A stretch of DNA of 45,416 bases. Origin: a virus. Position numbers and translations under genes: made by a program. This document shows, one piece after another, positions 1 to 45,416 of this stretch. The stretch is taken from IMG/VR virus record IMGVR_UViG_3300021403_000021, positions 1-45,416 of that record; one strand, written 5' to 3'. Numbering within the stretch: position 1 is the stretch's first letter; each line of letters starts with the position of its first letter. The notes below the pieces were generated by a model, which did no database searches, was not told where the DNA came from, and worked only from the letters and a program-made list of their open reading frames with translations.

Positions 1-142
1 TCAACTGAGAAGTGATAAATCTCAGTAAAGTTACCTGGAACACCAGATGCTACCTTATTACCAACAGAAACCAAAGTGTTAGTTTTAGTAACACTCATAC
101 TTCTACCAGAACCTTCCATTTTGATTCCGGCTAACGGATGTG
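1..142. repeat. Terminal redundancy, left copy (pairs with 45275-45416)
   Basis: Bases 1-126 are identical to 45275-45400. The next 16 bases match at 13 positions, differing at 127, 134 and 137. This is what an assembler leaves when a circular or circularly permuted genome is written as a line, and the ATPase gene crosses the join in frame. The left copy reads HPLAGIK in the ATPase, which fits the family pattern better than the right copy (HAVAVIK). The last 16 bases of the window are therefore the suspect ones. A genuine direct terminal repeat is possible but less likely, because it would split a gene. Confidence 0.9.
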
Positions 143-632
143 CAGTCCAGATTACATGACAAGGAAGAGTCCTACCAATATCAATAGCTTGGTTGATATA
201 TCCAGTTTCTACTTGGTATTCCTCCATCCCAGGAGCCATCTGAACTGCACCAGAATTCTTTTCATCTTTCTTTGGTGATGAAGATCTAAATCCAATAGAC
301 CAGTTAACTACTGCACTTGTCATAGCCGTTAAGCTATCAGTAATTACGGCTACATACTTACATCCACCCGGCTTAGAAAACTCAATAAGCTTATTGAGAT
401 ACATATGAGCGTTCTGTGAGCCGTAGCATTCATACTCTATTCTATCTAATAGATTAGGTCGGTGCTTTTTAAAGTAAGTCAGTAGTTCAATCGGTTCCTT
501 CTTATCGAAATAAGCAAGGAAAATTGGACCTTCTACTGCGAACGATGCGGCTGCAATAGTCTTACCAAACCCAGGTGGTCCTTTGAAGAGGAAACTTAAA
601 TTTCCTCCTAGCCTTAATTCAGATGCTTTCAT
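1..632 (-). CDS. Sak4-like RecA-fold ATPase, N-terminal part
   Basis: The ATG at 632 begins a protein of about 210 residues within this end, and it continues in frame at 45274-45106 on the other end. Walker A is GPPGFGKT at residues 18-25. A hydrophobic strand ending in aspartate (VAVITDS, near residue 100) is the likely Walker B, and WTAHPL follows. This is the pattern of phage AAA_24/Sak4-type single-strand annealing ATPases, which act with a phage ssDNA-binding protein in recombination and replication. The start overlaps the stop of the upstream 64-residue gene (TAATG). Its neighbours (DUF669 protein, Cas4/AddB-like nuclease, SNF2 helicase) fit a recombination module. The family call rests on motifs only. 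Confidence 0.8.
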   Translation of the reverse strand, partial: MKASELRLGGNLSFLFKGPPGFGKTIAAASFAVEGPIFLAYFDKKEPIELLTYFKKHRPNLLDRIEYECYGSQNAHMYLNKLIEFSKPGGCKYVAVITDSLTAMTSAVVNWSIGFRSSSPKKDEKNSGAVQMAPGMEEYQVETGYINQAIDIGRTLPCHVIWTAHPLAGIKMEGSGRSMSVTKTNTLVSVGNKVASGVPGNFTEIYHFSV

Positions 633-826
633 TATTCGATTACCTCGAACTGTTTAATCAGAGGCTCAATATCTGCCTCAAGAACCCAACATGGGTAGTC
701 TGGATTAGGATCAGAGATAAACTTTACAATATAAAGTCCTCTCTTGACTTGTTTAATCTCTCTAACATCTAATGGATTAATTAAAGTCTTTCCGCACCTA
801 ACTAATTTTGGTTTCAATTTAGGCAT
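632..826 (-). CDS. Hypothetical protein, 64 aa
   Basis: A small basic protein with no recognised domain, predicted to be mostly beta strand. Start and stop are each coupled to a neighbour through TAATG overlaps (826 upstream, 632 downstream), so it is translated as part of the recombination operon. The overlaps and the absence of gaps make it a real gene. Its position directly before the Sak4-like ATPase suggests an accessory role, but nothing in the sequence shows what it does. Confidence 0.7.
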   Translation of the reverse strand: MPKLKPKLVRCGKTLINPLDVREIKQVKRGLYIVKFISDPNPDYPCWVLEADIEPLIKQFEVIE

Positions 827-1185
827 TATATATCCTCTTCAGCTACATTGACAGTTGTTTTCTTTAATCTATCTGCAAGACTTTCTACTCTATCCTGAGC
901 TATCTCAGACGCAACTAATTCCGACTGAACGTATCTAGTATTCCCTTCAGGATCTTTTATCCTTCGTTTATCACACGCACGACAATGCGGCTTCGCCTGC
1001 CTAATACTTACGTTGTCCATTCTGAATTCTTTTAGACAACGATTGCAGTAAGTAAGCTTACCTAAAGCTAGCGCACAGTCAATTTTGAATGAGCATTTCT
1101 CATCAGTGCAGAAGAATACCTCATTACCAGTAGACTTATATGTATGTCGTTTAAACGTATGAATATGATTCTGAACTCTTAACAT
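826..1185 (-). CDS. Zinc-ribbon protein, 119 aa
   Basis: The ATG at 1185 is preferred over an in-frame GTG upstream, because it lies two bases past the stop of the nuclease gene (1188) and leaves a typical compact junction. Cysteine pairs are visible: CTDEKC and CNRC in the first half, then HCRAC in the middle. They are followed by a charged helical C-terminus. The spacing suggests one or two zinc-binding ribbons that could contact nucleic acid or protein. The stop overlaps the next gene as TAATG. The function is unknown; a link to the neighbouring nuclease or ATPase is inferred from position only. Confidence 0.7.
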   Translation of the reverse strand: MLRVQNHIHTFKRHTYKSTGNEVFFCTDEKCSFKIDCALALGKLTYCNRCLKEFRMDNVSIRQAKPHCRACDKRRIKDPEGNTRYVQSELVASEIAQDRVESLADRLKKTTVNVAEEDI

Positions 1186-1187
1186 GA

Positions 1188-2087
1188 TTATTTCTTCTCT
1201 AAAATCTTTGTGACATCCCAAGGCTCGATATCGTTTAGCATTCCAATCTTAAATAACCTAGCTGGCTCACCAGAAGATTCACATACATTAGCATATTCAC
1301 ATTGTCTATTGAACTTATCACAAGAAGTAAAGTTCATAGGCCAAGAGTTTTCTGCAACGCATTCAACATATCTCTGAGCAATCTTAACTACGTTAAGTCT
1401 CCATTGCTCTAAGATTAGTTCATCATAGCACATGAACTGCCTAATATGCTTCTCATCTGGCTCTAAGCTAGCTTGAAATCCAACACGATTAATTCTCATC
1501 ATGTCAGACTTAGCAGCATAGCAATAGTTCATGAACTGATTAGATAGCCGTTTCAATGGCCATTTCCTATCGTAGCTCTTATGGTCAACAGGAAGCCGTT
1601 CGTATGTCATCTGTCTGGTATGCCAATTGATTAACAAATCAATCTTACCAGTCATGTAGATTCTCATATACTCATCTTCAAACAGCAAGTATATGAACGG
1701 CTCTTCTACTGCAAGAATCTCAAAGGTCTGATCTTCAAATTCCCAATGCCTGAGATTCTCTTCAGCTACTTCTACAATCCTACCAACCTCTGTAGGATCA
1801 AGATCGGCCTCCATAGAAGTAACTTTAATCTTCTCAATACATAGCTCTAACGCAACGGACGGCTTCGTAAGCTTCTGTAACTCTTTGTAATATACTTCAT
1901 AGCCGTTATGAAGCAAAGTTCCTCTGTCAAGCTGTGGAGCTTTAGTAAATGGACCTTTATTTAAGACATAGCGTAGGTAAAATCTCTGGTCACAGAGCTC
2001 AAACATATCAAGCTGTGATGCGTCCCAGATTACATTTATCTTCTTTATCTCTGTTGGTTGTTCTACTTGTTCTACTTGTTCATTCAT
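1188..2087 (-). CDS. PD-(D/E)XK nuclease, Cas4/AddB-like with Fe-S cysteines
   Basis: A 299-residue protein. The nuclease core is visible as H60 (GTLLH), D150 (GKID) and D168-H169-K170 (VDHK), the usual H-D-DxK arrangement of RecB/Cas4-family exonucleases. A cysteine at 32 and three near the C-terminus (256, 263, 269, the last two as CEYANVC) match the four-cysteine 4Fe-4S cluster of Cas4 and AddB. In this family such proteins resect DNA ends with a 5'-3' or mixed polarity. The gene sits in the recombination operon. ATG 2087 overlaps the previous stop (TAATG). It has no CRISPR context, so it is a phage recombination nuclease and not an adaptation protein. Confidence 0.85.
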   Translation of the reverse strand: MNEQVEQVEQPTEIKKINVIWDASQLDMFELCDQRFYLRYVLNKGPFTKAPQLDRGTLLHNGYEVYYKELQKLTKPSVALELCIEKIKVTSMEADLDPTEVGRIVEVAEENLRHWEFEDQTFEILAVEEPFIYLLFEDEYMRIYMTGKIDLLINWHTRQMTYERLPVDHKSYDRKWPLKRLSNQFMNYCYAAKSDMMRINRVGFQASLEPDEKHIRQFMCYDELILEQWRLNVVKIAQRYVECVAENSWPMNFTSCDKFNRQCEYANVCESSGEPARLFKIGMLNDIEPWDVTKILEKK

Positions 2088-2356
2088 TACATTACCTTCT
2101 CTGAGTAAACTACTAAGAAAGCTTTATCATACTCCTGCTTAATAGAATAGAAATTAGGAGGAAGTTCTACACCGTTATCATCAGCAAGACTCGTCATCAA
2201 CTGCATAGTAAAGGCATTATAGATAATATATCCACTACCAGCAATGAGAGAATCATCACCAGATAAAGCAGACCAAATCCCTTTATAAGCAATACAAGGA
2301 ACCAGCATACCAGTTCTAGACTTGCATTGCTTCATTCTTTCAGTTTGCTTCGTCAC
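2087..2356 (-). CDS. Hypothetical protein, 89 aa (GTG start)
   Basis: The start is a GTG at 2356 that overlaps the stop of the upstream 45-residue membrane peptide gene as GTGA, and the stop overlaps the nuclease start as TAATG. This coupling on both sides supports the unusual start. The protein has no recognised motif. It is moderately hydrophobic in the middle but has no clear membrane segment. Its role is unknown. Confidence 0.65.
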   Translation of the reverse strand: MTKQTERMKQCKSRTGMLVPCIAYKGIWSALSGDDSLIAGSGYIIYNAFTMQLMTSLADDNGVELPPNFYSIKQEYDKAFLVVYSEKVM

Positions 2357-2490
2357 TTAATACCTCTATCAGCGCCACGCTGAAAAGGATAGTTCTCAAA
2401 CCAACAATCTAACTTACCTTCATGATAAGCAATATAAGCTACGATAGTATGACTAAAGATAAGTGCTGCAATCAGTAGTGCAATCTTCAT
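2353..2490 (-). CDS. Small single-pass membrane protein, 45 aa
   Basis: A very short gene that fills the gap between two larger ones, overlapping both: ATGA with the peptidase-like gene at 2487-2490 and GTGA with the next gene at 2353-2356. The protein starts MKIALLIAALIFSH, a hydrophobic stretch of about 20 residues that would make one transmembrane helix or signal anchor. A short polar tail of about 20 residues with one cysteine follows. Possible roles include envelope modification or superinfection exclusion, but neither is shown by the sequence. Confidence 0.7.
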   Translation of the reverse strand: MKIALLIAALIFSHTIVAYIAYHEGKLDCWFENYPFQRGADRGIK

Positions 2491-3095
2491 TTACTCATCT
2501 CCGTTAACTTAGCCGCAATTATCTTCAGTTCATTCCTATCAGCCCTGAACAATCCCTTAGAGCACTTAAAGTTATCTTCAGGATCTTCATACTCTTTGAT
2601 GATATTGATGTAATACGCAGAGTCGGCTGAGTTCTTTACCTCTACAACTTCTACAGTATCACGGATTAAAACAGCGGCTGGTTTAACTGAACATTTCCAA
2701 ATCTGTTCTACCTTCTGTGATAATCTAGCCGAACCTGCTAAATTAATAGGCTCTTTAGTATGATTATCACAAAGGAATATCTCTCTAGCCGCTGTGACTT
2801 CGATTGCTATGTAGTGCTTAGGAATCTCCAAAATATAAGTAGCTTCTCCACGATGAACTAAATTGCTAGCTACTGCAAATAAGGAACTAGCTGGAGGTTC
2901 TATCTTCTCATGTCTGATTCGCAATCGAGCGGCTGCCTTAAATAAATCTGCTGGATAAACTCCTTTAACTTTATCAGGAGCTTTACCAATGATCTCACCT
3001 ATAATCCTTGCACAATAATCTACTGAACGACCAGATACTACAGATAATACGGCTGGTCCGCAGTAATTATTGTCTCCTGTTGTTACTTTGTTCAT
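2487..3095 (-). CDS. C39/papain-like cysteine-protease fold protein
   Basis: The 202-residue protein has the N-terminal motif NNYCGPAVLS (Cys12), a later HYIAIEV (His94), and an Asp/Asn pair shortly after it (D110-N111). This Cys...His...Asp/Asn order, with the CGPA helix start, is the signature of C39-like and related papain-fold peptidases. The C-terminal 80 residues are an extra domain with no recognised match. There is no signal peptide, so it would act in the cytoplasm, perhaps on a host or phage protein early in infection. It could also be a catalytically repurposed member. The start overlaps the downstream coding chain by ATGA, and its upstream neighbour overlaps as well. Confidence 0.6.
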   Translation of the reverse strand: MNKVTTGDNNYCGPAVLSVVSGRSVDYCARIIGEIIGKAPDKVKGVYPADLFKAAARLRIRHEKIEPPASSLFAVASNLVHRGEATYILEIPKHYIAIEVTAAREIFLCDNHTKEPINLAGSARLSQKVEQIWKCSVKPAAVLIRDTVEVVEVKNSADSAYYINIIKEYEDPEDNFKCSKGLFRADRNELKIIAAKLTEMSK

Positions 3096-3295
3096 AGGTC
3101 TTTAAATATATCAGACGGCTCATCTATTGCCCTTGCAACTCTGAGTGAGATATCATTTTGTCGTTTGCTATGCAGCTCATCTATTACTTTATTACAAGCC
3201 CCAGTAAACTTGTCTAGAATGTAAAACAAGTGAATCTCATCACTCATCTTACCAGATATCTCGTATTTAATTTCTAAGCTTATTTTTCTAATCAT
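3092..3295 (-). CDS. Hypothetical protein, 67 aa
   Basis: A small charged, helical protein. Its start overlaps the upstream 59-residue gene (ATGA, 3292-3295) and its stop overlaps the peptidase-like gene start (3092-3095). Nothing in it is recognised. Confidence 0.65.
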   Translation of the reverse strand: MIRKISLEIKYEISGKMSDEIHLFYILDKFTGACNKVIDELHSKRQNDISLRVARAIDEPSDIFKDL

Positions 3296-3471
3296 TTTAT
3301 GAAAAATGAAATATCTTCTATCAGTTGCTTTGCTTGATCTTTTGTCAGGTATACAGTAGACATAGGAGCAATTCTGCTCACTACATCATCGTATACTTCA
3401 ACTTCAATCTGCTTAGCTTGATGATTATAAGCAATTTGAATTTGAATACCTTCTGTCTTAGTCTTAATCAT
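3292..3471 (-). CDS. Hypothetical protein, 59 aa
   Basis: This short gene fills what would otherwise be a 175-base gap. ATG at 3471 overlaps the upstream stop as TAATG, and its TGA overlaps the next start as ATGA. The product reads as an amphipathic beta-rich N-terminus (IQIQIAYN) followed by a helix (TKDQAKQLIEDI). This architecture is common in small phage DNA-metabolism accessory proteins, but no family is recognised. Confidence 0.7.
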   Translation of the reverse strand: MIKTKTEGIQIQIAYNHQAKQIEVEVYDDVVSRIAPMSTVYLTKDQAKQLIEDISFFIK

Positions 3472-3725
3472 TACAAGCTCTTATACTTATCGTGCATCTT
3501 CTGAGTAAGAAAGTAAATTTCCTTGAAAACTTCACAGACAGTAGCTGATTTTAGTGGTGATCCGATGATATTAACGATACAACTCATTATTAGTTTAACT
3601 TTCTCACGTTGCTCTAGATAGTCAGGCATTTCTATAGCTAGCTTAGGATCTTTCTCAATTTCTAAGTTTTCCATTACTTCGTCCATTAACTTATTTAGGA
3701 ATGCCTTTTCTTCATCTTTATTCAT
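3471..3725 (-). CDS. Hypothetical helical protein, 84 aa
   Basis: An acidic, all-helical small protein (MNKDEEKAFLNKLMDEV at the start). It is one base from its upstream neighbour and overlaps the downstream one by TAATG. No domain is recognised. Confidence 0.65.
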   Translation of the reverse strand: MNKDEEKAFLNKLMDEVMENLEIEKDPKLAIEMPDYLEQREKVKLIMSCIVNIIGSPLKSATVCEVFKEIYFLTQKMHDKYKSL

Positions 3726-3926
3726 TTAGAATGGTCTCGCTGATAGAGTTCTAATTAATTTAACAGTTATTGGCTCTGGCATAGTAAGCTCAATATGCTT
3801 AGCAAGTACATCACCATAATACTTTATTGACCTGATTGGATCTTTGATGATTTTACCTTTCTCAAAGTCATCAGGTATATTCTCAACTAGTATATCCATT
3901 TCAATTCTAATCTTTACAGACTCCAT
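3726..3926 (-). CDS. Hypothetical protein, 66 aa
   Basis: The start at 3926 lies inside the end of the SNF2 helicase gene (13-base overlap), and the stop abuts the next gene. The protein is short, basic and without recognised motifs. It is retained because of the tight packing. Confidence 0.6.
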   Translation of the reverse strand: MESVKIRIEMDILVENIPDDFEKGKIIKDPIRSIKYYGDVLAKHIELTMPEPITVKLIRTLSARPF

Positions 3927-5458
3927 CGCTTTTTACCTCTAGTAGTAAGAGCAATCGCAAGTTCTGACATTAGACTATCTTGGTCCCATGTTATCTTTTT
4001 GTTATCCAGTGTAGAACTCATGATTGCTCGTTTCTGTTCAACAAGTTCTGTGAAGAACTCATCAATTGTTCCACCAGCAATCATGTAAGTAATACTAACT
4101 GGATTAAGCTGTCCGAAGCGATGAAATCTATCCTCTGCCTGTTCTTCTTTAGCTGGATTCCATTGCCTCTCAAGCATTACTGCGTCTGAGCAATACTGAA
4201 GATTTAATCCTTCACCGGCTGATTGAGTTGACGCAATCAGTATTCTCGAAGGACTATTCTTAAAAGCTTCTCCAATATCTTCCTGACCACCAGATTTGAG
4301 TAGCATACAAGGTGCAAAGCTACCTTCTGCTAACCATTGATTCATCTTTGCTTCTAATAGACTCATCACAGAATGATGATGCACAAAGATTGTCAACTTA
4401 CGGTCTGTAGACGAAAGTAGAAAATCAGTAGCAAAGTCTATACAATCTTCAACTTTACCAATTCCTGTAATTTCTCTCATCCTAGTCATGATGGCAATCT
4501 TAGCCGCTCCGCCTTCGAAGCTATTGTCATACATGGCTTCTTCTAAATCCTTTAAGGCTTTCTCATAGGATTTATTAAGCTTAGGATCAAGCTCTACATA
4601 CTCAAAGTTTCTAGTCTTTTCTGGTAAATCTGGTAATACTTCTTTCTTTGTTCTCCTGATAATGATATCCTTTGTAATTTCATGGAAATTATCAGGATTC
4701 TTTAGACCACCAACTTTTGTTCCCCAGCCATTGTTATACGAATCACAATGCCAGTCAACAAACCTTTGCCAAGATGGGAATCTAATAGGATCGAGTAGAT
4801 TCAGAATCGTGAAATACTCACCAGCATTGTTTTCAATTGCAGTTCCTGATAGCCCGATAATATGTTCTATATTATGAGCTTTAACAAGCTGCTGGACGGC
4901 TTTCGCTCTACCCGACGTATGGTTCTTAATCTTCTGACATTCATCTAATATCAAGCACTTAATATTAACCATGCTGAATACTTCTGGATTCTTCAGCATA
5001 TCATACGTAGTGACAATGATATCAAATCCCGGTATCGCAACTTCTTTGCTGGTAAAGACGGCTTGCACTCTCTTTGATTTAGTCCATCGCATCATTTCTC
5101 TTTGCATCTGGACTTTAACCCTTGTCTTTGTGACAATCACACAAGGTGTTAATTCTTCCATATGCAGCGATAGTAAACCACCAGCTTGAACTGTCTTACC
5201 TAATCCTTGCTCATCACCAATTAAACAACGAGCATTTGCTTTCTCTGCGAATTCAACTCCGGTAAGCTGATATGGCATTAACTTTCTGCCATCAGTTGAG
5301 ATGATTTCGCCTGATGCCTTACTCATTGAAGTAGACATCATTACATGTCCACATTCAAGAGTAATCATCTTCGTCGAACCTAAATCAATAAAAGACTTCT
5401 CAATTGCGATTTTATCGCAAGTTGGGCATCTTTTCTTGAGTATTGAAGATAATGCCAT
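3914..5458 (-). CDS. SNF2-family DNA helicase/translocase
   Basis: A 514-residue superfamily 2 protein. An N-terminal zinc-finger-like segment (CPTC ... CGHV, residues about 11-39) precedes the helicase core. Motif I is GDEQGLGKT (about residue 81), motif II is DECQ (about residue 172), and the C-terminal RecA lobe ends in QWNPAKEEQAEDRFHRFGQ, the typical SNF2 motif VI. Phage SNF2 proteins are double-stranded DNA translocases that remodel protein-DNA or recombination intermediates. This one sits between the nuclease operon and an unknown 224-residue protein. It has the normal compact phage length and no nuclease fusion. All core motifs look intact. Confidence 0.92.
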   Translation of the reverse strand: MALSSILKKRCPTCDKIAIEKSFIDLGSTKMITLECGHVMMSTSMSKASGEIISTDGRKLMPYQLTGVEFAEKANARCLIGDEQGLGKTVQAGGLLSLHMEELTPCVIVTKTRVKVQMQREMMRWTKSKRVQAVFTSKEVAIPGFDIIVTTYDMLKNPEVFSMVNIKCLILDECQKIKNHTSGRAKAVQQLVKAHNIEHIIGLSGTAIENNAGEYFTILNLLDPIRFPSWQRFVDWHCDSYNNGWGTKVGGLKNPDNFHEITKDIIIRRTKKEVLPDLPEKTRNFEYVELDPKLNKSYEKALKDLEEAMYDNSFEGGAAKIAIMTRMREITGIGKVEDCIDFATDFLLSSTDRKLTIFVHHHSVMSLLEAKMNQWLAEGSFAPCMLLKSGGQEDIGEAFKNSPSRILIASTQSAGEGLNLQYCSDAVMLERQWNPAKEEQAEDRFHRFGQLNPVSITYMIAGGTIDEFFTELVEQKRAIMSSTLDNKKITWDQDSLMSELAIALTTRGKKRWSL

Positions 5459-5459
5459 C

Positions 5460-6134
5460 TTAAAACTTCAGTTTAAGAGGATCAAACGGCTCTTTAGGTT
5501 CATCAGCTTTAGCGTCGGCTTCTTCTTTCTTAGTTTCATCTACCTTTGTCTTAACGAAACTAATCAGATTAACCTGCTTTTCTGTAGCCGTCTTTTCGAC
5601 TGTTCCGATGATTTTCTTTCTAGTATCCTCATCAACGAAACCGGCTAACATATCATTCAGCTTCTCAACCTTGTTCATTCTCTTTTTACGAGTATTAACA
5701 GTGTTGATAGCATCAGATACTAACTGATCTTCACCTGAAGTAGTATTGACCAACCACTCTTTAGTCTTGTGCGAGCGGCTAGCACTATCTTCACGCTTCT
5801 TATCTACAACAGCCGTAAGTCTCGCTTTAGCTTCAAATGCAATCTGAGCTAAAGTTTCCTCATGAATTCTGAAATCTTCAGAGCTCATAGATGCAATTAG
5901 CATCTTCTCGTCGTTGTAGAACTTTTTGAATAAATCTTCGTTCGATTCAGCCATTGTTCTTTTGCTCTCTTTGAGCTGGTAATATCCAGATTCTAAATCT
6001 ATTGCGATTCTAGATAAGTAATGAGTCCTTAGCCAACTGATTACTTGATTAGTCTCAAGCTGAGTCGCATCGCTTAAATCAAACGCAGCGGCTAGCTTGA
6101 GACTAACGAAGGAATCAATTAATGATTTGCTCAC
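5460..6134 (-). CDS. Hypothetical charged helical protein, 224 aa
   Basis: The protein is almost entirely helical, with many Lys/Glu residues and a C-terminal tail of Lys/Glu/Ala followed by a terminal PLKLKF. It ends one base before the SNF2 gene starts. Tails of this kind can serve as protein-interaction hooks, as in ssDNA-binding proteins, but here the tail is mixed in charge. No domain is recognised. As the second gene of the leftward operon it is probably made early. Confidence 0.7.
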   Translation of the reverse strand: MSKSLIDSFVSLKLAAAFDLSDATQLETNQVISWLRTHYLSRIAIDLESGYYQLKESKRTMAESNEDLFKKFYNDEKMLIASMSSEDFRIHEETLAQIAFEAKARLTAVVDKKREDSASRSHKTKEWLVNTTSGEDQLVSDAINTVNTRKKRMNKVEKLNDMLAGFVDEDTRKKIIGTVEKTATEKQVNLISFVKTKVDETKKEEADAKADEPKEPFDPLKLKF

Positions 6135-6140
6135 TTCACC

Positions 6141-6362
6141 TTAGAGTTTAGCCAGTTGAAGCTTAAAGTAGTTCAACTGATTATTGCAATGAAAAATCAT
6201 TCCATCAATGAATTCTCTTGACTGATTTAGCCGGTTAGAGCTGCAAACTACTCTAAGTGGGCTACTCCAGTAAACAATCATATTTTCATATTGCTTAATT
6301 GATTGCTCATAGATTGGAGTATACAGCTTTCTAAGTGATTCGACTTTAGGTGTTGGTTTCAT
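6141..6362 (-). CDS. Hypothetical protein, 73 aa; first gene of leftward operon
   Basis: I chose ATG 6362. An in-frame TTG at 6380 would add six residues. The strong Shine-Dalgarno (AGGAG, complement at 6397-6401) does not point at either start. It points at ATG 6390, which opens a seven-codon reading frame ending two bases before the gene's own sequence. The protein is helical with two isolated cysteines and has no recognised family. It is the first gene after the promoter at 6600-6628, with a leader of about 230 bases containing phased repeats and a dyad. Confidence 0.6.
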   Translation of the reverse strand: MKPTPKVESLRKLYTPIYEQSIKQYENMIVYWSSPLRVVCSSNRLNQSREFIDGMIFHCNNQLNYFKLQLAKL

Positions 6363-6366
6363 TTGA

Positions 6367-6390
6367 TTAATCCCAAACAATGATACACAT
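6367..6390 (-). other. Seven-codon micro-ORF with ideal ribosome binding site
   Basis: AGGAG is followed by six bases and ATG at 6390. The frame reads MCIIVWD and stops (TAA at 6369-6367) five bases before ATG 6362. The next frame overlaps it from TTG 6380. This could be a translational-coupling leader, or the result of a single-base indel that separated a longer N-terminus from the gene. Confidence 0.45.
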
Positions 6391-6430
6391 TTGATTCTCC
6401 TATTGATTAACGAACGGCAGAGTCTAGATT

Positions 6431-6490
6431 ATATCGGAATATATTGGAATATATCTGCATATATCCAAATATATCGGCATTTATCGGAGT
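6431..6490 (+). repeat. Six 10-bp phased repeats, left array
   Basis: Six consecutive 10-base units with the loose consensus ATATCGGAAT fill exactly 60 bases. The units are ATATCGGAAT, ATATTGGAAT, ATATCTGCAT, ATATCCAAAT, ATATCGGCAT and TTATCGGAGT. A 10-bp period puts each unit on the same face of the helix. The right array (6871-6930) carries the complementary orientation. The likely role is an iteron array for an origin-binding or regulatory protein, or phased bent DNA. It lies in the leader of the leftward operon. Confidence 0.75.
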
Positions 6491-6498
6491 CAGCGCAT

Positions 6499-6520
6499 GG
6501 TGTCCGAAAAAGTGGACACC
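6499..6520. promoter_or_regulatory. Dyad GGTGTCC-N8-GGACACC
   Basis: A perfect 7-bp inverted repeat with an 8-base spacer, in the transcribed leader about 80 bases downstream of the leftward promoter at 6600-6628. It shares the core TGTCC-N8-GGACA with the dyad at 7751-7772. It could be an operator or an RNA hairpin. No T-run follows on either strand, so it is not an intrinsic terminator. Confidence 0.55.
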
Positions 6521-6599
6521 GTCGTCATAAGTTGTTGAGGTCAAAGCACTTACGGCCGACGGCATGGGAAAATTCATCTTCAAAAATCTACACGACCCC

Positions 6600-6628
6600 A
6601 GTATACCATAAGTCGATACCGTTGTCAA
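6600..6628 (-). promoter_or_regulatory. Sigma70-type promoter for leftward operon
   Basis: On the minus strand, TTGACA (complement 6623-6628) is followed by a 17-base spacer and TATACT (complement 6600-6605). Both hexamers are near-consensus and the spacing is optimal. Transcription would start near 6593 and run through the left phased-repeat array into the gene at 6362 and the SNF2/nuclease operon. Confidence 0.8.
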
Positions 6629-6667
6629 CCCCTGCCCTATTCAATTTTTTGAATTTCTATTGTTAAT

Positions 6668-6728
6668 CCTCTATATACTATACTATATTTAATAATATAT
6701 ATTAAAACATGTATCGTATATATAGAGG
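6668..6728. other. AT-rich palindromic segment, possible DNA-unwinding element
   Basis: CCTCTATATA (6668-6677) and TATATAGAGG (6719-6728) form a perfect 10-bp inverted repeat around about 40 bases of nearly pure A/T. It lies between the two inverted phased-repeat arrays. An easily melted segment in this setting is what an origin would need. This role is inferred. Confidence 0.5.
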
Positions 6729-6811
6729 GGTAATGTAGAAATATTAGAATAGCTGCCCGCCTTAGGGAACGGGGTCGACGTTCTGAGGGGTGGGGGGATG
6801 CCTTGAAAAAC

Positions 6812-6855
6812 GACGTTTTCACCATGAAAACGCGCGTAAACATTGACGTTTTCAC
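6812..6855. repeat. Three copies of CGTTTTCA in +/-/+ order
   Basis: GACGTTTTCAC occurs at 6812-6822 and again at 6845-6855, with the inverted form TGAAAACG at 6825-6832 between them. The cluster sits just before the right phased-repeat array, and a short G-rich stretch (6786-6798) precedes it. These look like binding sites for a replication or regulatory protein. No protein can be assigned. Confidence 0.5.
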
Positions 6856-6870
6856 GTGAGGCACCGCTCC

Positions 6871-6930
6871 GATAAATCCCGATATTTGCCGATATATCCC
6901 GATATATGTCAATATATTTGGATATCTTGC
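6871..6930 (-). repeat. Six 10-bp phased repeats, right array (inverted)
   Basis: Six 10-base units (GATAAATCCC, GATATTTGCC, GATATATCCC, GATATATGTC, AATATATTTG, GATATCTTGC) carry CCGATATAT, the complement of the ATATCGG of the left array. The two 60-base arrays face each other across 380 bases that hold the promoter, the AT-rich palindrome and the CGTTTTCA sites. Confidence 0.75.
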
Positions 6931-6995
6931 TATGTAGAACTTACATAGTGAATATCGGCGATTAATTGTTTTTGGAATTAACTAACTGAATTGCA

Positions 6996-7184
6996 CTCAG
7001 GTTTTATTTGGCTTGGCAATTTATACCAAACTAGGTAAAACCTGAGAAAATCCTAGATAGATAGCTAATAAGGTAAATAGACTTGCTTAAGGTCTAACCT
7101 AAGACTCTATCAAATCTTAGTCCACTTCCCCTGAGTGACTCGGCAGGATGAATTATATATTAATTCTGCCTATCGCCACTCAGG
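6996..7184. other. Gene-free stretch with successive strong hairpins
   Basis: No gene is seen between 6391 and 7241. This part folds strongly. CTCAGGTTTTA (6996-7006) pairs with TAAAACCTGAG (7036-7046), with TTTGG/CCAAA nested inside. A short hairpin lies at about 7085-7102. CCTGAGTG (7130-7137) pairs with CACTCAGG (7177-7184), with GGCA...GAATTA/TAATTC...TGCC nested inside. All pairs are perfect, so the strand cannot be decided. It may be the structured 3' end of the transcript from the promoter at 7818-7846, or a separate RNA. Confidence 0.5.
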
Positions 7185-7241
7185 ACGCTCTGAGCTTATT
7201 AGTCTATTTATACTCGCTCAGTCGAGTTTACTAACTGATTG

Positions 7242-7709
7242 TTACTGCTTAACCTGCGCAGCAATAGCATTTTCGAAACCCGGCTTAATGAGTGCAACAG
7301 CATCATCAAGCGAAGCATCAGCTCCAGCCATGTAATTACGAACAACGAGACGGAAGCGATTACGAACTTCCTCATCCCAAGTCGGATTGACATGTTCCGC
7401 AATGGGGTCAGAAGCGTCAGTGTAAAGCTTCTCATTATAGCCAGCGATAGCCAGCTTAGTGAGTGCAGCATCATCCGCTACCTTAGTAGCAGTAATGAAT
7501 TCCTGCATTGACTTCGGAAGCGTATCAGGAAGCGATTCATCAAATCGCTCATAAACGAAAGGCATAGAGCCTTTACCGCGAGTATAACCAAAAGCAGCGC
7601 GGGTGCCAATACCAGTTCGTCCAGCATTAGCAGCATCTACCTTTGCCTGATATTCCTTATTCGTAGCTTCTTTCTCGCTATCCTTCTGTTCAACAACTGC
7701 GTCAGCCAT
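7242..7709 (-). CDS. Hypothetical early protein, 155 aa, own promoter
   Basis: A single gene with its own canonical promoter (7818-7846) and a leader dyad. The frame is open from GTG 7748. ATG 7709 is preferred because AGAAAAGGG lies upstream at a usable distance and the product then begins MADAVVEQ; ATG 7721 is a second option. The protein is soluble, with a charged helical N-terminus, then GRTGIGTRAAFGYTRGKGS, and a helical C-terminal half. No family is recognised. Its isolation, strong host-type promoter and flanking palindromes suggest a highly and early expressed phage protein, such as a host-takeover or regulatory factor. That role is inferred. Confidence 0.75.
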   Translation of the reverse strand: MADAVVEQKDSEKEATNKEYQAKVDAANAGRTGIGTRAAFGYTRGKGSMPFVYERFDESLPDTLPKSMQEFITATKVADDAALTKLAIAGYNEKLYTDASDPIAEHVNPTWDEEVRNRFRLVVRNYMAGADASLDDAVALIKPGFENAIAAQVKQ

Positions 7710-7750
7710 TTGCTTAACCATCCCTTTTCTATCTAGTTTACGATGCACGG

Positions 7751-7772
7751 ACTGTCCTCACTTTCGGACAGT
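7751..7772. promoter_or_regulatory. Dyad ACTGTCC-N8-GGACAGT in leader
   Basis: A perfect 7-bp inverted repeat with an 8-base spacer, about 40 bases into the transcript from the promoter at 7818-7846 and just ahead of the coding region. It shares TGTCC-N8-GGACA with 6499-6520, which also lies downstream of a canonical leftward promoter. It is a candidate common operator or regulatory hairpin. Confidence 0.55.
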
Positions 7773-7817
7773 TCTTAGAGTTGAGAAGCTGAATTGCTCC
7801 TGCCAACTCACAAGAAC

Positions 7818-7846
7818 ATTGTATCATACGATGTTTGAATTGTCAA
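7818..7846 (-). promoter_or_regulatory. Sigma70-type promoter for the 155-aa gene
   Basis: On the minus strand, TTGACA (complement 7841-7846) is followed by 17 bases and TACAAT (complement 7818-7823). The -35 is perfect and the -10 matches five of six. The start of transcription would be near 7811. Confidence 0.85.
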
Positions 7847-7860
7847 GCGTTTTGAACGCT
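7846..7860. promoter_or_regulatory. Palindrome abutting the -35 box
   Basis: AGCGTT-TTG-AACGCT is a perfect 6-bp dyad that touches the -35 hexamer of the leftward promoter. The position is suitable for an activator or repressor. Confidence 0.45.
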
Positions 7861-7928
7861 CAGGATAACGAACTCGCGGCCTCCCAAGCCGTTGTTGTAT
7901 TCTATACAGTTAGCAATACATTTAACCA

Positions 7929-7949
7929 CGAGCGAGCGAAGCGAGCGAG
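7929..7949. repeat. GAGCGA-type mirror repeat
   Basis: The 21 bases at 7929-7949 repeat GAGCGAAGCGAG-type units that read the same forwards and backwards on one strand (a mirror, not an inverted repeat). A related stretch, containing GAGCGCAGCGAG, is at 8631-8650, where GCTGC-GAGC-GCAGC can also form a hairpin. Their base composition differs from the AT-rich surroundings, and they bracket the small-gene cassette. Confidence 0.5.
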
Positions 7950-7950
7950 T

Positions 7951-8017
7951 ATTATGAGGCTTACATTGATTTTAAAACGCTGCACTACTTAATAACAGCT
8001 AGTCAACTGCTCATAAT
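7951..8017. repeat. 8-bp inverted repeat next to the cassette arm
   Basis: ATTATGAG (7951-7958) and CTCATAAT (8010-8017) form a perfect stem around 51 bases. It ends two bases before the left 30-bp arm at 8020, so in a minus-strand RNA this stem would stack directly on the long cassette helix. The wider interval 7861-8058 contains no gene. Confidence 0.45.
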
Positions 8018-8019
8018 AT

Positions 8020-8049
8020 CTAATTGTGTATTCTGCTAGATTGCTAAGT
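8020..8049. repeat. Left arm of 30-bp inverted repeat around small-gene cassette
   Basis: This arm pairs with 8651-8680 over 30 positions: 27 Watson-Crick pairs and three A/C positions (8022 with 8678, 8036 with 8664, 8040 with 8660). All three become G.U pairs in minus-strand RNA. The arms enclose three small leftward genes. Confidence 0.7.
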
Positions 8050-8058
8050 TGATTTTGT

Positions 8059-8211
8059 TTACTCTGCTATCCAAACATGCATCCATGTTGCTTTATTGTC
8101 TGAATAGAACTGTTTTGTTGCTTTTGCGTTCTTCAGAGCATTTTTAAGCAGCTTGTATTTACCATGATAGCTAATCCATCTGACTCGGCTATTGTAAATA
8201 GCAACTCTCAT
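8059..8211 (-). CDS. Small basic protein, 50 aa
   Basis: ATG at 8211 overlaps the upstream stop as ATGA. The product (start MRVAIYNSRVRWISYHGKYK, end MHVWIAE) is basic and rich in aromatic residues. It ends nine bases before the inner edge of the left inverted arm. No family is recognised. The tight overlap with the upstream gene is the main reason to believe it. Confidence 0.65.
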   Translation of the reverse strand: MRVAIYNSRVRWISYHGKYKLLKNALKNAKATKQFYSDNKATWMHVWIAE

Positions 8212-8432
8212 CGTGCACTCAGGCTTTCAGTTTTAATCGGCCGGATGGAAAACTTGTTAATATCTTCCATCATTCTTTCAGTGAAAACCAAGTAAGCACG
8301 TTTCTCTGAGTAAGAGCAATCACTAACTCTAACCCAATGATTATCTACTTTACGGAATAAGCTGTAAAGCTTCAAAGGCTGATGTTTAAGTGAGTGATTG
8401 CGTAGTGGGAGTGAGCATTGTGTTAGTTGCAT
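8208..8432 (-). CDS. Small basic protein, 74-75 aa
   Basis: The upstream gene ends in AAGTGATG. A GTG start at 8435 would overlap by four bases and an ATG start at 8432 by one; I prefer the ATG. AGAAAGG lies upstream as a ribosome site. The protein is basic and aromatic-rich with two cysteines (LTQCSLPLRNHSL near the start, WVRVSDCSYSEKRAYLVF in the middle). No family is recognised. It is the middle gene of the three-gene cassette. Confidence 0.65.
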   Translation of the reverse strand: MQLTQCSLPLRNHSLKHQPLKLYSLFRKVDNHWVRVSDCSYSEKRAYLVFTERMMEDINKFSIRPIKTESLSAR

Positions 8433-8611
8433 CACTTTGCTGCCTTTCTAAGTGCTGACAGAAGAATTTTACAAACTCTTTCAGTATACTTAAAAAAAGA
8501 GGCAATAGTTAAAAGTGATTCAATATCGCTAAGTCCTGTTGCTTTTGAGTAGTTGTTAATAACCTCTACTAAAAGCCTTGCATCCCTTTGCAGTCTACTT
8601 TTCTCTTTCAC
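8432..8611 (-). CDS. Small helical protein, 59 aa (GTG start)
   Basis: GTG at 8611 follows an A-rich ribosome site (TAAGGAAAAAAAA). The product begins MKEKSRLQRDARLLVEVINN and is predicted to be two or three helices, basic at both ends. It is the first gene of the cassette, and its stop overlaps the second gene. The start lies about 40 bases inside the right inverted arm. Function unknown. Confidence 0.65.
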   Translation of the reverse strand: MKEKSRLQRDARLLVEVINNYSKATGLSDIESLLTIASFFKYTERVCKILLSALRKAAK

Positions 8612-8650
8612 TTTTTTTTCCTTAAATCAGGCTGCGAGCGCAGCGAGCAG

Positions 8651-8680
8651 ACTTAGCAACCTAACAGAATACACAATCAG
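8651..8680. repeat. Right arm of 30-bp inverted repeat around small-gene cassette
   Basis: This arm is complementary to 8020-8049, with three wobble positions on the minus strand. It is followed after 14 bases by the first arm of the 27-bp helix at 8695, so the two helices are adjacent in the folded RNA. Confidence 0.7.
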
Positions 8681-8694
8681 TTAGTTATTATTAC

Positions 8695-9129
8695 GATTTT
8701 AGGCTTTATAGAGTAGCTAGCTTTTCGACTTAGGCAACAGCCCGTCTACGACCTCAAATATTTCTTGGTTTGATTGTCAATCCGGTAATCCGGCAATAAG
8801 CTAATCAGAACCTCAATATTACTAGTTGGCAGGCTAGCCACTCTACAAAACCTAAAACCTACTAGCAATGCTACCGTTCACGGATTAAGGAAAATCCGTT
8901 ACATTAGGATATGCTAGCCGACGGGGAATAGTTTCATACGGCTGGATTCTATACCAGTTCCGGCGCCCCTAACGCCTTGTGTTTTGGTGAATACACTACG
9001 GCTCAAACATGGCCGGGCAAATCAATGCTCAGTATTCAGCGGTAACAGTAAACCGTGGGTAGAATGGTAGTTTTCCGGTTGTTTGCGCTCCAATCTTACT
9101 CTGCGTTCAATCGCAGCTTGCACTAGTAG
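8695..9129 (-). ncRNA. Candidate large structured RNA, leftward
   Basis: No gene is seen from 8612 to 9681. On the minus strand, 8859-8833 pairs with 8721-8695 over 27 positions. Its four non-Watson-Crick positions (8696/8858, 8704/8850, 8708/8846, 8715/8839) are A/C on the + strand but G.U on the minus strand. A second domain is closed by 8859-8865 with 9123-9129, extended by 8866-8868 with 9118-9120. It holds hairpins including CTGCG/CGCAG (about 9100-9115), GGCG/CGCC (about 8961-8975), CTGG/CCAG (about 8942-8958) and ACGGATT/AATCCGT (8880-8899). Nothing here matches tRNA, tmRNA or RNase P. Its size resembles the ornate phage RNAs GOLLD and ROOL, but I cannot assign it to either. Confidence 0.6.
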
Positions 9130-9134
9130 TAAAG

Positions 9135-9173
9135 CATACCAAATGCCAGGTAACATATACAATATATGGTATG
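9135..9173. other. Additional hairpin upstream of the RNA core
   Basis: CATACCA (9135-9141) pairs with TGGTATG (9167-9173). The sequence from 9174 to 9376 shows no gene and no strong structure, but contains three CGGCT/AGCCG pentamers. It may be the 5' portion of the leftward RNA. Confidence 0.35.
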
Positions 9174-9384
9174 AGAATCAGTATGATACCTATTAGCAGT
9201 GGCGAAAAGAAAATGAACGATGTAATAGTTACCTTAGCCGCTTTGACTCATAGCTAAAGCATTGATAACAAAGGATTTACCGTGCATAGATTCAATGCGG
9301 CTCTGTATGAAGCGGCTACACATTACTTCTTTATAAAATATATGCTTCGATATATGAACTAAACACAATATCTAGTGGGTATAG

Positions 9385-9434
9385 TATGCCATACCCCCAT
9401 ATAAGGGATATTTATGGTTCCATTATATGGCATA
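9385..9434. repeat. 9-bp inverted repeat over the leftward -10 box
   Basis: TATGCCATA (9385-9393) and TATGGCATA (9426-9434) are perfect complements. The right arm overlaps a minus-strand TATAAT (complement 9422-9427). A second, longer-range pair is GGGTATAG (9377-9384) with CTATACCC (9503-9510). Confidence 0.4.
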
Positions 9435-9450
9435 GATTTCGCAGCTTAAA
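9422..9450 (-). promoter_or_regulatory. Candidate leftward promoter for the structured RNA
   Basis: On the minus strand there is a perfect TATAAT (complement 9422-9427), a 17-base spacer and a weak -35 (TTTAAG, complement 9445-9450). Two 17-base direct repeats lie immediately upstream at 9455-9471 and 9475-9491, 20 bases apart with one difference. An activator site would explain the weak -35. Confidence 0.4.
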
Positions 9451-9454
9451 ACAT

Positions 9455-9491
9455 AGTCTATTTTACTATAAAAAAGTCCATTTTACTATAA
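9455..9491. repeat. Two 17-bp direct repeats, 20-bp period
   Basis: AGTCTATTTTACTATAA (9455-9471) and AGTCCATTTTACTATAA (9475-9491) differ at one base. They are spaced by two helical turns, directly upstream of the leftward TATAAT box. Probably tandem protein-binding sites. Confidence 0.55.
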
Positions 9492-9545
9492 TAATTACTA
9501 ACCTATACCCATACCCCGTTATATATAAAATGAAATACATGAAAA

Positions 9546-9575
9546 TGAACGGTTCATTCGGTGAACGGTTCATTC
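9546..9575. promoter_or_regulatory. Tandem TGAACGGTTCATTC sites
   Basis: The 14-base unit occurs at 9546-9559 and 9562-9575 (16-base period). Each unit contains the dyad TGAA-CGG-TTCA. They lie between the leftward promoter and the rightward promoter at 9607-9635, ending 31 bases before its -35. Candidate operators for an activator or repressor of the late operon. Confidence 0.6.
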
Positions 9576-9606
9576 AGATTAGCAATGTTTTGGCAGCGTT
9601 TTACTG

Positions 9607-9635
9607 TTGACTTTGGGTATGCGTTATGAGACAAT
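9607..9635 (+). promoter_or_regulatory. Candidate rightward promoter for virion operon
   Basis: TTGACT (9607-9612), a 17-base spacer and GACAAT (9630-9635) match the sigma70 hexamers at five and four positions. Transcription would start near 9642, about 40 bases before the first rightward gene. No other promoter is evident before the long virion operon. Confidence 0.5.
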
Positions 9636-9681
9636 CTGTGGACGAGCTGAAGTTCAATACAATAACCATTAGATAGTATAT

Positions 9682-10080
9682 ATGGCAATTATTTCAGAAG
9701 CCGAAGTTACTTCAAGATATGAATCTCCTATGAATTTATTTCATAGGTTACGCAAGTCTACTGAGACTAAAACTGAGATTGTATCTATTCCTAAGCCGTC
9801 CGCGGATCAGATCATTCCAGACCTTGATAAGAAACTTGAAATTGCTGGTTCGAAGAGCAAAGCTCTCTCAGTAATGAATAAGGTTCTATCTAGATTAGAT
9901 AACGAGATTGAAGGTATTAGAACAGACCGGCTGCCTGGTGTAGTAGCCGCAATGTCTAATGCTATTAAAGCAATGGAGCCTGAAAAGGATGGGGATAAGA
10001 GCCCTGTTCAGTTCATTATATATTCACCGACGGTCATGCAAGAGAAGGACTTCGGTGCTCCAATTGAGGTAACAGACTAA
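9682..10080 (+). CDS. Possible terminase small subunit, 132 aa
   Basis: First gene of the rightward operon. It has a variable N-terminus (ESPMNLFHRLRKSTETKTEI), a helical middle (residues about 45-95, IAGSKSKALSVMNKVLSRLD) and a C-terminal strand region (PVQFIIYSPTV). The helical core, the length and the position at the head of the packaging/virion operon are consistent with a small terminase. No helix-turn-helix is obvious and 4 kb separates it from the large subunit, so this remains a suggestion. It has no clear Shine-Dalgarno. Its stop overlaps the next start (TAATG). Confidence 0.45.
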   Translation: MAIISEAEVTSRYESPMNLFHRLRKSTETKTEIVSIPKPSADQIIPDLDKKLEIAGSKSKALSVMNKVLSRLDNEIEGIRTDRLPGVVAAMSNAIKAMEPEKDGDKSPVQFIIYSPTVMQEKDFGAPIEVTD

Positions 10081-10523
10081 TGGGTGAAGATGTTAAAAAT
10101 GAACCAGTAAAGCAGACAGTTCCATTTGATCTCAAGTTTCCTACTGGAGGTCAGGTTGGAACTACTAATGATGTGAATAGTGCAGGTAACTCTGCTCAGC
10201 TTCTACAGAAGGAAGCTGCAAAGGATCCTGCTAATAATCCTAACCCATTAGCTAATCAGTCTTTAGTTGAGACTAAGCCTGAACCTGAAGAGATTAAAGA
10301 GACTCCCCATGATCCTCTGGGTGAGATCTTTAAGAGCAATCAGGAAGTTAATACATTTCCTTCTAAGGAAGAAGATCTTGAAGATTCACAGCATAAACAT
10401 GCTGCTTATCTTCTTACTCAGAGCAATACGGCTAGAATCCATACAGTATTAAAGAACAAGGGAATGGATTCACAGCAATCAGCACAAGCGTTAAAAGAGA
10501 TCAAGCAGATCATTGAGGACTAA
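10080..10523 (+). CDS. Hypothetical acidic protein, 147 aa
   Basis: The protein has a long low-complexity, acidic and proline-rich N-terminal two-thirds. A short helical C-terminal domain (residues about 105-147, DSQQSAQALKEIKQIIED) follows. It overlaps the previous gene by TAATG. The composition suggests a disordered virion or assembly factor. No family is recognised. Confidence 0.65.
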   Translation: MGEDVKNEPVKQTVPFDLKFPTGGQVGTTNDVNSAGNSAQLLQKEAAKDPANNPNPLANQSLVETKPEPEEIKETPHDPLGEIFKSNQEVNTFPSKEEDLEDSQHKHAAYLLTQSNTARIHTVLKNKGMDSQQSAQALKEIKQIIED

Positions 10524-10527
10524 TAAA

Positions 10528-10956
10528 GTGAAGAAGATTGTTTGGTCTGGCATTGTGTTACTAGGTATATTAACAGCCTACTTAGCAACTCCTAAAGCTC
10601 AGACAAACCCTCAATTCAATACAACTCAATATAGATCTGCCTTTGCCAAGGAACAGATTACTGTTTCTACTGTATCAAAAGCACTAACGTCGGCTGTCTA
10701 CAATCCTACCATTACAGACGCCAATCCTACAACTAGCCGCGCTGAGTTCGCTGATATTGAATGTGATACTCATGCTGTTCGAGTCTGGACTACAGGTGAT
10801 GCTCCTACAGCTTCTATTGGTATTCTATTCAATACAGGTTCTATCTATTTGATTCAGGGATATCATGACATCTCGAACTTCCATGCAATTTCGGCTGACG
10901 GTTCTGATGCTGCTTGTAACGTGCAGTATTATAGGTTTAGCACAAACACTCCCTAA
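10528..10956 (+). CDS. Exported protein with signal peptide, 142 aa
   Basis: GTG 10528 is chosen because GAGG lies nine bases upstream, and the product then starts MKKIVWSGIVLLGILTAYLA: positive N-terminus, hydrophobic core and a likely cleavage after PKA. A TTG upstream in the same frame is less likely. The mature part (about 115 residues) is rich in Thr/Ala/Asp with two cysteines (IECDT, AACNV), which suggests a beta-sandwich held by a disulfide. It is the first of a run of exported proteins before the terminase. It could be an envelope-located lysis or exclusion factor, or a virion protein secreted in an unusual way; neither is shown. Confidence 0.6.
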   Translation: MKKIVWSGIVLLGILTAYLATPKAQTNPQFNTTQYRSAFAKEQITVSTVSKALTSAVYNPTITDANPTTSRAEFADIECDTHAVRVWTTGDAPTASIGILFNTGSIYLIQGYHDISNFHAISADGSDAACNVQYYRFSTNTP

Positions 10957-11197
10957 TCCTGTAGTTCCTAAGTTACCAGAGCTATCAGAACTTGCTCAGT
11001 TAAAGGCAGAGAACCTAAAGTTAAGACAGTCATTACTGAGTTGTAGGATAGAAGAAGCTCAGTATTCAGGTAGCGTAGAACAGAAAGACATCGACCAGAA
11101 GAAATCACTTCTGATTGAAGAGTTCAGGAAAGAACTTAAGGCAAATGAAAAAGATACTTTTAACTGGGATAATCTTACTTTCAGCCCAGCTAAGTAA
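10907..11197 (+). CDS. Signal peptide plus coiled-coil protein, 96 aa
   Basis: ATG 10907 gives MLLVTCSIIGLAQTLPNP, a short hydrophobic signal or anchor. A proline-rich linker and a coiled coil follow (residues about 28-80, LSELAQLKAENLKLRQSLL). An upstream in-frame ATG (10865) would add a basic stretch, but it lies deeper inside the previous gene. The gene overlaps the previous coding end by 50 bases and the next start by 53. A small periplasmic coiled coil behind a membrane anchor resembles the layout of an inner-membrane spanin, so a lysis role is possible. It is not established. Confidence 0.5.
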   Translation: MLLVTCSIIGLAQTLPNPVVPKLPELSELAQLKAENLKLRQSLLSCRIEEAQYSGSVEQKDIDQKKSLLIEEFRKELKANEKDTFNWDNLTFSPAK

Positions 11198-11951
11198 CGC
11201 TCAGATCATTAACTCAGGTGGTTCTGGCGGTGGTGGATCTATTCCTACTGCTGCTGTAGCCAATACCTTTGCAGTTGATGTTGCTAATCACGATCAGGTA
11301 ATTGGACGATGGACAGCCGCTTCGGGGATTTTCACCGGAGCTGGAATGTCTTTTGGGCATTTAGTTGATGGTGATGGTCATTATCTTTACTGTTATACTG
11401 CTGTTTGTGACGGATCGGCTAATGCTCATGGAGCTTATTGGTCTATCCATTCAGCACCTGGATTTGCTGCTGGTAGTGGTATTGCTCTTCTCTCTAGCAA
11501 TGGAGATCAGTCTGAATGGCATTATATCCATTTAGATTCTGCTCAGACAATTATTGCTTATGAAGAGAGCATTCCTCAGATCACAGTTGACGTATCCAAT
11601 ACACGTGGATATAAGTTATCTGGTCAGGGATTCCACACTAGCGGAATTGATTTAACTCCTAATGCTTGCGGAACTGGACCATCAATCGTTGATAACAGTT
11701 CTGATAATGCAGGAGAAATTGTTGTAGGAACTTCACCTACTAGTGCTATTTGCTCTTATGACTTTGAGTATGTAGGCAGTTGGAAGACTGGTATTGTTTG
11801 CTTTGCTAACGATATTACGGCTACGACTCCTGCTCCTTTAGGTTGTAAAGCAATTCCTACTGGTGGTATTGGTCCGGGGACTAATGGAACCATCTTTATC
11901 TATGGTGCAGTTGCTGGACATCACATTCAGTATGGCGCTATCGGATACTAA
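11145..11951 (+). CDS. Secreted Gly/Ser-rich beta protein, 268 aa
   Basis: ATG 11145 starts MKKILLTGIILLSAQLSNAQ, a classic Sec signal peptide with predicted cleavage at SNA/Q. After a flexible GGSGGGGS linker, the mature protein is about 245 residues. It is rich in Gly, Ser and Thr and looks all-beta, with six or more cysteines in CYTAVC, NACG, ICSYD, IVCF and GCKA contexts, compatible with disulfides outside the cytoplasm. The C-terminus is aromatic (HHIQYGAIGY), as in fibre tips. An exported, fibre-like protein from a phage is unusual. It may coat the host surface or be a moron-type envelope modifier. Confidence 0.6.
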   Translation: MKKILLTGIILLSAQLSNAQIINSGGSGGGGSIPTAAVANTFAVDVANHDQVIGRWTAASGIFTGAGMSFGHLVDGDGHYLYCYTAVCDGSANAHGAYWSIHSAPGFAAGSGIALLSSNGDQSEWHYIHLDSAQTIIAYEESIPQITVDVSNTRGYKLSGQGFHTSGIDLTPNACGTGPSIVDNSSDNAGEIVVGTSPTSAICSYDFEYVGSWKTGIVCFANDITATTPAPLGCKAIPTGGIGPGTNGTIFIYGAVAGHHIQYGAIGY

Positions 11952-12181
11952 TGGAGTTAGATACCTTGGAAGGCCAGTATAACAGACGGGAAGATAGATT
12001 CCGTTTCGATAAAAATATTAACATTTCTGCTGTAGTCGGTGCTATCATTTTATTGGGAACCATGATTAGCTATGGTAACTCAATAATTAGAGAGCAACGA
12101 GAAACTGGGCAGAAGGTTAATATTATGTGGCAGTGGTTTGTTTCTGACAAGCCTGACCTTCAAAAATTATTCGATAGATAA
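11951..12181 (+). CDS. Single-pass membrane protein, 76 aa
   Basis: A charged N-terminus of about 24 residues precedes one hydrophobic segment (ISAVVGAIILLGTMISYG, residues about 25-43), then a basic/aromatic tail. The size and single central helix fit a holin-associated or spanin-like protein. It overlaps the previous stop as TAATG and sits in the exported-protein cluster. Confidence 0.6.
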   Translation: MELDTLEGQYNRREDRFRFDKNINISAVVGAIILLGTMISYGNSIIREQRETGQKVNIMWQWFVSDKPDLQKLFDR

Positions 12182-12193
12182 TCGGAGCAAACA

Positions 12194-12490
12194 ATGTTAG
12201 TAATGTCAGAGACATCGTTACAGAGCACAGCTAATCCTAAGTTTACTCTCTTTGTTAATCCCATTCCACAAGCGAATGGGCTTTCTACATTAGAGTATGT
12301 TGATAACACTGGGCGAGTTGTTTCTGTAGATCAGGCAGGTAATCTATCTAATCGTCCTGCAGGGACGGCTGGACCAAATGAACTTTGCTTGATTGATAAT
12401 AACGTTGCTACATTTTTTCCTGCACCACAGTTCGGAGCTCCTGGTGCAATTGTTCAAGCTTTTATTATTGTTAAAGTTCCACAGTCATAA
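12194..12490 (+). CDS. Hypothetical small beta protein, 98 aa
   Basis: ATG 12194 has GGAG six bases upstream. The product is short, neutral and predicted beta-rich, with no signal peptide and one cysteine. It is coupled to the next gene by TAATG. It resembles a small virion accessory or decoration domain in composition only. Confidence 0.55.
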   Translation: MLVMSETSLQSTANPKFTLFVNPIPQANGLSTLEYVDNTGRVVSVDQAGNLSNRPAGTAGPNELCLIDNNVATFFPAPQFGAPGAIVQAFIIVKVPQS

Positions 12491-13476
12491 TGACTCAGCA
12501 CTCGGCTATCTTAGCAATACTTAATTCATCAAGGAAGCCGCTTCCTCCTATTCCTAGTAGGCAGGAGCTTCTTGGTATTAATACTTCCTTCATGGGAGGT
12601 ATTATTATTGATAGTCCCACTTACAAGAAGATGCCTTGGTGGGATGCGGCTTTATCTTGGTGTGATTTAGCTACTAGGCAATTAGTCTATGCGGCTAAGA
12701 AAGCTAATCAAGCTCAGTTAGCAACAGGACCAGAGACTCATTGTATTTTAGAAGTTCCATCTGGAGCTCCTTTATATAATGAATGGAATCAGTTTTACGA
12801 TCCAGCTAAGTTTGGTCCCTTAGACTGGACTAATAGATTGACCAAACTAGACAAGCAGTTTGACGATCTATGCTTTGAGATTATTGAAGCTGGGTTCAAA
12901 GTCCATATTGCAATGGATGAGAACTTCCACGTTTCAATTCAGGTAATCCAGTTAGTAGCTCAGAGGCTTAAAGATTTAGGCATTTCAAAATACTGCGTAG
13001 CTATGCCAGGCTATGATGGAGTATTTTATGGCTGGCCTCCCGACTGGATTGCGGAATGGTTTAATACTTCAAGGGCTATTAATCCTGATCTTTCTCTTAT
13101 CATGGAGTTTGATCCGGGTCATATTCCTGTTGGCAATGGACCTGCTGATTACGCACCTGATGGATTACTTAAGAATTGTGATGGCATCTTAGCAGAAACA
13201 AGATGGCCCCCTGATAATACTATCTGGGGTGTATTCGAGCGTTGCTACTTAGGATATAAGCAGCCGCCCGATCAGGATGTTGATTTTCCACCGGCGCCTT
13301 TCTATTTATTAGATTGTGACCGTGGACCTCGTTACTTTAATGGGTTTGAAACGAACTGGCCTTATAATTGGGTTCGTATCAATCCTGATAATGATGATGA
13401 AGTAACAGCGGCTAGAGCTCAGTTATCTCAGATTCGTGGATACTTTAGATCAGTCGGCTCTCAGTATAACGGCTAA
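12490..13476 (+). CDS. Possible glycoside-hydrolase-like (TIM-barrel) protein, 328 aa
   Basis: Alternating hydrophobic strands and helices (GGIIIDSP, CILEVP, FKVHIAMDENF, YCVAMPGYDG, SLIMEFDPGH, GILAETRWP, FYLLDCDRG) give a TIM-barrel-like rhythm. Acidic residues lie at strand ends (MDE, MEFD, AET), as in retaining glycosidases. There is no signal peptide. It follows the exported cluster and precedes holin-like genes, so it could degrade a surface polysaccharide or be an orphan receptor-binding domain. I do not recognise the exact family, and catalytic residues are not assigned. Confidence 0.45.
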   Translation: MTQHSAILAILNSSRKPLPPIPSRQELLGINTSFMGGIIIDSPTYKKMPWWDAALSWCDLATRQLVYAAKKANQAQLATGPETHCILEVPSGAPLYNEWNQFYDPAKFGPLDWTNRLTKLDKQFDDLCFEIIEAGFKVHIAMDENFHVSIQVIQLVAQRLKDLGISKYCVAMPGYDGVFYGWPPDWIAEWFNTSRAINPDLSLIMEFDPGHIPVGNGPADYAPDGLLKNCDGILAETRWPPDNTIWGVFERCYLGYKQPPDQDVDFPPAPFYLLDCDRGPRYFNGFETNWPYNWVRINPDNDDEVTAARAQLSQIRGYFRSVGSQYNG

Positions 13477-13481
13477 ATGAA

Positions 13482-13676
13482 ATGTTCATAGGTAACTGGG
13501 TAATTAGATTTCAAGCTATCTTAATTTATTTACCTACAATTGCGGCTGTCGTAGCTGAGCATACTAATCTTTTAGGCTTCTCACACAGAGAGAATGATTT
13601 AATTCTTCTTCTCTGTTTGATTGTTTTAGCGTTTAATAAACCAGTTGCAAGCAAAATGCAGGAGAGGAAACAGTGA
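13482..13676 (+). CDS. Holin-like protein, 64 aa, two membrane segments
   Basis: Two hydrophobic segments are visible: FQAILIYLPTIAAVVA (about residues 10-25) and LILLLCLIVLAFN (about 39-52). A polar turn separates them and a short basic tail (KMQERKQ) follows. Size, topology and tail are those of a class II holin, which would make the inner-membrane lesion for lysis. It overlaps the next GTG start by four bases. The lytic hydrolase is far downstream at 30408. Confidence 0.6.
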   Translation: MFIGNWVIRFQAILIYLPTIAAVVAEHTNLLGFSHRENDLILLLCLIVLAFNKPVASKMQERKQ

Positions 13677-13966
13677 ACAAGATTATTTCTGGACTTCTTA
13701 AGGTTGTTGAAGCTGGAGCCGTTACAGTCATTCCAGGAGCTGCTGTAGTTGATTCGGCAGTTCATAGCGTTGTTGAAAATAAAGGTAGTGAAGAATCAAT
13801 CGAGTCGGCTGTCCTTGCTGGCTTACAGGAATTAGAACTCCTAAAGCCTGAGACAATTGCTGATCCTGCTACCTTTAATGCTAACATGCAGATTGCTCAT
13901 GACGCTGTTGTTCGAGCAATTGGTGCAATCAAGAAGCCGACGACTACGGTTCCTAGCAATGCGTAA
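13673..13966 (+). CDS. Hypothetical protein with hydrophobic N-terminus, 97 aa (GTG start)
   Basis: GTG 13673 follows GGAGAGGAAACA, a good ribosome site. Residues 5-30 (GLLKVVEAGAVTVIPGAAVV) are hydrophobic and Ala/Val-rich, and the remainder is helical and acidic. It could be a holin partner, an antiholin or a membrane-associated protein. The lipoprotein gene starts inside its last codons. Confidence 0.55.
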   Translation: MNKIISGLLKVVEAGAVTVIPGAAVVDSAVHSVVENKGSEESIESAVLAGLQELELLKPETIADPATFNANMQIAHDAVVRAIGAIKKPTTTVPSNA

Positions 13967-14360
13967 GAAGCTCATCGTAGCATTAGCATTAATTGCATTA
14001 GCTAGCTGTATTAAGATTAATACAGTTCCAACTACATATGCTGTTTTATATGCACAGTCTTTTCCTACGACTGTTCATTGTGTAGTTAATCCTAATCCAG
14101 TTGCTGACGGCGTAGTTTCATATAAGTTTCAGCTTAATACTGGAACACCAATTGTTCTACCTGCTACTGCTTGCACGGCTACGGCTTGCAGTCAGGTATT
14201 AACAATTCCTGCTCCTGGTAGTTATTCTTGCAATGTGTTTGCAGAGAATCTGAAACTTAGCACTGATCCTACTTCATTGCAGGATAGTGCGGCTGCTGTT
14301 GCTAATTTCTTGATTAACAATAGCCCAGGTAAGCCAACGGGAACTAACGTAACTAACTAG
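13959..14360 (+). CDS. Lipoprotein, 133 aa
   Basis: ATG 13959 gives MRKKLIVALALIALASCIK: three basic residues, a hydrophobic core and a lipobox (L-A-S-C) that predicts lipidation at Cys18. The mature part is a beta-rich domain of about 115 residues with three more cysteines and an Asn/Thr-rich end. It overlaps the previous gene by eight bases. A phage lipoprotein next to holin-like genes can be an outer-membrane spanin or a superinfection-exclusion factor. It is larger than most o-spanins, so exclusion or a receptor mask is equally possible. Confidence 0.65.
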   Translation: MRKKLIVALALIALASCIKINTVPTTYAVLYAQSFPTTVHCVVNPNPVADGVVSYKFQLNTGTPIVLPATACTATACSQVLTIPAPGSYSCNVFAENLKLSTDPTSLQDSAAAVANFLINNSPGKPTGTNVTN

Positions 14361-14362
14361 CA

Positions 14363-16105
14363 ATGGACGACGTCGAGTTAGCTACAGTAGAAGATTTAGA
14401 AGTTGCTAAAGCTGAAGCAGATCTAGTCACCTCTACTAACAAGTTCTTAAGAGATGAATGGAGGCCAAATAGAAAGCAAGAAGCTTTCTTACGACTTCCA
14501 TTCACAATTAAAGAAGGCTTACTAGGAGGTGGTGCAGGTTCAGGTAAGTCGGATTGTTTATTACTTTATGGAATAGTTCATAAGTTCCATCACAATCCTA
14601 AATTTAAACAAGTCTTCATGCGCAGAACTCATGCTGACATGAAGAAGGAAATCATCCAGAGAAGTAGAGAACTATATAGAAGGTTAGGAGCTACATTCAA
14701 CGCATCAGACATGATCTGGACTTTTCCAAGAATAGATCAGTTTGGTAGCGGAGCTAAGAACGACGGAGCAATTATTATTCTTGGACATTGTGAGAATGAA
14801 TCCGATGTCCATATGTATGACTCAGCCGAAATTAGTCTATTCACACCGGATGAATTAACTAACAACACTGAGTTTATTTATCTTTACATCACTCAGGAGA
14901 GAAACAGAGCACCTAAAGGATCAGGATTACCAAGTATCACCAGAGCGGCTGCAATGCCAGGTGGAGTTGGTCATACATTCGTTAAGAAACGATTTGTAGA
15001 TCCTTTTCCTGCAGGTGGTAAGATTATTGTTGGTAAGGGTGGTAACAAAAGGATTTATATCCATGCTACCCTTAGAGACAACAAAGATCATATTGATCCT
15101 ACGTATGAGCAGTCTCTTGCTGGTAGACCTGAAGCTGAAAGAAAAGCAAAGCAGGACGGCGATTGGTCAGCCTACTTAGGATTAGTATTTGATGAGTTCA
15201 GAGTTCATAAATATCCAGATGAACCTGCAAACGCTTTACATGTTGTAGATCCGTTTGGTATTCCTCATTGGTGGCCTAAGTTTGTATGCGGTGACTGGGG
15301 CCATAGAGCAATGACATATGTATGTTTCATTGCTGTATCACCGGATCTTAGAGTTTACGTTTATAGAGAACTGCACTGGACTGGTATTAAAATCTCTGAG
15401 TGGGCTCCTATTCTACGTAGCTTTATAGAAGAAGAGCAACCTAGGATTGTTAAGTTTTGCCAGTCTACGAATCAAGATCACGGAAATGAACATACAATCC
15501 GTGAGCAGATTGAAGCCGCAATTGGTAGAACAATTGAGGTAAGTAAGAATAGCGCAGGTTCTAGAGTTTCAGGTAAGATGCTTCTTCATGAATACCTTAG
15601 GTGGAAAGAGTTACCTAAATTATCAACGAAGAACATGCCAGTTTATTCTGAAGAGAGAGCTAGATGGATTCTTCGGAATAAAGGTTTAGATGAGTATAAG
15701 GCTTACTTAAAGTTATTCGAGCCACCGAAGATTGAAGATAATATTCCAAGACTTCAAATCTTCTGTTGTGATGCTACTACTCATGAAGGACATCCACACT
15801 GTTGTCCTGCATTAATTAATAGTATCCAAGCTTGCAGTTACGATAAGCCTAGGAATAATAAACCGGCTGAAGATGTTGCAGAGTTCGAAGGTGATGATCC
15901 TTATGATACTCTGCGATATGCAATTGAGACAGCAGATAGTTACTTTGTAGAGTCTACAGACGAGTTGCAGCGGCTAAAGAGAGAGTCAGATGCTATGATG
16001 AGATTAGCTATGACTCATGACCAGACTGCATTCTATAGGCAGATGCGAAGTATTGAAGCAGACAATAAACTTTCAGTAGTTTCTAAATTTCACGGACGAC
16101 GATAA
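14363..16105 (+). CDS. terL: Terminase large subunit
   Basis: A 580-residue packaging motor. Walker A is GGGAGSGKS (residues 55-63), followed by an arginine-rich strand (QVFMRRTH), and Walker B is LFTPDEL (about residue 160). The C-terminal nuclease domain starts with VCGDWG (about residue 309), whose aspartate is the first metal ligand of the RNase H-like fold. The length is normal for the family. The ATPase pumps DNA into the prohead and the nuclease cuts the concatemer. The terminally redundant contig would fit headful packaging, but the sequence alone does not prove it. The stop overlaps the next gene (TAATG). Confidence 0.92.
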   Translation: MDDVELATVEDLEVAKAEADLVTSTNKFLRDEWRPNRKQEAFLRLPFTIKEGLLGGGAGSGKSDCLLLYGIVHKFHHNPKFKQVFMRRTHADMKKEIIQRSRELYRRLGATFNASDMIWTFPRIDQFGSGAKNDGAIIILGHCENESDVHMYDSAEISLFTPDELTNNTEFIYLYITQERNRAPKGSGLPSITRAAAMPGGVGHTFVKKRFVDPFPAGGKIIVGKGGNKRIYIHATLRDNKDHIDPTYEQSLAGRPEAERKAKQDGDWSAYLGLVFDEFRVHKYPDEPANALHVVDPFGIPHWWPKFVCGDWGHRAMTYVCFIAVSPDLRVYVYRELHWTGIKISEWAPILRSFIEEEQPRIVKFCQSTNQDHGNEHTIREQIEAAIGRTIEVSKNSAGSRVSGKMLLHEYLRWKELPKLSTKNMPVYSEERARWILRNKGLDEYKAYLKLFEPPKIEDNIPRLQIFCCDATTHEGHPHCCPALINSIQACSYDKPRNNKPAEDVAEFEGDDPYDTLRYAIETADSYFVESTDELQRLKRESDAMMRLAMTHDQTAFYRQMRSIEADNKLSVVSKFHGRR

Positions 16106-16566
16106 TGTTCAACTGGCTTAAAGAATTACTTGACATTCGTTACGAGAATAGATTTCGTAACGCTGAACTCAAAGCTAAGATTAAAGAAGATGATGTAAGG
16201 CTTGAGCCGGTCTATGAAGAGCCTATTAAATGCGAAAGCTGTGAGACTTTGCGACAGCAGCTTTCAATTGCTAATACAGAAAAGAAGGCTCTCTTAGAAC
16301 GTATTCTTGAAAAGCCTAAAGAGACTGTTCAGGAAGTAGATCCTAAAGCTCCTAATATTGTTAGACCTATTGGAGCATCTAGCTGGACTCAGAGGCGTAG
16401 AGAGTTAGAAGCTAATGATCGTAGGAATGCGGCTCTCCTAGAGAAGCGTGAAAAGGAATTAGCTCAGAACAAAGCCGCTTCTCCTGAGGAAGTTGCAGAG
16501 TTTGAAAGGGAATTAGATTCGGTAGCAACAGAGAGAACAGGAACGGAAGGAGTTTCTAAGTTATGA
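16105..16566 (+). CDS. Hypothetical coiled-coil protein, 153 aa
   Basis: A highly charged helical protein lies between terminase and portal genes. A CESCETLRQQL segment (about residue 47) gives one CxxC pair, followed by coiled-coil heptads (residues about 55-75 and 95-150). The start and stop overlap neighbours (TAATG, ATGA). It may be a packaging or assembly helper. No family is recognised. Confidence 0.6.
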   Translation: MFNWLKELLDIRYENRFRNAELKAKIKEDDVRLEPVYEEPIKCESCETLRQQLSIANTEKKALLERILEKPKETVQEVDPKAPNIVRPIGASSWTQRRRELEANDRRNAALLEKREKELAQNKAASPEEVAEFERELDSVATERTGTEGVSKL

Positions 16567-16733
16567 TGGATATGTCTCCGAGTAAAGGCTTTATGGAGAA
16601 GATGAAAGCTTCTCATGGTAAAGCAAAGAAGAAGAGCAAGTTCGGTAGGTCTAAGATGAAAGCAAAGGCCAAGAAGGGTTTTGCTGCATTTGGTAAGAAG
16701 CCGGAAATGGCAGACGACGAGGAAATGGAATAA
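16563..16733 (+). CDS. Very basic small protein, 56 aa
   Basis: ATG 16563 overlaps the preceding stop by four bases (ATGA); a second ATG follows at 16566. About a third of the residues are Lys or Arg (ASHGKAKKKSKFGRSKMKAK), ending in an acidic tail (MADDEEME). A polycationic body with an acidic tail suggests nucleic-acid binding, perhaps a DNA-condensing protein packaged with the genome. Confidence 0.65.
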   Translation: MMDMSPSKGFMEKMKASHGKAKKKSKFGRSKMKAKAKKGFAAFGKKPEMADDEEME

Positions 16734-16735
16734 CT

Positions 16736-16828
16736 ATGACTCCTGTATTAGAGGAAGCTCTTGTAGCTCTAATTCGGGAAGCGGAAGCGTTAGTTAGGGA
16801 CTTAAGAAAGCAGTTAAAGGAAAAGTAA
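16736..16828 (+). CDS. Micro-protein, 30 aa
   Basis: A single amphipathic helix (MTPVLEEALVALIREAEALV ...) ends in a basic stretch. It starts two bases after the previous stop, and its own stop overlaps the next ATG (TAATG). The tight fit between two convincing genes argues that it is translated. Function unknown. Confidence 0.5.
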   Translation: MTPVLEEALVALIREAEALVRDLRKQLKEK

Positions 16829-17007
16829 TGCCTTTTCAATCTGTCAAAGATGAGATGCACAAGTTCAAACAGGGTGAACTTCATTCTGGCAGTTCTAAAG
16901 GAAAGATTGTAACGAATAGAAAGCAAGCAATAGCAATTAGCTTATCTGAAGCTCGTAAAGCGGGAGTAGATGTAAGTCCCTCGAAGAAGAGAAAGAAAAA
17001 GCGATAA
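16828..17007 (+). CDS. DUF6496-like small basic protein, 59 aa
   Basis: The core HKFKQGELHSGSSKGKIV followed by RKQAIAISLSEARKAG matches a small, widespread phage and bacterial family in which the phrase RKQAIAIALSEA is highly conserved (annotated DUF6496). Its function is not known. The C-terminus is a run of Lys/Arg. It is coupled to the micro-protein by TAATG and lies one base before the portal start. Confidence 0.75.
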   Translation: MPFQSVKDEMHKFKQGELHSGSSKGKIVTNRKQAIAISLSEARKAGVDVSPSKKRKKKR

Positions 17008-17008
17008 C

Positions 17009-19471
17009 TTGGCAAAAACTCGCAAAGAATACTCAGAAGAAACTCAACAGCTTCTACTCACAGTAATTAGAGATTGTGAGTCGGAAGATGCTTCTGTTAG
17101 AGAGCGTCAGTTACGTCAATGGAGACGGCTGAAGCTCCTTTGGGAGGGGTTTACTCGCGTATGGTATTCTGAAGTAGCCCATGATTGGAGAATCTGGGGT
17201 GATTATTCCGAAGGCTCCGATCAAAGCGATCAGAGTGCTTATGATAAGAGCGTTAATGTTTTCCGCGCTTATCTTGAATCAATCATTGCGGCTCTGTCGA
17301 TCACTACTCCGCCTGTAAAATGTTATCCTGATGATGCTGAGAGTACTTTAGATATTAATACTGCGAAAGCAGGAGATAAGACCGGATCTTTATTATTTAA
17401 GCATAATGATGCTTCTATGCTTTGGCTGCATGGATTATTTATATATTGCACCGAAGGTATGGTTGCTCATTATAACTATGATGATAAAAATAAGGACTAC
17501 GGAACATATACAAAGAACAAGACTGAAGAATATACTGAACACCACGAAATTACTACCTGTTCTAATTGTGGTGCTGTTTTAGGTGATGAAGTAGTTCAGC
17601 CGGATGAGAATGGTGAATTACCGAATAGCCAGCAGCAGAATCAGACTTCTGCTCAGCAACCAAATCAACCACCCCAGCAGCAGAGTAATAGGTCTGCAAC
17701 TGAGTTAAAGGATGATGAGTTATCTGAGTTTGATCCTGGACCTGACGACGTAGAGTTACAAGCTGATTTAAATGAAGGTAAAGAACTCTGCCCTGTATGT
17801 ATGCAGTTGGCGGATACTGATATTAATCTTCAAGGCTTTACTCTTACTAGGATTGTAGGAACTACAACTGAAGCTAAGAGTAGAGTAAAACAAGAGATTT
17901 TTGGTGGGATGAATGTTAAAGTCCCGAACTATGCCAGAAATCAAAAAGAATGCGGCTATCTCATTTACAGTTATGAAGAGCATTACGCAGCCGCTCTTGA
18001 TCGTTGTGAGAAGCTGAAAGACAATGAAGAACTAATTAAGCAGATTGAGGGTCGAGAGAATAAAGGTGCCTACGATCAATATGATTCATGGGCACGTCTT
18101 TCCCCTCAGTATATGGGTGAATATCCCATTAACGTAGTTACTAGGAAGCTATGCTGGCTTCGTCCGTGGCAGTTTAATGTTCTAAAGGATCAGGATGACG
18201 TTAAGAAGTTAAAGAAATTATTTCCATTCGGTGTTTGTGTGGAAATGATTAATGAGACTTATGCTAGTGCTTATCCTGAATGTTTAGACGATCACTGGAC
18301 TATTAACTACAATCCTCTTGCTGATTATATTCATTATGATCCATTAGGATTGATGTTAGCTTCTATTCAGGATCTTACTTTAGATCTTGTTAGCTTAATT
18401 CAGCAGACTGTTGAGCATGGAGTTGGCTTAACCTTCGTTGATCCTGCTTTCATTGATACTAAGGCATATGCTCAGCAGGAAGTAACTCCTGGTAGCTTAA
18501 TGGCTTCAAAGCCAATTAATAGCTCCAAGAAGTTATCTGATGGCATTTTTGAGACTAGCACGGCTACTTTAGGAGCTGAAGTAATTCCTTGGCTGAATCA
18601 AGTTCAGTCTTTAGGTCAGCTAGTCTCAGGTGCATTACCTAGCTTATTTGGTGGTGCAGTTCAACAGCAGGGTGGTAATACAGCTTCTGAATATTCAATG
18701 TCTCGTGCTCAGGCACTTCAGAGACAGCAGAATGTTTGGAAGATGCTTACTACTTGGTGGAAGAATTCTTTCTCAAAGGCTATTCCTCAGTATATTAATA
18801 TTATTAAGGAACAAGGCGATGAGAGAGATGTCCAGAGAGATAAGAGAACTGGAGATTTCATCAACATAACTGTTAAGCAGGCTGAACTTGCTGGTAAGAT
18901 TGGTAAGGTTGAATTAGAAGCTAATGAAAACATCCCGATGACCTTTGGTCAGAGGAAAGATGTTATCATGAGTCTTTTACAGGCTGCTAACCCTCAACTA
19001 CTTGAACTGATGAATGCTCCTGAGAATAGGGGATTACTCTATGAGGCTCTTGGATTAGATGATCTCTTTGTTCCGGGTTCTGATGATAGAGAAAGACAGT
19101 TAGAAGAGATTCAGGAATTACTTAATACTGCTCCATTAGAAACTGGAGATAAGGATATTCCTGAAGAAGCATCAGTTCAGATTGATCCTGATTATGATAA
19201 TCATCAGCTTCAATTTGAGATTGTTCGTCAGTGGGTAATGTCAGAAGCAGGTAAGCAGGCTAAGGTAGATAATCCAGACGGCTATCGTAACGTATTATTA
19301 CACGGTAAAGCTCATTTAGCACAACAGCAGAATCAAGAAGCTCAGGCAGCCGCTGCTGCTCAGGGTAATCAACCGGCTCCAACAAAGGCAGGCGCACCTT
19401 TGGAAAAGCCCAATCAGACTAATCTAAAAACAGCGCCCATTAGTGGGAACGAAGATGTTAAAACTCAATAG
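17009..19471 (+). CDS. Portal protein (TTG start), 820 aa
   Basis: The dodecameric head vertex through which DNA is packaged. Size, position between terminase and scaffold/capsid, and the helical N-terminal part with repeated tryptophans (RLKLLWEGFTRVW) fit large podovirus-type portals. A zinc ribbon is split: CSNC at 184-187 and CPVC at 261-264 are separated by about 70 residues rich in Gln, Asn and Pro. The C-terminus is again Gln/Ala-rich. The start is TTG 17009, because the reading frame begins there directly after the previous stop and MAKTRKEYSEE looks like a natural N-terminus. The scaffold start overlaps its last codons. Confidence 0.85.
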   Translation: MAKTRKEYSEETQQLLLTVIRDCESEDASVRERQLRQWRRLKLLWEGFTRVWYSEVAHDWRIWGDYSEGSDQSDQSAYDKSVNVFRAYLESIIAALSITTPPVKCYPDDAESTLDINTAKAGDKTGSLLFKHNDASMLWLHGLFIYCTEGMVAHYNYDDKNKDYGTYTKNKTEEYTEHHEITTCSNCGAVLGDEVVQPDENGELPNSQQQNQTSAQQPNQPPQQQSNRSATELKDDELSEFDPGPDDVELQADLNEGKELCPVCMQLADTDINLQGFTLTRIVGTTTEAKSRVKQEIFGGMNVKVPNYARNQKECGYLIYSYEEHYAAALDRCEKLKDNEELIKQIEGRENKGAYDQYDSWARLSPQYMGEYPINVVTRKLCWLRPWQFNVLKDQDDVKKLKKLFPFGVCVEMINETYASAYPECLDDHWTINYNPLADYIHYDPLGLMLASIQDLTLDLVSLIQQTVEHGVGLTFVDPAFIDTKAYAQQEVTPGSLMASKPINSSKKLSDGIFETSTATLGAEVIPWLNQVQSLGQLVSGALPSLFGGAVQQQGGNTASEYSMSRAQALQRQQNVWKMLTTWWKNSFSKAIPQYINIIKEQGDERDVQRDKRTGDFINITVKQAELAGKIGKVELEANENIPMTFGQRKDVIMSLLQAANPQLLELMNAPENRGLLYEALGLDDLFVPGSDDRERQLEEIQELLNTAPLETGDKDIPEEASVQIDPDYDNHQLQFEIVRQWVMSEAGKQAKVDNPDGYRNVLLHGKAHLAQQQNQEAQAAAAAQGNQPAPTKAGAPLEKPNQTNLKTAPISGNEDVKTQ

Positions 19472-20744
19472 GTTCGGATTCTTACTTCTTCCAGAAGATG
19501 CACTTCCTGGTTCTGGAAGCAAACAAAGCATGATTGACTACATGGCTCAGGATGATGATGAAAAGCCTGAAGTCATTGATTTAGAAGATAAGAAAGAAAA
19601 AGAAACTCCAGACGATAAAGATGCTCAGGATGATGATCCTGATGCTGATAAGGAAGATAAAGAAGAGAAAGAAGATGAATTATCTGAGTTCGATGAAGAA
19701 GATGAACCAGATGATGAAAAGCTTGAATTAGTAGGACCAGTTCGTAAGAAGGAAATCCTTAAGAAGTATCCTGAGATTTTCAAGGATTTTCCTTACTTAG
19801 AACGTGCTTACTATCGTGAACAGCAGTTTACTGAGGTATTTCCTACTCCTGCTGATGCACGTGAAGCCGCTGAGAAGGCTGAATCATTAGATAACTTAGA
19901 ACAGTCTTTAACTAAAGGCGAGTCTAAGGATTTCTTATCTACTCTTAAAGAGAGTAATGAGAATGGCTACTATAAGTTTATCGACAACCTTCTGCCTACT
20001 TTAGCTGAGCAGGATGGTATGGCCTATGGAACTATCATTGGTAATATCATTAAGCATTCAGTTAGAGTAATGTCGGCTGAAGGTAATAAGATTAATAGCG
20101 AAGAGCTAAAAGCTGCTGCTCATGTTCTTTATAAGTTTACGTTTGGTAATTCAGATTGGGAAGAGCCGAAACCTCTTGCCAAACCTGATACGAAAGATCC
20201 AAATGATCCGAATAAAGCGGCTGAAGAACGTGAAGCTAAGATTGCTCAAAGAGAATTTGAGCGTAGCAGAGATTCTATTAATACTAAAGTTAACAGCACT
20301 CTCAAAGCTACGATTGATGCCAATATTGATCCTAAGGACCAGATGTCTCCTTATGTCAAGAAACAGGCAACTCGTGAAGCTTTTGAAGCTGTAAGTGAGA
20401 TTCTCAATAATGATACTAGACTCCGTCAGGTTCTAGATCGTCTTTGGGAAAGAGCCCGTAAATCGGATTTTGCTGAATCTGATTTAAACGCTATTCGTTC
20501 GGCGGTTAAGACAAGAGCTGCTTCCGTATTGCCTGCGGCATTGAAAAAGGCACGTATTGATGCTCTTAAGGGAATGGGAAAGAGAACGAATGAAAAGGCA
20601 GATGATGACGTTGAAGATACTGGATCAAAAAGGGATTCTGCTCCCCAAACACATCGCAGACAGAATCCAGTAACTAGCCGCATCAAAGATGCCAAAGATA
20701 TTCCTCGTGGAATGTCTACATTTGACTTCTTAAACTCTGATTAG
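19455..20744 (+). CDS. Scaffolding/capsid assembly protein, 429 aa
   Basis: ATG 19455 lies within the end of the portal gene, preceded by GGGAACGAAG; an in-frame GTG at 19443 is the alternative. The N-terminal third is extremely acidic (runs of Asp/Glu with Lys, residues about 35-90). The middle is helical, and the C-terminal part is basic (MGKRTNEKADDD, HRRQNPVTSRIK). This order and the position directly before the major capsid gene are typical of scaffolds that organise the prohead and then leave. No protease domain is seen. Confidence 0.8.
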   Translation: MLKLNRFGFLLLPEDALPGSGSKQSMIDYMAQDDDEKPEVIDLEDKKEKETPDDKDAQDDDPDADKEDKEEKEDELSEFDEEDEPDDEKLELVGPVRKKEILKKYPEIFKDFPYLERAYYREQQFTEVFPTPADAREAAEKAESLDNLEQSLTKGESKDFLSTLKESNENGYYKFIDNLLPTLAEQDGMAYGTIIGNIIKHSVRVMSAEGNKINSEELKAAAHVLYKFTFGNSDWEEPKPLAKPDTKDPNDPNKAAEEREAKIAQREFERSRDSINTKVNSTLKATIDANIDPKDQMSPYVKKQATREAFEAVSEILNNDTRLRQVLDRLWERARKSDFAESDLNAIRSAVKTRAASVLPAALKKARIDALKGMGKRTNEKADDDVEDTGSKRDSAPQTHRRQNPVTSRIKDAKDIPRGMSTFDFLNSD

Positions 20745-20753
20745 GAGATTGTG

Positions 20754-22067
20754 ATGTTCATTAAGAGCGGCTATAATAAGCCGTGGGAACAATCTCCGGA
20801 TGGCTATCTTCACGCTGTTGTAGAGTCGCAGGTTACGGCTCTTGAGCTGGAGCGAGTTATTCCGAAGATTAGAACTCTTTTTGAACGCGATGATCGCTTC
20901 TACGCGAATATTAAAAAGCGCGATGTAGAAGTTGTTTCACAGCGTTTAATGCGAGTTCCGTTAGAAATTAGCCCCGGTGGATCATTCCAGTATTTTGATC
21001 CTAACGGTGGTGATTTAGGTCGTGGTGGTGGTCCGACCTGGGATAAGGCTACTCTTAATCCTGTTTATGTTTCGCTGAACATTGAGTATACGAAGCTTAC
21101 TCAGTGGGCAACGGATAATGATAGGAAGGCTATTACTCAGGCCGTTCGTAAACTTACGGCTACTGCGTTAGATGAACTCCGGCGTCAGCTGGATTCACAG
21201 TTAATGCAGGATGGAACCGGAACTGTTGGAACTATTTCAACTGCGACTCCTGGAGCCGGCTTTGATACTTACGTATTAACGGCTGACTTTGGTGCTCGTT
21301 TAGTTCGATTTGGTCAGACTGTTCAGGTTTTTGATAGCACATTAGCTACGTTCCGTGGTAAGGGTCAGATTACTTACTGGGACGTTGCTACTAGCACTAT
21401 TGAAGTCACTCCTAATATTGCTGGTGCTACTCCGACTGACGTTTTAGTTGTTGATGGGTTAACTTCTCCTGCTTCGCTCCCTGCGATGTATGGAGTTCCC
21501 TATCACGATTCTAACGCTAGCTCTGGCACTTGGTTAGGTTTCAATCGTGCTACTACTCCGCAGATTCGTTCCAATCGTGTTAATGCTGGTGCAGCCGCTC
21601 TTTCGCTGCCTCTTGCTCGTTTAGCTATTAACGCTATTGGTAACCGAGTCGGTATTGACAATAACTTCAAGCCTAATGCCTGGCTGCATCCTTGCCAGAA
21701 ACAGGCTTATGAAGATATTGGTCAGGCTGTTATTCAGATCAAACAGGACAATCGCAATAAGTCCGAAGGTGATCTGGATATGTATTTCGATAGAATGCAG
21801 TTCGCTGGTGCTCCTGACAAGCCGTCCTTTAGCTGGAATAAGAAGAGAATTGATTTCGTCTCTGATGAAGTTTGGGGACGTGGTGAAACTCTTCCTGTTG
21901 GCTTCTATAAGACGGATGGACGTAGCATCTTCGAAATCCGTTCTTCTTCCGGTGGTGTTGTTGCATCGGATATCTTCTACATGGTTAACGGATGTCAGTT
22001 CTTCGTTAACAATCCTGCTGCGACTGCTTATATTGATAACCTCGCTATTCCTTCTGGCTACGTTTAA
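20754..22067 (+). CDS. Major capsid protein, HK97-like
   Basis: A 437-residue shell protein. ATG 20754 is chosen over GTG 20751 because AGGAG is ideally spaced. The sequence has an N-terminal helix (YLHAVVESQVTALELERVIP), a Gly-rich loop (ISPGGSFQYFDPNGGDLGRG), the long spine-helix region (DNDRKAITQAVRKLTATALD) and a beta/alpha C-terminal half, all consistent with an HK97 fold. It follows the scaffold. Synonymous codons here include more C/G-ending forms than in neighbouring genes, as expected of a very highly expressed gene. No prohead protease is recognised nearby. Confidence 0.88.
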   Translation: MFIKSGYNKPWEQSPDGYLHAVVESQVTALELERVIPKIRTLFERDDRFYANIKKRDVEVVSQRLMRVPLEISPGGSFQYFDPNGGDLGRGGGPTWDKATLNPVYVSLNIEYTKLTQWATDNDRKAITQAVRKLTATALDELRRQLDSQLMQDGTGTVGTISTATPGAGFDTYVLTADFGARLVRFGQTVQVFDSTLATFRGKGQITYWDVATSTIEVTPNIAGATPTDVLVVDGLTSPASLPAMYGVPYHDSNASSGTWLGFNRATTPQIRSNRVNAGAAALSLPLARLAINAIGNRVGIDNNFKPNAWLHPCQKQAYEDIGQAVIQIKQDNRNKSEGDLDMYFDRMQFAGAPDKPSFSWNKKRIDFVSDEVWGRGETLPVGFYKTDGRSIFEIRSSSGGVVASDIFYMVNGCQFFVNNPAATAYIDNLAIPSGYV

Positions 22068-22084
22068 GGAAAGGAGAATATATC

Positions 22085-22471
22085 ATGTTCAAGCGTCATA
22101 TTCTTCAGTTCCTTCCGAACTCACCTGAAGGTAAGCTTTGGCAGGATCAGCCTGTTAGTGGTGATCTGACTCAGGGTAATTTTGCTGTTAATCAGGGGGC
22201 TACTACTCCTACACCCCCAACGATTGCTTCAGCAGCTACAATTGCTCCTACTACTGCTCTGACCTTTATTACCGGGACAGTGCAGGTTGGCACTATCACT
22301 CCGCCGCTTGCTGGATATCATCAGGTTGTTCTTTGCTTTACTGATGGTTCTCCGGGTGCATTCCTGACGTCTGGTAATATTAAGACTGCTTACCAGCCGA
22401 TTCAGAATCGTCCTATTACTCTGCACTATGATCCTGTTAGTGCAAAGTATTGGGTTGCTGCTGTAGTTTAA
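22085..22471 (+). CDS. Head decoration or minor capsid protein, 128 aa
   Basis: It follows the capsid gene by 17 bases with an excellent ribosome site (AAGGAG). The protein is Thr/Pro/Ala-rich and predicted all-beta, with GYHQVVLCFTDG and PITLHYDP as strands, like a small jelly-roll decoration. The hairpin at 22479-22515 ends the capsid transcription unit immediately downstream. Strong translation signals suggest it is abundant. Confidence 0.6.
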   Translation: MFKRHILQFLPNSPEGKLWQDQPVSGDLTQGNFAVNQGATTPTPPTIASAATIAPTTALTFITGTVQVGTITPPLAGYHQVVLCFTDGSPGAFLTSGNIKTAYQPIQNRPITLHYDPVSAKYWVAAVV

Positions 22472-22478
22472 TAGGGAG

Positions 22479-22515
22479 GGGGGCTATTACAGGTTTTTAG
22501 GTTGTAATAGCCCCC
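22479..22515 (+). terminator. 13-bp G/C-capped hairpin after capsid genes
   Basis: GGGGGCTATTACA (22479-22491) pairs perfectly with TGTAATAGCCCCC (22503-22515), with an 11-base loop. Only AATTTAAA follows, so termination would be partial at best. It may instead protect the capsid mRNA 3' end. The next start codon is eight bases downstream and has no Shine-Dalgarno. Confidence 0.65.
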
Positions 22516-22523
22516 AATTTAAA

Positions 22524-23072
22524 ATGGAACCATGTGAACCATTTGATGTATTAAATAAGCGCCTTGCTGATGTATTTGGAATTGATACACTTAGCGGCTT
22601 ACCAATCTGGCGAATTGTAGAAGGTGAGAAGCAATTCGAAAAGCAAAGAGTTACAAACTGGAGAGGAATTGAATTACCTCGTCCAGAAGTAATGGAAGTT
22701 CCGAAGTATCCTTGGCTTCAAGGTATTCACATTCTAGAGCGATTAGTAATCGTTCCCTTTCAGAATGCTGAGGATTTACCGGACAGTAAGATTGTCTATA
22801 ATGTTATTTGGAATTTCTGGGATAAGGATTTAAAGCCGCTCCCTGCGAAATGGGAAGTGGCTGAACTTGTTATTAATACTGTTCTAGCGGCTCAGGGAAA
22901 GAGTAGCTTAGCCAGATACGTTAAGTCTACTGAAGAAGAGAAAGCAGAACAGAAAAAACGTATTGATGACATGATTGAGTATTTCTCCGGCGATGAGTCA
23001 GGATTAATGGGGAATTCCTTGAACTCAGGTCCCGCCGCATTCGTTCCCCACAACTATGAAAGAAGTAGCTAA
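22524..23072 (+). CDS. Hypothetical virion-region protein, 182 aa
   Basis: ATG 22524 lies directly after the hairpin without a purine-rich ribosome site. The protein is rich in aromatic and Glu/Lys residues (NWRGIELPRPEVMEVPKYPW) and ends in a helical charged segment. It is coupled to the next gene by TAATG. Its place between capsid and adaptor genes suggests a head-completion or chaperone role. No family recognised. Confidence 0.6.
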   Translation: MEPCEPFDVLNKRLADVFGIDTLSGLPIWRIVEGEKQFEKQRVTNWRGIELPRPEVMEVPKYPWLQGIHILERLVIVPFQNAEDLPDSKIVYNVIWNFWDKDLKPLPAKWEVAELVINTVLAAQGKSSLARYVKSTEEEKAEQKKRIDDMIEYFSGDESGLMGNSLNSGPAAFVPHNYERSS

Positions 23073-23890
23073 TGTCAGAAGATGTTATCAAGGCAATTCA
23101 AAATCAGTCAGGCGCTGTGAGCATGGGCGGCTACGGCAATGCTTTCTCTATTAGGAATAAAAGGACTGTTCGTGCTCCTATTAATCCTATGGATAAATGC
23201 ACTGTCTTTAGTATTTATAGTAAGCAAATCGAAGAACGAAAGCCTACGATTCAGCCTGGTTTCTTTGTTATTCCTGCTGGATCTTATGAAGCTCCTTCAC
23301 GTTTAGTTGTAGGACCTAGCTCATGGTGGAGAGAGGTTGATTTAGATCAGCCGCTCTTAGAGATTCCTCATGGTTCAGTTACTATTGCTGAATCAATTGT
23401 TCGTGATTATGTAATTGGTCTACTTGGTAGAGATAATGATGCTCAGCCTGGAATCTTCTGGGTTCCTGGAGATATCTCTATTAAGCAGTTAAAGTCTGAT
23501 CCTAAGTATATCGCTGTTCTCGACCAAGCTAATAAGATGCAAGATAAGTGGTATGAGAACCTCGTTAAATTGGCTGACGTTGGTTGGGCTAGAACTAATG
23601 GCAACCCAATGGCTATTAACGATGATATGCGCTTTGCGGCTAAGGCACTTAGATTAGATCACAAAGACTGGATGACTGACTTCAAGCAAATGCAGACTGT
23701 TGCTTGTATTGCTTGTGGTCATGCAAGGAATCCGAAGTTTCCAATCTGCAGCAATTGCCATACGATTGTTGATATGGATCTTTACCAGAAGGCTGGATTA
23801 TCTGCTGCTCCCGCAGTTGGACAGCAAGTTACTCAGGGTCAGAATATGTCTAGTCCTGCAGCGCCTAACTTAACTTTTCCAAGTAAATAA
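23072..23890 (+). CDS. Virion-region protein with C-terminal zinc ribbon, 272 aa
   Basis: The first 200 residues are a mixed alpha/beta region. Then CIACG (Cys212, Cys215) and ICSNC (Cys226, Cys229) form a compact CxxC-x10-CxxC zinc ribbon. A low-complexity Ala/Gln/Pro tail follows. It sits between the 182-residue protein and the adaptor. The function is unknown; a head-associated scaffold or connector helper is plausible. Confidence 0.65.
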   Translation: MSEDVIKAIQNQSGAVSMGGYGNAFSIRNKRTVRAPINPMDKCTVFSIYSKQIEERKPTIQPGFFVIPAGSYEAPSRLVVGPSSWWREVDLDQPLLEIPHGSVTIAESIVRDYVIGLLGRDNDAQPGIFWVPGDISIKQLKSDPKYIAVLDQANKMQDKWYENLVKLADVGWARTNGNPMAINDDMRFAAKALRLDHKDWMTDFKQMQTVACIACGHARNPKFPICSNCHTIVDMDLYQKAGLSAAPAVGQQVTQGQNMSSPAAPNLTFPSK

Positions 23891-24592
23891 ATGGCAACTA
23901 CCATAGAACTTACTGCAGGTCAGGTAATGGATCGTGCTGCTAGTATTATGAACAATCCTAGCAAATCGGTCTATCCATACTCAGTCCAGTTACCATACTT
24001 AAATATGGCATTACAGGACTTGCAGGAGTTCTATGAGCAGAATGAAATTCCAGTAGTTGCTACAGGGTCAGCCGCAATTCCAGTTCCAGCAGGAACGGAT
24101 CATTTAGCATTTGCAGATTCTGGAACTACTAGACTTCCAGATGATTTGATTGAACCTTCTGTTTTATGGGAGAGACAAGCTGGTATTAACCCATACACTA
24201 TCATGACTCGTGTTGATTTCTTAGATCAGGCTTTAGCTGGTCAGGAAATCAATCAGTTCATTTGGTATGTCTGGGAAGAGAATCAAATCAAGTTCTTTGC
24301 TGCGAATCAAGATAATGAAATTAAGATGAACTACATTCGCAATTTATTTGTGACTGTAGATGATCCTACTGACATTATCGCGATTACAAACGGAATTGGA
24401 TATTTAGCGAACAGGACGGCTAGACACCTTTGCTATTTCATTGCTGAGAATCCTACTAGAGGTGATGTTCTTAATAATGATGCTATTGGGTCATTAGACA
24501 GACTTCTTAGCATTGGAACTAAAGGACGTCAACAGATTATCACTAGAAGGAGGCCATTTAGAGCAGGATATAAAAGAGGAACGTTTATCTAG
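23891..24592 (+). CDS. Head-tail adaptor protein
   Basis: The 233-residue protein starts ELTAGQVMDRAASIMNNP and continues LPYLNMALQDLQEFYEQNEI. This is the helix pattern at the start of phage head-tail connector proteins that bind under the portal. A beta region and a helix bundle follow, with a basic end (RRPFRAGYKRGTFI). Such proteins extend the portal and receive the tail nozzle. The position after capsid genes and before tail genes agrees. Confidence 0.75.
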   Translation: MATTIELTAGQVMDRAASIMNNPSKSVYPYSVQLPYLNMALQDLQEFYEQNEIPVVATGSAAIPVPAGTDHLAFADSGTTRLPDDLIEPSVLWERQAGINPYTIMTRVDFLDQALAGQEINQFIWYVWEENQIKFFAANQDNEIKMNYIRNLFVTVDDPTDIIAITNGIGYLANRTARHLCYFIAENPTRGDVLNNDAIGSLDRLLSIGTKGRQQIITRRRPFRAGYKRGTFI

Positions 24593-24618
24593 CTAGTTTT
24601 AGTAGCCAATTATAGCAC

Positions 24619-24638
24619 CTACAAGAATAAACTTGTAG
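24619..24638 (+). other. 7-bp hairpin between adaptor and 188-aa gene
   Basis: CTACAAG-AATAAA-CTTGTAG is a perfect hairpin in a 71-base gap, followed by the ribosome site GAGGGAGAG before ATG 24664. There is no T-run. It may be an mRNA processing or stability element. Confidence 0.45.
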
Positions 24639-24663
24639 AGAACCTTCTGAGGGAGAGAACATA

Positions 24664-25230
24664 ATGGCATCGACGTTAGCATTTGCTATTTTTAATCCAA
24701 CTGCCTGGCTTAGGCGTTTAGGCAACCTTAATATTGGTATTCTTGAAGGCACTGGTGCTCCTACCTCTGGTGGTAGTGGAACTGCTGCAGGAAAAGCTGG
24801 TATTGGTTGTCTTTACGTTGATAGCGCCTCTGGTCTATACTACGTAAATACGGGAACTAAAGCATCTCCTACCTGGACTCAGCTTACTATCGCTGGTGGA
24901 GCTGGATTAAACTCTGCCCAGTCAGTAGCCGCTGCTGGTAGCGTTCAGGGTGATGCAGCCGCAATTACAGCTTCAGCTCCTGGGAATATCTTAGGAACTG
25001 GTGCTAATGCTACTAAAGGCATTATCCTTCCTGCTGCAGTTGCCGGTGCAATCTATAACATTAAGAATGCAGATGCTGCAAATGCTGTTCTTAAGGTTTA
25101 TCCTGCTGGAACAGATACGATTAATGCTTTAAGCGCCAGTGCGGCTATCTCAATGGCTGCAAAAACATCTGCAGTGTTTATGTGTGTTACTGCAGGTTCC
25201 TGGTTAACGCTTCCGTTAGTTCCGAGCTAA
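24664..25230 (+). CDS. Probable decoration or head-fibre protein, 188 aa
   Basis: A strongly Ala/Gly/Thr-rich, beta-predicted protein with a good ribosome site (GAGGGAGAG) and its own hairpins on both sides (24619-24638 and 25239-25355). The pattern SAQSVAAAGSVQGDAAAI followed by ILPAAVAGAIYNIKNADAAN and SWLTLP resembles small beta-sandwich domains found in phage fibres and decoration proteins. Separate flanking signals suggest a high copy number. Confidence 0.6.
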   Translation: MASTLAFAIFNPTAWLRRLGNLNIGILEGTGAPTSGGSGTAAGKAGIGCLYVDSASGLYYVNTGTKASPTWTQLTIAGGAGLNSAQSVAAAGSVQGDAAAITASAPGNILGTGANATKGIILPAAVAGAIYNIKNADAANAVLKVYPAGTDTINALSASAAISMAAKTSAVFMCVTAGSWLTLPLVPS

Positions 25231-25238
25231 TAGTTAGA

Positions 25239-25355
25239 TTTGGGGGTTAATTCTAAACTTAGTATTCTTATATTGTCTTTACAATTCCGTAGAGAGTATA
25301 AGTGAGGGTGCTAAATCACTAAGGCTTCTGGACAAAAGCGGAATTAACCCCCAAA
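25239..25355 (+). ncRNA. Structured intergenic RNA element, 117 nt
   Basis: TTTGGGGGTTAATTC (25239-25253) pairs perfectly with GAATTAACCCCCAAA (25341-25355). Inside lie CTTAGT/ACTAAG (25258-25263 with 25318-25323), CTTATA/TATAAG (25267-25272 with 25297-25302), ATTGT/ACAAT and GCTT/AAGC. A multi-branched fold closed six bases before the next ATG is more than a simple terminator. It may regulate the downstream 761-residue gene, or mark a processing site. Confidence 0.5.
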
Positions 25356-25361
25356 ATTACA

Positions 25362-27647
25362 ATGGCTACTTTAAGAGACCATCAACCAATCGTATTAGAT
25401 TCAATCTACGGATTGTTTGATAGGGGTGATAAAGATAACACTCCTATTGACCATCTGCAGGATTGTGATAATTTACGTGCAGTTGGTGCTGGATCATTTG
25501 CTTCACGCTATGGTATTGGTATCTCTCAAGATGTTGATGTTCCATTAACTAACATTCGTCGTATTTATGATTTTCCAACTCAAACTGGTAGCACTTTAAT
25601 TGTTCTTGCTTACGATTATAACTTAGACGAAGGTTCTATCTATCACGTAGTTGATTCTACGACAGTTTATGGTCCTGTATTAACTATTACAGGAATGAAG
25701 GATTTTGCTTTCCTCCCTTATGACGGTAGAGGATACATTAGTCCTTTCGCTTCTCAGTTACCTACTTTAACACCTCCTGCTCCTGTAGCCGCAATTGCTG
25801 TTGCTGGTTCTGGGGTAGATGATGGTTCTCATGGGTATGCTTTAACCTTTAGGCGTGGTTCTGATGAGACTCTACCTTCTGGAGTAACTGTAGCAGTTTC
25901 TAACTCAGGAATTGCTAATCCTGGTTCATCTCCTGGTGTATCTATTGGTGGTGGAAGTTCACCAATGGTCGCTAATACATTAACCCCAGGTGCTACTTAT
26001 CATTGGAAGTTAGCATATAGAACCCAACAAAGCACTGCACCAACTAATGGTCATACATTAGCAGATGCTACTAGCTTTGGTCTTATTCCATTTGCTAACG
26101 AGCTTATTAAGGTTGGATACATCGGAACTATTCCAGCTAATGCTTATTATGTAGACTTCTATAGGACTATTGCTAATGGTAGCACTTATTACTATGAATT
26201 TACAGCATTAGCATCTGACGTTTCATCCGGTTCTCTTTATCCTGTCTGTATTCCTGGAACTACAGATAATGATACTGATATCGTTTCCAATCCTACTGAG
26301 CCGCTATCTAATGATACAGCTCAGGAGCAGATTGATGTAAGTAATATCAGTATTCTGTATCCTAGTGATGCTACCGATAAGAGACTGTATAGGACTGAAG
26401 CTGGTGGGACTCAGTTAAAGCTTTTAACTACTCTTGCTTTAGCTGCTACCACATTTACTGATAATACTCCAGATGCTTCTTTAGGTGTTAATGCACCTAC
26501 TAGTAATACATATGTAACTGGAACTGAGCCTATTGAGCGTGGACTTGAAGGCGAATTCGTATATGTATACCTAGGAAACGGAACTGCAGCGAGGAAAGCG
26601 GCTGGAGATCCTATCTCTGGAACTATGATTGTTGGTAATGGAGCTCCTGGTCATACAGATCCAGGTATTCATGTTTTTGGTATTGTATCAGAAACTAATA
26701 CTGGATATCTATCACCTCCTGGGGCTTTAGCTAGTTTCGTTACCAGCGGAGTCAATTCAGTTAGCTTTGGTAACATTCCGACATCAGGAGATCCTAATGT
26801 AGTAAGAAGGCATCTAGTAGCATCAATTGTTATTCCAAGTGCAGCTTTCACTGGAAATTTAACTGGGTATGACTTATTCTTTGTTCCTGGTGGAACTATT
26901 GAGAATAATAGTGATACCTTCTTAAATAACGTTTCATTCTTCGATGCTGACTTGTTAGATGATGCCTCGCATCTGTTTGATAACTATCCAGATATTCCGG
27001 CTGGAGCCGCTCTGAGTCTTTATCATAATAGAATGTGTGTCTTTGCTACATATACTGATATCTCTCTTGGTTTAGTTAGTATGGAAGGAGAGCCTGAAGC
27101 TATCAGTCAGGTATCTGGTCTAATTGTATTTCCATTAGACGGCTTCCCTATTACTAATGGACAGGAACTTAGAGATGTTCTATATGTAATGAAAAGGGCT
27201 AGAACAGTATCATTCTCAGATAATGGAGATGATCCTAGTTCCTGGCCAATGGTATTTATTGATAATGCTTTAGGGACTCCTGTTCATGGAGTTGCTACAG
27301 TATTAGACTCTGGATCTTCATCAGTAGACTATCTGATTATCTGCACCTATCAAGGTATTAGTCTGTTCAATGGTAGATATGTAACTCCTGAACTTTCATG
27401 GAAGATTGAAAGCTACTGGAGAGACCTTGATAGGGATCAGTTCAGTAAGATTCAGATAGTCAATGATCCAATTACTAAGGAATTCTATGTAATTCTACCC
27501 AACGGCTTCTGTTTAGTTGGTAACTATGCTAATGGCATGGATCCTAAGCTAATCCGTTGGTATCCTATTAGTTTTGCAATGCAGGTTAATACCATTGCAG
27601 TAACTAATATCAATGAGATCATTTTTGGTTCGGACTTGGCTACATAA
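25362..27647 (+). CDS. Tail nozzle/stabilisation protein, 761 aa
   Basis: The N-terminus (QPIVLDSIYGLFDRGDKDNTPIDHLQDCDNL in two overlapping halves) and the short motif ASRYGIG describe the typical opening of podovirus tail-tube or nozzle proteins, which wrap under the adaptor. The rest is repeated beta segments with Gly/Thr/Pro turns (AYTHW-like domains and DSGSSSVDYLIICTYQG), fitting a beta-propeller or tandem beta-sandwich. Its length is close to large nozzle proteins. ATG 25362 has no Shine-Dalgarno and follows the structured element at 25239-25355. Coupled to the next gene by TAATG. Confidence 0.65.
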   Translation: MATLRDHQPIVLDSIYGLFDRGDKDNTPIDHLQDCDNLRAVGAGSFASRYGIGISQDVDVPLTNIRRIYDFPTQTGSTLIVLAYDYNLDEGSIYHVVDSTTVYGPVLTITGMKDFAFLPYDGRGYISPFASQLPTLTPPAPVAAIAVAGSGVDDGSHGYALTFRRGSDETLPSGVTVAVSNSGIANPGSSPGVSIGGGSSPMVANTLTPGATYHWKLAYRTQQSTAPTNGHTLADATSFGLIPFANELIKVGYIGTIPANAYYVDFYRTIANGSTYYYEFTALASDVSSGSLYPVCIPGTTDNDTDIVSNPTEPLSNDTAQEQIDVSNISILYPSDATDKRLYRTEAGGTQLKLLTTLALAATTFTDNTPDASLGVNAPTSNTYVTGTEPIERGLEGEFVYVYLGNGTAARKAAGDPISGTMIVGNGAPGHTDPGIHVFGIVSETNTGYLSPPGALASFVTSGVNSVSFGNIPTSGDPNVVRRHLVASIVIPSAAFTGNLTGYDLFFVPGGTIENNSDTFLNNVSFFDADLLDDASHLFDNYPDIPAGAALSLYHNRMCVFATYTDISLGLVSMEGEPEAISQVSGLIVFPLDGFPITNGQELRDVLYVMKRARTVSFSDNGDDPSSWPMVFIDNALGTPVHGVATVLDSGSSSVDYLIICTYQGISLFNGRYVTPELSWKIESYWRDLDRDQFSKIQIVNDPITKEFYVILPNGFCLVGNYANGMDPKLIRWYPISFAMQVNTIAVTNINEIIFGSDLAT

Positions 27648-28573
27648 TGGGAACAATTCGAATCAATCCTGTTACAGTTAATGAGACTGGTAGCTGGTCT
27701 TTATTAGGCGGAGCTATAGATGCTCCAAGTGCATTATCTGGGGTTGGAGGAAGATTAGGATTAACATTCCCTCCTTCAGGTAGCTATGCACTAGATTGCA
27801 TTCCAGGAACTACTATCTTAATTGATGGAGTTCCTACTCTGTTAGCAGATTTACCTGTTGGCTTTCATATTGTAGACTTAACTCTGCATATGACAGCCGT
27901 AATTAATAGTCCTACTCATTTTACTGCTTTTGCGATGCAGTATAACATGAGTCAGGTTTATACTAATCCTAACATACCTAATGGTGGAGCAACGGCTCCC
28001 ATTGATGTTACTGGATTAACACCATCTGATTTATATGGAGATCACTTCTCATTATCTCTAACTACAGATGGTGATGCTAGTGCTACTATTAACTCAAATG
28101 GGTTCTTTATTACTGGAACTTATGATATTCAGAATTTCACATTTGATCTGAGCTTAGCTACTCAGCCGGTTCAGCAGGGAACTTTAGTAACTATTACTTC
28201 AGATCCTAATGATCCAGATCATATGGAGCTGAATCAGTTAACTGAGATTGATATTGTTCAGGGAGTTGATCTTACTCCGGTTACTATTGTAGGAACTCCT
28301 ACAGAGTTTGAGATAGTATTTGAGATCCCTGATTTATCTACTTTACCTGTTCCGAATCCTCAGACGTTACATTTTCAGGCTGTAGGTAATGGTGTTCAGT
28401 TCTCAGGTTCAGTTCCTTTAGGCAAATTAGAGACGATTCTATTTAGAAATGCTCCTGGCATCTATTTCTTGGATAAGACGGCTACTTCAGACACTTTATA
28501 TGATCCTGATGGTGGGACTATTAATGTTCCAATTCCAGAACCATTCTTCAAGACTGGATTTATAGGTGGCTAA
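27647..28573 (+). CDS. Tail protein, 308 aa
   Basis: An all-beta protein rich in Thr, Pro, Asp and Gly, starting MGTIRINPVTVNETGSWSLL. The second half (VTIVGTPTEFEIVFEIPDLS) looks like an immunoglobulin-like strand pattern. It follows the nozzle gene without a gap and precedes fibre genes, so it is probably a tail hub or fibre-attachment part. No family recognised. Confidence 0.55.
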   Translation: MGTIRINPVTVNETGSWSLLGGAIDAPSALSGVGGRLGLTFPPSGSYALDCIPGTTILIDGVPTLLADLPVGFHIVDLTLHMTAVINSPTHFTAFAMQYNMSQVYTNPNIPNGGATAPIDVTGLTPSDLYGDHFSLSLTTDGDASATINSNGFFITGTYDIQNFTFDLSLATQPVQQGTLVTITSDPNDPDHMELNQLTEIDIVQGVDLTPVTIVGTPTEFEIVFEIPDLSTLPVPNPQTLHFQAVGNGVQFSGSVPLGKLETILFRNAPGIYFLDKTATSDTLYDPDGGTINVPIPEPFFKTGFIGG

Positions 28574-28856
28574 AAACGGTTTCAGTGGAGAAGTTCTACA
28601 TTTCGGAGCTGTTAGATATAGAGTTACTGGAGTAGGTAACTTTAAATCTACTCTTGTCAGCTTAGATGATGTAGAAACTTACGATTCTCCTGATATTACG
28701 CTAGCAGCGGCTAATAACCGAGAACCTACTATCTTGGCTAACTTTAATCAGCAGAGAGCTTATCTCTATGGTAGAGTTACGTCAATTGATGAACGGTTCA
28801 CTGTTAGTAAGATTATAATTTATGTTAGACCTGTTGCAACAGGATATCCAGACTAA
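28566..28856 (+). CDS. Small tail protein, 96 aa (GTG start)
   Basis: GTG 28566 overlaps the previous gene by eight bases. The product (KNGFSGEVLHFGAVRYRVTG) is beta-predicted throughout and shows no signal peptide. It is coupled to the collagen-like fibre gene by TAATG, so it may anchor the fibre. Confidence 0.6.
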   Translation: MAKNGFSGEVLHFGAVRYRVTGVGNFKSTLVSLDDVETYDSPDITLAAANNREPTILANFNQQRAYLYGRVTSIDERFTVSKIIIYVRPVATGYPD

Positions 28857-30031
28857 TGGCTGTTGATCCGGCTAGGCTCAGAGCTATCCTTAATAATACT
28901 GGCTTACAGATTAAGGATAACCCTACCTATCAGTTTTTAAATAGTCTTCTGGATCATGTAATTCCTACTGTTGTTAATAGGACTACTACAGGAGGAGGAT
29001 CTACTCCTGGACCTACTGGACCTACTGGTCCTAAAGGTGATAAAGGAGATACTGGATTTCCAGGTGAAGATGGAACTGATGGAGATGATGGTGCTCCTGG
29101 TTCTGCTGGAATAGCTGGTCCTGCAGGTTCTCAGGGACCAGTGGGAGCTAATGGACCTGTAATTCCTCCTGATGATCCAATTGAACCTGATACTATTGGT
29201 CCTATTCCCGGTCCTCAAGGTAATCCTGGCTCTGCTGGAGCTACAGGAGCCGCTGGACCTGCTGGTCCTGCATTATATTTCTTAGCTGAGGATGGACAGG
29301 ATGGAGAACCTGGTCCTCCCGGTGCTGGTATTGCTGGTGGTGGTAATGTAATCTATACTGGTGCTGCAGGATCAGAACCTGCTGCTAACGCTGGAGATTT
29401 ATATTTACCAAATAACGGCTTCGTCCAATATAGGTATTCTGGTTCTATTTGGGCTCCTTGGGGTCCAATATTTCCACTTACTAGAATGGACGATTCTATA
29501 TTCTCTTGGATTAACCAAGGTGGAGCATCAGTAGCCGTTGCCGATGGAACTATTGCATTATCAGTTCCTACAAACGCATCTTTGAGTATTAGAGCGAGAT
29601 CGGCAGCCGCTCCTGCTACTCCATATACTCTTACTGTATGCTTTTTAGCTACTAATATTGCTCCATCAGCTGGTAATCAGTTCTTTGGCATTGGTTGGGC
29701 TGATAACTCGAATCAGATGGTTATGTTTCAGGTTCAGTTGAATCTGGAACCAATCTTTAACGTAGTTAAGTATACAAGTCCTACAGCTTTAAGTGCTGGA
29801 TACGTCGGAGCGGCTAATGCTTGCTTACTAGGCAATCTTATCTGGATGAGAATTACAGATAATGGAACTAGCCGTAATTGTCTATTCTCAGCAGATGGTC
29901 AGACTTGGTTTCTTTATCATACTGTTGGTAGGACTGACTTCTTAACACCTACTAAAGTACTTTTTGGAGCTAGCACCGCAACAAGCAGCTATCCAATGGG
30001 TATGACAATGCTTTCTTGGAAGGTCACTTAA
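28856..30031 (+). CDS. Collagen-like tail fibre with lectin-like C-terminus
   Basis: The 391-residue protein has an N-terminal anchor (about 1-48), then Gly-X-Y triplets in blocks (GPTGPTGPKGDKGDTG and GPQGNPGSAGATGAAG, with a final GEPGPPG). These would form a trimeric collagen helix between about residues 50 and 165. A short linker with PLTRMDD follows. The last 180 residues form a beta-sandwich (FFGIGWADN, QMVMFQVQLN, LIWMRITDNG), similar to concanavalin/LamG lectins, probably the receptor-binding tip. Collagen repeats in phage fibres often vary in length by recombination. Confidence 0.8.
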   Translation: MAVDPARLRAILNNTGLQIKDNPTYQFLNSLLDHVIPTVVNRTTTGGGSTPGPTGPTGPKGDKGDTGFPGEDGTDGDDGAPGSAGIAGPAGSQGPVGANGPVIPPDDPIEPDTIGPIPGPQGNPGSAGATGAAGPAGPALYFLAEDGQDGEPGPPGAGIAGGGNVIYTGAAGSEPAANAGDLYLPNNGFVQYRYSGSIWAPWGPIFPLTRMDDSIFSWINQGGASVAVADGTIALSVPTNASLSIRARSAAAPATPYTLTVCFLATNIAPSAGNQFFGIGWADNSNQMVMFQVQLNLEPIFNVVKYTSPTALSAGYVGAANACLLGNLIWMRITDNGTSRNCLFSADGQTWFLYHTVGRTDFLTPTKVLFGASTATSSYPMGMTMLSWKVT

Positions 30032-30041
30032 AGAGGATAAG

Positions 30042-30404
30042 ATGCAGAATACACAGTTTACAAAGACGGTAGCTATTACTAACGCTGTTACTAATATGCT
30101 AAATCCGGCTACCTTGACTGGTGGTGTTAATGCACCATTTGCCAATACCTATATGTTGATTAAGCATATTCGTGTTGTCAATAAGACAGGTGGTGCAGTA
30201 ACTTTTAGCATGTTTAAAGGTGCTACTGGAGCGTCGGCTGCAGGAACTGAAATCGTAGGCAGTTCTCTGTCAGTTCCAGCTAATAGTTATGTTGACTTCT
30301 ACGGTCTTATCCGTCTTGACGTTGCAGACTTCTTAACTGCATCTGCTTCTGCTAATACCTCTCTGGTTGCAGAATTTGATGGAGAAATTGGAGTAACTCC
30401 ATAA
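30042..30404 (+). CDS. Small beta-sandwich virion protein, 120 aa
   Basis: It has a good ribosome site (AGAGGATAAG) and follows the fibre gene by ten bases. The sequence (MLIKHIRVVNKTGGAVTFSM, then SLSVPANSYVDFYGLIRLDV) is the typical pattern of a single jelly-roll domain found in phage fibre tips or decorations. It ends with a strand (VAEFDGEIGV). Confidence 0.6.
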   Translation: MQNTQFTKTVAITNAVTNMLNPATLTGGVNAPFANTYMLIKHIRVVNKTGGAVTFSMFKGATGASAAGTEIVGSSLSVPANSYVDFYGLIRLDVADFLTASASANTSLVAEFDGEIGVTP

Positions 30405-30407
30405 CCA

Positions 30408-30866
30408 ATGGCTGACACTGGGCTTCTAACAGCTCTCAGTCCTAATGAAATTGTAGGACTCACTTTAATAGGAGAAGCAAGAGGAGAACCTATTGAGGAT
30501 ATTGTTGCTGTAGGTAATGTTATCAAGAATAGACTTTATAGGATGGGAACTCCCTATAAGTCATATAATGATGTCTGCTTAGCAGATGAGCAATTCAGTT
30601 GCTGGAATAGTAATGATACTAATAGACCATTCCTAATTGATCTGGCTGCTAAGATGATTCATAATGAAGCTATTCTTGATCCTTATCTAGTCCAGTGTCT
30701 GTTTATTGCAGAAGGTATTGTAGCTAACAAGCTAATGGACAATACCAAATCTGCACAGTATTACATGGCTTCTACTCTGCTGAATTCGATTAAGATTCCG
30801 GTTTGGGCTAAGAATCGGAAGAATGACATAGTAAAAGGTAATCACACTTTCTTCTCATTACTTTAA
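30408..30866 (+). CDS. Cell wall hydrolase, SleB/Hydrolase_2-like
   Basis: The 152-residue protein has LTLIGEARGEP (Glu23 and Glu27), VAVGNVIKNRL, and DVCLADEQFSCWN. These three blocks define the cell-wall hydrolase family of SleB and related phage lysins, which cut peptidoglycan glycan strands with the first Glu as catalyst. There is no signal peptide. It is therefore either a holin-dependent lysin or a virion enzyme that opens the wall at entry. Its position inside the tail cluster favours the latter, but both remain possible. The length covers the catalytic domain only. Confidence 0.82.
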   Translation: MADTGLLTALSPNEIVGLTLIGEARGEPIEDIVAVGNVIKNRLYRMGTPYKSYNDVCLADEQFSCWNSNDTNRPFLIDLAAKMIHNEAILDPYLVQCLFIAEGIVANKLMDNTKSAQYYMASTLLNSIKIPVWAKNRKNDIVKGNHTFFSLL

Positions 30867-30873
30867 GGAAAAT

Positions 30874-31728
30874 ATGGCAGATCCATTACCGACTTACTAT
30901 TCTCCTATTCTTAGCCGTCCTCCTGTTCCTAGCACTACTGGAGCTTATGAGGATGCTTTAGAGAGGACTCCTTCTGATTATAATGATATTCAAGGTGCTT
31001 ATAAGACCTTGTTAGATCAAATCAGAAGCAATCCTAGTCAGCGGCTAACTGCTAACCCTTTGCAGTATGCTCAGTCAGGAGATGAAACTTCTGCACTTAG
31101 CTCATTACAGGGATTAGCTAGTAATGGTGGTTACTCTGCTCAGGACATTCAGGATCTGAGAGCTAGAGGTATTTCACCTATTAGAGCTGTCTATGCTAAT
31201 GCTGAGAGAGAGCTAGCTAGGTCTAGAGGACTTCAAGGCGGCTATAGTCCTAACTTTGCTGCTGTTTCTGCAAAGATGGCTAGAGATCAGTCACAACAGA
31301 TTGCTACTCAGACATCTAATGTTAACGCTGGCATTGCAGAGGATGTAGCTAAGAACAAATTAGCCGCAGCTCCTGCTTTTGCTTCAGCGGCTGGTTCTGA
31401 GGAATCAAAGAAACAGAACATTGATGCTCAGAACGAAGCAAACAGAGAATCTACCGATAGAGCTAACGTCGATATTCAGCAGAATGACCAAAATCGGCAG
31501 TTAAGCACTATTGATGCAATGAGAAGTCTCTACGGCACCACTCCTGCATTAGCTAGCACTTTTGGTTCTCAGGCTCTCGGAGCCGCTGGAATCAATAATG
31601 AGAATGCTAGAGCTACAGTAGCGGCTGGTGGAACTCCTTATGGTCAGTTTCCCGCAGGAGCTAAGATTAATCCTGCTTTTGCATCTGGTTATGGCGGCTC
31701 TGCTGCTAGATTTGCAAGAGGTTATTAA
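30874..31728 (+). CDS. Probable internal virion protein, 284 aa
   Basis: A mostly helical protein rich in Ala, Gln, Asn and Ser (SQQIATQTSNVNAGIAEDVA), with a Gly/Ala/Phe-rich C-terminus. It has a good ribosome site (AAGGAAAAT). Together with the next two genes it forms a three-gene set at the end of the virion operon, the place where podoviruses keep ejection proteins. The family is not recognised. Confidence 0.55.
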   Translation: MADPLPTYYSPILSRPPVPSTTGAYEDALERTPSDYNDIQGAYKTLLDQIRSNPSQRLTANPLQYAQSGDETSALSSLQGLASNGGYSAQDIQDLRARGISPIRAVYANAERELARSRGLQGGYSPNFAAVSAKMARDQSQQIATQTSNVNAGIAEDVAKNKLAAAPAFASAAGSEESKKQNIDAQNEANRESTDRANVDIQQNDQNRQLSTIDAMRSLYGTTPALASTFGSQALGAAGINNENARATVAAGGTPYGQFPAGAKINPAFASGYGGSAARFARGY

Positions 31729-32708
31729 TGATTCCTTTTAGCACATTAAGAACATCTCATCTTTATTCTGGGATGGCTGACAATCCTTTAGGGATTAATC
31801 CTCCTAGAGGTCCAGCTAATAATGGTCCTGATTGGATTACATCATTAGCATTACAACGTGGTGAGCAGGGTAGATCTAGATTACTGCAGATTGCAGATGC
31901 AGCCGCTCAGAGGCATCAGCAAGAGCAGGATCAGGTCAATGCGGCTGCTCATCCTAATGTTGTATTTAATCCTGGTATCAATCCTCTTCAGCAGGCTAAT
32001 CTTAATCTTAAGCAGCAGGCTGAACAAGGTAAGAATGAACGTGCTGATGAGAGTATTGCTTCTAGAGAGAAACTTGCTACTAGCTCTCTAAATGAGAAGC
32101 AGCAGTATGGTAATACAGTAAATGCCATTCGTTCTAAGATGGCTGATATTGCTAGCTTTAAGGCGCAGCATCCTAATGTTCAGATGTATGCTCCTAAAGG
32201 TGGTAATGTTCATTACTTTGATCCTGCACATCCTGAACTTGGAATGCAGGATACTGGTGTAGATACTGGTTCTTTAAGTCAGAAGGACGCTGCTGATTTA
32301 GGATTACAGAATCAACTAGCTGAAATTGCAGCTCGTGGAGATCAATCTCGACAGACTGATAGCCAAAGATCTAATGAGAATATCACAGCTATTGGTGCTA
32401 GAGGCTCTCAACAGAGATTGACCAATGCGGCTCGTGCATCTTCTGCAGCTACTAAGCCGCAATCTGAGAATGATAAGAAGGTTGGCTACTACAACAGAGC
32501 TATGGAGTTAGCTAACGATCCTGGCTTTGGTAAGTATATTGTAAAGGGTGATAAGGCTAATGACTTTAGCTTATCTCCAGATACGCCTCCTGATCTTTAT
32601 CATCAGATTAATGAGAAGATCTACGGAAATCCTGCTGCTCAGGATATTGATTTACCTGCTGAGAAGCATGAAGATCCTTTAGGCATCCTTTCTAAGGACC
32701 AGGAATGA
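31728..32708 (+). CDS. Probable internal virion protein, 326 aa
   Basis: A helical, Gln/Ala/Asn-rich protein with long coiled stretches (ADAAAQRHQQEQDQVNAAAH; QQANLNLKQQAEQGKNERA). The composition is like that of its upstream neighbour and of known ejection proteins. The start overlaps the previous stop (TAATG), and the stop overlaps the 1045-residue gene by four bases (ATGA). Confidence 0.55.
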   Translation: MIPFSTLRTSHLYSGMADNPLGINPPRGPANNGPDWITSLALQRGEQGRSRLLQIADAAAQRHQQEQDQVNAAAHPNVVFNPGINPLQQANLNLKQQAEQGKNERADESIASREKLATSSLNEKQQYGNTVNAIRSKMADIASFKAQHPNVQMYAPKGGNVHYFDPAHPELGMQDTGVDTGSLSQKDAADLGLQNQLAEIAARGDQSRQTDSQRSNENITAIGARGSQQRLTNAARASSAATKPQSENDKKVGYYNRAMELANDPGFGKYIVKGDKANDFSLSPDTPPDLYHQINEKIYGNPAAQDIDLPAEKHEDPLGILSKDQE

Positions 32709-35700
32709 GTGATTTAACTGACTTAATCAGAGCTAAATATCCTGATTCATATAAGGATATGTCTGATGAGGACCTGGAGAAGTCTGTCCTCGCTAAGTAT
32801 CCTCAATATAAGGATCTTGCATCTAAAGGAACAACTGATGCTAAGCCAGTTACATCTAATCCTGCTAAGGCTCAAAGTGCGCCAGCAGAACAGAAACCAA
32901 ATGATTCTAATGATGGTGAGAGATCTTCATTTCTCACGTCACTGTATAAAGCGGCAAATACTCCATTAACTGATGCTCCTAGTAGAGCTGCAGATTATCT
33001 ATCTAACATAATAGATCCTGGTAGAGGCACTACAGGATTAAAAAGTATTGCATCGGCATTCGTCGAAGGACTAGGCCACGAAATCAGTGGATTAACTAGT
33101 CCATTGTCTCTTGGCCTCGCGGGAGCCTCTGAGGGGGCTCAGGTCGCGTCAAAGGTGGGGGCTCCAATCATCGCATCGGGGCTCCGACGGGTCGCCCAGG
33201 CGGCCTCTATTCCAATTGTATCACAAGGGATTCACGATACTATCACCAAACCACGAATTGATGAAAAATTAGCTGGATTAGCTCAGACAGTTTTAGGTGG
33301 GGCGGGATTAGCTGAGGGGAATCTTGGAAAGATCGGAGAGGCGGCTAAAGATAATTCTCCTGTTTCCAGCGGAACTCCTATCAATGTAGATATCCCTAAG
33401 ACTATTACTGAACAACCACGCCCTGCTGGTCCTTGGGAAGGTAATCCGGTAACAGAGTCTAAGATTAAACCAAAATCGGCTGAAGATCTTGCTTATGACA
33501 TTGCTCGTGAGAAGTTTAACATGGGCAAGGATTTGCCTCAGGATAATAAGGTTACTAAGCCTACTGCTACTTTCAAGGGATTTCAGGAAGATCCAGAAGG
33601 TGGTGAATTTCCTATGTTTGATATTAAAGGGGGAGATTCGCATGGATCTACAGTAACTGAAAGTGGATTAAAGAAATTAGGAATTGAAGTTCCTGAAGTT
33701 CCTGATAATCCTAATCGTATCTCAGATGAAGAGTTTCAGCGTAGGAATGCTGCATCTACTGAGCCTAAAGCTAAGTTAGTATTAAGTGACCCAGATAGAT
33801 ATGAGCAAACTAGACAGTTCTTTAAAGATGATATTGAAAGGATGAAAGCAGAACGCCTGGCTAGAGAATCAGATCCTACATACCAAGCATCTCAGAAAGC
33901 AAAAATGGATGATTGGAATAATATGCAGCAGAATCTAAGAATCAATAGCCAGGTAGAGAAAGAGTTTGGAATGGGGATAGGTGGTGACTTTTATAAGAGC
34001 TATGATAAGTTATCACCGTCAGATAAAGCTGCATTTGATGCTAGGTTTGAGGAGTTAAAAAATCAAAATAAGCCAAAAAATACTATTGATGTAACTCCTA
34101 CTAAAGTAGAAGATGTAGCTAAAGACTTTGGCGGCAACGGCCATCCTGACGATGCTGACTATGTAAGTAGAGTTCTATCTAAAGTAGCTCCAAAAGGTGA
34201 ACCTGGATTATCAGTAGAGAAAGCTGATATTGGTTCTCACATCGTCTATAGAAATCCAGATGGGGATCCTATCGGAGTTGCTCACGTAGTTACTGATAAG
34301 GATGGAACTAATCTCGTTCAGGATCTCGCAGTTGATAAATCCAAAGGTCTATTAACTGGCAGAGCGGCTAAAGCAATTGGACAGAAGTTAGACGAAGTTG
34401 GTGCAACTGAAGCATCTGGAACTATGTCCAATGATGCTACTAACTTTCAGTCCAAGAAGAATACTGTAGCACCTAACTTTGGTAAGGATAAGAAGTATAA
34501 CGATTATATCCAAAATAACATCTTTCCAGAAAAGACGCCTGAGGATGCAGCTAATAGAATCTTACTAGGTAAGTCTGGAGAGGGTTCAGTTCCTCCTGAA
34601 AATACAGACTCAGCCCATGTAGTAGGAGAGGCACCAGAATCACCAGATAAAGCTCCACCTAGAAATGTTGATTTACTGACTAGATTAGCTAATTTAGGTA
34701 GTAAAACTACTAGAACTGTTCTTGGGACTCATATCCCAGGAACTGCTATTTCATTTCACGGATTTAATGAGGTAGTTAGAAATACTTTATTTGGTTCTGA
34801 TTATAATCCGCTAAGTGCAGCATCTAGAGGAGTTGATGCTCTGCATATGCTGGTCAGGCCAGGTAAAGCTGCTGAGTTTTTAGATCTTAATAAAGATAAT
34901 CTTGCAAAAGCTATGCAAGATGGTAAACTAACAGCACAAATCAATGATGTAAATACGGCTAGCATGTTTAAAGGTAGCAATCCAGTTTCTAGAACCTTAA
35001 ACTATTTAACCGATCCTAAGCCGTTATTTCAACAGGTTATTCCTGCTCTCAAGTTAAAGGCTTATACCAAACTTGTAGCTGAGATGCAAGGTAAAGGTGT
35101 TCCTTATAAGTATGCTGCTTTAAGGGCTGGAGAAGCTACTAATAATATTTTTGGTGGTCTTAACCTTGAGCAGTTACAGAGAAGTCCTATTACTCAAAAA
35201 TTATTTAGGGCTACAGCTTTAGCACCTGACTGGTTAGAGACCAATGCTAGACTTGGGCAGGGGATTGCTAAATCTATTGGTAGACTCAGTGATCCAGAGT
35301 TAAAGGCTTATCGGGTAGGAGCGGCTAACTTCCTAGGATCGTATATTATTGGTAACATTATTAATGCTATCAATAATAATGGTAAGTTCTCATTTCAGAA
35401 CGATCCAGGGCATGAGTTAGATATTGCTAGTGGTAAAGATTCTGCTGGTAGGGTTCGCTATCTTAGACCATATGGAACTTCTATGGATATGGTCAGAATC
35501 CCATTAGCTATTGCTCATTCAGCAGTTAATGGAAATCTGGGTGAGTCATTTAATATGCTCCGTAGCAGAGCATCTGAACCATTACAATTTGCTACTGATT
35601 TAATGACTAACTCAGACTGGAAAGGTGATCCTATTTATGATAAAAATAAATATGGGAAGCCTTTAAATTATACACAGCAAACAGCTAACTTTGCTAATGA

Positions 35701-35842
35701 TGCTGTTGGTCATTTTGCACCCACAGGAATCGACTCTGGTCTTAACTACTATCAAGGTAAAATTTCTCCAGAAGAATTTGCATCTAGAGTTCTCCAGTTA
35801 CCATTAGGTTATAAGAAACCTGCTAAGTCTGCTCGCCGTTAG
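32705..35842 (+). CDS. Large internal/ejection protein, 1045 aa
   Basis: The last rightward gene. The N-terminus (SDLTDLIRAKYPDSYKDMSD) is a short helical motif often seen at the start of phage internal proteins. A hydrophobic Ala/Gly stretch follows (about residues 120-175), then a long charged region, and a helical C-terminal domain (from about residue 660) with Gly/Ala-rich helices. Size, position and composition suggest an ejected inner-core protein that helps DNA across the envelope. The segment at about 33106-33210 is far more GC-rich than its surroundings and uses codons such as CTC, GCG and GGG that are rare nearby. The end overlaps the convergent gene by 20 bases. Confidence 0.6.
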   Translation: MSDLTDLIRAKYPDSYKDMSDEDLEKSVLAKYPQYKDLASKGTTDAKPVTSNPAKAQSAPAEQKPNDSNDGERSSFLTSLYKAANTPLTDAPSRAADYLSNIIDPGRGTTGLKSIASAFVEGLGHEISGLTSPLSLGLAGASEGAQVASKVGAPIIASGLRRVAQAASIPIVSQGIHDTITKPRIDEKLAGLAQTVLGGAGLAEGNLGKIGEAAKDNSPVSSGTPINVDIPKTITEQPRPAGPWEGNPVTESKIKPKSAEDLAYDIAREKFNMGKDLPQDNKVTKPTATFKGFQEDPEGGEFPMFDIKGGDSHGSTVTESGLKKLGIEVPEVPDNPNRISDEEFQRRNAASTEPKAKLVLSDPDRYEQTRQFFKDDIERMKAERLARESDPTYQASQKAKMDDWNNMQQNLRINSQVEKEFGMGIGGDFYKSYDKLSPSDKAAFDARFEELKNQNKPKNTIDVTPTKVEDVAKDFGGNGHPDDADYVSRVLSKVAPKGEPGLSVEKADIGSHIVYRNPDGDPIGVAHVVTDKDGTNLVQDLAVDKSKGLLTGRAAKAIGQKLDEVGATEASGTMSNDATNFQSKKNTVAPNFGKDKKYNDYIQNNIFPEKTPEDAANRILLGKSGEGSVPPENTDSAHVVGEAPESPDKAPPRNVDLLTRLANLGSKTTRTVLGTHIPGTAISFHGFNEVVRNTLFGSDYNPLSAASRGVDALHMLVRPGKAAEFLDLNKDNLAKAMQDGKLTAQINDVNTASMFKGSNPVSRTLNYLTDPKPLFQQVIPALKLKAYTKLVAEMQGKGVPYKYAALRAGEATNNIFGGLNLEQLQRSPITQKLFRATALAPDWLETNARLGQGIAKSIGRLSDPELKAYRVGAANFLGSYIIGNIINAINNNGKFSFQNDPGHELDIASGKDSAGRVRYLRPYGTSMDMVRIPLAIAHSAVNGNLGESFNMLRSRASEPLQFATDLMTNSDWKGDPIYDKNKYGKPLNYTQQTANFANDAVGHFAPTGIDSGLNYYQGKISPEEFASRVLQLPLGYKKPAKSARR

Positions 35843-36014
35843 TATATTCTAGCGGTGCTGTTCTACCAATCAACAGTTCGCTAGCTGCTTTACCACAGAA
35901 TATACATTTATCATCACTTCTACCTATAAGGTGGTCATTATATCTCTCACAAGGAAAATAATGACCACCTTTCTTATAAGCATCCCTGACCTTTTGTAGT
36001 CTCTTCTCTGGCAT
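35823..36014 (-). CDS. Small zinc-binding protein, 63 aa
   Basis: ATG 36014 has GGAG nine bases upstream and lies inside the end of the preceding gene. The motif PCERYNDHLI...DKCIFCG gives Cys, His, and a CxxC pair, a likely single zinc knuckle. It is the last leftward gene and converges with the 1045-residue gene with a 20-base overlap; no terminator is seen between them. Function unknown. Confidence 0.6.
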   Translation of the reverse strand: MPEKRLQKVRDAYKKGGHYFPCERYNDHLIGRSDDKCIFCGKAASELLIGRTAPLEYTNGEQT

Positions 36015-36609
36015 CACTCTTACTCCCAAACATCTGCAACCTACGAGCTTCACTAGTTAGCTTATACTTATCTTCCTCAGACAGATTTCTGTAGATAAGT
36101 AGAATCTCTTCATCTCTGCTATCTACTGGACCAGGATCTCTCTTAGACTTCCATAACTCGCTCTCTACAGTCTGATTATGGAGAGGAATTGTAAAGTCTC
36201 TTTTACCTTCAACTATTAATCTACTAAGTGGAGAGTTTACAAAATCTTTAACTGTATCCATATGAGCTTGATGGTCATCATATGAACTAATACTTAAAGT
36301 CCTCCCTTGAAGCTGATTGATATGATAAGCAGCCCAGAGAGCACAATAGGTAGTTATATCTTTAAAGGAGTCAATAATAGACTCGTTGTTTGGAACTTTA
36401 TTCCTACCTAGTAAACTACCTAATCTGGCCAGTTTAACGGCTACCAAATTAGCAAAGGACTTATCAATCTCATTCCTGAACCAAGAGGAGATTTCTGCCA
36501 TCCTCTCAAAGTTCTCAAATGTTCCGTTCGTAGTATAATCATCATTCTTCTTCTCATGAAGAATTTTGATCTCTTCAAGTAATTGAAGGAACTCTGGGCT
36601 TTTCGGCAT
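35974..36609 (-). CDS. MazG/DUF1599-like nucleotide-associated protein, 211 aa
   Basis: The first 120 residues contain LLEEIKILHEKKNDDYTTNG, an N-F-E-R-M region, VAVKLARLGSLLG, and SIIDSFKDITTYCALWAAYH. This order (KNDDY ... KLARL ... ES..D...D...Y) is seen in a phage all-alpha family related to MazG, annotated as nucleotide-modification-associated or DUF1599/DUF6378. It is thought to act on nucleotides. The C-terminal 90 residues are a separate charged segment with no match. It is adjacent to other metabolism genes. Confidence 0.6.
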   Translation of the reverse strand: MPKSPEFLQLLEEIKILHEKKNDDYTTNGTFENFERMAEISSWFRNEIDKSFANLVAVKLARLGSLLGRNKVPNNESIIDSFKDITTYCALWAAYHINQLQGRTLSISSYDDHQAHMDTVKDFVNSPLSRLIVEGKRDFTIPLHNQTVESELWKSKRDPGPVDSRDEEILLIYRNLSEEDKYKLTSEARRLQMFGSKSDAREETTKGQGCL

Positions 36610-36644
36610 GATGCAACCTCAATGTAATCTTCATTGACTTCCAT

Positions 36645-36845
36645 TTATGAATCGGTATCTTTTTCTTCCTTCGGTATCTCTTGCACAGGTGCATCTGGTA
36701 TACTAAGGTCCTCCTTCTGTCTAGCAATATAATCCTCTACAATCTCTCTACCTTTAGTAGAAGGTTTACCATCTCCCATGAGATATAGAATTCTATAATC
36801 ATCTGCAGTCAATCTAAATGTAACAGTTCTATCTCTTTTCATCAT
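36645..36845 (-). CDS. Ribbon-helix-helix-like protein, 66 aa
   Basis: The sequence RTVTFRLTADDYRILYLMGD followed by a second helix (STKGREIVEDYIARQ) fits a ribbon-helix-helix DNA-binding fold, in which the first strand contacts DNA. An acidic/proline tail of about 20 residues follows. The start (ATG 36845 or 36842) overlaps the upstream gene by about 17 bases. It is the best candidate for a phage DNA-binding regulator in this window. Confidence 0.55.
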   Translation of the reverse strand: MMKRDRTVTFRLTADDYRILYLMGDGKPSTKGREIVEDYIARQKEDLSIPDAPVQEIPKEEKDTDS

Positions 36846-37041
36846 CTCTCTGTCCTTCTATTTTAGTGATACTGCTAGGATGAAACTTATCAAAAACAAA
36901 ACTATTATACCCAGTATCTAAGACATCTAGATCGTAGTATCTAACAGTTCTAGCGGATATACAGATATGTTCTCCATCAAACTCCATTTCTATCTTACCA
37001 GTATATTCGAAGGTCATCACTTTAGTGTGAACTATAATCAT
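36829..37041 (-). CDS. Hypothetical protein, 70 aa
   Basis: A beta-rich small protein (VMTFEYTGKIEMEFDGEHIC). ATG 37041 overlaps the previous stop as ATGA. Its stop lies inside the start of the ribbon-helix-helix gene. No family is recognised. Confidence 0.6.
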   Translation of the reverse strand: MIIVHTKVMTFEYTGKIEMEFDGEHICISARTVRYYDLDVLDTGYNSFVFDKFHPSSITKIEGQRDDEKR

Positions 37042-37601
37042 TTTTTACACTGACAAGTAAAGCATTCAAACATTACTTCTGGTCCTACGAATGCTGCTTC
37101 TATTACTGCACCACAAGTCTTACAAGCTAGAGGTCTTTTTGGTTTTGGCTGTTTTCTTGGTTCTGTGTCGTAACGGATATTATAAAACTCAGAGTTAAAC
37201 CAAGAAAACGGATCATAACCCTGCTTCTGCTTTTCTTCGTAAGACTTCCTATACTGCTCGTCTGTTCTTCTAGCTCTTTCTCTGGCTTCTTGTTCTCTAG
37301 TTTCTCTTTCTTTAGCTTCTCTAGCTCTAGATTCTCTAGCTTTCTTTATAAAATCTGCATACTGCTCCCAATCATACTGGTATCCGCTATCTAATCTATC
37401 AAAACCGCTCCAAGTTCCTGGTTGTTGTCTTTGCTGAGGAGGAACTGGAGCTTTTCTCTTTCCAGAACCGTCATACGCAGTAAATACAAACTCAGCCTCT
37501 GCTAGAAGCTTACACACCTTCCGAGCGGCTAAATTAGCTTCATTTTCATTTGGATTATTATTTGCTAGCTTTGCTAGCTTAATCAGACGGTCGTAGTCCA
37601 T
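37038..37601 (-). CDS. DUF2786 domain plus zinc ribbon, 187 aa
   Basis: The N-terminal 40 residues (LIKLAKLANNNPNENEANLA then ARKVCKLLAEAEF) match the DUF2786 helical pattern common in phage and plasmid proteins. A long Arg/Glu helix with repeats of RE/EA follows (residues about 85-130). The protein ends in a zinc ribbon: CKTCG and CFTCQC. The start overlaps the upstream gene by 23 bases, and the stop overlaps the next start (ATGA). Its function is unknown. Confidence 0.7.
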   Translation of the reverse strand: MDYDRLIKLAKLANNNPNENEANLAARKVCKLLAEAEFVFTAYDGSGKRKAPVPPQQRQQPGTWSGFDRLDSGYQYDWEQYADFIKKARESRAREAKERETREQEARERARRTDEQYRKSYEEKQKQGYDPFSWFNSEFYNIRYDTEPRKQPKPKRPLACKTCGAVIEAAFVGPEVMFECFTCQCKK

Positions 37602-37839
37602 TTTGAACTTTTTCTTTAAATTTGGTCCATCGTTCTATCATTATATCACATATCTCAACTATATCTTCTTTAGGCCATTGGGTATATTTACCATTATCAT
37701 CCCAATCACCAGTAGATATCTGACTATCATAACCTTCTGTCAAATCAAAGTATTCATCATCATCTGGAGCTAATCCTATAATACCATGATTAGCGTATAT
37801 TTCTCTACCTGATTTTAGCTTTAGAGAATCACGCGCCAT
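37579..37839 (-). CDS. Hypothetical acidic protein, 86 aa
   Basis: An acidic protein (PDDDEYFDLTEGYDSQ) with one tryptophan-containing helix near the end (IMIERWTKFKEKV). It overlaps neighbours on both sides (23 and 19 bases). No family is recognised. Confidence 0.6.
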   Translation of the reverse strand: MARDSLKLKSGREIYANHGIIGLAPDDDEYFDLTEGYDSQISTGDWDDNGKYTQWPKEDIVEICDIMIERWTKFKEKVQNGLRPSD

Positions 37840-38027
37840 AAAAAGCCTGCATATGTATCTACTCCTCTAGAATCAGTCCACCCATCTAATTTACGGCTAC
37901 GATCTATCCTCCTAGTAAACATATAGTCATCCAGATTTACTTTCTCCCTCCCATAGAAATAATCCCAAAACCAATCTAGCTGATTATAGCTAGGAAGAAA
38001 GTAAACTCTATTATTTGGATGAGCCAT
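37821..38027 (-). CDS. Hypothetical aromatic-rich protein, 68 aa
   Basis: It starts five bases after the CCA end of the tRNA and has no ribosome site of its own, so after tRNA 3' maturation its mRNA would begin almost at the start codon. The protein is rich in Trp and Tyr (YNQLDWFWDYFYGREKVN). No family is recognised. Confidence 0.6.
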   Translation of the reverse strand: MAHPNNRVYFLPSYNQLDWFWDYFYGREKVNLDDYMFTRRIDRSRKLDGWTDSRGVDTYAGFLWRVIL

Positions 38028-38032
38028 AGTTT

Positions 38033-38119
38033 TGGTGCAGGCGAAAGGACTCGAACCTTCAATCCCTTACGGGCCTTTGGTTTTAAGCCAAATGCGTATA
38101 CCAGTTCCGCCACGCCTGC
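38033..38119 (-). tRNA. tRNA-Leu (anticodon UAA)
   Basis: Minus-strand reading gives a 7-bp acceptor stem (GCAGGCG with CGCCTGC), a D arm, an anticodon stem TTTGG/CCAAA around the loop CTTAAAA (anticodon TAA), a long variable arm (GGCCCGTAAGGGATT) typical of leucine, a T arm with TTCGAGT, discriminator A and an encoded CCA. It is the only tRNA found. It would read UUA and UUG, and TTA is the common leucine codon in the phage genes. Confidence 0.97.
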
Positions 38120-38130
38120 CTTATTAAAAT

Positions 38131-38289
38131 TTAGTCAGTCATTAGGAGATAATATTTATTGGACCCATCTTCAATACCATGAATCTCTTCTTTAATTGCA
38201 TACTCCTCATCATCAAAGTCATTTGCAATACGAATATCTCTATTTTGATCTAACACCTTCAATATCTCAATCAGTTCTTTTACAGTCAT
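38131..38289 (-). CDS. Hypothetical acidic protein, 52 aa
   Basis: ATG 38289 overlaps the upstream stop (ATGA). The product begins MTVKELIEILKVLDQNRDIR, a pattern common in small phage proteins in which a helix precedes a strand. It continues as an acidic strand region. It lies just upstream of the tRNA on the same transcript. Confidence 0.65.
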   Translation of the reverse strand: MTVKELIEILKVLDQNRDIRIANDFDDEEYAIKEEIHGIEDGSNKYYLLMTD

Positions 38290-38459
38290 TTTACTACCTC
38301 TACCATTTGAGTAAGCATCTTCTCAAGTTGAAGCTTTACCTCATGTCTCACTAATAATTCAACCTTATCATCAAACTTCTTATCTATCATTAAACTAAGT
38401 TTATTTACGATAGTTTCATTAATATACTGCTGAATTGACCTATCATCATTAAAATTCAT
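38286..38459 (-). CDS. Hypothetical helical protein, 57 aa
   Basis: ATG 38459 follows GAGGTAAAA. The product is a single long amphipathic helical region (LVRHEVKLQLEKMLTQMVEV), probably a coiled-coil dimer. The stop overlaps the next start by ATGA. Function unknown. Confidence 0.6.
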   Translation of the reverse strand: MNFNDDRSIQQYINETIVNKLSLMIDKKFDDKVELLVRHEVKLQLEKMLTQMVEVVK

Positions 38460-38466
38460 TTTTACC

Positions 38467-38649
38467 TCAGCTAATCTTGAATATTTCTATTTTAGACGGC
38501 TCATCATCAAATGTAATAGCTCTTATTTTCTCTAATACATTTGACAGATGATTATCAAAGATCACAAACTGAATATACTTACCTACATCTGTTCTAGGAG
38601 AAGCGTCAAAATAGACTATTACTCTCCACTTCTGCACGTTTTGTAGCAT
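38467..38649 (-). CDS. Hypothetical protein, 60 aa
   Basis: A small beta-alpha-beta protein (WRVIVYFDASPRTDVGKYIQ) whose start overlaps the preceding stop by one base (TAATG). No family is recognised. Confidence 0.6.
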   Translation of the reverse strand: MLQNVQKWRVIVYFDASPRTDVGKYIQFVIFDNHLSNVLEKIRAITFDDEPSKIEIFKIS

Positions 38650-38789
38650 TATTCAAACCTCAGATATTCAAACCGTTCCTCAATATAACCAAGTGAATTA
38701 TACCTGTGTTTACAGGCAAATTCATGAAGTCTATTGGTTATATTAGAATCAAGCGTCTTAGCTATCTCAAGGAAGAAGCCTAACGTCAA
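38649..38789 (-). CDS. Hypothetical short protein, about 46 aa, start unsure
   Basis: The frame ends with TAATG, coupled to the next gene, which supports translation. The upstream boundary is unclear. A TTG at 38789 gives MTLGFFLEIAKTLDSNITNR and overlaps the cold-shock gene by 23 bases. A longer frame to 38867 would overlap it by about 100 bases and is less likely. Confidence 0.45.
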   Translation of the reverse strand: MTLGFFLEIAKTLDSNITNRLHEFACKHRYNSLGYIEERFEYLRFE

Positions 38790-38994
38790 TGGCACGCGGT
38801 GCTTCGGTAGAAGTTTTATCAATCTCAAATTCAACCTCAATCTTTCTATCAGGTGGTGAAGATACAAACTCAGCTAGAAGTTTCTTCCAATCACCATGAA
38901 ACTTAGTAGAATGGAAGTAGAAATCAATTCCTCTCCTAGTTTCGATAAATCCAAATCCAGAACTCTTAACTGTCTTGACGAAGCCTTTTTCCAT
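38767..38994 (-). CDS. Cold-shock domain protein
   Basis: The 75-residue protein has the order GFVKTVKSSGFGFIETRRG (RNP-1-like KSSGFGFI) and DFYFHSTKF (RNP-2-like), as in CspA-type single OB-fold proteins. These bind single-stranded RNA or DNA and act as RNA chaperones. The last third (EVEFEIDKTSTEAPRAIDVR) completes the barrel. Length matches the family. In a phage rich in folded RNA segments such a protein could help translation or annealing; that is inference. Confidence 0.85.
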   Translation of the reverse strand: MEKGFVKTVKSSGFGFIETRRGIDFYFHSTKFHGDWKKLLAEFVSSPPDRKIEVEFEIDKTSTEAPRAIDVRLLP

Positions 38995-39006
38995 TCGAGT
39001 CTCCAG

Positions 39007-39384
39007 CTAGTATTTCTTTCCACCTTCAGCTAACCTAGCTTCATGTGTGTGATCTTTACGGATAGCATTAAAAGCCATCTTAGCTTCAAATATCTCACCA
39101 AGCTTCGGGATACGGTGAGCCGCTATGTCTAATAGCCTAATGATGCAATCTACAACTTCTACGTCGAACATCTTATACTCAGGCAGTTTATCATCCTGAA
39201 GGTTCTTTCTATCTCCTTCAAGAGCCTCTGCTAATTCTGTAACGGCTAGCATTAGTAACTCACCTGTATTGCGTTCAATTGGTTCTTTAGTAATGGGATC
39301 TTGCCACCACTTCAAATTAGCTACTTCAACCCTTGACTTCAAATAATCTAAAGGGTGACTTCCCATCTGATTATCATCACTCAT
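39007..39384 (-). CDS. MazG-like nucleotide pyrophosphohydrolase
   Basis: The 125-residue protein contains ELLMLAVTELAEALEGDR and FDVEVVDCIIRLLD, matching the ExxE...ExxD metal-binding helices of the MazG/iMazG all-alpha family, which hydrolyse NTPs or dNTPs to monophosphates. Phage versions can limit alarmone or dNTP pools. Only one MazG domain is present. The start is separated by one base from the end of the upstream 419-residue gene. Confidence 0.8.
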   Translation of the reverse strand: MSDDNQMGSHPLDYLKSRVEVANLKWWQDPITKEPIERNTGELLMLAVTELAEALEGDRKNLQDDKLPEYKMFDVEVVDCIIRLLDIAAHRIPKLGEIFEAKMAFNAIRKDHTHEARLAEGGKKY

Positions 39385-39385
39385 T

Positions 39386-40645
39386 TTACAATCCTTTGCT
39401 TCTTAGATGTTCATCATATTTCTGCCTAGGTTCACCAGTCAATCTAACTAATCTATCCTGATTCTTACCAACTCCAGTAGGAATTACGGCTACCCAAGCC
39501 ATCTCTCTTAGATTGTCTATAATCCTATCAATAACAACCGCATCTCCGCCTCCACGCTGATAGAATTTACGAAGGATTATCTTTCTCTCTAGTTCACAAT
39601 CTGGAGCTTCTAAAAGCATATCAATTAGTAACTTAGTCTGTTTAGTTAATGGATCTTGAGAGCTACCTGATGTAGTTCTATCAGCCGCATAGACCAGACT
39701 AGTTACTTTGTCAATCGAATCTCTAATATGATACTCTCTAATGTATCCATCAAAGTCATATTCAGATAGAGCTAAACACATAGATACTTTAAGTGAATGG
39801 TCAGGAACTCTATTTAAGAAGCCGGTCTTATCAGGAGGCTGAGTATTTCTCCATACTCGTCTCCAAGTATTGAAAAAGTTCCGAGCGGCTTCATCTGGCT
39901 TCAACTGACCTTCCATACTTGCAATTTTCTGTAAATGAGGGACAAACTTTGGCGCTAAATATGTATCAAACTTATCAGGCTCTTTAACTAGTTTCTCTTC
40001 GTGACTACTTTCATCTAGGAGATCAATATCTTGTGATCGCTTTTCTTCATAGATAATTAAGTTTCGTCCAATATACCCTCCCTCAATATTTACCTGTGGA
40101 ATAGAATCGTAAAAATGACTAGGAGAGCTACCAAATAATGCAGTAATGTAAGGATTTTTGAGCTTTTCTGCCCCATCGCCTTTAAGTAGATTCGTCCACT
40201 CAGGATTGTAATGACCATCGTAAAGATCAGTGAGGATGGTGAGAGCGTCTGGATCTGCGATGATAGCTGTTGAAAGCTCACCATTTACAATATATCCTCT
40301 AGAATCAAGAATGATCTCTTTACCTTCTAGTTTCTTAGCCGTTGAGAGCTCTTTAACGACTGCCTGAATAGAACTTCTACCTGCTATTACTCTGGTAATT
40401 TCGGCTCGATTTACAAGGTTTTTTGCTCTATTAATAGGGAAACCTTTACCTAGCCCACTTTCACCTAGTAGGATAATGTAAAGATTTGGCTTATAGTTCA
40501 AATCACCCTTTAAAGTTCTAAGGTGGTAATTGTTTCCAGCCGCAGCACTTATACATGTTAAAAAGCTCCACCATAACCATGATTTAGGAGTTTCTACGTG
40601 CTTACACTCATCTACTAAATCATCAATCCAATTGACCTTTGACAT
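39386..40645 (-). CDS. DUF3987-like primase/helicase-family protein
   Basis: A 419-residue protein. The first 60 residues (SWLWWSFLTCISAAAGNNYH) and LYIILLGESGLGKGFPINRA match the phage DUF3987-type NTPase layout. The P-loop is GESGLGKG, with Gly where Ser or Thr is usual, so nucleotide binding may be altered. A strand with acidic residues follows (GALTILTDLYD-like region at about residue 132). The C-terminal 100 residues look like a winged helix (LERKIILRKFYQRGGGDAV). It lies in the replication operon beside MazG and polymerase genes and probably acts at replication forks. Confidence 0.65.
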   Translation of the reverse strand: MSKVNWIDDLVDECKHVETPKSWLWWSFLTCISAAAGNNYHLRTLKGDLNYKPNLYIILLGESGLGKGFPINRAKNLVNRAEITRVIAGRSSIQAVVKELSTAKKLEGKEIILDSRGYIVNGELSTAIIADPDALTILTDLYDGHYNPEWTNLLKGDGAEKLKNPYITALFGSSPSHFYDSIPQVNIEGGYIGRNLIIYEEKRSQDIDLLDESSHEEKLVKEPDKFDTYLAPKFVPHLQKIASMEGQLKPDEAARNFFNTWRRVWRNTQPPDKTGFLNRVPDHSLKVSMCLALSEYDFDGYIREYHIRDSIDKVTSLVYAADRTTSGSSQDPLTKQTKLLIDMLLEAPDCELERKIILRKFYQRGGGDAVVIDRIIDNLREMAWVAVIPTGVGKNQDRLVRLTGEPRQKYDEHLRSKGL

Positions 40646-40799
40646 CGTTGTGCGTCATTAGCGATTCGTCGATAAGCTTATCCAGAAGGTGCACGAAGTT
40701 ATATATCGCTCTCTGATCCTCATCTGGTGGCATACAATGATTCTTTAGTGCTTTATATATCTTACTAGCATCCTCTTTGCTCATCGTGATTGTAATCAT
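40623..40799 (-). CDS. Hypothetical acidic helical protein, 58 aa
   Basis: It fills the gap between the zinc-finger-like gene and the DUF3987-like gene. ATG 40799 overlaps the previous stop (ATGA). The gene ends inside the next gene by 23 bases. The product (MITITMSKEDASKIYKALKN ...) is two helices. No family is recognised. Confidence 0.65.
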   Translation of the reverse strand: MITITMSKEDASKIYKALKNHCMPPDEDQRAIYNFVHLLDKLIDESLMTHNDVKGQLD

Positions 40800-40993
40800 T
40801 TCTTCCTCTTTTTAGCCTCAACAGCTTCAGGCTTAGACTTTACAATCTTAACCCTCTTAGGTCTATTTAACTGTCGAGGCTTACCATTAACTAATAGATG
40901 GTGTTCTCTACAGAATTTATGAGCACGACGGCTTCTAAACCTTTTCTGACATCTGTTCAGAGTTGTCTCGTATTGACAAATCGATCTAATCAT
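40796..40993 (-). CDS. Small basic Cys/His protein, 65 aa
   Basis: The N-terminal half has CQYE...RCQKRF...KFCREHH (three Cys and two His), a probable zinc knuckle. The C-terminal half is a Lys/Arg/Pro tail (RPKRVKIVKSKPEAVEAKKR). It overlaps its neighbours by ATGA at both ends. A nucleic-acid-binding role is likely but unproven. Confidence 0.65.
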   Translation of the reverse strand: MIRSICQYETTLNRCQKRFRSRRAHKFCREHHLLVNGKPRQLNRPKRVKIVKSKPEAVEAKKRKK

Positions 40994-41208
40994 TTCATCC
41001 TACCCCTTGATTTAGCTAACTGATAGATCTTCTCAAAGAAAGCGGCTGGCACATTATCACCAGCAGAACCAATCACTACAACGTGAAAGTCTTTCCTTCT
41101 ACTCAGATCATTCTCATCTGCAGGATAGAACCATTCATCATCCTCTAGATTCTGTCCAGATGCCCAATATCTAGCTTCCTTATAGTTACCAGCTAATACG
41201 CAAATCAT
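40990..41208 (-). CDS. Rossmann-like small protein, 72 aa
   Basis: It starts MICVLAGNYKEARYWASGQN, giving strand-glycine-helix, then DFHVVVIGSAGDNVPAAFFE as a second strand-loop-helix. It looks like a short phage Rossmann-type protein. Coupled by ATGA on both sides to the neighbouring SLOG-like protein and the zinc protein. Confidence 0.6.
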   Translation of the reverse strand: MICVLAGNYKEARYWASGQNLEDDEWFYPADENDLSRRKDFHVVVIGSAGDNVPAAFFEKIYQLAKSRGRMK

Positions 41209-41630
41209 GATTTAATCACCTCAACCCATGCAACCTTATGTTTAGATAAGGCATACTTAACAGTCCAACATCCACCAGATTTGATATGAGTATCAGTTTT
41301 ACAGTGATAGCAATAATCAAATTTCATACCATTATAACTAGCAGGTAATTTATCAACTGTAATACATACTACTCTATCTGAATAATCAGCAATCTGCATA
41401 TTTCTCTTTTTATAGAACTCCCAGTTTAAATTACTAGGAGAGAACTCCTCCCAACCAATACCTGCACCTTTAGCTTCTTCTATAGCCCAGATATCAATAC
41501 CACCAAGATGACATTTACCAGATACTACTTTAGTAGCATTTCTAATAAGATTTCTGATAAGCTCTCTAGCCGCTGTCTCTGTAGCTTCTGTAAACTTAGC
41601 GGCTTCAGAACCTACAATACCTATAATCAT
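41205..41630 (-). CDS. SLOG/DUF2493-like Rossmann protein, 141 aa
   Basis: ATG 41630 is chosen because AAGAAGGTG lies at the right distance and it overlaps the polymerase stop as ATGA. The protein opens MIIGIVGSEAAKF, followed by VVSGKCHLGGIDIWAIEEAK. This is the GSR...SGG-type pattern of DprA/SLOG-like proteins that bind nucleotides or nucleic acids. A CYHCKTDTHIKSGGC segment near the end adds Cys/His residues. The function in phages is not known. Confidence 0.65.
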   Translation of the reverse strand: MIIGIVGSEAAKFTEATETAARELIRNLIRNATKVVSGKCHLGGIDIWAIEEAKGAGIGWEEFSPSNLNWEFYKKRNMQIADYSDRVVCITVDKLPASYNGMKFDYCYHCKTDTHIKSGGCWTVKYALSKHKVAWVEVIKS

Positions 41631-44128
41631 AACTTCACCTTCTTCATATTTGCCCAAGTAGTATCAGATACTTCACAGTCACAAGGGATAACTAATACGA
41701 AATCGCGCTTTAAGGTGCAATACTTGGAGAAGTCAATCGGCTTAGTCATATGCTTCTGCAAAACTCTAGCATACTTCTCCCAGCCGTTCTCAGGAACTTG
41801 CAGTAATAGAGAGTCATGATTCTCAGAGATGAATTGAACATCTTCTCCCTGAAACTCTTCAAAACAAGCTATTCCTGCTCCTTGAACAAGATGTGCAACT
41901 GTCCTTTGTGGGATATTGGCAAATCCTTCTTTATAGATTGAATCATCCATTCTACCCCAAAAGGTCCTAACTCCGCCAAAAGGATCAATAAGTGTTCTGG
42001 TATTACTGATTTCTTCGATGATTTCATTATGGAATACCGATCTAATTTTGGGAGATGCAGCATGAAATAGCTCTAGCATCTGACCAGCTTTCCACTCAGA
42101 TATCCTCATAGCTATATCGAACTTCTGAGCATCAGTATTGAAATTCAACATGAACTCGCCTTTGCCCATGTTGTAATTTCCAGCATGTCTAATCTTCTTA
42201 CCTACGAACCTTTCAGGGCCGTCTTTATCTAACTCATCTACTATTGGAACTCTTTCTTTCTTAAGACTTAGTTCCTTTGTATAAGCAAAGCAAAGACCAG
42301 CCGTCCTGCGATGAATATCAATCTCATCGAATGCCTGTAGTAACTCAAAATCTTTGCTTAGGACGGCTACAACTCTAGCTTCAGCTTGCCCAGAATCAGC
42401 CTGTAAGAAAATTTTCCCTTTGTCCGGAATAAACATTGAACGGATATCTTTTGCGAGCCGTCCATGTTTTGAGATTGTATGAAATCCCAGGCCAAGTCGC
42501 GTTGGTCTAATAGGCTTCTTAAGAATTCCTGTAGTGCTTCTACAAGTCTCTGTTGCTGAGATATTGAAAGAAGTCTTTGCCCTTCCATCGTAGTCTGGGT
42601 GGAAGCTAATATCTCTGGATCGTTGAGTTCTAATACGCTTCTCTTCAAGGAGTGTTTCGAGGATCGCTTTCTGTTCGTCTTTTTTGGCATGATTAGTCAA
42701 CAACCTAACAATAGTATCTTCAGATGTAGGATTCCTCTTCATAAGCTTAAACTTCATCAGCTTATAAAGAAGATAGTGAACCTGTGGATAACTTTTTACA
42801 TTGATATCTTCACCGACTAATCTCGTGAGTTTTTCATGTTCTTCCTTTTCGAGCTTAGCGTATTTATGCTGTAACTCTCTTTGCTTAGCATGATCTACAT
42901 TGAAGCCGACGTTTTCCATATTTAAATAGAAAGCGTGCTTCCGCATCATGTAATTGTAGAAGTACTCAACAAGTGGAACTTTAAATTGTTCTGCTTGCGC
43001 TATTAGAGATAGTTCCTGCTCGGAATCAACTTCGAAATTTACAGCACAATCTTTAGCGTTATACTTAAACAGCTGAGCAATATTCGACTTACCTATTTTG
43101 AATTCTTTTCCTTCTTTTTTCCAGAACGGCTCTCTCGTCCATAAGGATGCAGCAACGTCCAGCCCTTTATCTGGTAATTCCGGGAATAATACTCTTGTTT
43201 TAAGCAGAGTATCGCTATATAGATGTAAACCGCGAAAGCCAATAAGTCCAAGCTTATATTCATCATATTTGAAGTTATGCCCGATGATCTTAATTCTTCG
43301 CAGTTGAACATCAATCATCCTCCAGCACTGTTCTAGTTCAAACAGTCCCATTGAGGTGAGTTCATTCTTGCCGATCTTCCTTAGAAGGGGTATAGAGATA
43401 GCATGAGAACTGTTAAAGGCAAAACCAACGCATACTGGAACACAATTAATACTTTCAATATCCACAACACAGCGTTCTCTATCTTTATACTCATCGAAGA
43501 ATCTGTGAGCAGTAAGAGAACTATTGCAAACAATAAGGTCACGAGCTGGCAAATTAAGTCTGCAAGAATCAGACTCTTCATAAGCACGTTTAATGTCATG
43601 TTCAATTAACTTCTTATATACAAATGGTAAGCCGCCGTCTCGTTCTTCTTCGCCTGATTGACGATTGAACAGAGCGGCTGGATGAATTGTTGGAACTACT
43701 TTAGTCTTTCCATCACGTGCAGTTAATATCGAACCTCTGTAATTAAGAATGCTATATTCATCTTTCTTATCATCAAAATCTAAAGGCCACCCCATTACTG
43801 CTCTGAGAGCATATCGTCCCATAGCAAGGATACAACGCGGCTTTAGAATTTCAACTTCCTTTTCCCATAGCAATCTGCACTGCTCATCTAAATCTATATT
43901 GATAAGATTCAGCTTCCTCATATCGTTAAAAGGAGGCTGATATTTACATAGATTCGTTATATACAGTTCATTTCTATCTATACCACAGGCTTCTAATATC
44001 TCATCGAACAATTCACCTGTCGGTCCAATGAGTGGTTTTAAGAATTCGTTTTCAATTCTACCTGGAGCTTCAGCTATTACCATTAGCTTCGGTTCTAATG
44101 GTCCTATACCTGGGACGTAGTTGGGCAT
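41627..44128 (-). CDS. UDG-DNA polymerase I fusion
   Basis: The 833-residue protein joins three units. Residues about 1-190 are a family 4-like uracil-DNA glycosylase (IAEAPGRIENEFLKPLIGPT and, later, HPAAL). About 215-380 are a DnaQ-like 3'-5' exonuclease with all three motifs (VVDIES, HNFKYDE, YNAKD). The rest is a family A polymerase with motif A (ADSGQAEAR, about residue 577), motif B (GKKIRHAGNYNMG, about 645) and motif C (ENHDSL, about 771). All key residues are visible. It would replicate the phage DNA, and the UDG domain could remove or sense uracil near the fork. The start lies seven bases after the previous gene, and the stop overlaps the next (ATGA). Confidence 0.92.
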   Translation of the reverse strand: MPNYVPGIGPLEPKLMVIAEAPGRIENEFLKPLIGPTGELFDEILEACGIDRNELYITNLCKYQPPFNDMRKLNLINIDLDEQCRLLWEKEVEILKPRCILAMGRYALRAVMGWPLDFDDKKDEYSILNYRGSILTARDGKTKVVPTIHPAALFNRQSGEEERDGGLPFVYKKLIEHDIKRAYEESDSCRLNLPARDLIVCNSSLTAHRFFDEYKDRERCVVDIESINCVPVCVGFAFNSSHAISIPLLRKIGKNELTSMGLFELEQCWRMIDVQLRRIKIIGHNFKYDEYKLGLIGFRGLHLYSDTLLKTRVLFPELPDKGLDVAASLWTREPFWKKEGKEFKIGKSNIAQLFKYNAKDCAVNFEVDSEQELSLIAQAEQFKVPLVEYFYNYMMRKHAFYLNMENVGFNVDHAKQRELQHKYAKLEKEEHEKLTRLVGEDINVKSYPQVHYLLYKLMKFKLMKRNPTSEDTIVRLLTNHAKKDEQKAILETLLEEKRIRTQRSRDISFHPDYDGRAKTSFNISATETCRSTTGILKKPIRPTRLGLGFHTISKHGRLAKDIRSMFIPDKGKIFLQADSGQAEARVVAVLSKDFELLQAFDEIDIHRRTAGLCFAYTKELSLKKERVPIVDELDKDGPERFVGKKIRHAGNYNMGKGEFMLNFNTDAQKFDIAMRISEWKAGQMLELFHAASPKIRSVFHNEIIEEISNTRTLIDPFGGVRTFWGRMDDSIYKEGFANIPQRTVAHLVQGAGIACFEEFQGEDVQFISENHDSLLLQVPENGWEKYARVLQKHMTKPIDFSKYCTLKRDFVLVIPCDCEVSDTTWANMKKVKL

Positions 44129-44134
44129 TATCAG

Positions 44135-44413
44135 CTACACCGACTCTTTTCGACGTTCATCTTCCATATCCTTAATCCATTCTAGGCATGATTTAAGGTC
44201 TGGAAAACTAACTATTTTATTTTCGTGTGTTTTGAGCCAGCGTGCTACTTTTATTGCTTGAGCGACACTACCTAAACTTCTATGTAATTCTCTAGCCGTA
44301 TCTCTGTATTGCCACTTGGTATCTATATTAATTCGTTCTATATGAAATCTATGAATAGCTAAGCAGGCTTCTAACCAGCTTTGCCTTCGAGCATTCATAT
44401 AGTTACTGGTCAC
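44135..44413 (-). CDS. Helix-turn-helix protein, 92 aa (GTG start)
   Basis: GTG 44413 follows AGGAGAAAAGATGAA; ATG 44398 is the alternative. The segment WQYRDTARELHRSLGSVAQA is a probable helix-turn-helix (SLGSVAQAI as recognition helix). It precedes the polymerase and follows a structured leader (44443-44583). A local regulator or replication accessory protein is plausible. Confidence 0.65.
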   Translation of the reverse strand: MTSNYMNARRQSWLEACLAIHRFHIERINIDTKWQYRDTARELHRSLGSVAQAIKVARWLKTHENKIVSFPDLKSCLEWIKDMEDERRKESV

Positions 44414-44442
44414 TTCATCTTTTCTCCTTTCTACTTAAAAGC

Positions 44443-44583
44443 GGATAGCCGTTATCAGAGGCTTTGTGTCATCCAGTAATGGAGCACATAAATGCTTAAT
44501 AACGGCTACCCTATCTGTCAGTTATGGTTAGACTGAATGTCCTTCATAGATACGTGTTACGTCAGCGCTAATTAATAACTGAC
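44443..44583 (-). ncRNA. Structured leader upstream of polymerase operon
   Basis: This interval lies in a 199-base gap (44414-44612). In minus-strand order, 44583-44575 pairs with 44525-44517 (9 bp, perfect). Then 44511-44499 pairs with 44455-44443 (13 pairs, one of them G.U on the minus strand and A/C on the + strand). A nested TCCA-TTAC-TGGA hairpin extended by GTG/CAC sits inside. The two stems are adjacent and end about 30 bases before the GTG of the helix-turn-helix gene. It may be a cis-acting regulatory or processing element. Confidence 0.5.
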
Positions 44584-44612
44584 TGTATCAACCACAACCA
44601 ACAGAATCTCTA

Positions 44613-45005
44613 TTAGACCTTAGCATCGAGAGCGATGTAGTCTTCAGCGTTGTTATACTTCTTGCCTTTATTCTCAGTGTGGACGACATAAATCTTAACC
44701 TTAGCGTTAAGCTTAGATTTAATCATCTCATCACTGACACGCTGATTGCCTTCTGAATCCTTCGGGAAACCCCAAAGAGCCCAGAGAGTCTTTCCGAATC
44801 CCATCGCCTTTTCATTGAAAAGCTGATTGAATTCAAGACCTTTATCTGGACCTTCAAGAATCCTCCAAGTCATAATAACATTGGTAGAATTATCAGTTCC
44901 AGCAGGCTTCTCTTCATACCTGACAAATTCGCACGGATGCCAGCCGATTTTTGCAAGAGAACCACGCTTCAGATCATCAGCTGTCATTACTGCATTGAAC
45001 GGCAT
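44613..45005 (-). CDS. DUF669-like ssDNA-binding protein, 130 aa
   Basis: The protein contains RGSLAKIGWHPCEFVRYEEK, WRILEGPDKGLEFNQLFN, MGFGKTLWALWG and KAKVKIYVVHTENKGKKYNN in that order (read approximately). This is the beta-strand pattern of phage DUF669 proteins, generally placed beside Sak4-like ATPases and thought to bind single-stranded DNA. A good ribosome site (AAGGAAAAG) precedes ATG 45005. It lies between the ATPase and polymerase genes, so it likely supports replication and annealing. Confidence 0.8.
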   Translation of the reverse strand: MPFNAVMTADDLKRGSLAKIGWHPCEFVRYEEKPAGTDNSTNVIMTWRILEGPDKGLEFNQLFNEKAMGFGKTLWALWGFPKDSEGNQRVSDEMIKSKLNAKVKIYVVHTENKGKKYNNAEDYIALDAKV

Positions 45006-45105
45006 TTTTCTTTTCCTTTGTTTACTTTGGTTTAGGTTACCTACGGTTACTCAGATTATAGAGCTCGATGGTTCGTCTACATAATTACCTCATAATTTGC
45101 GTTAA

Positions 45106-45393
45106 CTACGCAACCTTAGATAAGGCATCTTTCCAAACTTCGTAAAAGAGCTTATCTGTAAAATCTAATTTAGCAGGGAGACCTAATGCTGTCTTAGCCA
45201 TCTCATCTCCAACAGCAGCCGTATTAACGATACGATGTTCTGTGGAAGTTCCTGTATCAGAATTCCATTCCTTCTCAACTGAGAAGTGATAAATCTCAGT
45301 AAAGTTACCTGGAACACCAGATGCTACCTTATTACCAACAGAAACCAAAGTGTTAGTTTTAGTAACACTCATACTTCTACCAGAACCTTCCAT
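45106..45393 (-). CDS. Sak4-like ATPase, C-terminal part
   Basis: This frame is the C-terminal continuation of the ATPase at 1-632. The part 45275-45393 duplicates residues in the left copy, and 45106-45274 adds the last 55 or so residues (EWNSDTGTSTEHRIVNTAAV ... DALSKVA). The stop is TAG. The true gene is about 265 residues across the junction. About 100 bases separate it from the DUF669 gene, with a minus-strand TATAAT near 45054-45059 but no clear -35. Confidence 0.8.
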   Translation of the reverse strand: MEGSGRSMSVTKTNTLVSVGNKVASGVPGNFTEIYHFSVEKEWNSDTGTSTEHRIVNTAAVGDEMAKTALGLPAKLDFTDKLFYEVWKDALSKVA

Positions 45394-45416
45394 TTTGATT
45401 ACGGCTACCGCATGTG
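45275..45416. repeat. Terminal redundancy, right copy
   Basis: It repeats bases 1-142, with three differences confined to the last 16 bases. See the left copy. The differences change the ATPase reading from HPLAGIK to HAVAVIK. Confidence 0.9.

Follow-up and report, generated by a model that had tools for sequence, protein, structure and literature searches.

Opposed arrays of helically phased 10-bp repeats around an AT-rich core mark a candidate replication origin in a family of uncultured phages

The HSV-1 oriS and the SV40 origin, in which inverted initiator sites flank a central AT-rich tract, belong to eukaryotic viruses and have few sites per arm and dedicated helicase initiators. Known iterons have a length of about 17-22 bp. 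Iteron origins are typically built from helically phased arrays beside an AT-rich unwinding element, and in the E. coli oriC closely spaced sites form two arrays of opposite orientation, whose wrapping is believed to put stress on the unwinding element (PMC5043065). Short repeats are also found in partition sites: R1 parC consists of two blocks of 11-bp repeats with a promoter in between, and the ParR protein of pB171 binds 10-bp repeats (PMC9426499, PMC5016525). In the PLE of Vibrio cholerae, a phage-related replicon, the origin has iteron-like repeats that lie in non-coding DNA (PMC7145576).

The window analysed here is a virus record of 45,416 bases. The original prediction of two inverted arrays of six 10-bp units was borne out (Table 1). 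Both arrays have a period of exactly 10 bp with six units per arm and are thus helically phased tandem repeats, and the two arms (6431-6489 and 6867-6925, 59 bp each) are 81% complementary. With 38 out of 50 matches at lag 10 in each array, they are at the top of the whole 45 kb, the next best stretch having 29 out of 50. A blind scan of the record for paired arrays returned exactly these two and nothing else, and a two-unit probe had nine matches in the record, all of them within the arrays, compared to 0.16 expected. The information content of the two sides is 9.7 and 9.2, and the maximum of min(left, right) at 1104 random genome positions is 5.47. The paired-array architecture is therefore real; it is also conserved and non-coding and has apparently not been described so far.

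Table 1. Features of the window discussed in the text
Feature	Position	Strand	Remark
131-aa zinc-ribbon-like protein	826-1221		third candidate binder
Left array	6430..6489	+	six tandem 10-bp units, consensus TCGGAATATA in the frame of the related phages
Left-array units, in order	6430-6489		TATATCGGAA TATATTGGAA TATATCTGCA TATATCCAAA TATATCGGCA TTTATCGGAG
Dyad GGTGTCCGAAAAAGTGGACACC	6499..6520	.	a minority of relatives have GTCC-N-GGAC dyads close to the core
Leader dyad GTAAGTGCTTTG...CAACAACTTAT	6527..6553	-	between promoter and array; two halves paired by eye
Early promoter TTGACA-17-TATACT (sigma70)	6600..6628	-	directed outward from the core; position conserved in relatives
AT-rich imperfect palindrome, candidate DNA unwinding element	6668..6728	.	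least stable 60 bp of the genome
Terminator-like hairpin with two CGTTTTCA copies	6813..6833	-	not conserved
Three CGTTTTCA copies	6814-6821, 6825-6832, 6847-6854	+, -, +	
Right array	6869..6928	-	six 10-bp units, reverse complement of the left array
168-aa protein	7242..7748	-	adjoins the array region; possible array-binding protein; no fold match
Terminase gene	14363-16105		about 7.5 kb from the core
DUF3987 helicase/primase	39386-40645		
92-aa protein, ParB/KorB/VirB-type helix-turn-helix	44135..44413	-	beside the DNA polymerase; favoured candidate binder

The AT-rich palindrome predicted between the arrays is present but is not a 10-bp palindrome: it is imperfect, with arms of 26 nt (6669-6694 and 6700-6725) that are 77% complementary, and it can be folded as a hairpin (z -3.6). 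When 60-bp windows are ranked by nearest-neighbour energy, the core comes out as the least stable one in 17 out of 22 genomes and as the second-least stable in four, the exception being G018 with a less AT-rich core; AT content had helped to locate the core, so that a part of this instability follows from the procedure. No other 10-bp arrays are as strong as these two in nearly every genome, and the strongest paired arrays thus fall together with the weakest point of the genome.

Relatives were collected from IMG/VR via the SNF2 helicase, the 168-aa protein, the 92-aa protein and the primase. In 34 non-redundant loci, the core was placed by AT content and TATATA only, blind to the arrays. The flanks of these 34 loci are self-similar at lag 10 (z=28.4) and its multiples 20, 30 and 40 (z of 15.6, 11.5 and 7.6), and the signal is gone at lag 60; all other lags are far below lag 10, with z at most 6.2. 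The lag-10 signal is limited to about -280 to -170 and +120 to +220 relative to the core. In the 18 loci where the arrays are strong on either side, the inner edges of the arrays are 278-378 bp apart. The similarity within the phage's own pair is higher in inverted than in direct orientation (0.59 vs 0.42, Wilcoxon p 7.6e-6), and the left array is usually closer to the reverse complement of its own right array than to the right arrays of other phages. Out of 18 genomes, 15, including this phage, have arrays that are unmatched by any of the 1104 random genome positions, and in G012, G013 and G017 the arrays exceed random positions only at p<0.01. These three belong to the clade-B phages with weak arrays, as do L039 and L063. 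Further array-positive genomes are G020, G023 and G024, and the more distant relative G028 is array-positive across its contig junction. The array pair is also found in an independently assembled contig of a metagenome-assembled genome (L303, JACPXY010000047.1). This contig of a relative with the same array layout was binned in a groundwater Pacearchaeota MAG, and the binning is probably wrong, because the promoters of the family are of the sigma70 type, which points to a bacterial host.

The layout thus recurs in about twenty related phages of an uncultured family with differing unit words: the unit is TCGGAATATA in this phage, TCGTAACGTG in G006, ACAGACGTTG in G004 and CCGGAGCCGT-like in G018. 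Conservation of the period in related phages had been proposed as a check, and it is the 10-bp period that is conserved, the unit sequence itself drifting. Since the unit sequence drifts among relatives, the A/T richness of this phage's units is incidental, and the drift argues for a protein-binding site and against intrinsic bending. Phased bent DNA, offered earlier as an alternative to an origin, finds no support in the family: AT-rich units are peculiar to this phage, the units of the relatives contain GC (e.g. TCGTAACGTG and CCGGAGCCGT), and the relatives hold the 10-bp period without a conserved A-tract.

Outside of the 10-bp group, the outgroups G031 and G033 have inverted arrays with an 11-bp period at the corresponding positions (p 0.007, the lowest value that the test allows), and their lags 9, 10 and 12 are not significant. 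The outgroup G019 has kept the AT core and the promoter, and its arrays are undetectable (p 0.44 vs random positions), which indicates that not all phages of the wider group have arrays. Across the 10-bp and 11-bp arrays, what stays constant is a unit of one helical turn, the inverted orientation and an AT core in the middle. Four named public phage records, whose replication genes are distant ones, have no comparable array pair. Moreover, no DNA-level relatives of the first 25 kb were found among 50,697 public phage records, and a conserved 438-aa protein (20751-22067), whose copies in 18 relatives are 64-81% identical to that of this phage, has no match at all in the same records.

In public contigs of the phage family, ends fall at the core more often than expected by chance, with 6 out of 42 ending within 150 bp of it compared to 0.66 expected. 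The observation concerns the AT cores of L031, L034, L054, L055, L056, L057 and L069 and the contig starts or ends of G021, G022 and G028. This enrichment would fit arrays that serve as a packaging (pac/cos) or recombination site, or as a purely structural element. Such a role is highly improbable, given that the break positions vary, that most complete contigs pass through the core, as expected for badly assembling AT-rich hairpins, and that the terminase gene lies at a distance from the core. The excess of contig ends probably arises during assembly, owing to the AT-rich palindrome.

The virus encodes a SNF2 helicase, a PD-(D/E)XK exonuclease, an SSB-like protein, a UDG-PolA fusion polymerase, a DUF3987 primase/helicase and a terminase. 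The replication module with PolA, the DUF3987 primase/helicase, the SSB-like protein and the recombination nuclease is part of the same early gene block. The DNA polymerase A (41627-44128, minus strand) carries a fused N-terminal family-4/UdgX-like uracil-DNA glycosylase domain. In the relative L009, the SNF2 helicase gene (4717-7317) has an intein-like insertion at the Walker A region. A gene for a RecA-like ATPase (Sak4-type by eye, 45106-45393) appears to span the contig ends, and the record is therefore probably circular or circularly permuted.

We consider the region 6430-6928 to be an initiator-dependent replication origin of the phage, with a probability of roughly 0.6, because it combines paired phased arrays and a central candidate unwinding element with an early replication block, and because no ParA homologue or integrase was found. 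As in iteron-type origins, the repeats are in tandem and helically phased, with an AT-rich unwinding element adjoining. The original prediction of an iteron-type origin with an unwinding element is thus borne out in part, with strong comparative support from the conserved period and from the core being the weakest helix of the genome. In 18 of the 19 genomes checked, no DnaA box (TTWTNCACA) lies closer to the core than 600 bp, which does not fit a DnaA-dependent origin of the oriC type. A recognisable initiator family was not found among the proteins scanned. The cumulative GC skew, suggested earlier as a check, turned out to be uninformative: its minimum is 2.8 kb from the core at a change of gene direction. 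As the minimum tracks the gene-divergence point and not the core, we dropped it as independent support for an origin.

The leftward promoter that had been predicted from the sequence is present and has a counterpart in nearly every locus, where one strong sigma70 promoter, with its start 45-90 bp away from the core, points outward through the adjoining array. In clade B, the gene for the 168-aa protein is directed away from the core, and a second promoter often directly borders the other array on its outer side. The 168-aa gene of clade A and of this phage is directed toward the core, and the array on that side has no strong promoter nearby. Because of this promoter-less array, the symmetry is centred on the core and not on the promoters. 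The predicted dyad GGTGTCCGAAAAAGTGGACACC was likewise found between the arrays. The leader dyad is the counterpart of the CAACRACTTACAG motif, which in many relatives is located between promoter and array. Three predicted CGTTTTCA sites do exist in this phage but are not conserved, being absent from all 18 relatives; as they are confined to this phage and two of the copies form a terminator-like hairpin, we rejected them as a conserved element.

This arrangement of promoters is relevant for the strongest rival to the origin reading, in which the arrays are two operators: a phage regulator would loop the DNA over the early promoter and switch the early block, and the AT core would merely aid the promoter or the looping. 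Phased arrays are also bound by regulators, operator-like dyads lie near the promoter, and the strong promoter between the core and one array, together with the frequent second promoter in clade B, would suit such a switch. We nevertheless regard operators as rather unlikely, since the promoter-less array in clade A and in this phage is still placed symmetrically about the core at an unchanged distance, an operator with six exact one-turn units in each arm would be a large one, and the extreme instability of the core would be unnecessary for looping.

Besides the promoters and dyads, other elements were observed in the vicinity. A 21-nt inverted repeat (81%) is found at 6996-7046, between the right array and a Pistol self-cleaving ribozyme (RF02679), which is located at 7168-7227 on the minus strand, just 3' of the stop codon of the 168-aa gene. 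In L038, a Pistol ribozyme (5475-5539) is likewise found just 3' of the 168-aa stop codon, and in L028 (4036-4103), L030 (5804-5862) and L047 (6058-6120) Pistol ribozymes occur in the early transcript past the array. None was detected in 14 further loci, mostly of clade B.

As the protein that would bind the arrays, we favour, with low confidence, the 92-aa helix-turn-helix (HTH) protein first and the 168-aa protein second. Every genome with 10-bp arrays has a 92-aa gene and the array-less G019 has none. A diverged form is found in G033 with its 11-bp arrays and in G032 and G035, where no arrays were seen, and is not found in G031. The 168-aa gene has the same distribution as the 10-bp arrays among genomes covering the region and is missing from the 11-bp outgroups; G021, G022 and G025 lack it but seem to break at or miss the region, so that they are not discriminating. 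The 131-aa protein is also present in G019. In Mantel tests of protein against unit distance, the 131-aa protein was the best of 22 families (rho 0.43, p 0.0005, partial p 0.03), followed among the favoured candidates by the 92-aa protein (p 0.015, partial 0.04) and the 168-aa protein (p 0.036, partial 0.15); this covariation is too weak to name the binder once corrected for the 22 families. The recognition helix of the 92-aa protein has a Q in clade A with TCGKA units and an E mainly in clade B with other units (p 5e-5), an association that is confounded with clade and whose consensus comes mostly from clade A. The 66-aa protein at 36645-36845, named earlier as a possible binder, was discarded, because it has no homologue in any of the 18 relatives.

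The structure model of the 92-aa protein is confident (pLDDT 88) and has four helices including the HTH. Its closest structural neighbours in VIA-align are the DNA-binding domains of VirB, KorB, Noc, ParB and SopB with Z scores of 7.3 and below; the values for VirB (Z 7.3, rmsd 3.3, 73 aligned) and KorB (Z 7.0, rmsd 6.1, 82 aligned) are below the reliable threshold, and a Foldseek search gave no match below E 0.6. The predicted resemblance to HTH domains of the ParB/KorB type is thus suggestive only. The 168-aa protein is modelled confidently (pLDDT 93), and its fold searches returned no match in Foldseek and a best Z of 4.8 in VIA-align.

The resemblance of the 92-aa candidate to ParB, KorB and SopB domains would be in line with a partition centromere of the parC or tubC kind, where blocks of short repeats surround a promoter, a small adaptor assembles in a helical filament on them and the DNA is pulled by a motor. 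The split blocks of R1 parC and the ParR sites of pB171 are furthermore the closest published anatomy (PMC9426499, PMC5016525). A centromere is nonetheless improbable, more so than operators: a search for ParA homologues found none in 23 genomes (its controls worked), no recognisable motor was seen among the proteins of this phage that were scanned, and the R1 blocks are direct, whereas the arrays here are inverted (p 7.6e-6). The 23 genomes also have no tyrosine integrase, and there is no other sign of a low-copy plasmid state.

For the replication origin, which we prefer, the following mechanism can be proposed. A phage DNA-binding protein, possibly the 92-aa HTH protein or else the 168-aa protein, would occupy successive 10-bp units, one per helical turn, all from the same side of the DNA. 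The bound protein would form two short filaments of about six subunits each with opposite polarity. By constraining or wrapping the arms, the filaments could torsionally isolate the roughly 380 bp between them, upon which the AT-rich palindrome would open and the DUF3987 helicase/primase, the SSB and the PolA-type polymerase would load at the opened core. The outward early promoter might aid by transcriptional activation or primer supply and may itself be repressed by the same array-bound complex.

Tentatively, and with more doubt than for the origin itself, the phages might represent an undescribed class of phage origin. In such a class, opposed filaments of a small single-HTH non-AAA+ protein with one subunit per turn would open a central AT palindrome by opposed wrapping; the unit would be fixed at one turn (10 bp or 11 bp by lineage), and the recognition sequence and the protein would drift together. 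If the origin reading itself is right, paired inverted one-turn arrays around the weakest helix would be a sequence signature for origins in uncultured phages that requires no cultures or reads, and would point to a compact and apparently non-AAA+ initiation system. Since the units differ strongly between sister phages at fixed geometry, the family would provide a natural set of initiator and site pairs for origin recognition and opening.

Among the known systems, the PLE origin has iteron-like non-coding repeats in common with the phage region and differs by its longer semi-palindromic iterons and its RepA_N initiator. R1 parC, the ParR sites of pB171 and tubC share the blocks of 10-11-bp repeats around a promoter; these blocks are direct and come with a motor gene, whereas the phage arrays are inverted and a ParA homologue was not found. 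Iteron origins, such as the lambda ori and those of the plasmids P1, F, RK2 and R6K, have the tandem phased repeats and the AT-rich unwinding element in common with the phages (PMC5043065). Unlike them, the phage region has a 10-bp unit, two arrays of opposite polarity and a central unwinding element, without a DnaA box or a recognisable initiator family. The E. coli oriC shares the oppositely oriented arrays, but its unwinding element is outside of the arrays, its sites are 9-mers and it uses an AAA+ ATPase, while the phage region has no DnaA-box match. The HSV-1 oriS and the SV40 origin share with the phage region the inverted sites around an AT-rich tract.

Follow-up and report, generated by a model that had tools for sequence, protein, structure and literature searches.

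The window analysed here is the whole 45,416-nt stretch of viral DNA in IMG/VR record IMGVR_UViG_3300021403_000021. Its leftward (minus-strand) genes encode a SNF2-type helicase, a PD-(D/E)XK nuclease, a primase and a UDG-polA-like DNA polymerase, and from this gene content the leftward unit is taken to be an early replication operon. The polymerase, at 41627-44128 (-), is a single protein in which a uracil-DNA-glycosylase-type domain at the N-terminus is joined to DNA polymerase A. The terminase maps to 14363-16105, and the window's single tRNA, a tRNA-Leu (TAA), at 38033-38119 (-). Two inverted arrays of 10-bp repeats, at 6430-6489 and 6867-6925 (TATATCGGAA / CCGATATATC), flank an AT-rich region and are possibly a replication origin or partition site; arrays of other repeat units are found at a like place in relatives.

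The region of interest lies between two conserved genes, a leftward one (the left gene) and the first gene of a rightward cluster (Table 1). The product of the left gene has a predicted structure with a pLDDT of 82.7 and no match in the PDB, and in L119-L123 this gene is on the strand opposite the helicase gene. It has its own strong promoter-like site, so that part of the operon may be independent of the leader upstream; similar promoter-like sites were seen by eye in L007, L018 and L095. Relatives were gathered via the terminase, the left gene and the first rightward gene. A host search with the terminase in 84,980 genomes returned no relative, and the kind of metagenomes that yielded the relatives suggests a soil setting.

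Table 1. Features of the leader region and its flanking genes (positions in the window).
Feature	Position	Strand	Remarks
Predicted Pistol self-cleaving ribozyme, just after left gene	7168-7227	-	RF02679, 41.3 bits (gathering 34.5), model positions 1-68
Left gene, conserved 168-aa protein	7242-7748	-	In several relatives a stem surrounds this gene
Extended -10 promoter-like site, before left gene	7818-7846	-	TTGACA-17-TACAAT; 11/12 consensus positions
Second stem, 3' arm	8017-8049	-	Pairs with 8651-8683
Small ORF 3, 50 aa	8059-8211	-	Start overlaps ORF 2 stop (ATGA)
Small ORF 2, 74 aa	8208-8432	-	Start overlaps ORF 1 stop (TGATG)
Small ORF 1, 59 aa	8432-8611	-	GTG start after AAGGA
Second stem, 5' arm	8651-8683	-	29 Watson-Crick + 3 G.U + 1 mismatch with 8017-8049
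First stem, 3' arm in the leftward RNA	8695-8721	-	23 Watson-Crick + 4 G.U with 8833-8859
111-nt non-coding segment within first stem	8722-8832	-	No RBS-preceded ORF inside
First stem, 5' arm	8833-8859	-	Also recovered independently as an inverted repeat
Second domain, closed by 8859-8868 / 9118-9129	8859-9129	-	Minimum-energy fold; energy alone not significant
Hairpin TGGCA-N7-TGCT, common to the relatives' leader family	9133-9148	-	Profile match 9170-9121(-)
Promoter-proximal leader part conserved with L109, L113	9360-9574	-	nhmmer E ~4e-6 in the leader set; 3e-4 in all loci (L109)
Conserved 132-aa protein, first of rightward cluster	9682-10080	+	Anchor for finding homologous leaders

Long-range stems in the window

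A preliminary description of this DNA had placed a large folded minus-strand RNA here, built on a 27-position helix whose arms are those of the first stem in Table 1. The helix is present as described: apart from its Watson-Crick pairs it has four irregular positions (8696/8858, 8704/8850, 8708/8846 and 8715/8839), all A/C on the plus strand and all G.U on the minus strand. Taken alone, this 4/4 polarity is weak (1 in 8, two-sided). At a distance of only 13 nt, however, is a second stem of 33 nt (8017-8049 / 8651-8683) spanning 601 nt, with three G.U pairs on the minus strand, so that the wobble pairs of the two stems are on the leftward strand in seven cases out of seven (4/4 in the first and 3/3 in the second). 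Folding of 8010-8690(-) gave a z of -5.93. In a scan of the whole window for long inverted repeats, no other stem of this long-range kind appeared once the iteron arrays were set aside; the further finds were a 27-nt stem of short range (6035-6061/6094-6120) and a plain 15-bp repeat, and 20-kb first-order Markov sequences, used as control, gave 1, 0 and 0 arms scoring at least 15. A stem around the window's left gene was not significant, 16 of 60 shuffles being as good.

The second stem is almost filled by three overlapping ORFs, which occupy 553 of the 601 nt inside it. The earlier view that over 1 kb here is without a credible gene is wrong for 8059-8611, where these coupled minus-strand ORFs are found; the truly non-coding part is about 8690-9170. 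REP-like GC-rich palindromes are present at 8632-8650 (GCTCGCTGCGCTCGCAGC), within the 5' leader of the stem-enclosed ORFs, and at 7929-7950 (CGAGCGAGCGAAGCGAGCGAG); palindromes of like appearance were seen in L109 and L113.

Folding energy is less informative for the non-coding part. The z for 8690-9135 is -3.56 on the minus and -3.32 on the plus strand, too alike for energy alone to settle the strand of the RNA. The second domain had been described as containing at least four hairpins, and its closing pairs and hairpins do appear in the minimum-energy fold, but its energy support is weak: 8860-9135 folded alone has a z of -1.18, with 23 of 200 shuffles as good. No homologue of the helix segment was found in phages, in the relatives' viral contigs or in the helicase relatives L119-L124; the evidence from covariation comes from the same place in relatives.

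Stems and leaders in related phages

Of the 38 related loci with enough flanking sequence, 20 have stems of 21-36 bp in the leftward leader, between one and four per locus. What lies inside a stem varies: a single ORF, a set of coupled ORFs, the left gene, or only a module without coding capacity. Most stems hold a single small ORF or coupled ORFs (that of L045, for example, a 64-aa ORF), and the proteins from stem-enclosed ORFs are conserved. Some relatives, such as L096, have no long stem at all. The arms fit closely around the translation units: in 15 tabulated ORF-enclosing stems the median distance is 15 nt from the end of the 5' arm to the start codon, usually with room for a Shine-Dalgarno sequence alone, and 10 nt from the stop codon to the 3' arm. 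The gap between one stem and the next is 2-17 nt in many cases and at least 42 nt in others. Two phages have a pair of tandem stem units with almost identical arms (L097, 3273-3784; L256, 11816-12458), which suggests that the unit was duplicated there.

Two properties of these stems point to pairing in the leftward RNA. Their irregular pairs, counted over non-overlapping stems, are 50 G.U against 4 A.C on the leftward strand (binomial p 1.9e-11, the true p being weaker since the loci share ancestry), whereas in the iteron-type inverted repeats that these genomes also have, taken as DNA elements, the irregular pairs are about equally frequent on the two strands. In addition, 13 homologous stems have two-sided compensatory change at 14 of 20 pairs, and 94.2% of their cells are paired, as against 27-41% when slid. 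An internal mismatch, usually G.G, is almost invariant in the homologous stems and is missing from the window's two. As a background rate, other viral loci totaling 1.03 Mb contained 7 stems, and one of these was in a locus that turned out to be a relative. Taken together, these comparisons show at the level of sequence that the leftward RNA of the phage group can fold into a row of long stems, often back to back.

The regions left of the rightward gene have extended nucleotide similarity among many relatives (all-against-all nhmmer), and a leader profile found its top match in 1.07 Mb of control sequence plus the window at 9170-9121(-), with 10.5 bits against 6.8 for the next. This match consists of the 5' hairpin only, at the expected place and strand. 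Both marks of the family are thus found in the window: long stems with G.U pairs on the leftward strand (8695-8859 and 8017-8683) and the 5' hairpin TGGCA-N7-TGC(T). The order of units in the window is 5' hairpin, non-coding stem, ORF stem, left gene and Pistol ribozyme; it resembles that of L095, where the place of the stem-closed non-coding unit is taken by a module termed A, followed by a small ORF. By analogy with the covariation in relatives at the same place, and from the strand polarity of the G.U pairs, a structured leftward RNA in the window is well supported. What had been proposed as a leftward non-coding RNA is no free-standing locus: its helix is one unit in a chain of stem-enclosed units, the majority of which contain protein-coding ORFs.

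Non-coding modules and known RNA families

Two non-coding modules recur in the relatives' leaders. Module A is a stem-closed domain, GAGATAATCC ... CACGGAATAATC, which pairs in four of four sequences with two-sided changes at 14 of 22 pairs. Module B is a pseudoknot, GGCTG-ATAAGCG-CAGCC ... ACGCTGTC, which pairs in 11 of 11 sequences; there are compensatory changes in its stem (GGCAG/CTGCC, GACTG/CAGTC) and in the pseudoknot itself (G-C to A-U). Neither matched any Rfam family. Module B was not found in the window. A MAFFT alignment suggested a partial resemblance of 8722-8832 to module A of L097, but the module A covariance model gave no match at 8695-8859, and the assignment was rejected. 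Each module is also missing from some relatives, so neither defines the stem-enclosed leader family. Among the matches listed in a module B pattern scan of viral contigs, those outside the phage group were two weak structural look-alikes only. Two matches from the module A pattern scan (L259 and L261) were false positives, neither forming a long closing stem; that in L261 is within a 259-aa ORF.

The preliminary description had suggested a divergent GOLLD or ROOL RNA, or else a new class. Membership in either known class was not borne out: cmscan of the window and relatives matched neither, lax thresholds included. For GOLLD the window gave no match at the gathering score and 6900-9800 gave none even with E relaxed to 5; for ROOL there was none in the window or in 16 relatives. 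GOLLD and ROOL are often near tRNA islands (PMC12286853), but the only tRNA in the window is far off. The likeness to them is that of large structured phage RNAs; absence of a Rfam match, absence of a tRNA island and a different organization set the present RNA apart. Pistol and the tRNA were the only Rfam families found. A group I intron candidate (RF00028) at 9282-9479(+) was rejected, at 13.6 bits against a gathering score of 50 (E 3.7). The predicted Pistol ribozyme matches the whole model and is a neighbor of the RNA first described, not identical to it; a Pistol ribozyme is found at a like place in L095, L103 and L104.

Possible processing of the leftward transcript

A reading that unites these features is that the early leftward transcript is cut at the long stems into stem-capped pieces. 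On this reading the region forms the 5' portion of the leftward transcription unit for early replication, with the helix first described as the window's non-coding unit and the next stem holding the three coupled ORFs. Host RNase III, together with the downstream Pistol ribozyme, would probably divide the long transcript into individual messages, each of them stem-capped, and release one or more small structured RNAs. The paired ends may shield each message from end-dependent decay and may also uncouple its translation from that of its neighbors. We infer cutting because stems this long suit RNase III and because a Pistol ribozyme sits downstream; expression and purpose are presumed along with it, and the reading as a whole seems to us evenly balanced between right and wrong. 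Double-stranded regions of more than 22 nt are RNase III targets (PMC5371410), and the window's stems, at 25-33 nt, exceed this length, judged from the letters of the arms. No RNase III gene was found in the phage, and the host enzyme is assumed for that reason. Most homologous stems share a conserved internal G.G mismatch, which suggests that a specific partner binds them rather than that they are simply diced. As an argument against protection, long stems could hinder ribosomes or trigger decay instead.

Alternative explanations

The main rival is insulation without cutting, in which uncut stems act as structural insulators that hold cistrons as closed loops, block exonucleases and prevent ribosome read-through. 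The minimal distance of the arms around each translation unit would fit this well, as would pairing that is conserved though arm sequences differ, and a phage without a dedicated nuclease gene. Perfect stems of 21-36 bp, on the other hand, are expected RNase III substrates in most bacteria, and the downstream ribozyme points to processing, so that insulation by itself appears rather unlikely, although it is the strongest of the alternatives. A related question is whether the non-coding unit belongs with the ORF stems at all: it could act in trans as a phage RNA in its own right, or serve in antitermination at the head of the early operon, with the ORF stems a separate matter. The conserved 5' hairpin and the pseudoknot module, placed early in the leader ahead of a long operon, are what such an element might look like, and module A covaries as a separate domain. 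But non-coding units and ORFs share the same back-to-back type of stem, and with no Rfam match there is no known regulator to point to; this explanation is considered improbable.

Equally improbable is a role at the DNA level, in which the stems would be inverted repeats that belong to mobile or exchangeable cassettes, in the way of terminal inverted repeats or of integron-type recombination sites. The two phages with paired tandem units and nearly identical arms (L097 and L256) are in its favor, and so is the variation of the enclosed small ORFs between phages. It does not readily account for the 50:4 excess of G.U over A.C on one strand when iteron-type inverted repeats are roughly symmetric, for arm sequences that differ between neighboring units in most phages, or for homologous ORFs that keep their position while the stems covary; neither the lack of strand preference nor the site sequence common to all units that would mark an integron or transposon was seen. 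Finally, the window's helix might be a functionless inverted repeat, by chance or as a relic, since its segment has no homologue found and neither module A nor module B was detected in the window. That two stems 13 nt apart are in the same place as in relatives, with all seven wobble pairs on the leftward strand and the family's 5' hairpin adjoining, makes this the least probable explanation. Cutting of the early transcript into stem-capped pieces is preferred over all of these.

Comparison with known systems

Extended to the whole group, the proposal is that a dsDNA phage lineage packs each early cistron, and its non-coding RNAs, in a long stem of its own, many with a conserved G.G mismatch, and that a polycistronic transcript would be turned into stem-capped single-unit messages by a gene-by-gene RNA maturation not previously known for mRNA. 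This is put forward tentatively, as a little less probable than cutting itself, and would suggest a virus that tailors its early messages gene by gene. If it is true, phage genes organized as stem-enclosed RNA cassettes would bring a new principle to operon architecture and to the maturation of mRNA, with a recognizable signature for finding such operons, two RNA domains added that Rfam lacks, and a clear prediction of where transcript ends should be. No description of cistron-enclosing stems in phage mRNA was found in the literature searched, which left most subscription journals outside; the novelty of the layout is provisional to that extent.

Several known systems have parts of this arrangement. 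In T7-type early mRNA, RNase III sites are local hairpins between genes; in both cases structures are found at the gene borders of a phage early transcript, but here the arms pair across the gene. The nearest elements found in the literature searched, the SAS/ESAS of cluster K mycobacteriophages, are likewise repeated, contain inverted repeats and are tied to many genes, with an unclear role; the ESAS, which lies upstream of its gene, consists of a promoter and a 17-bp inverted repeat of local extent (PMC3203893, PMC11373665). These elements do not enclose a gene, as the present stems do. A further parallel is the bacterial pre-rRNA, from which RNase III releases 16S and 23S rRNA (PMC5371410): there, too, flanking sequences form long stems and units are back to back in one transcript. 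The difference is that most of the units here are protein-coding cistrons of a phage early operon, which would be cut in a like manner.
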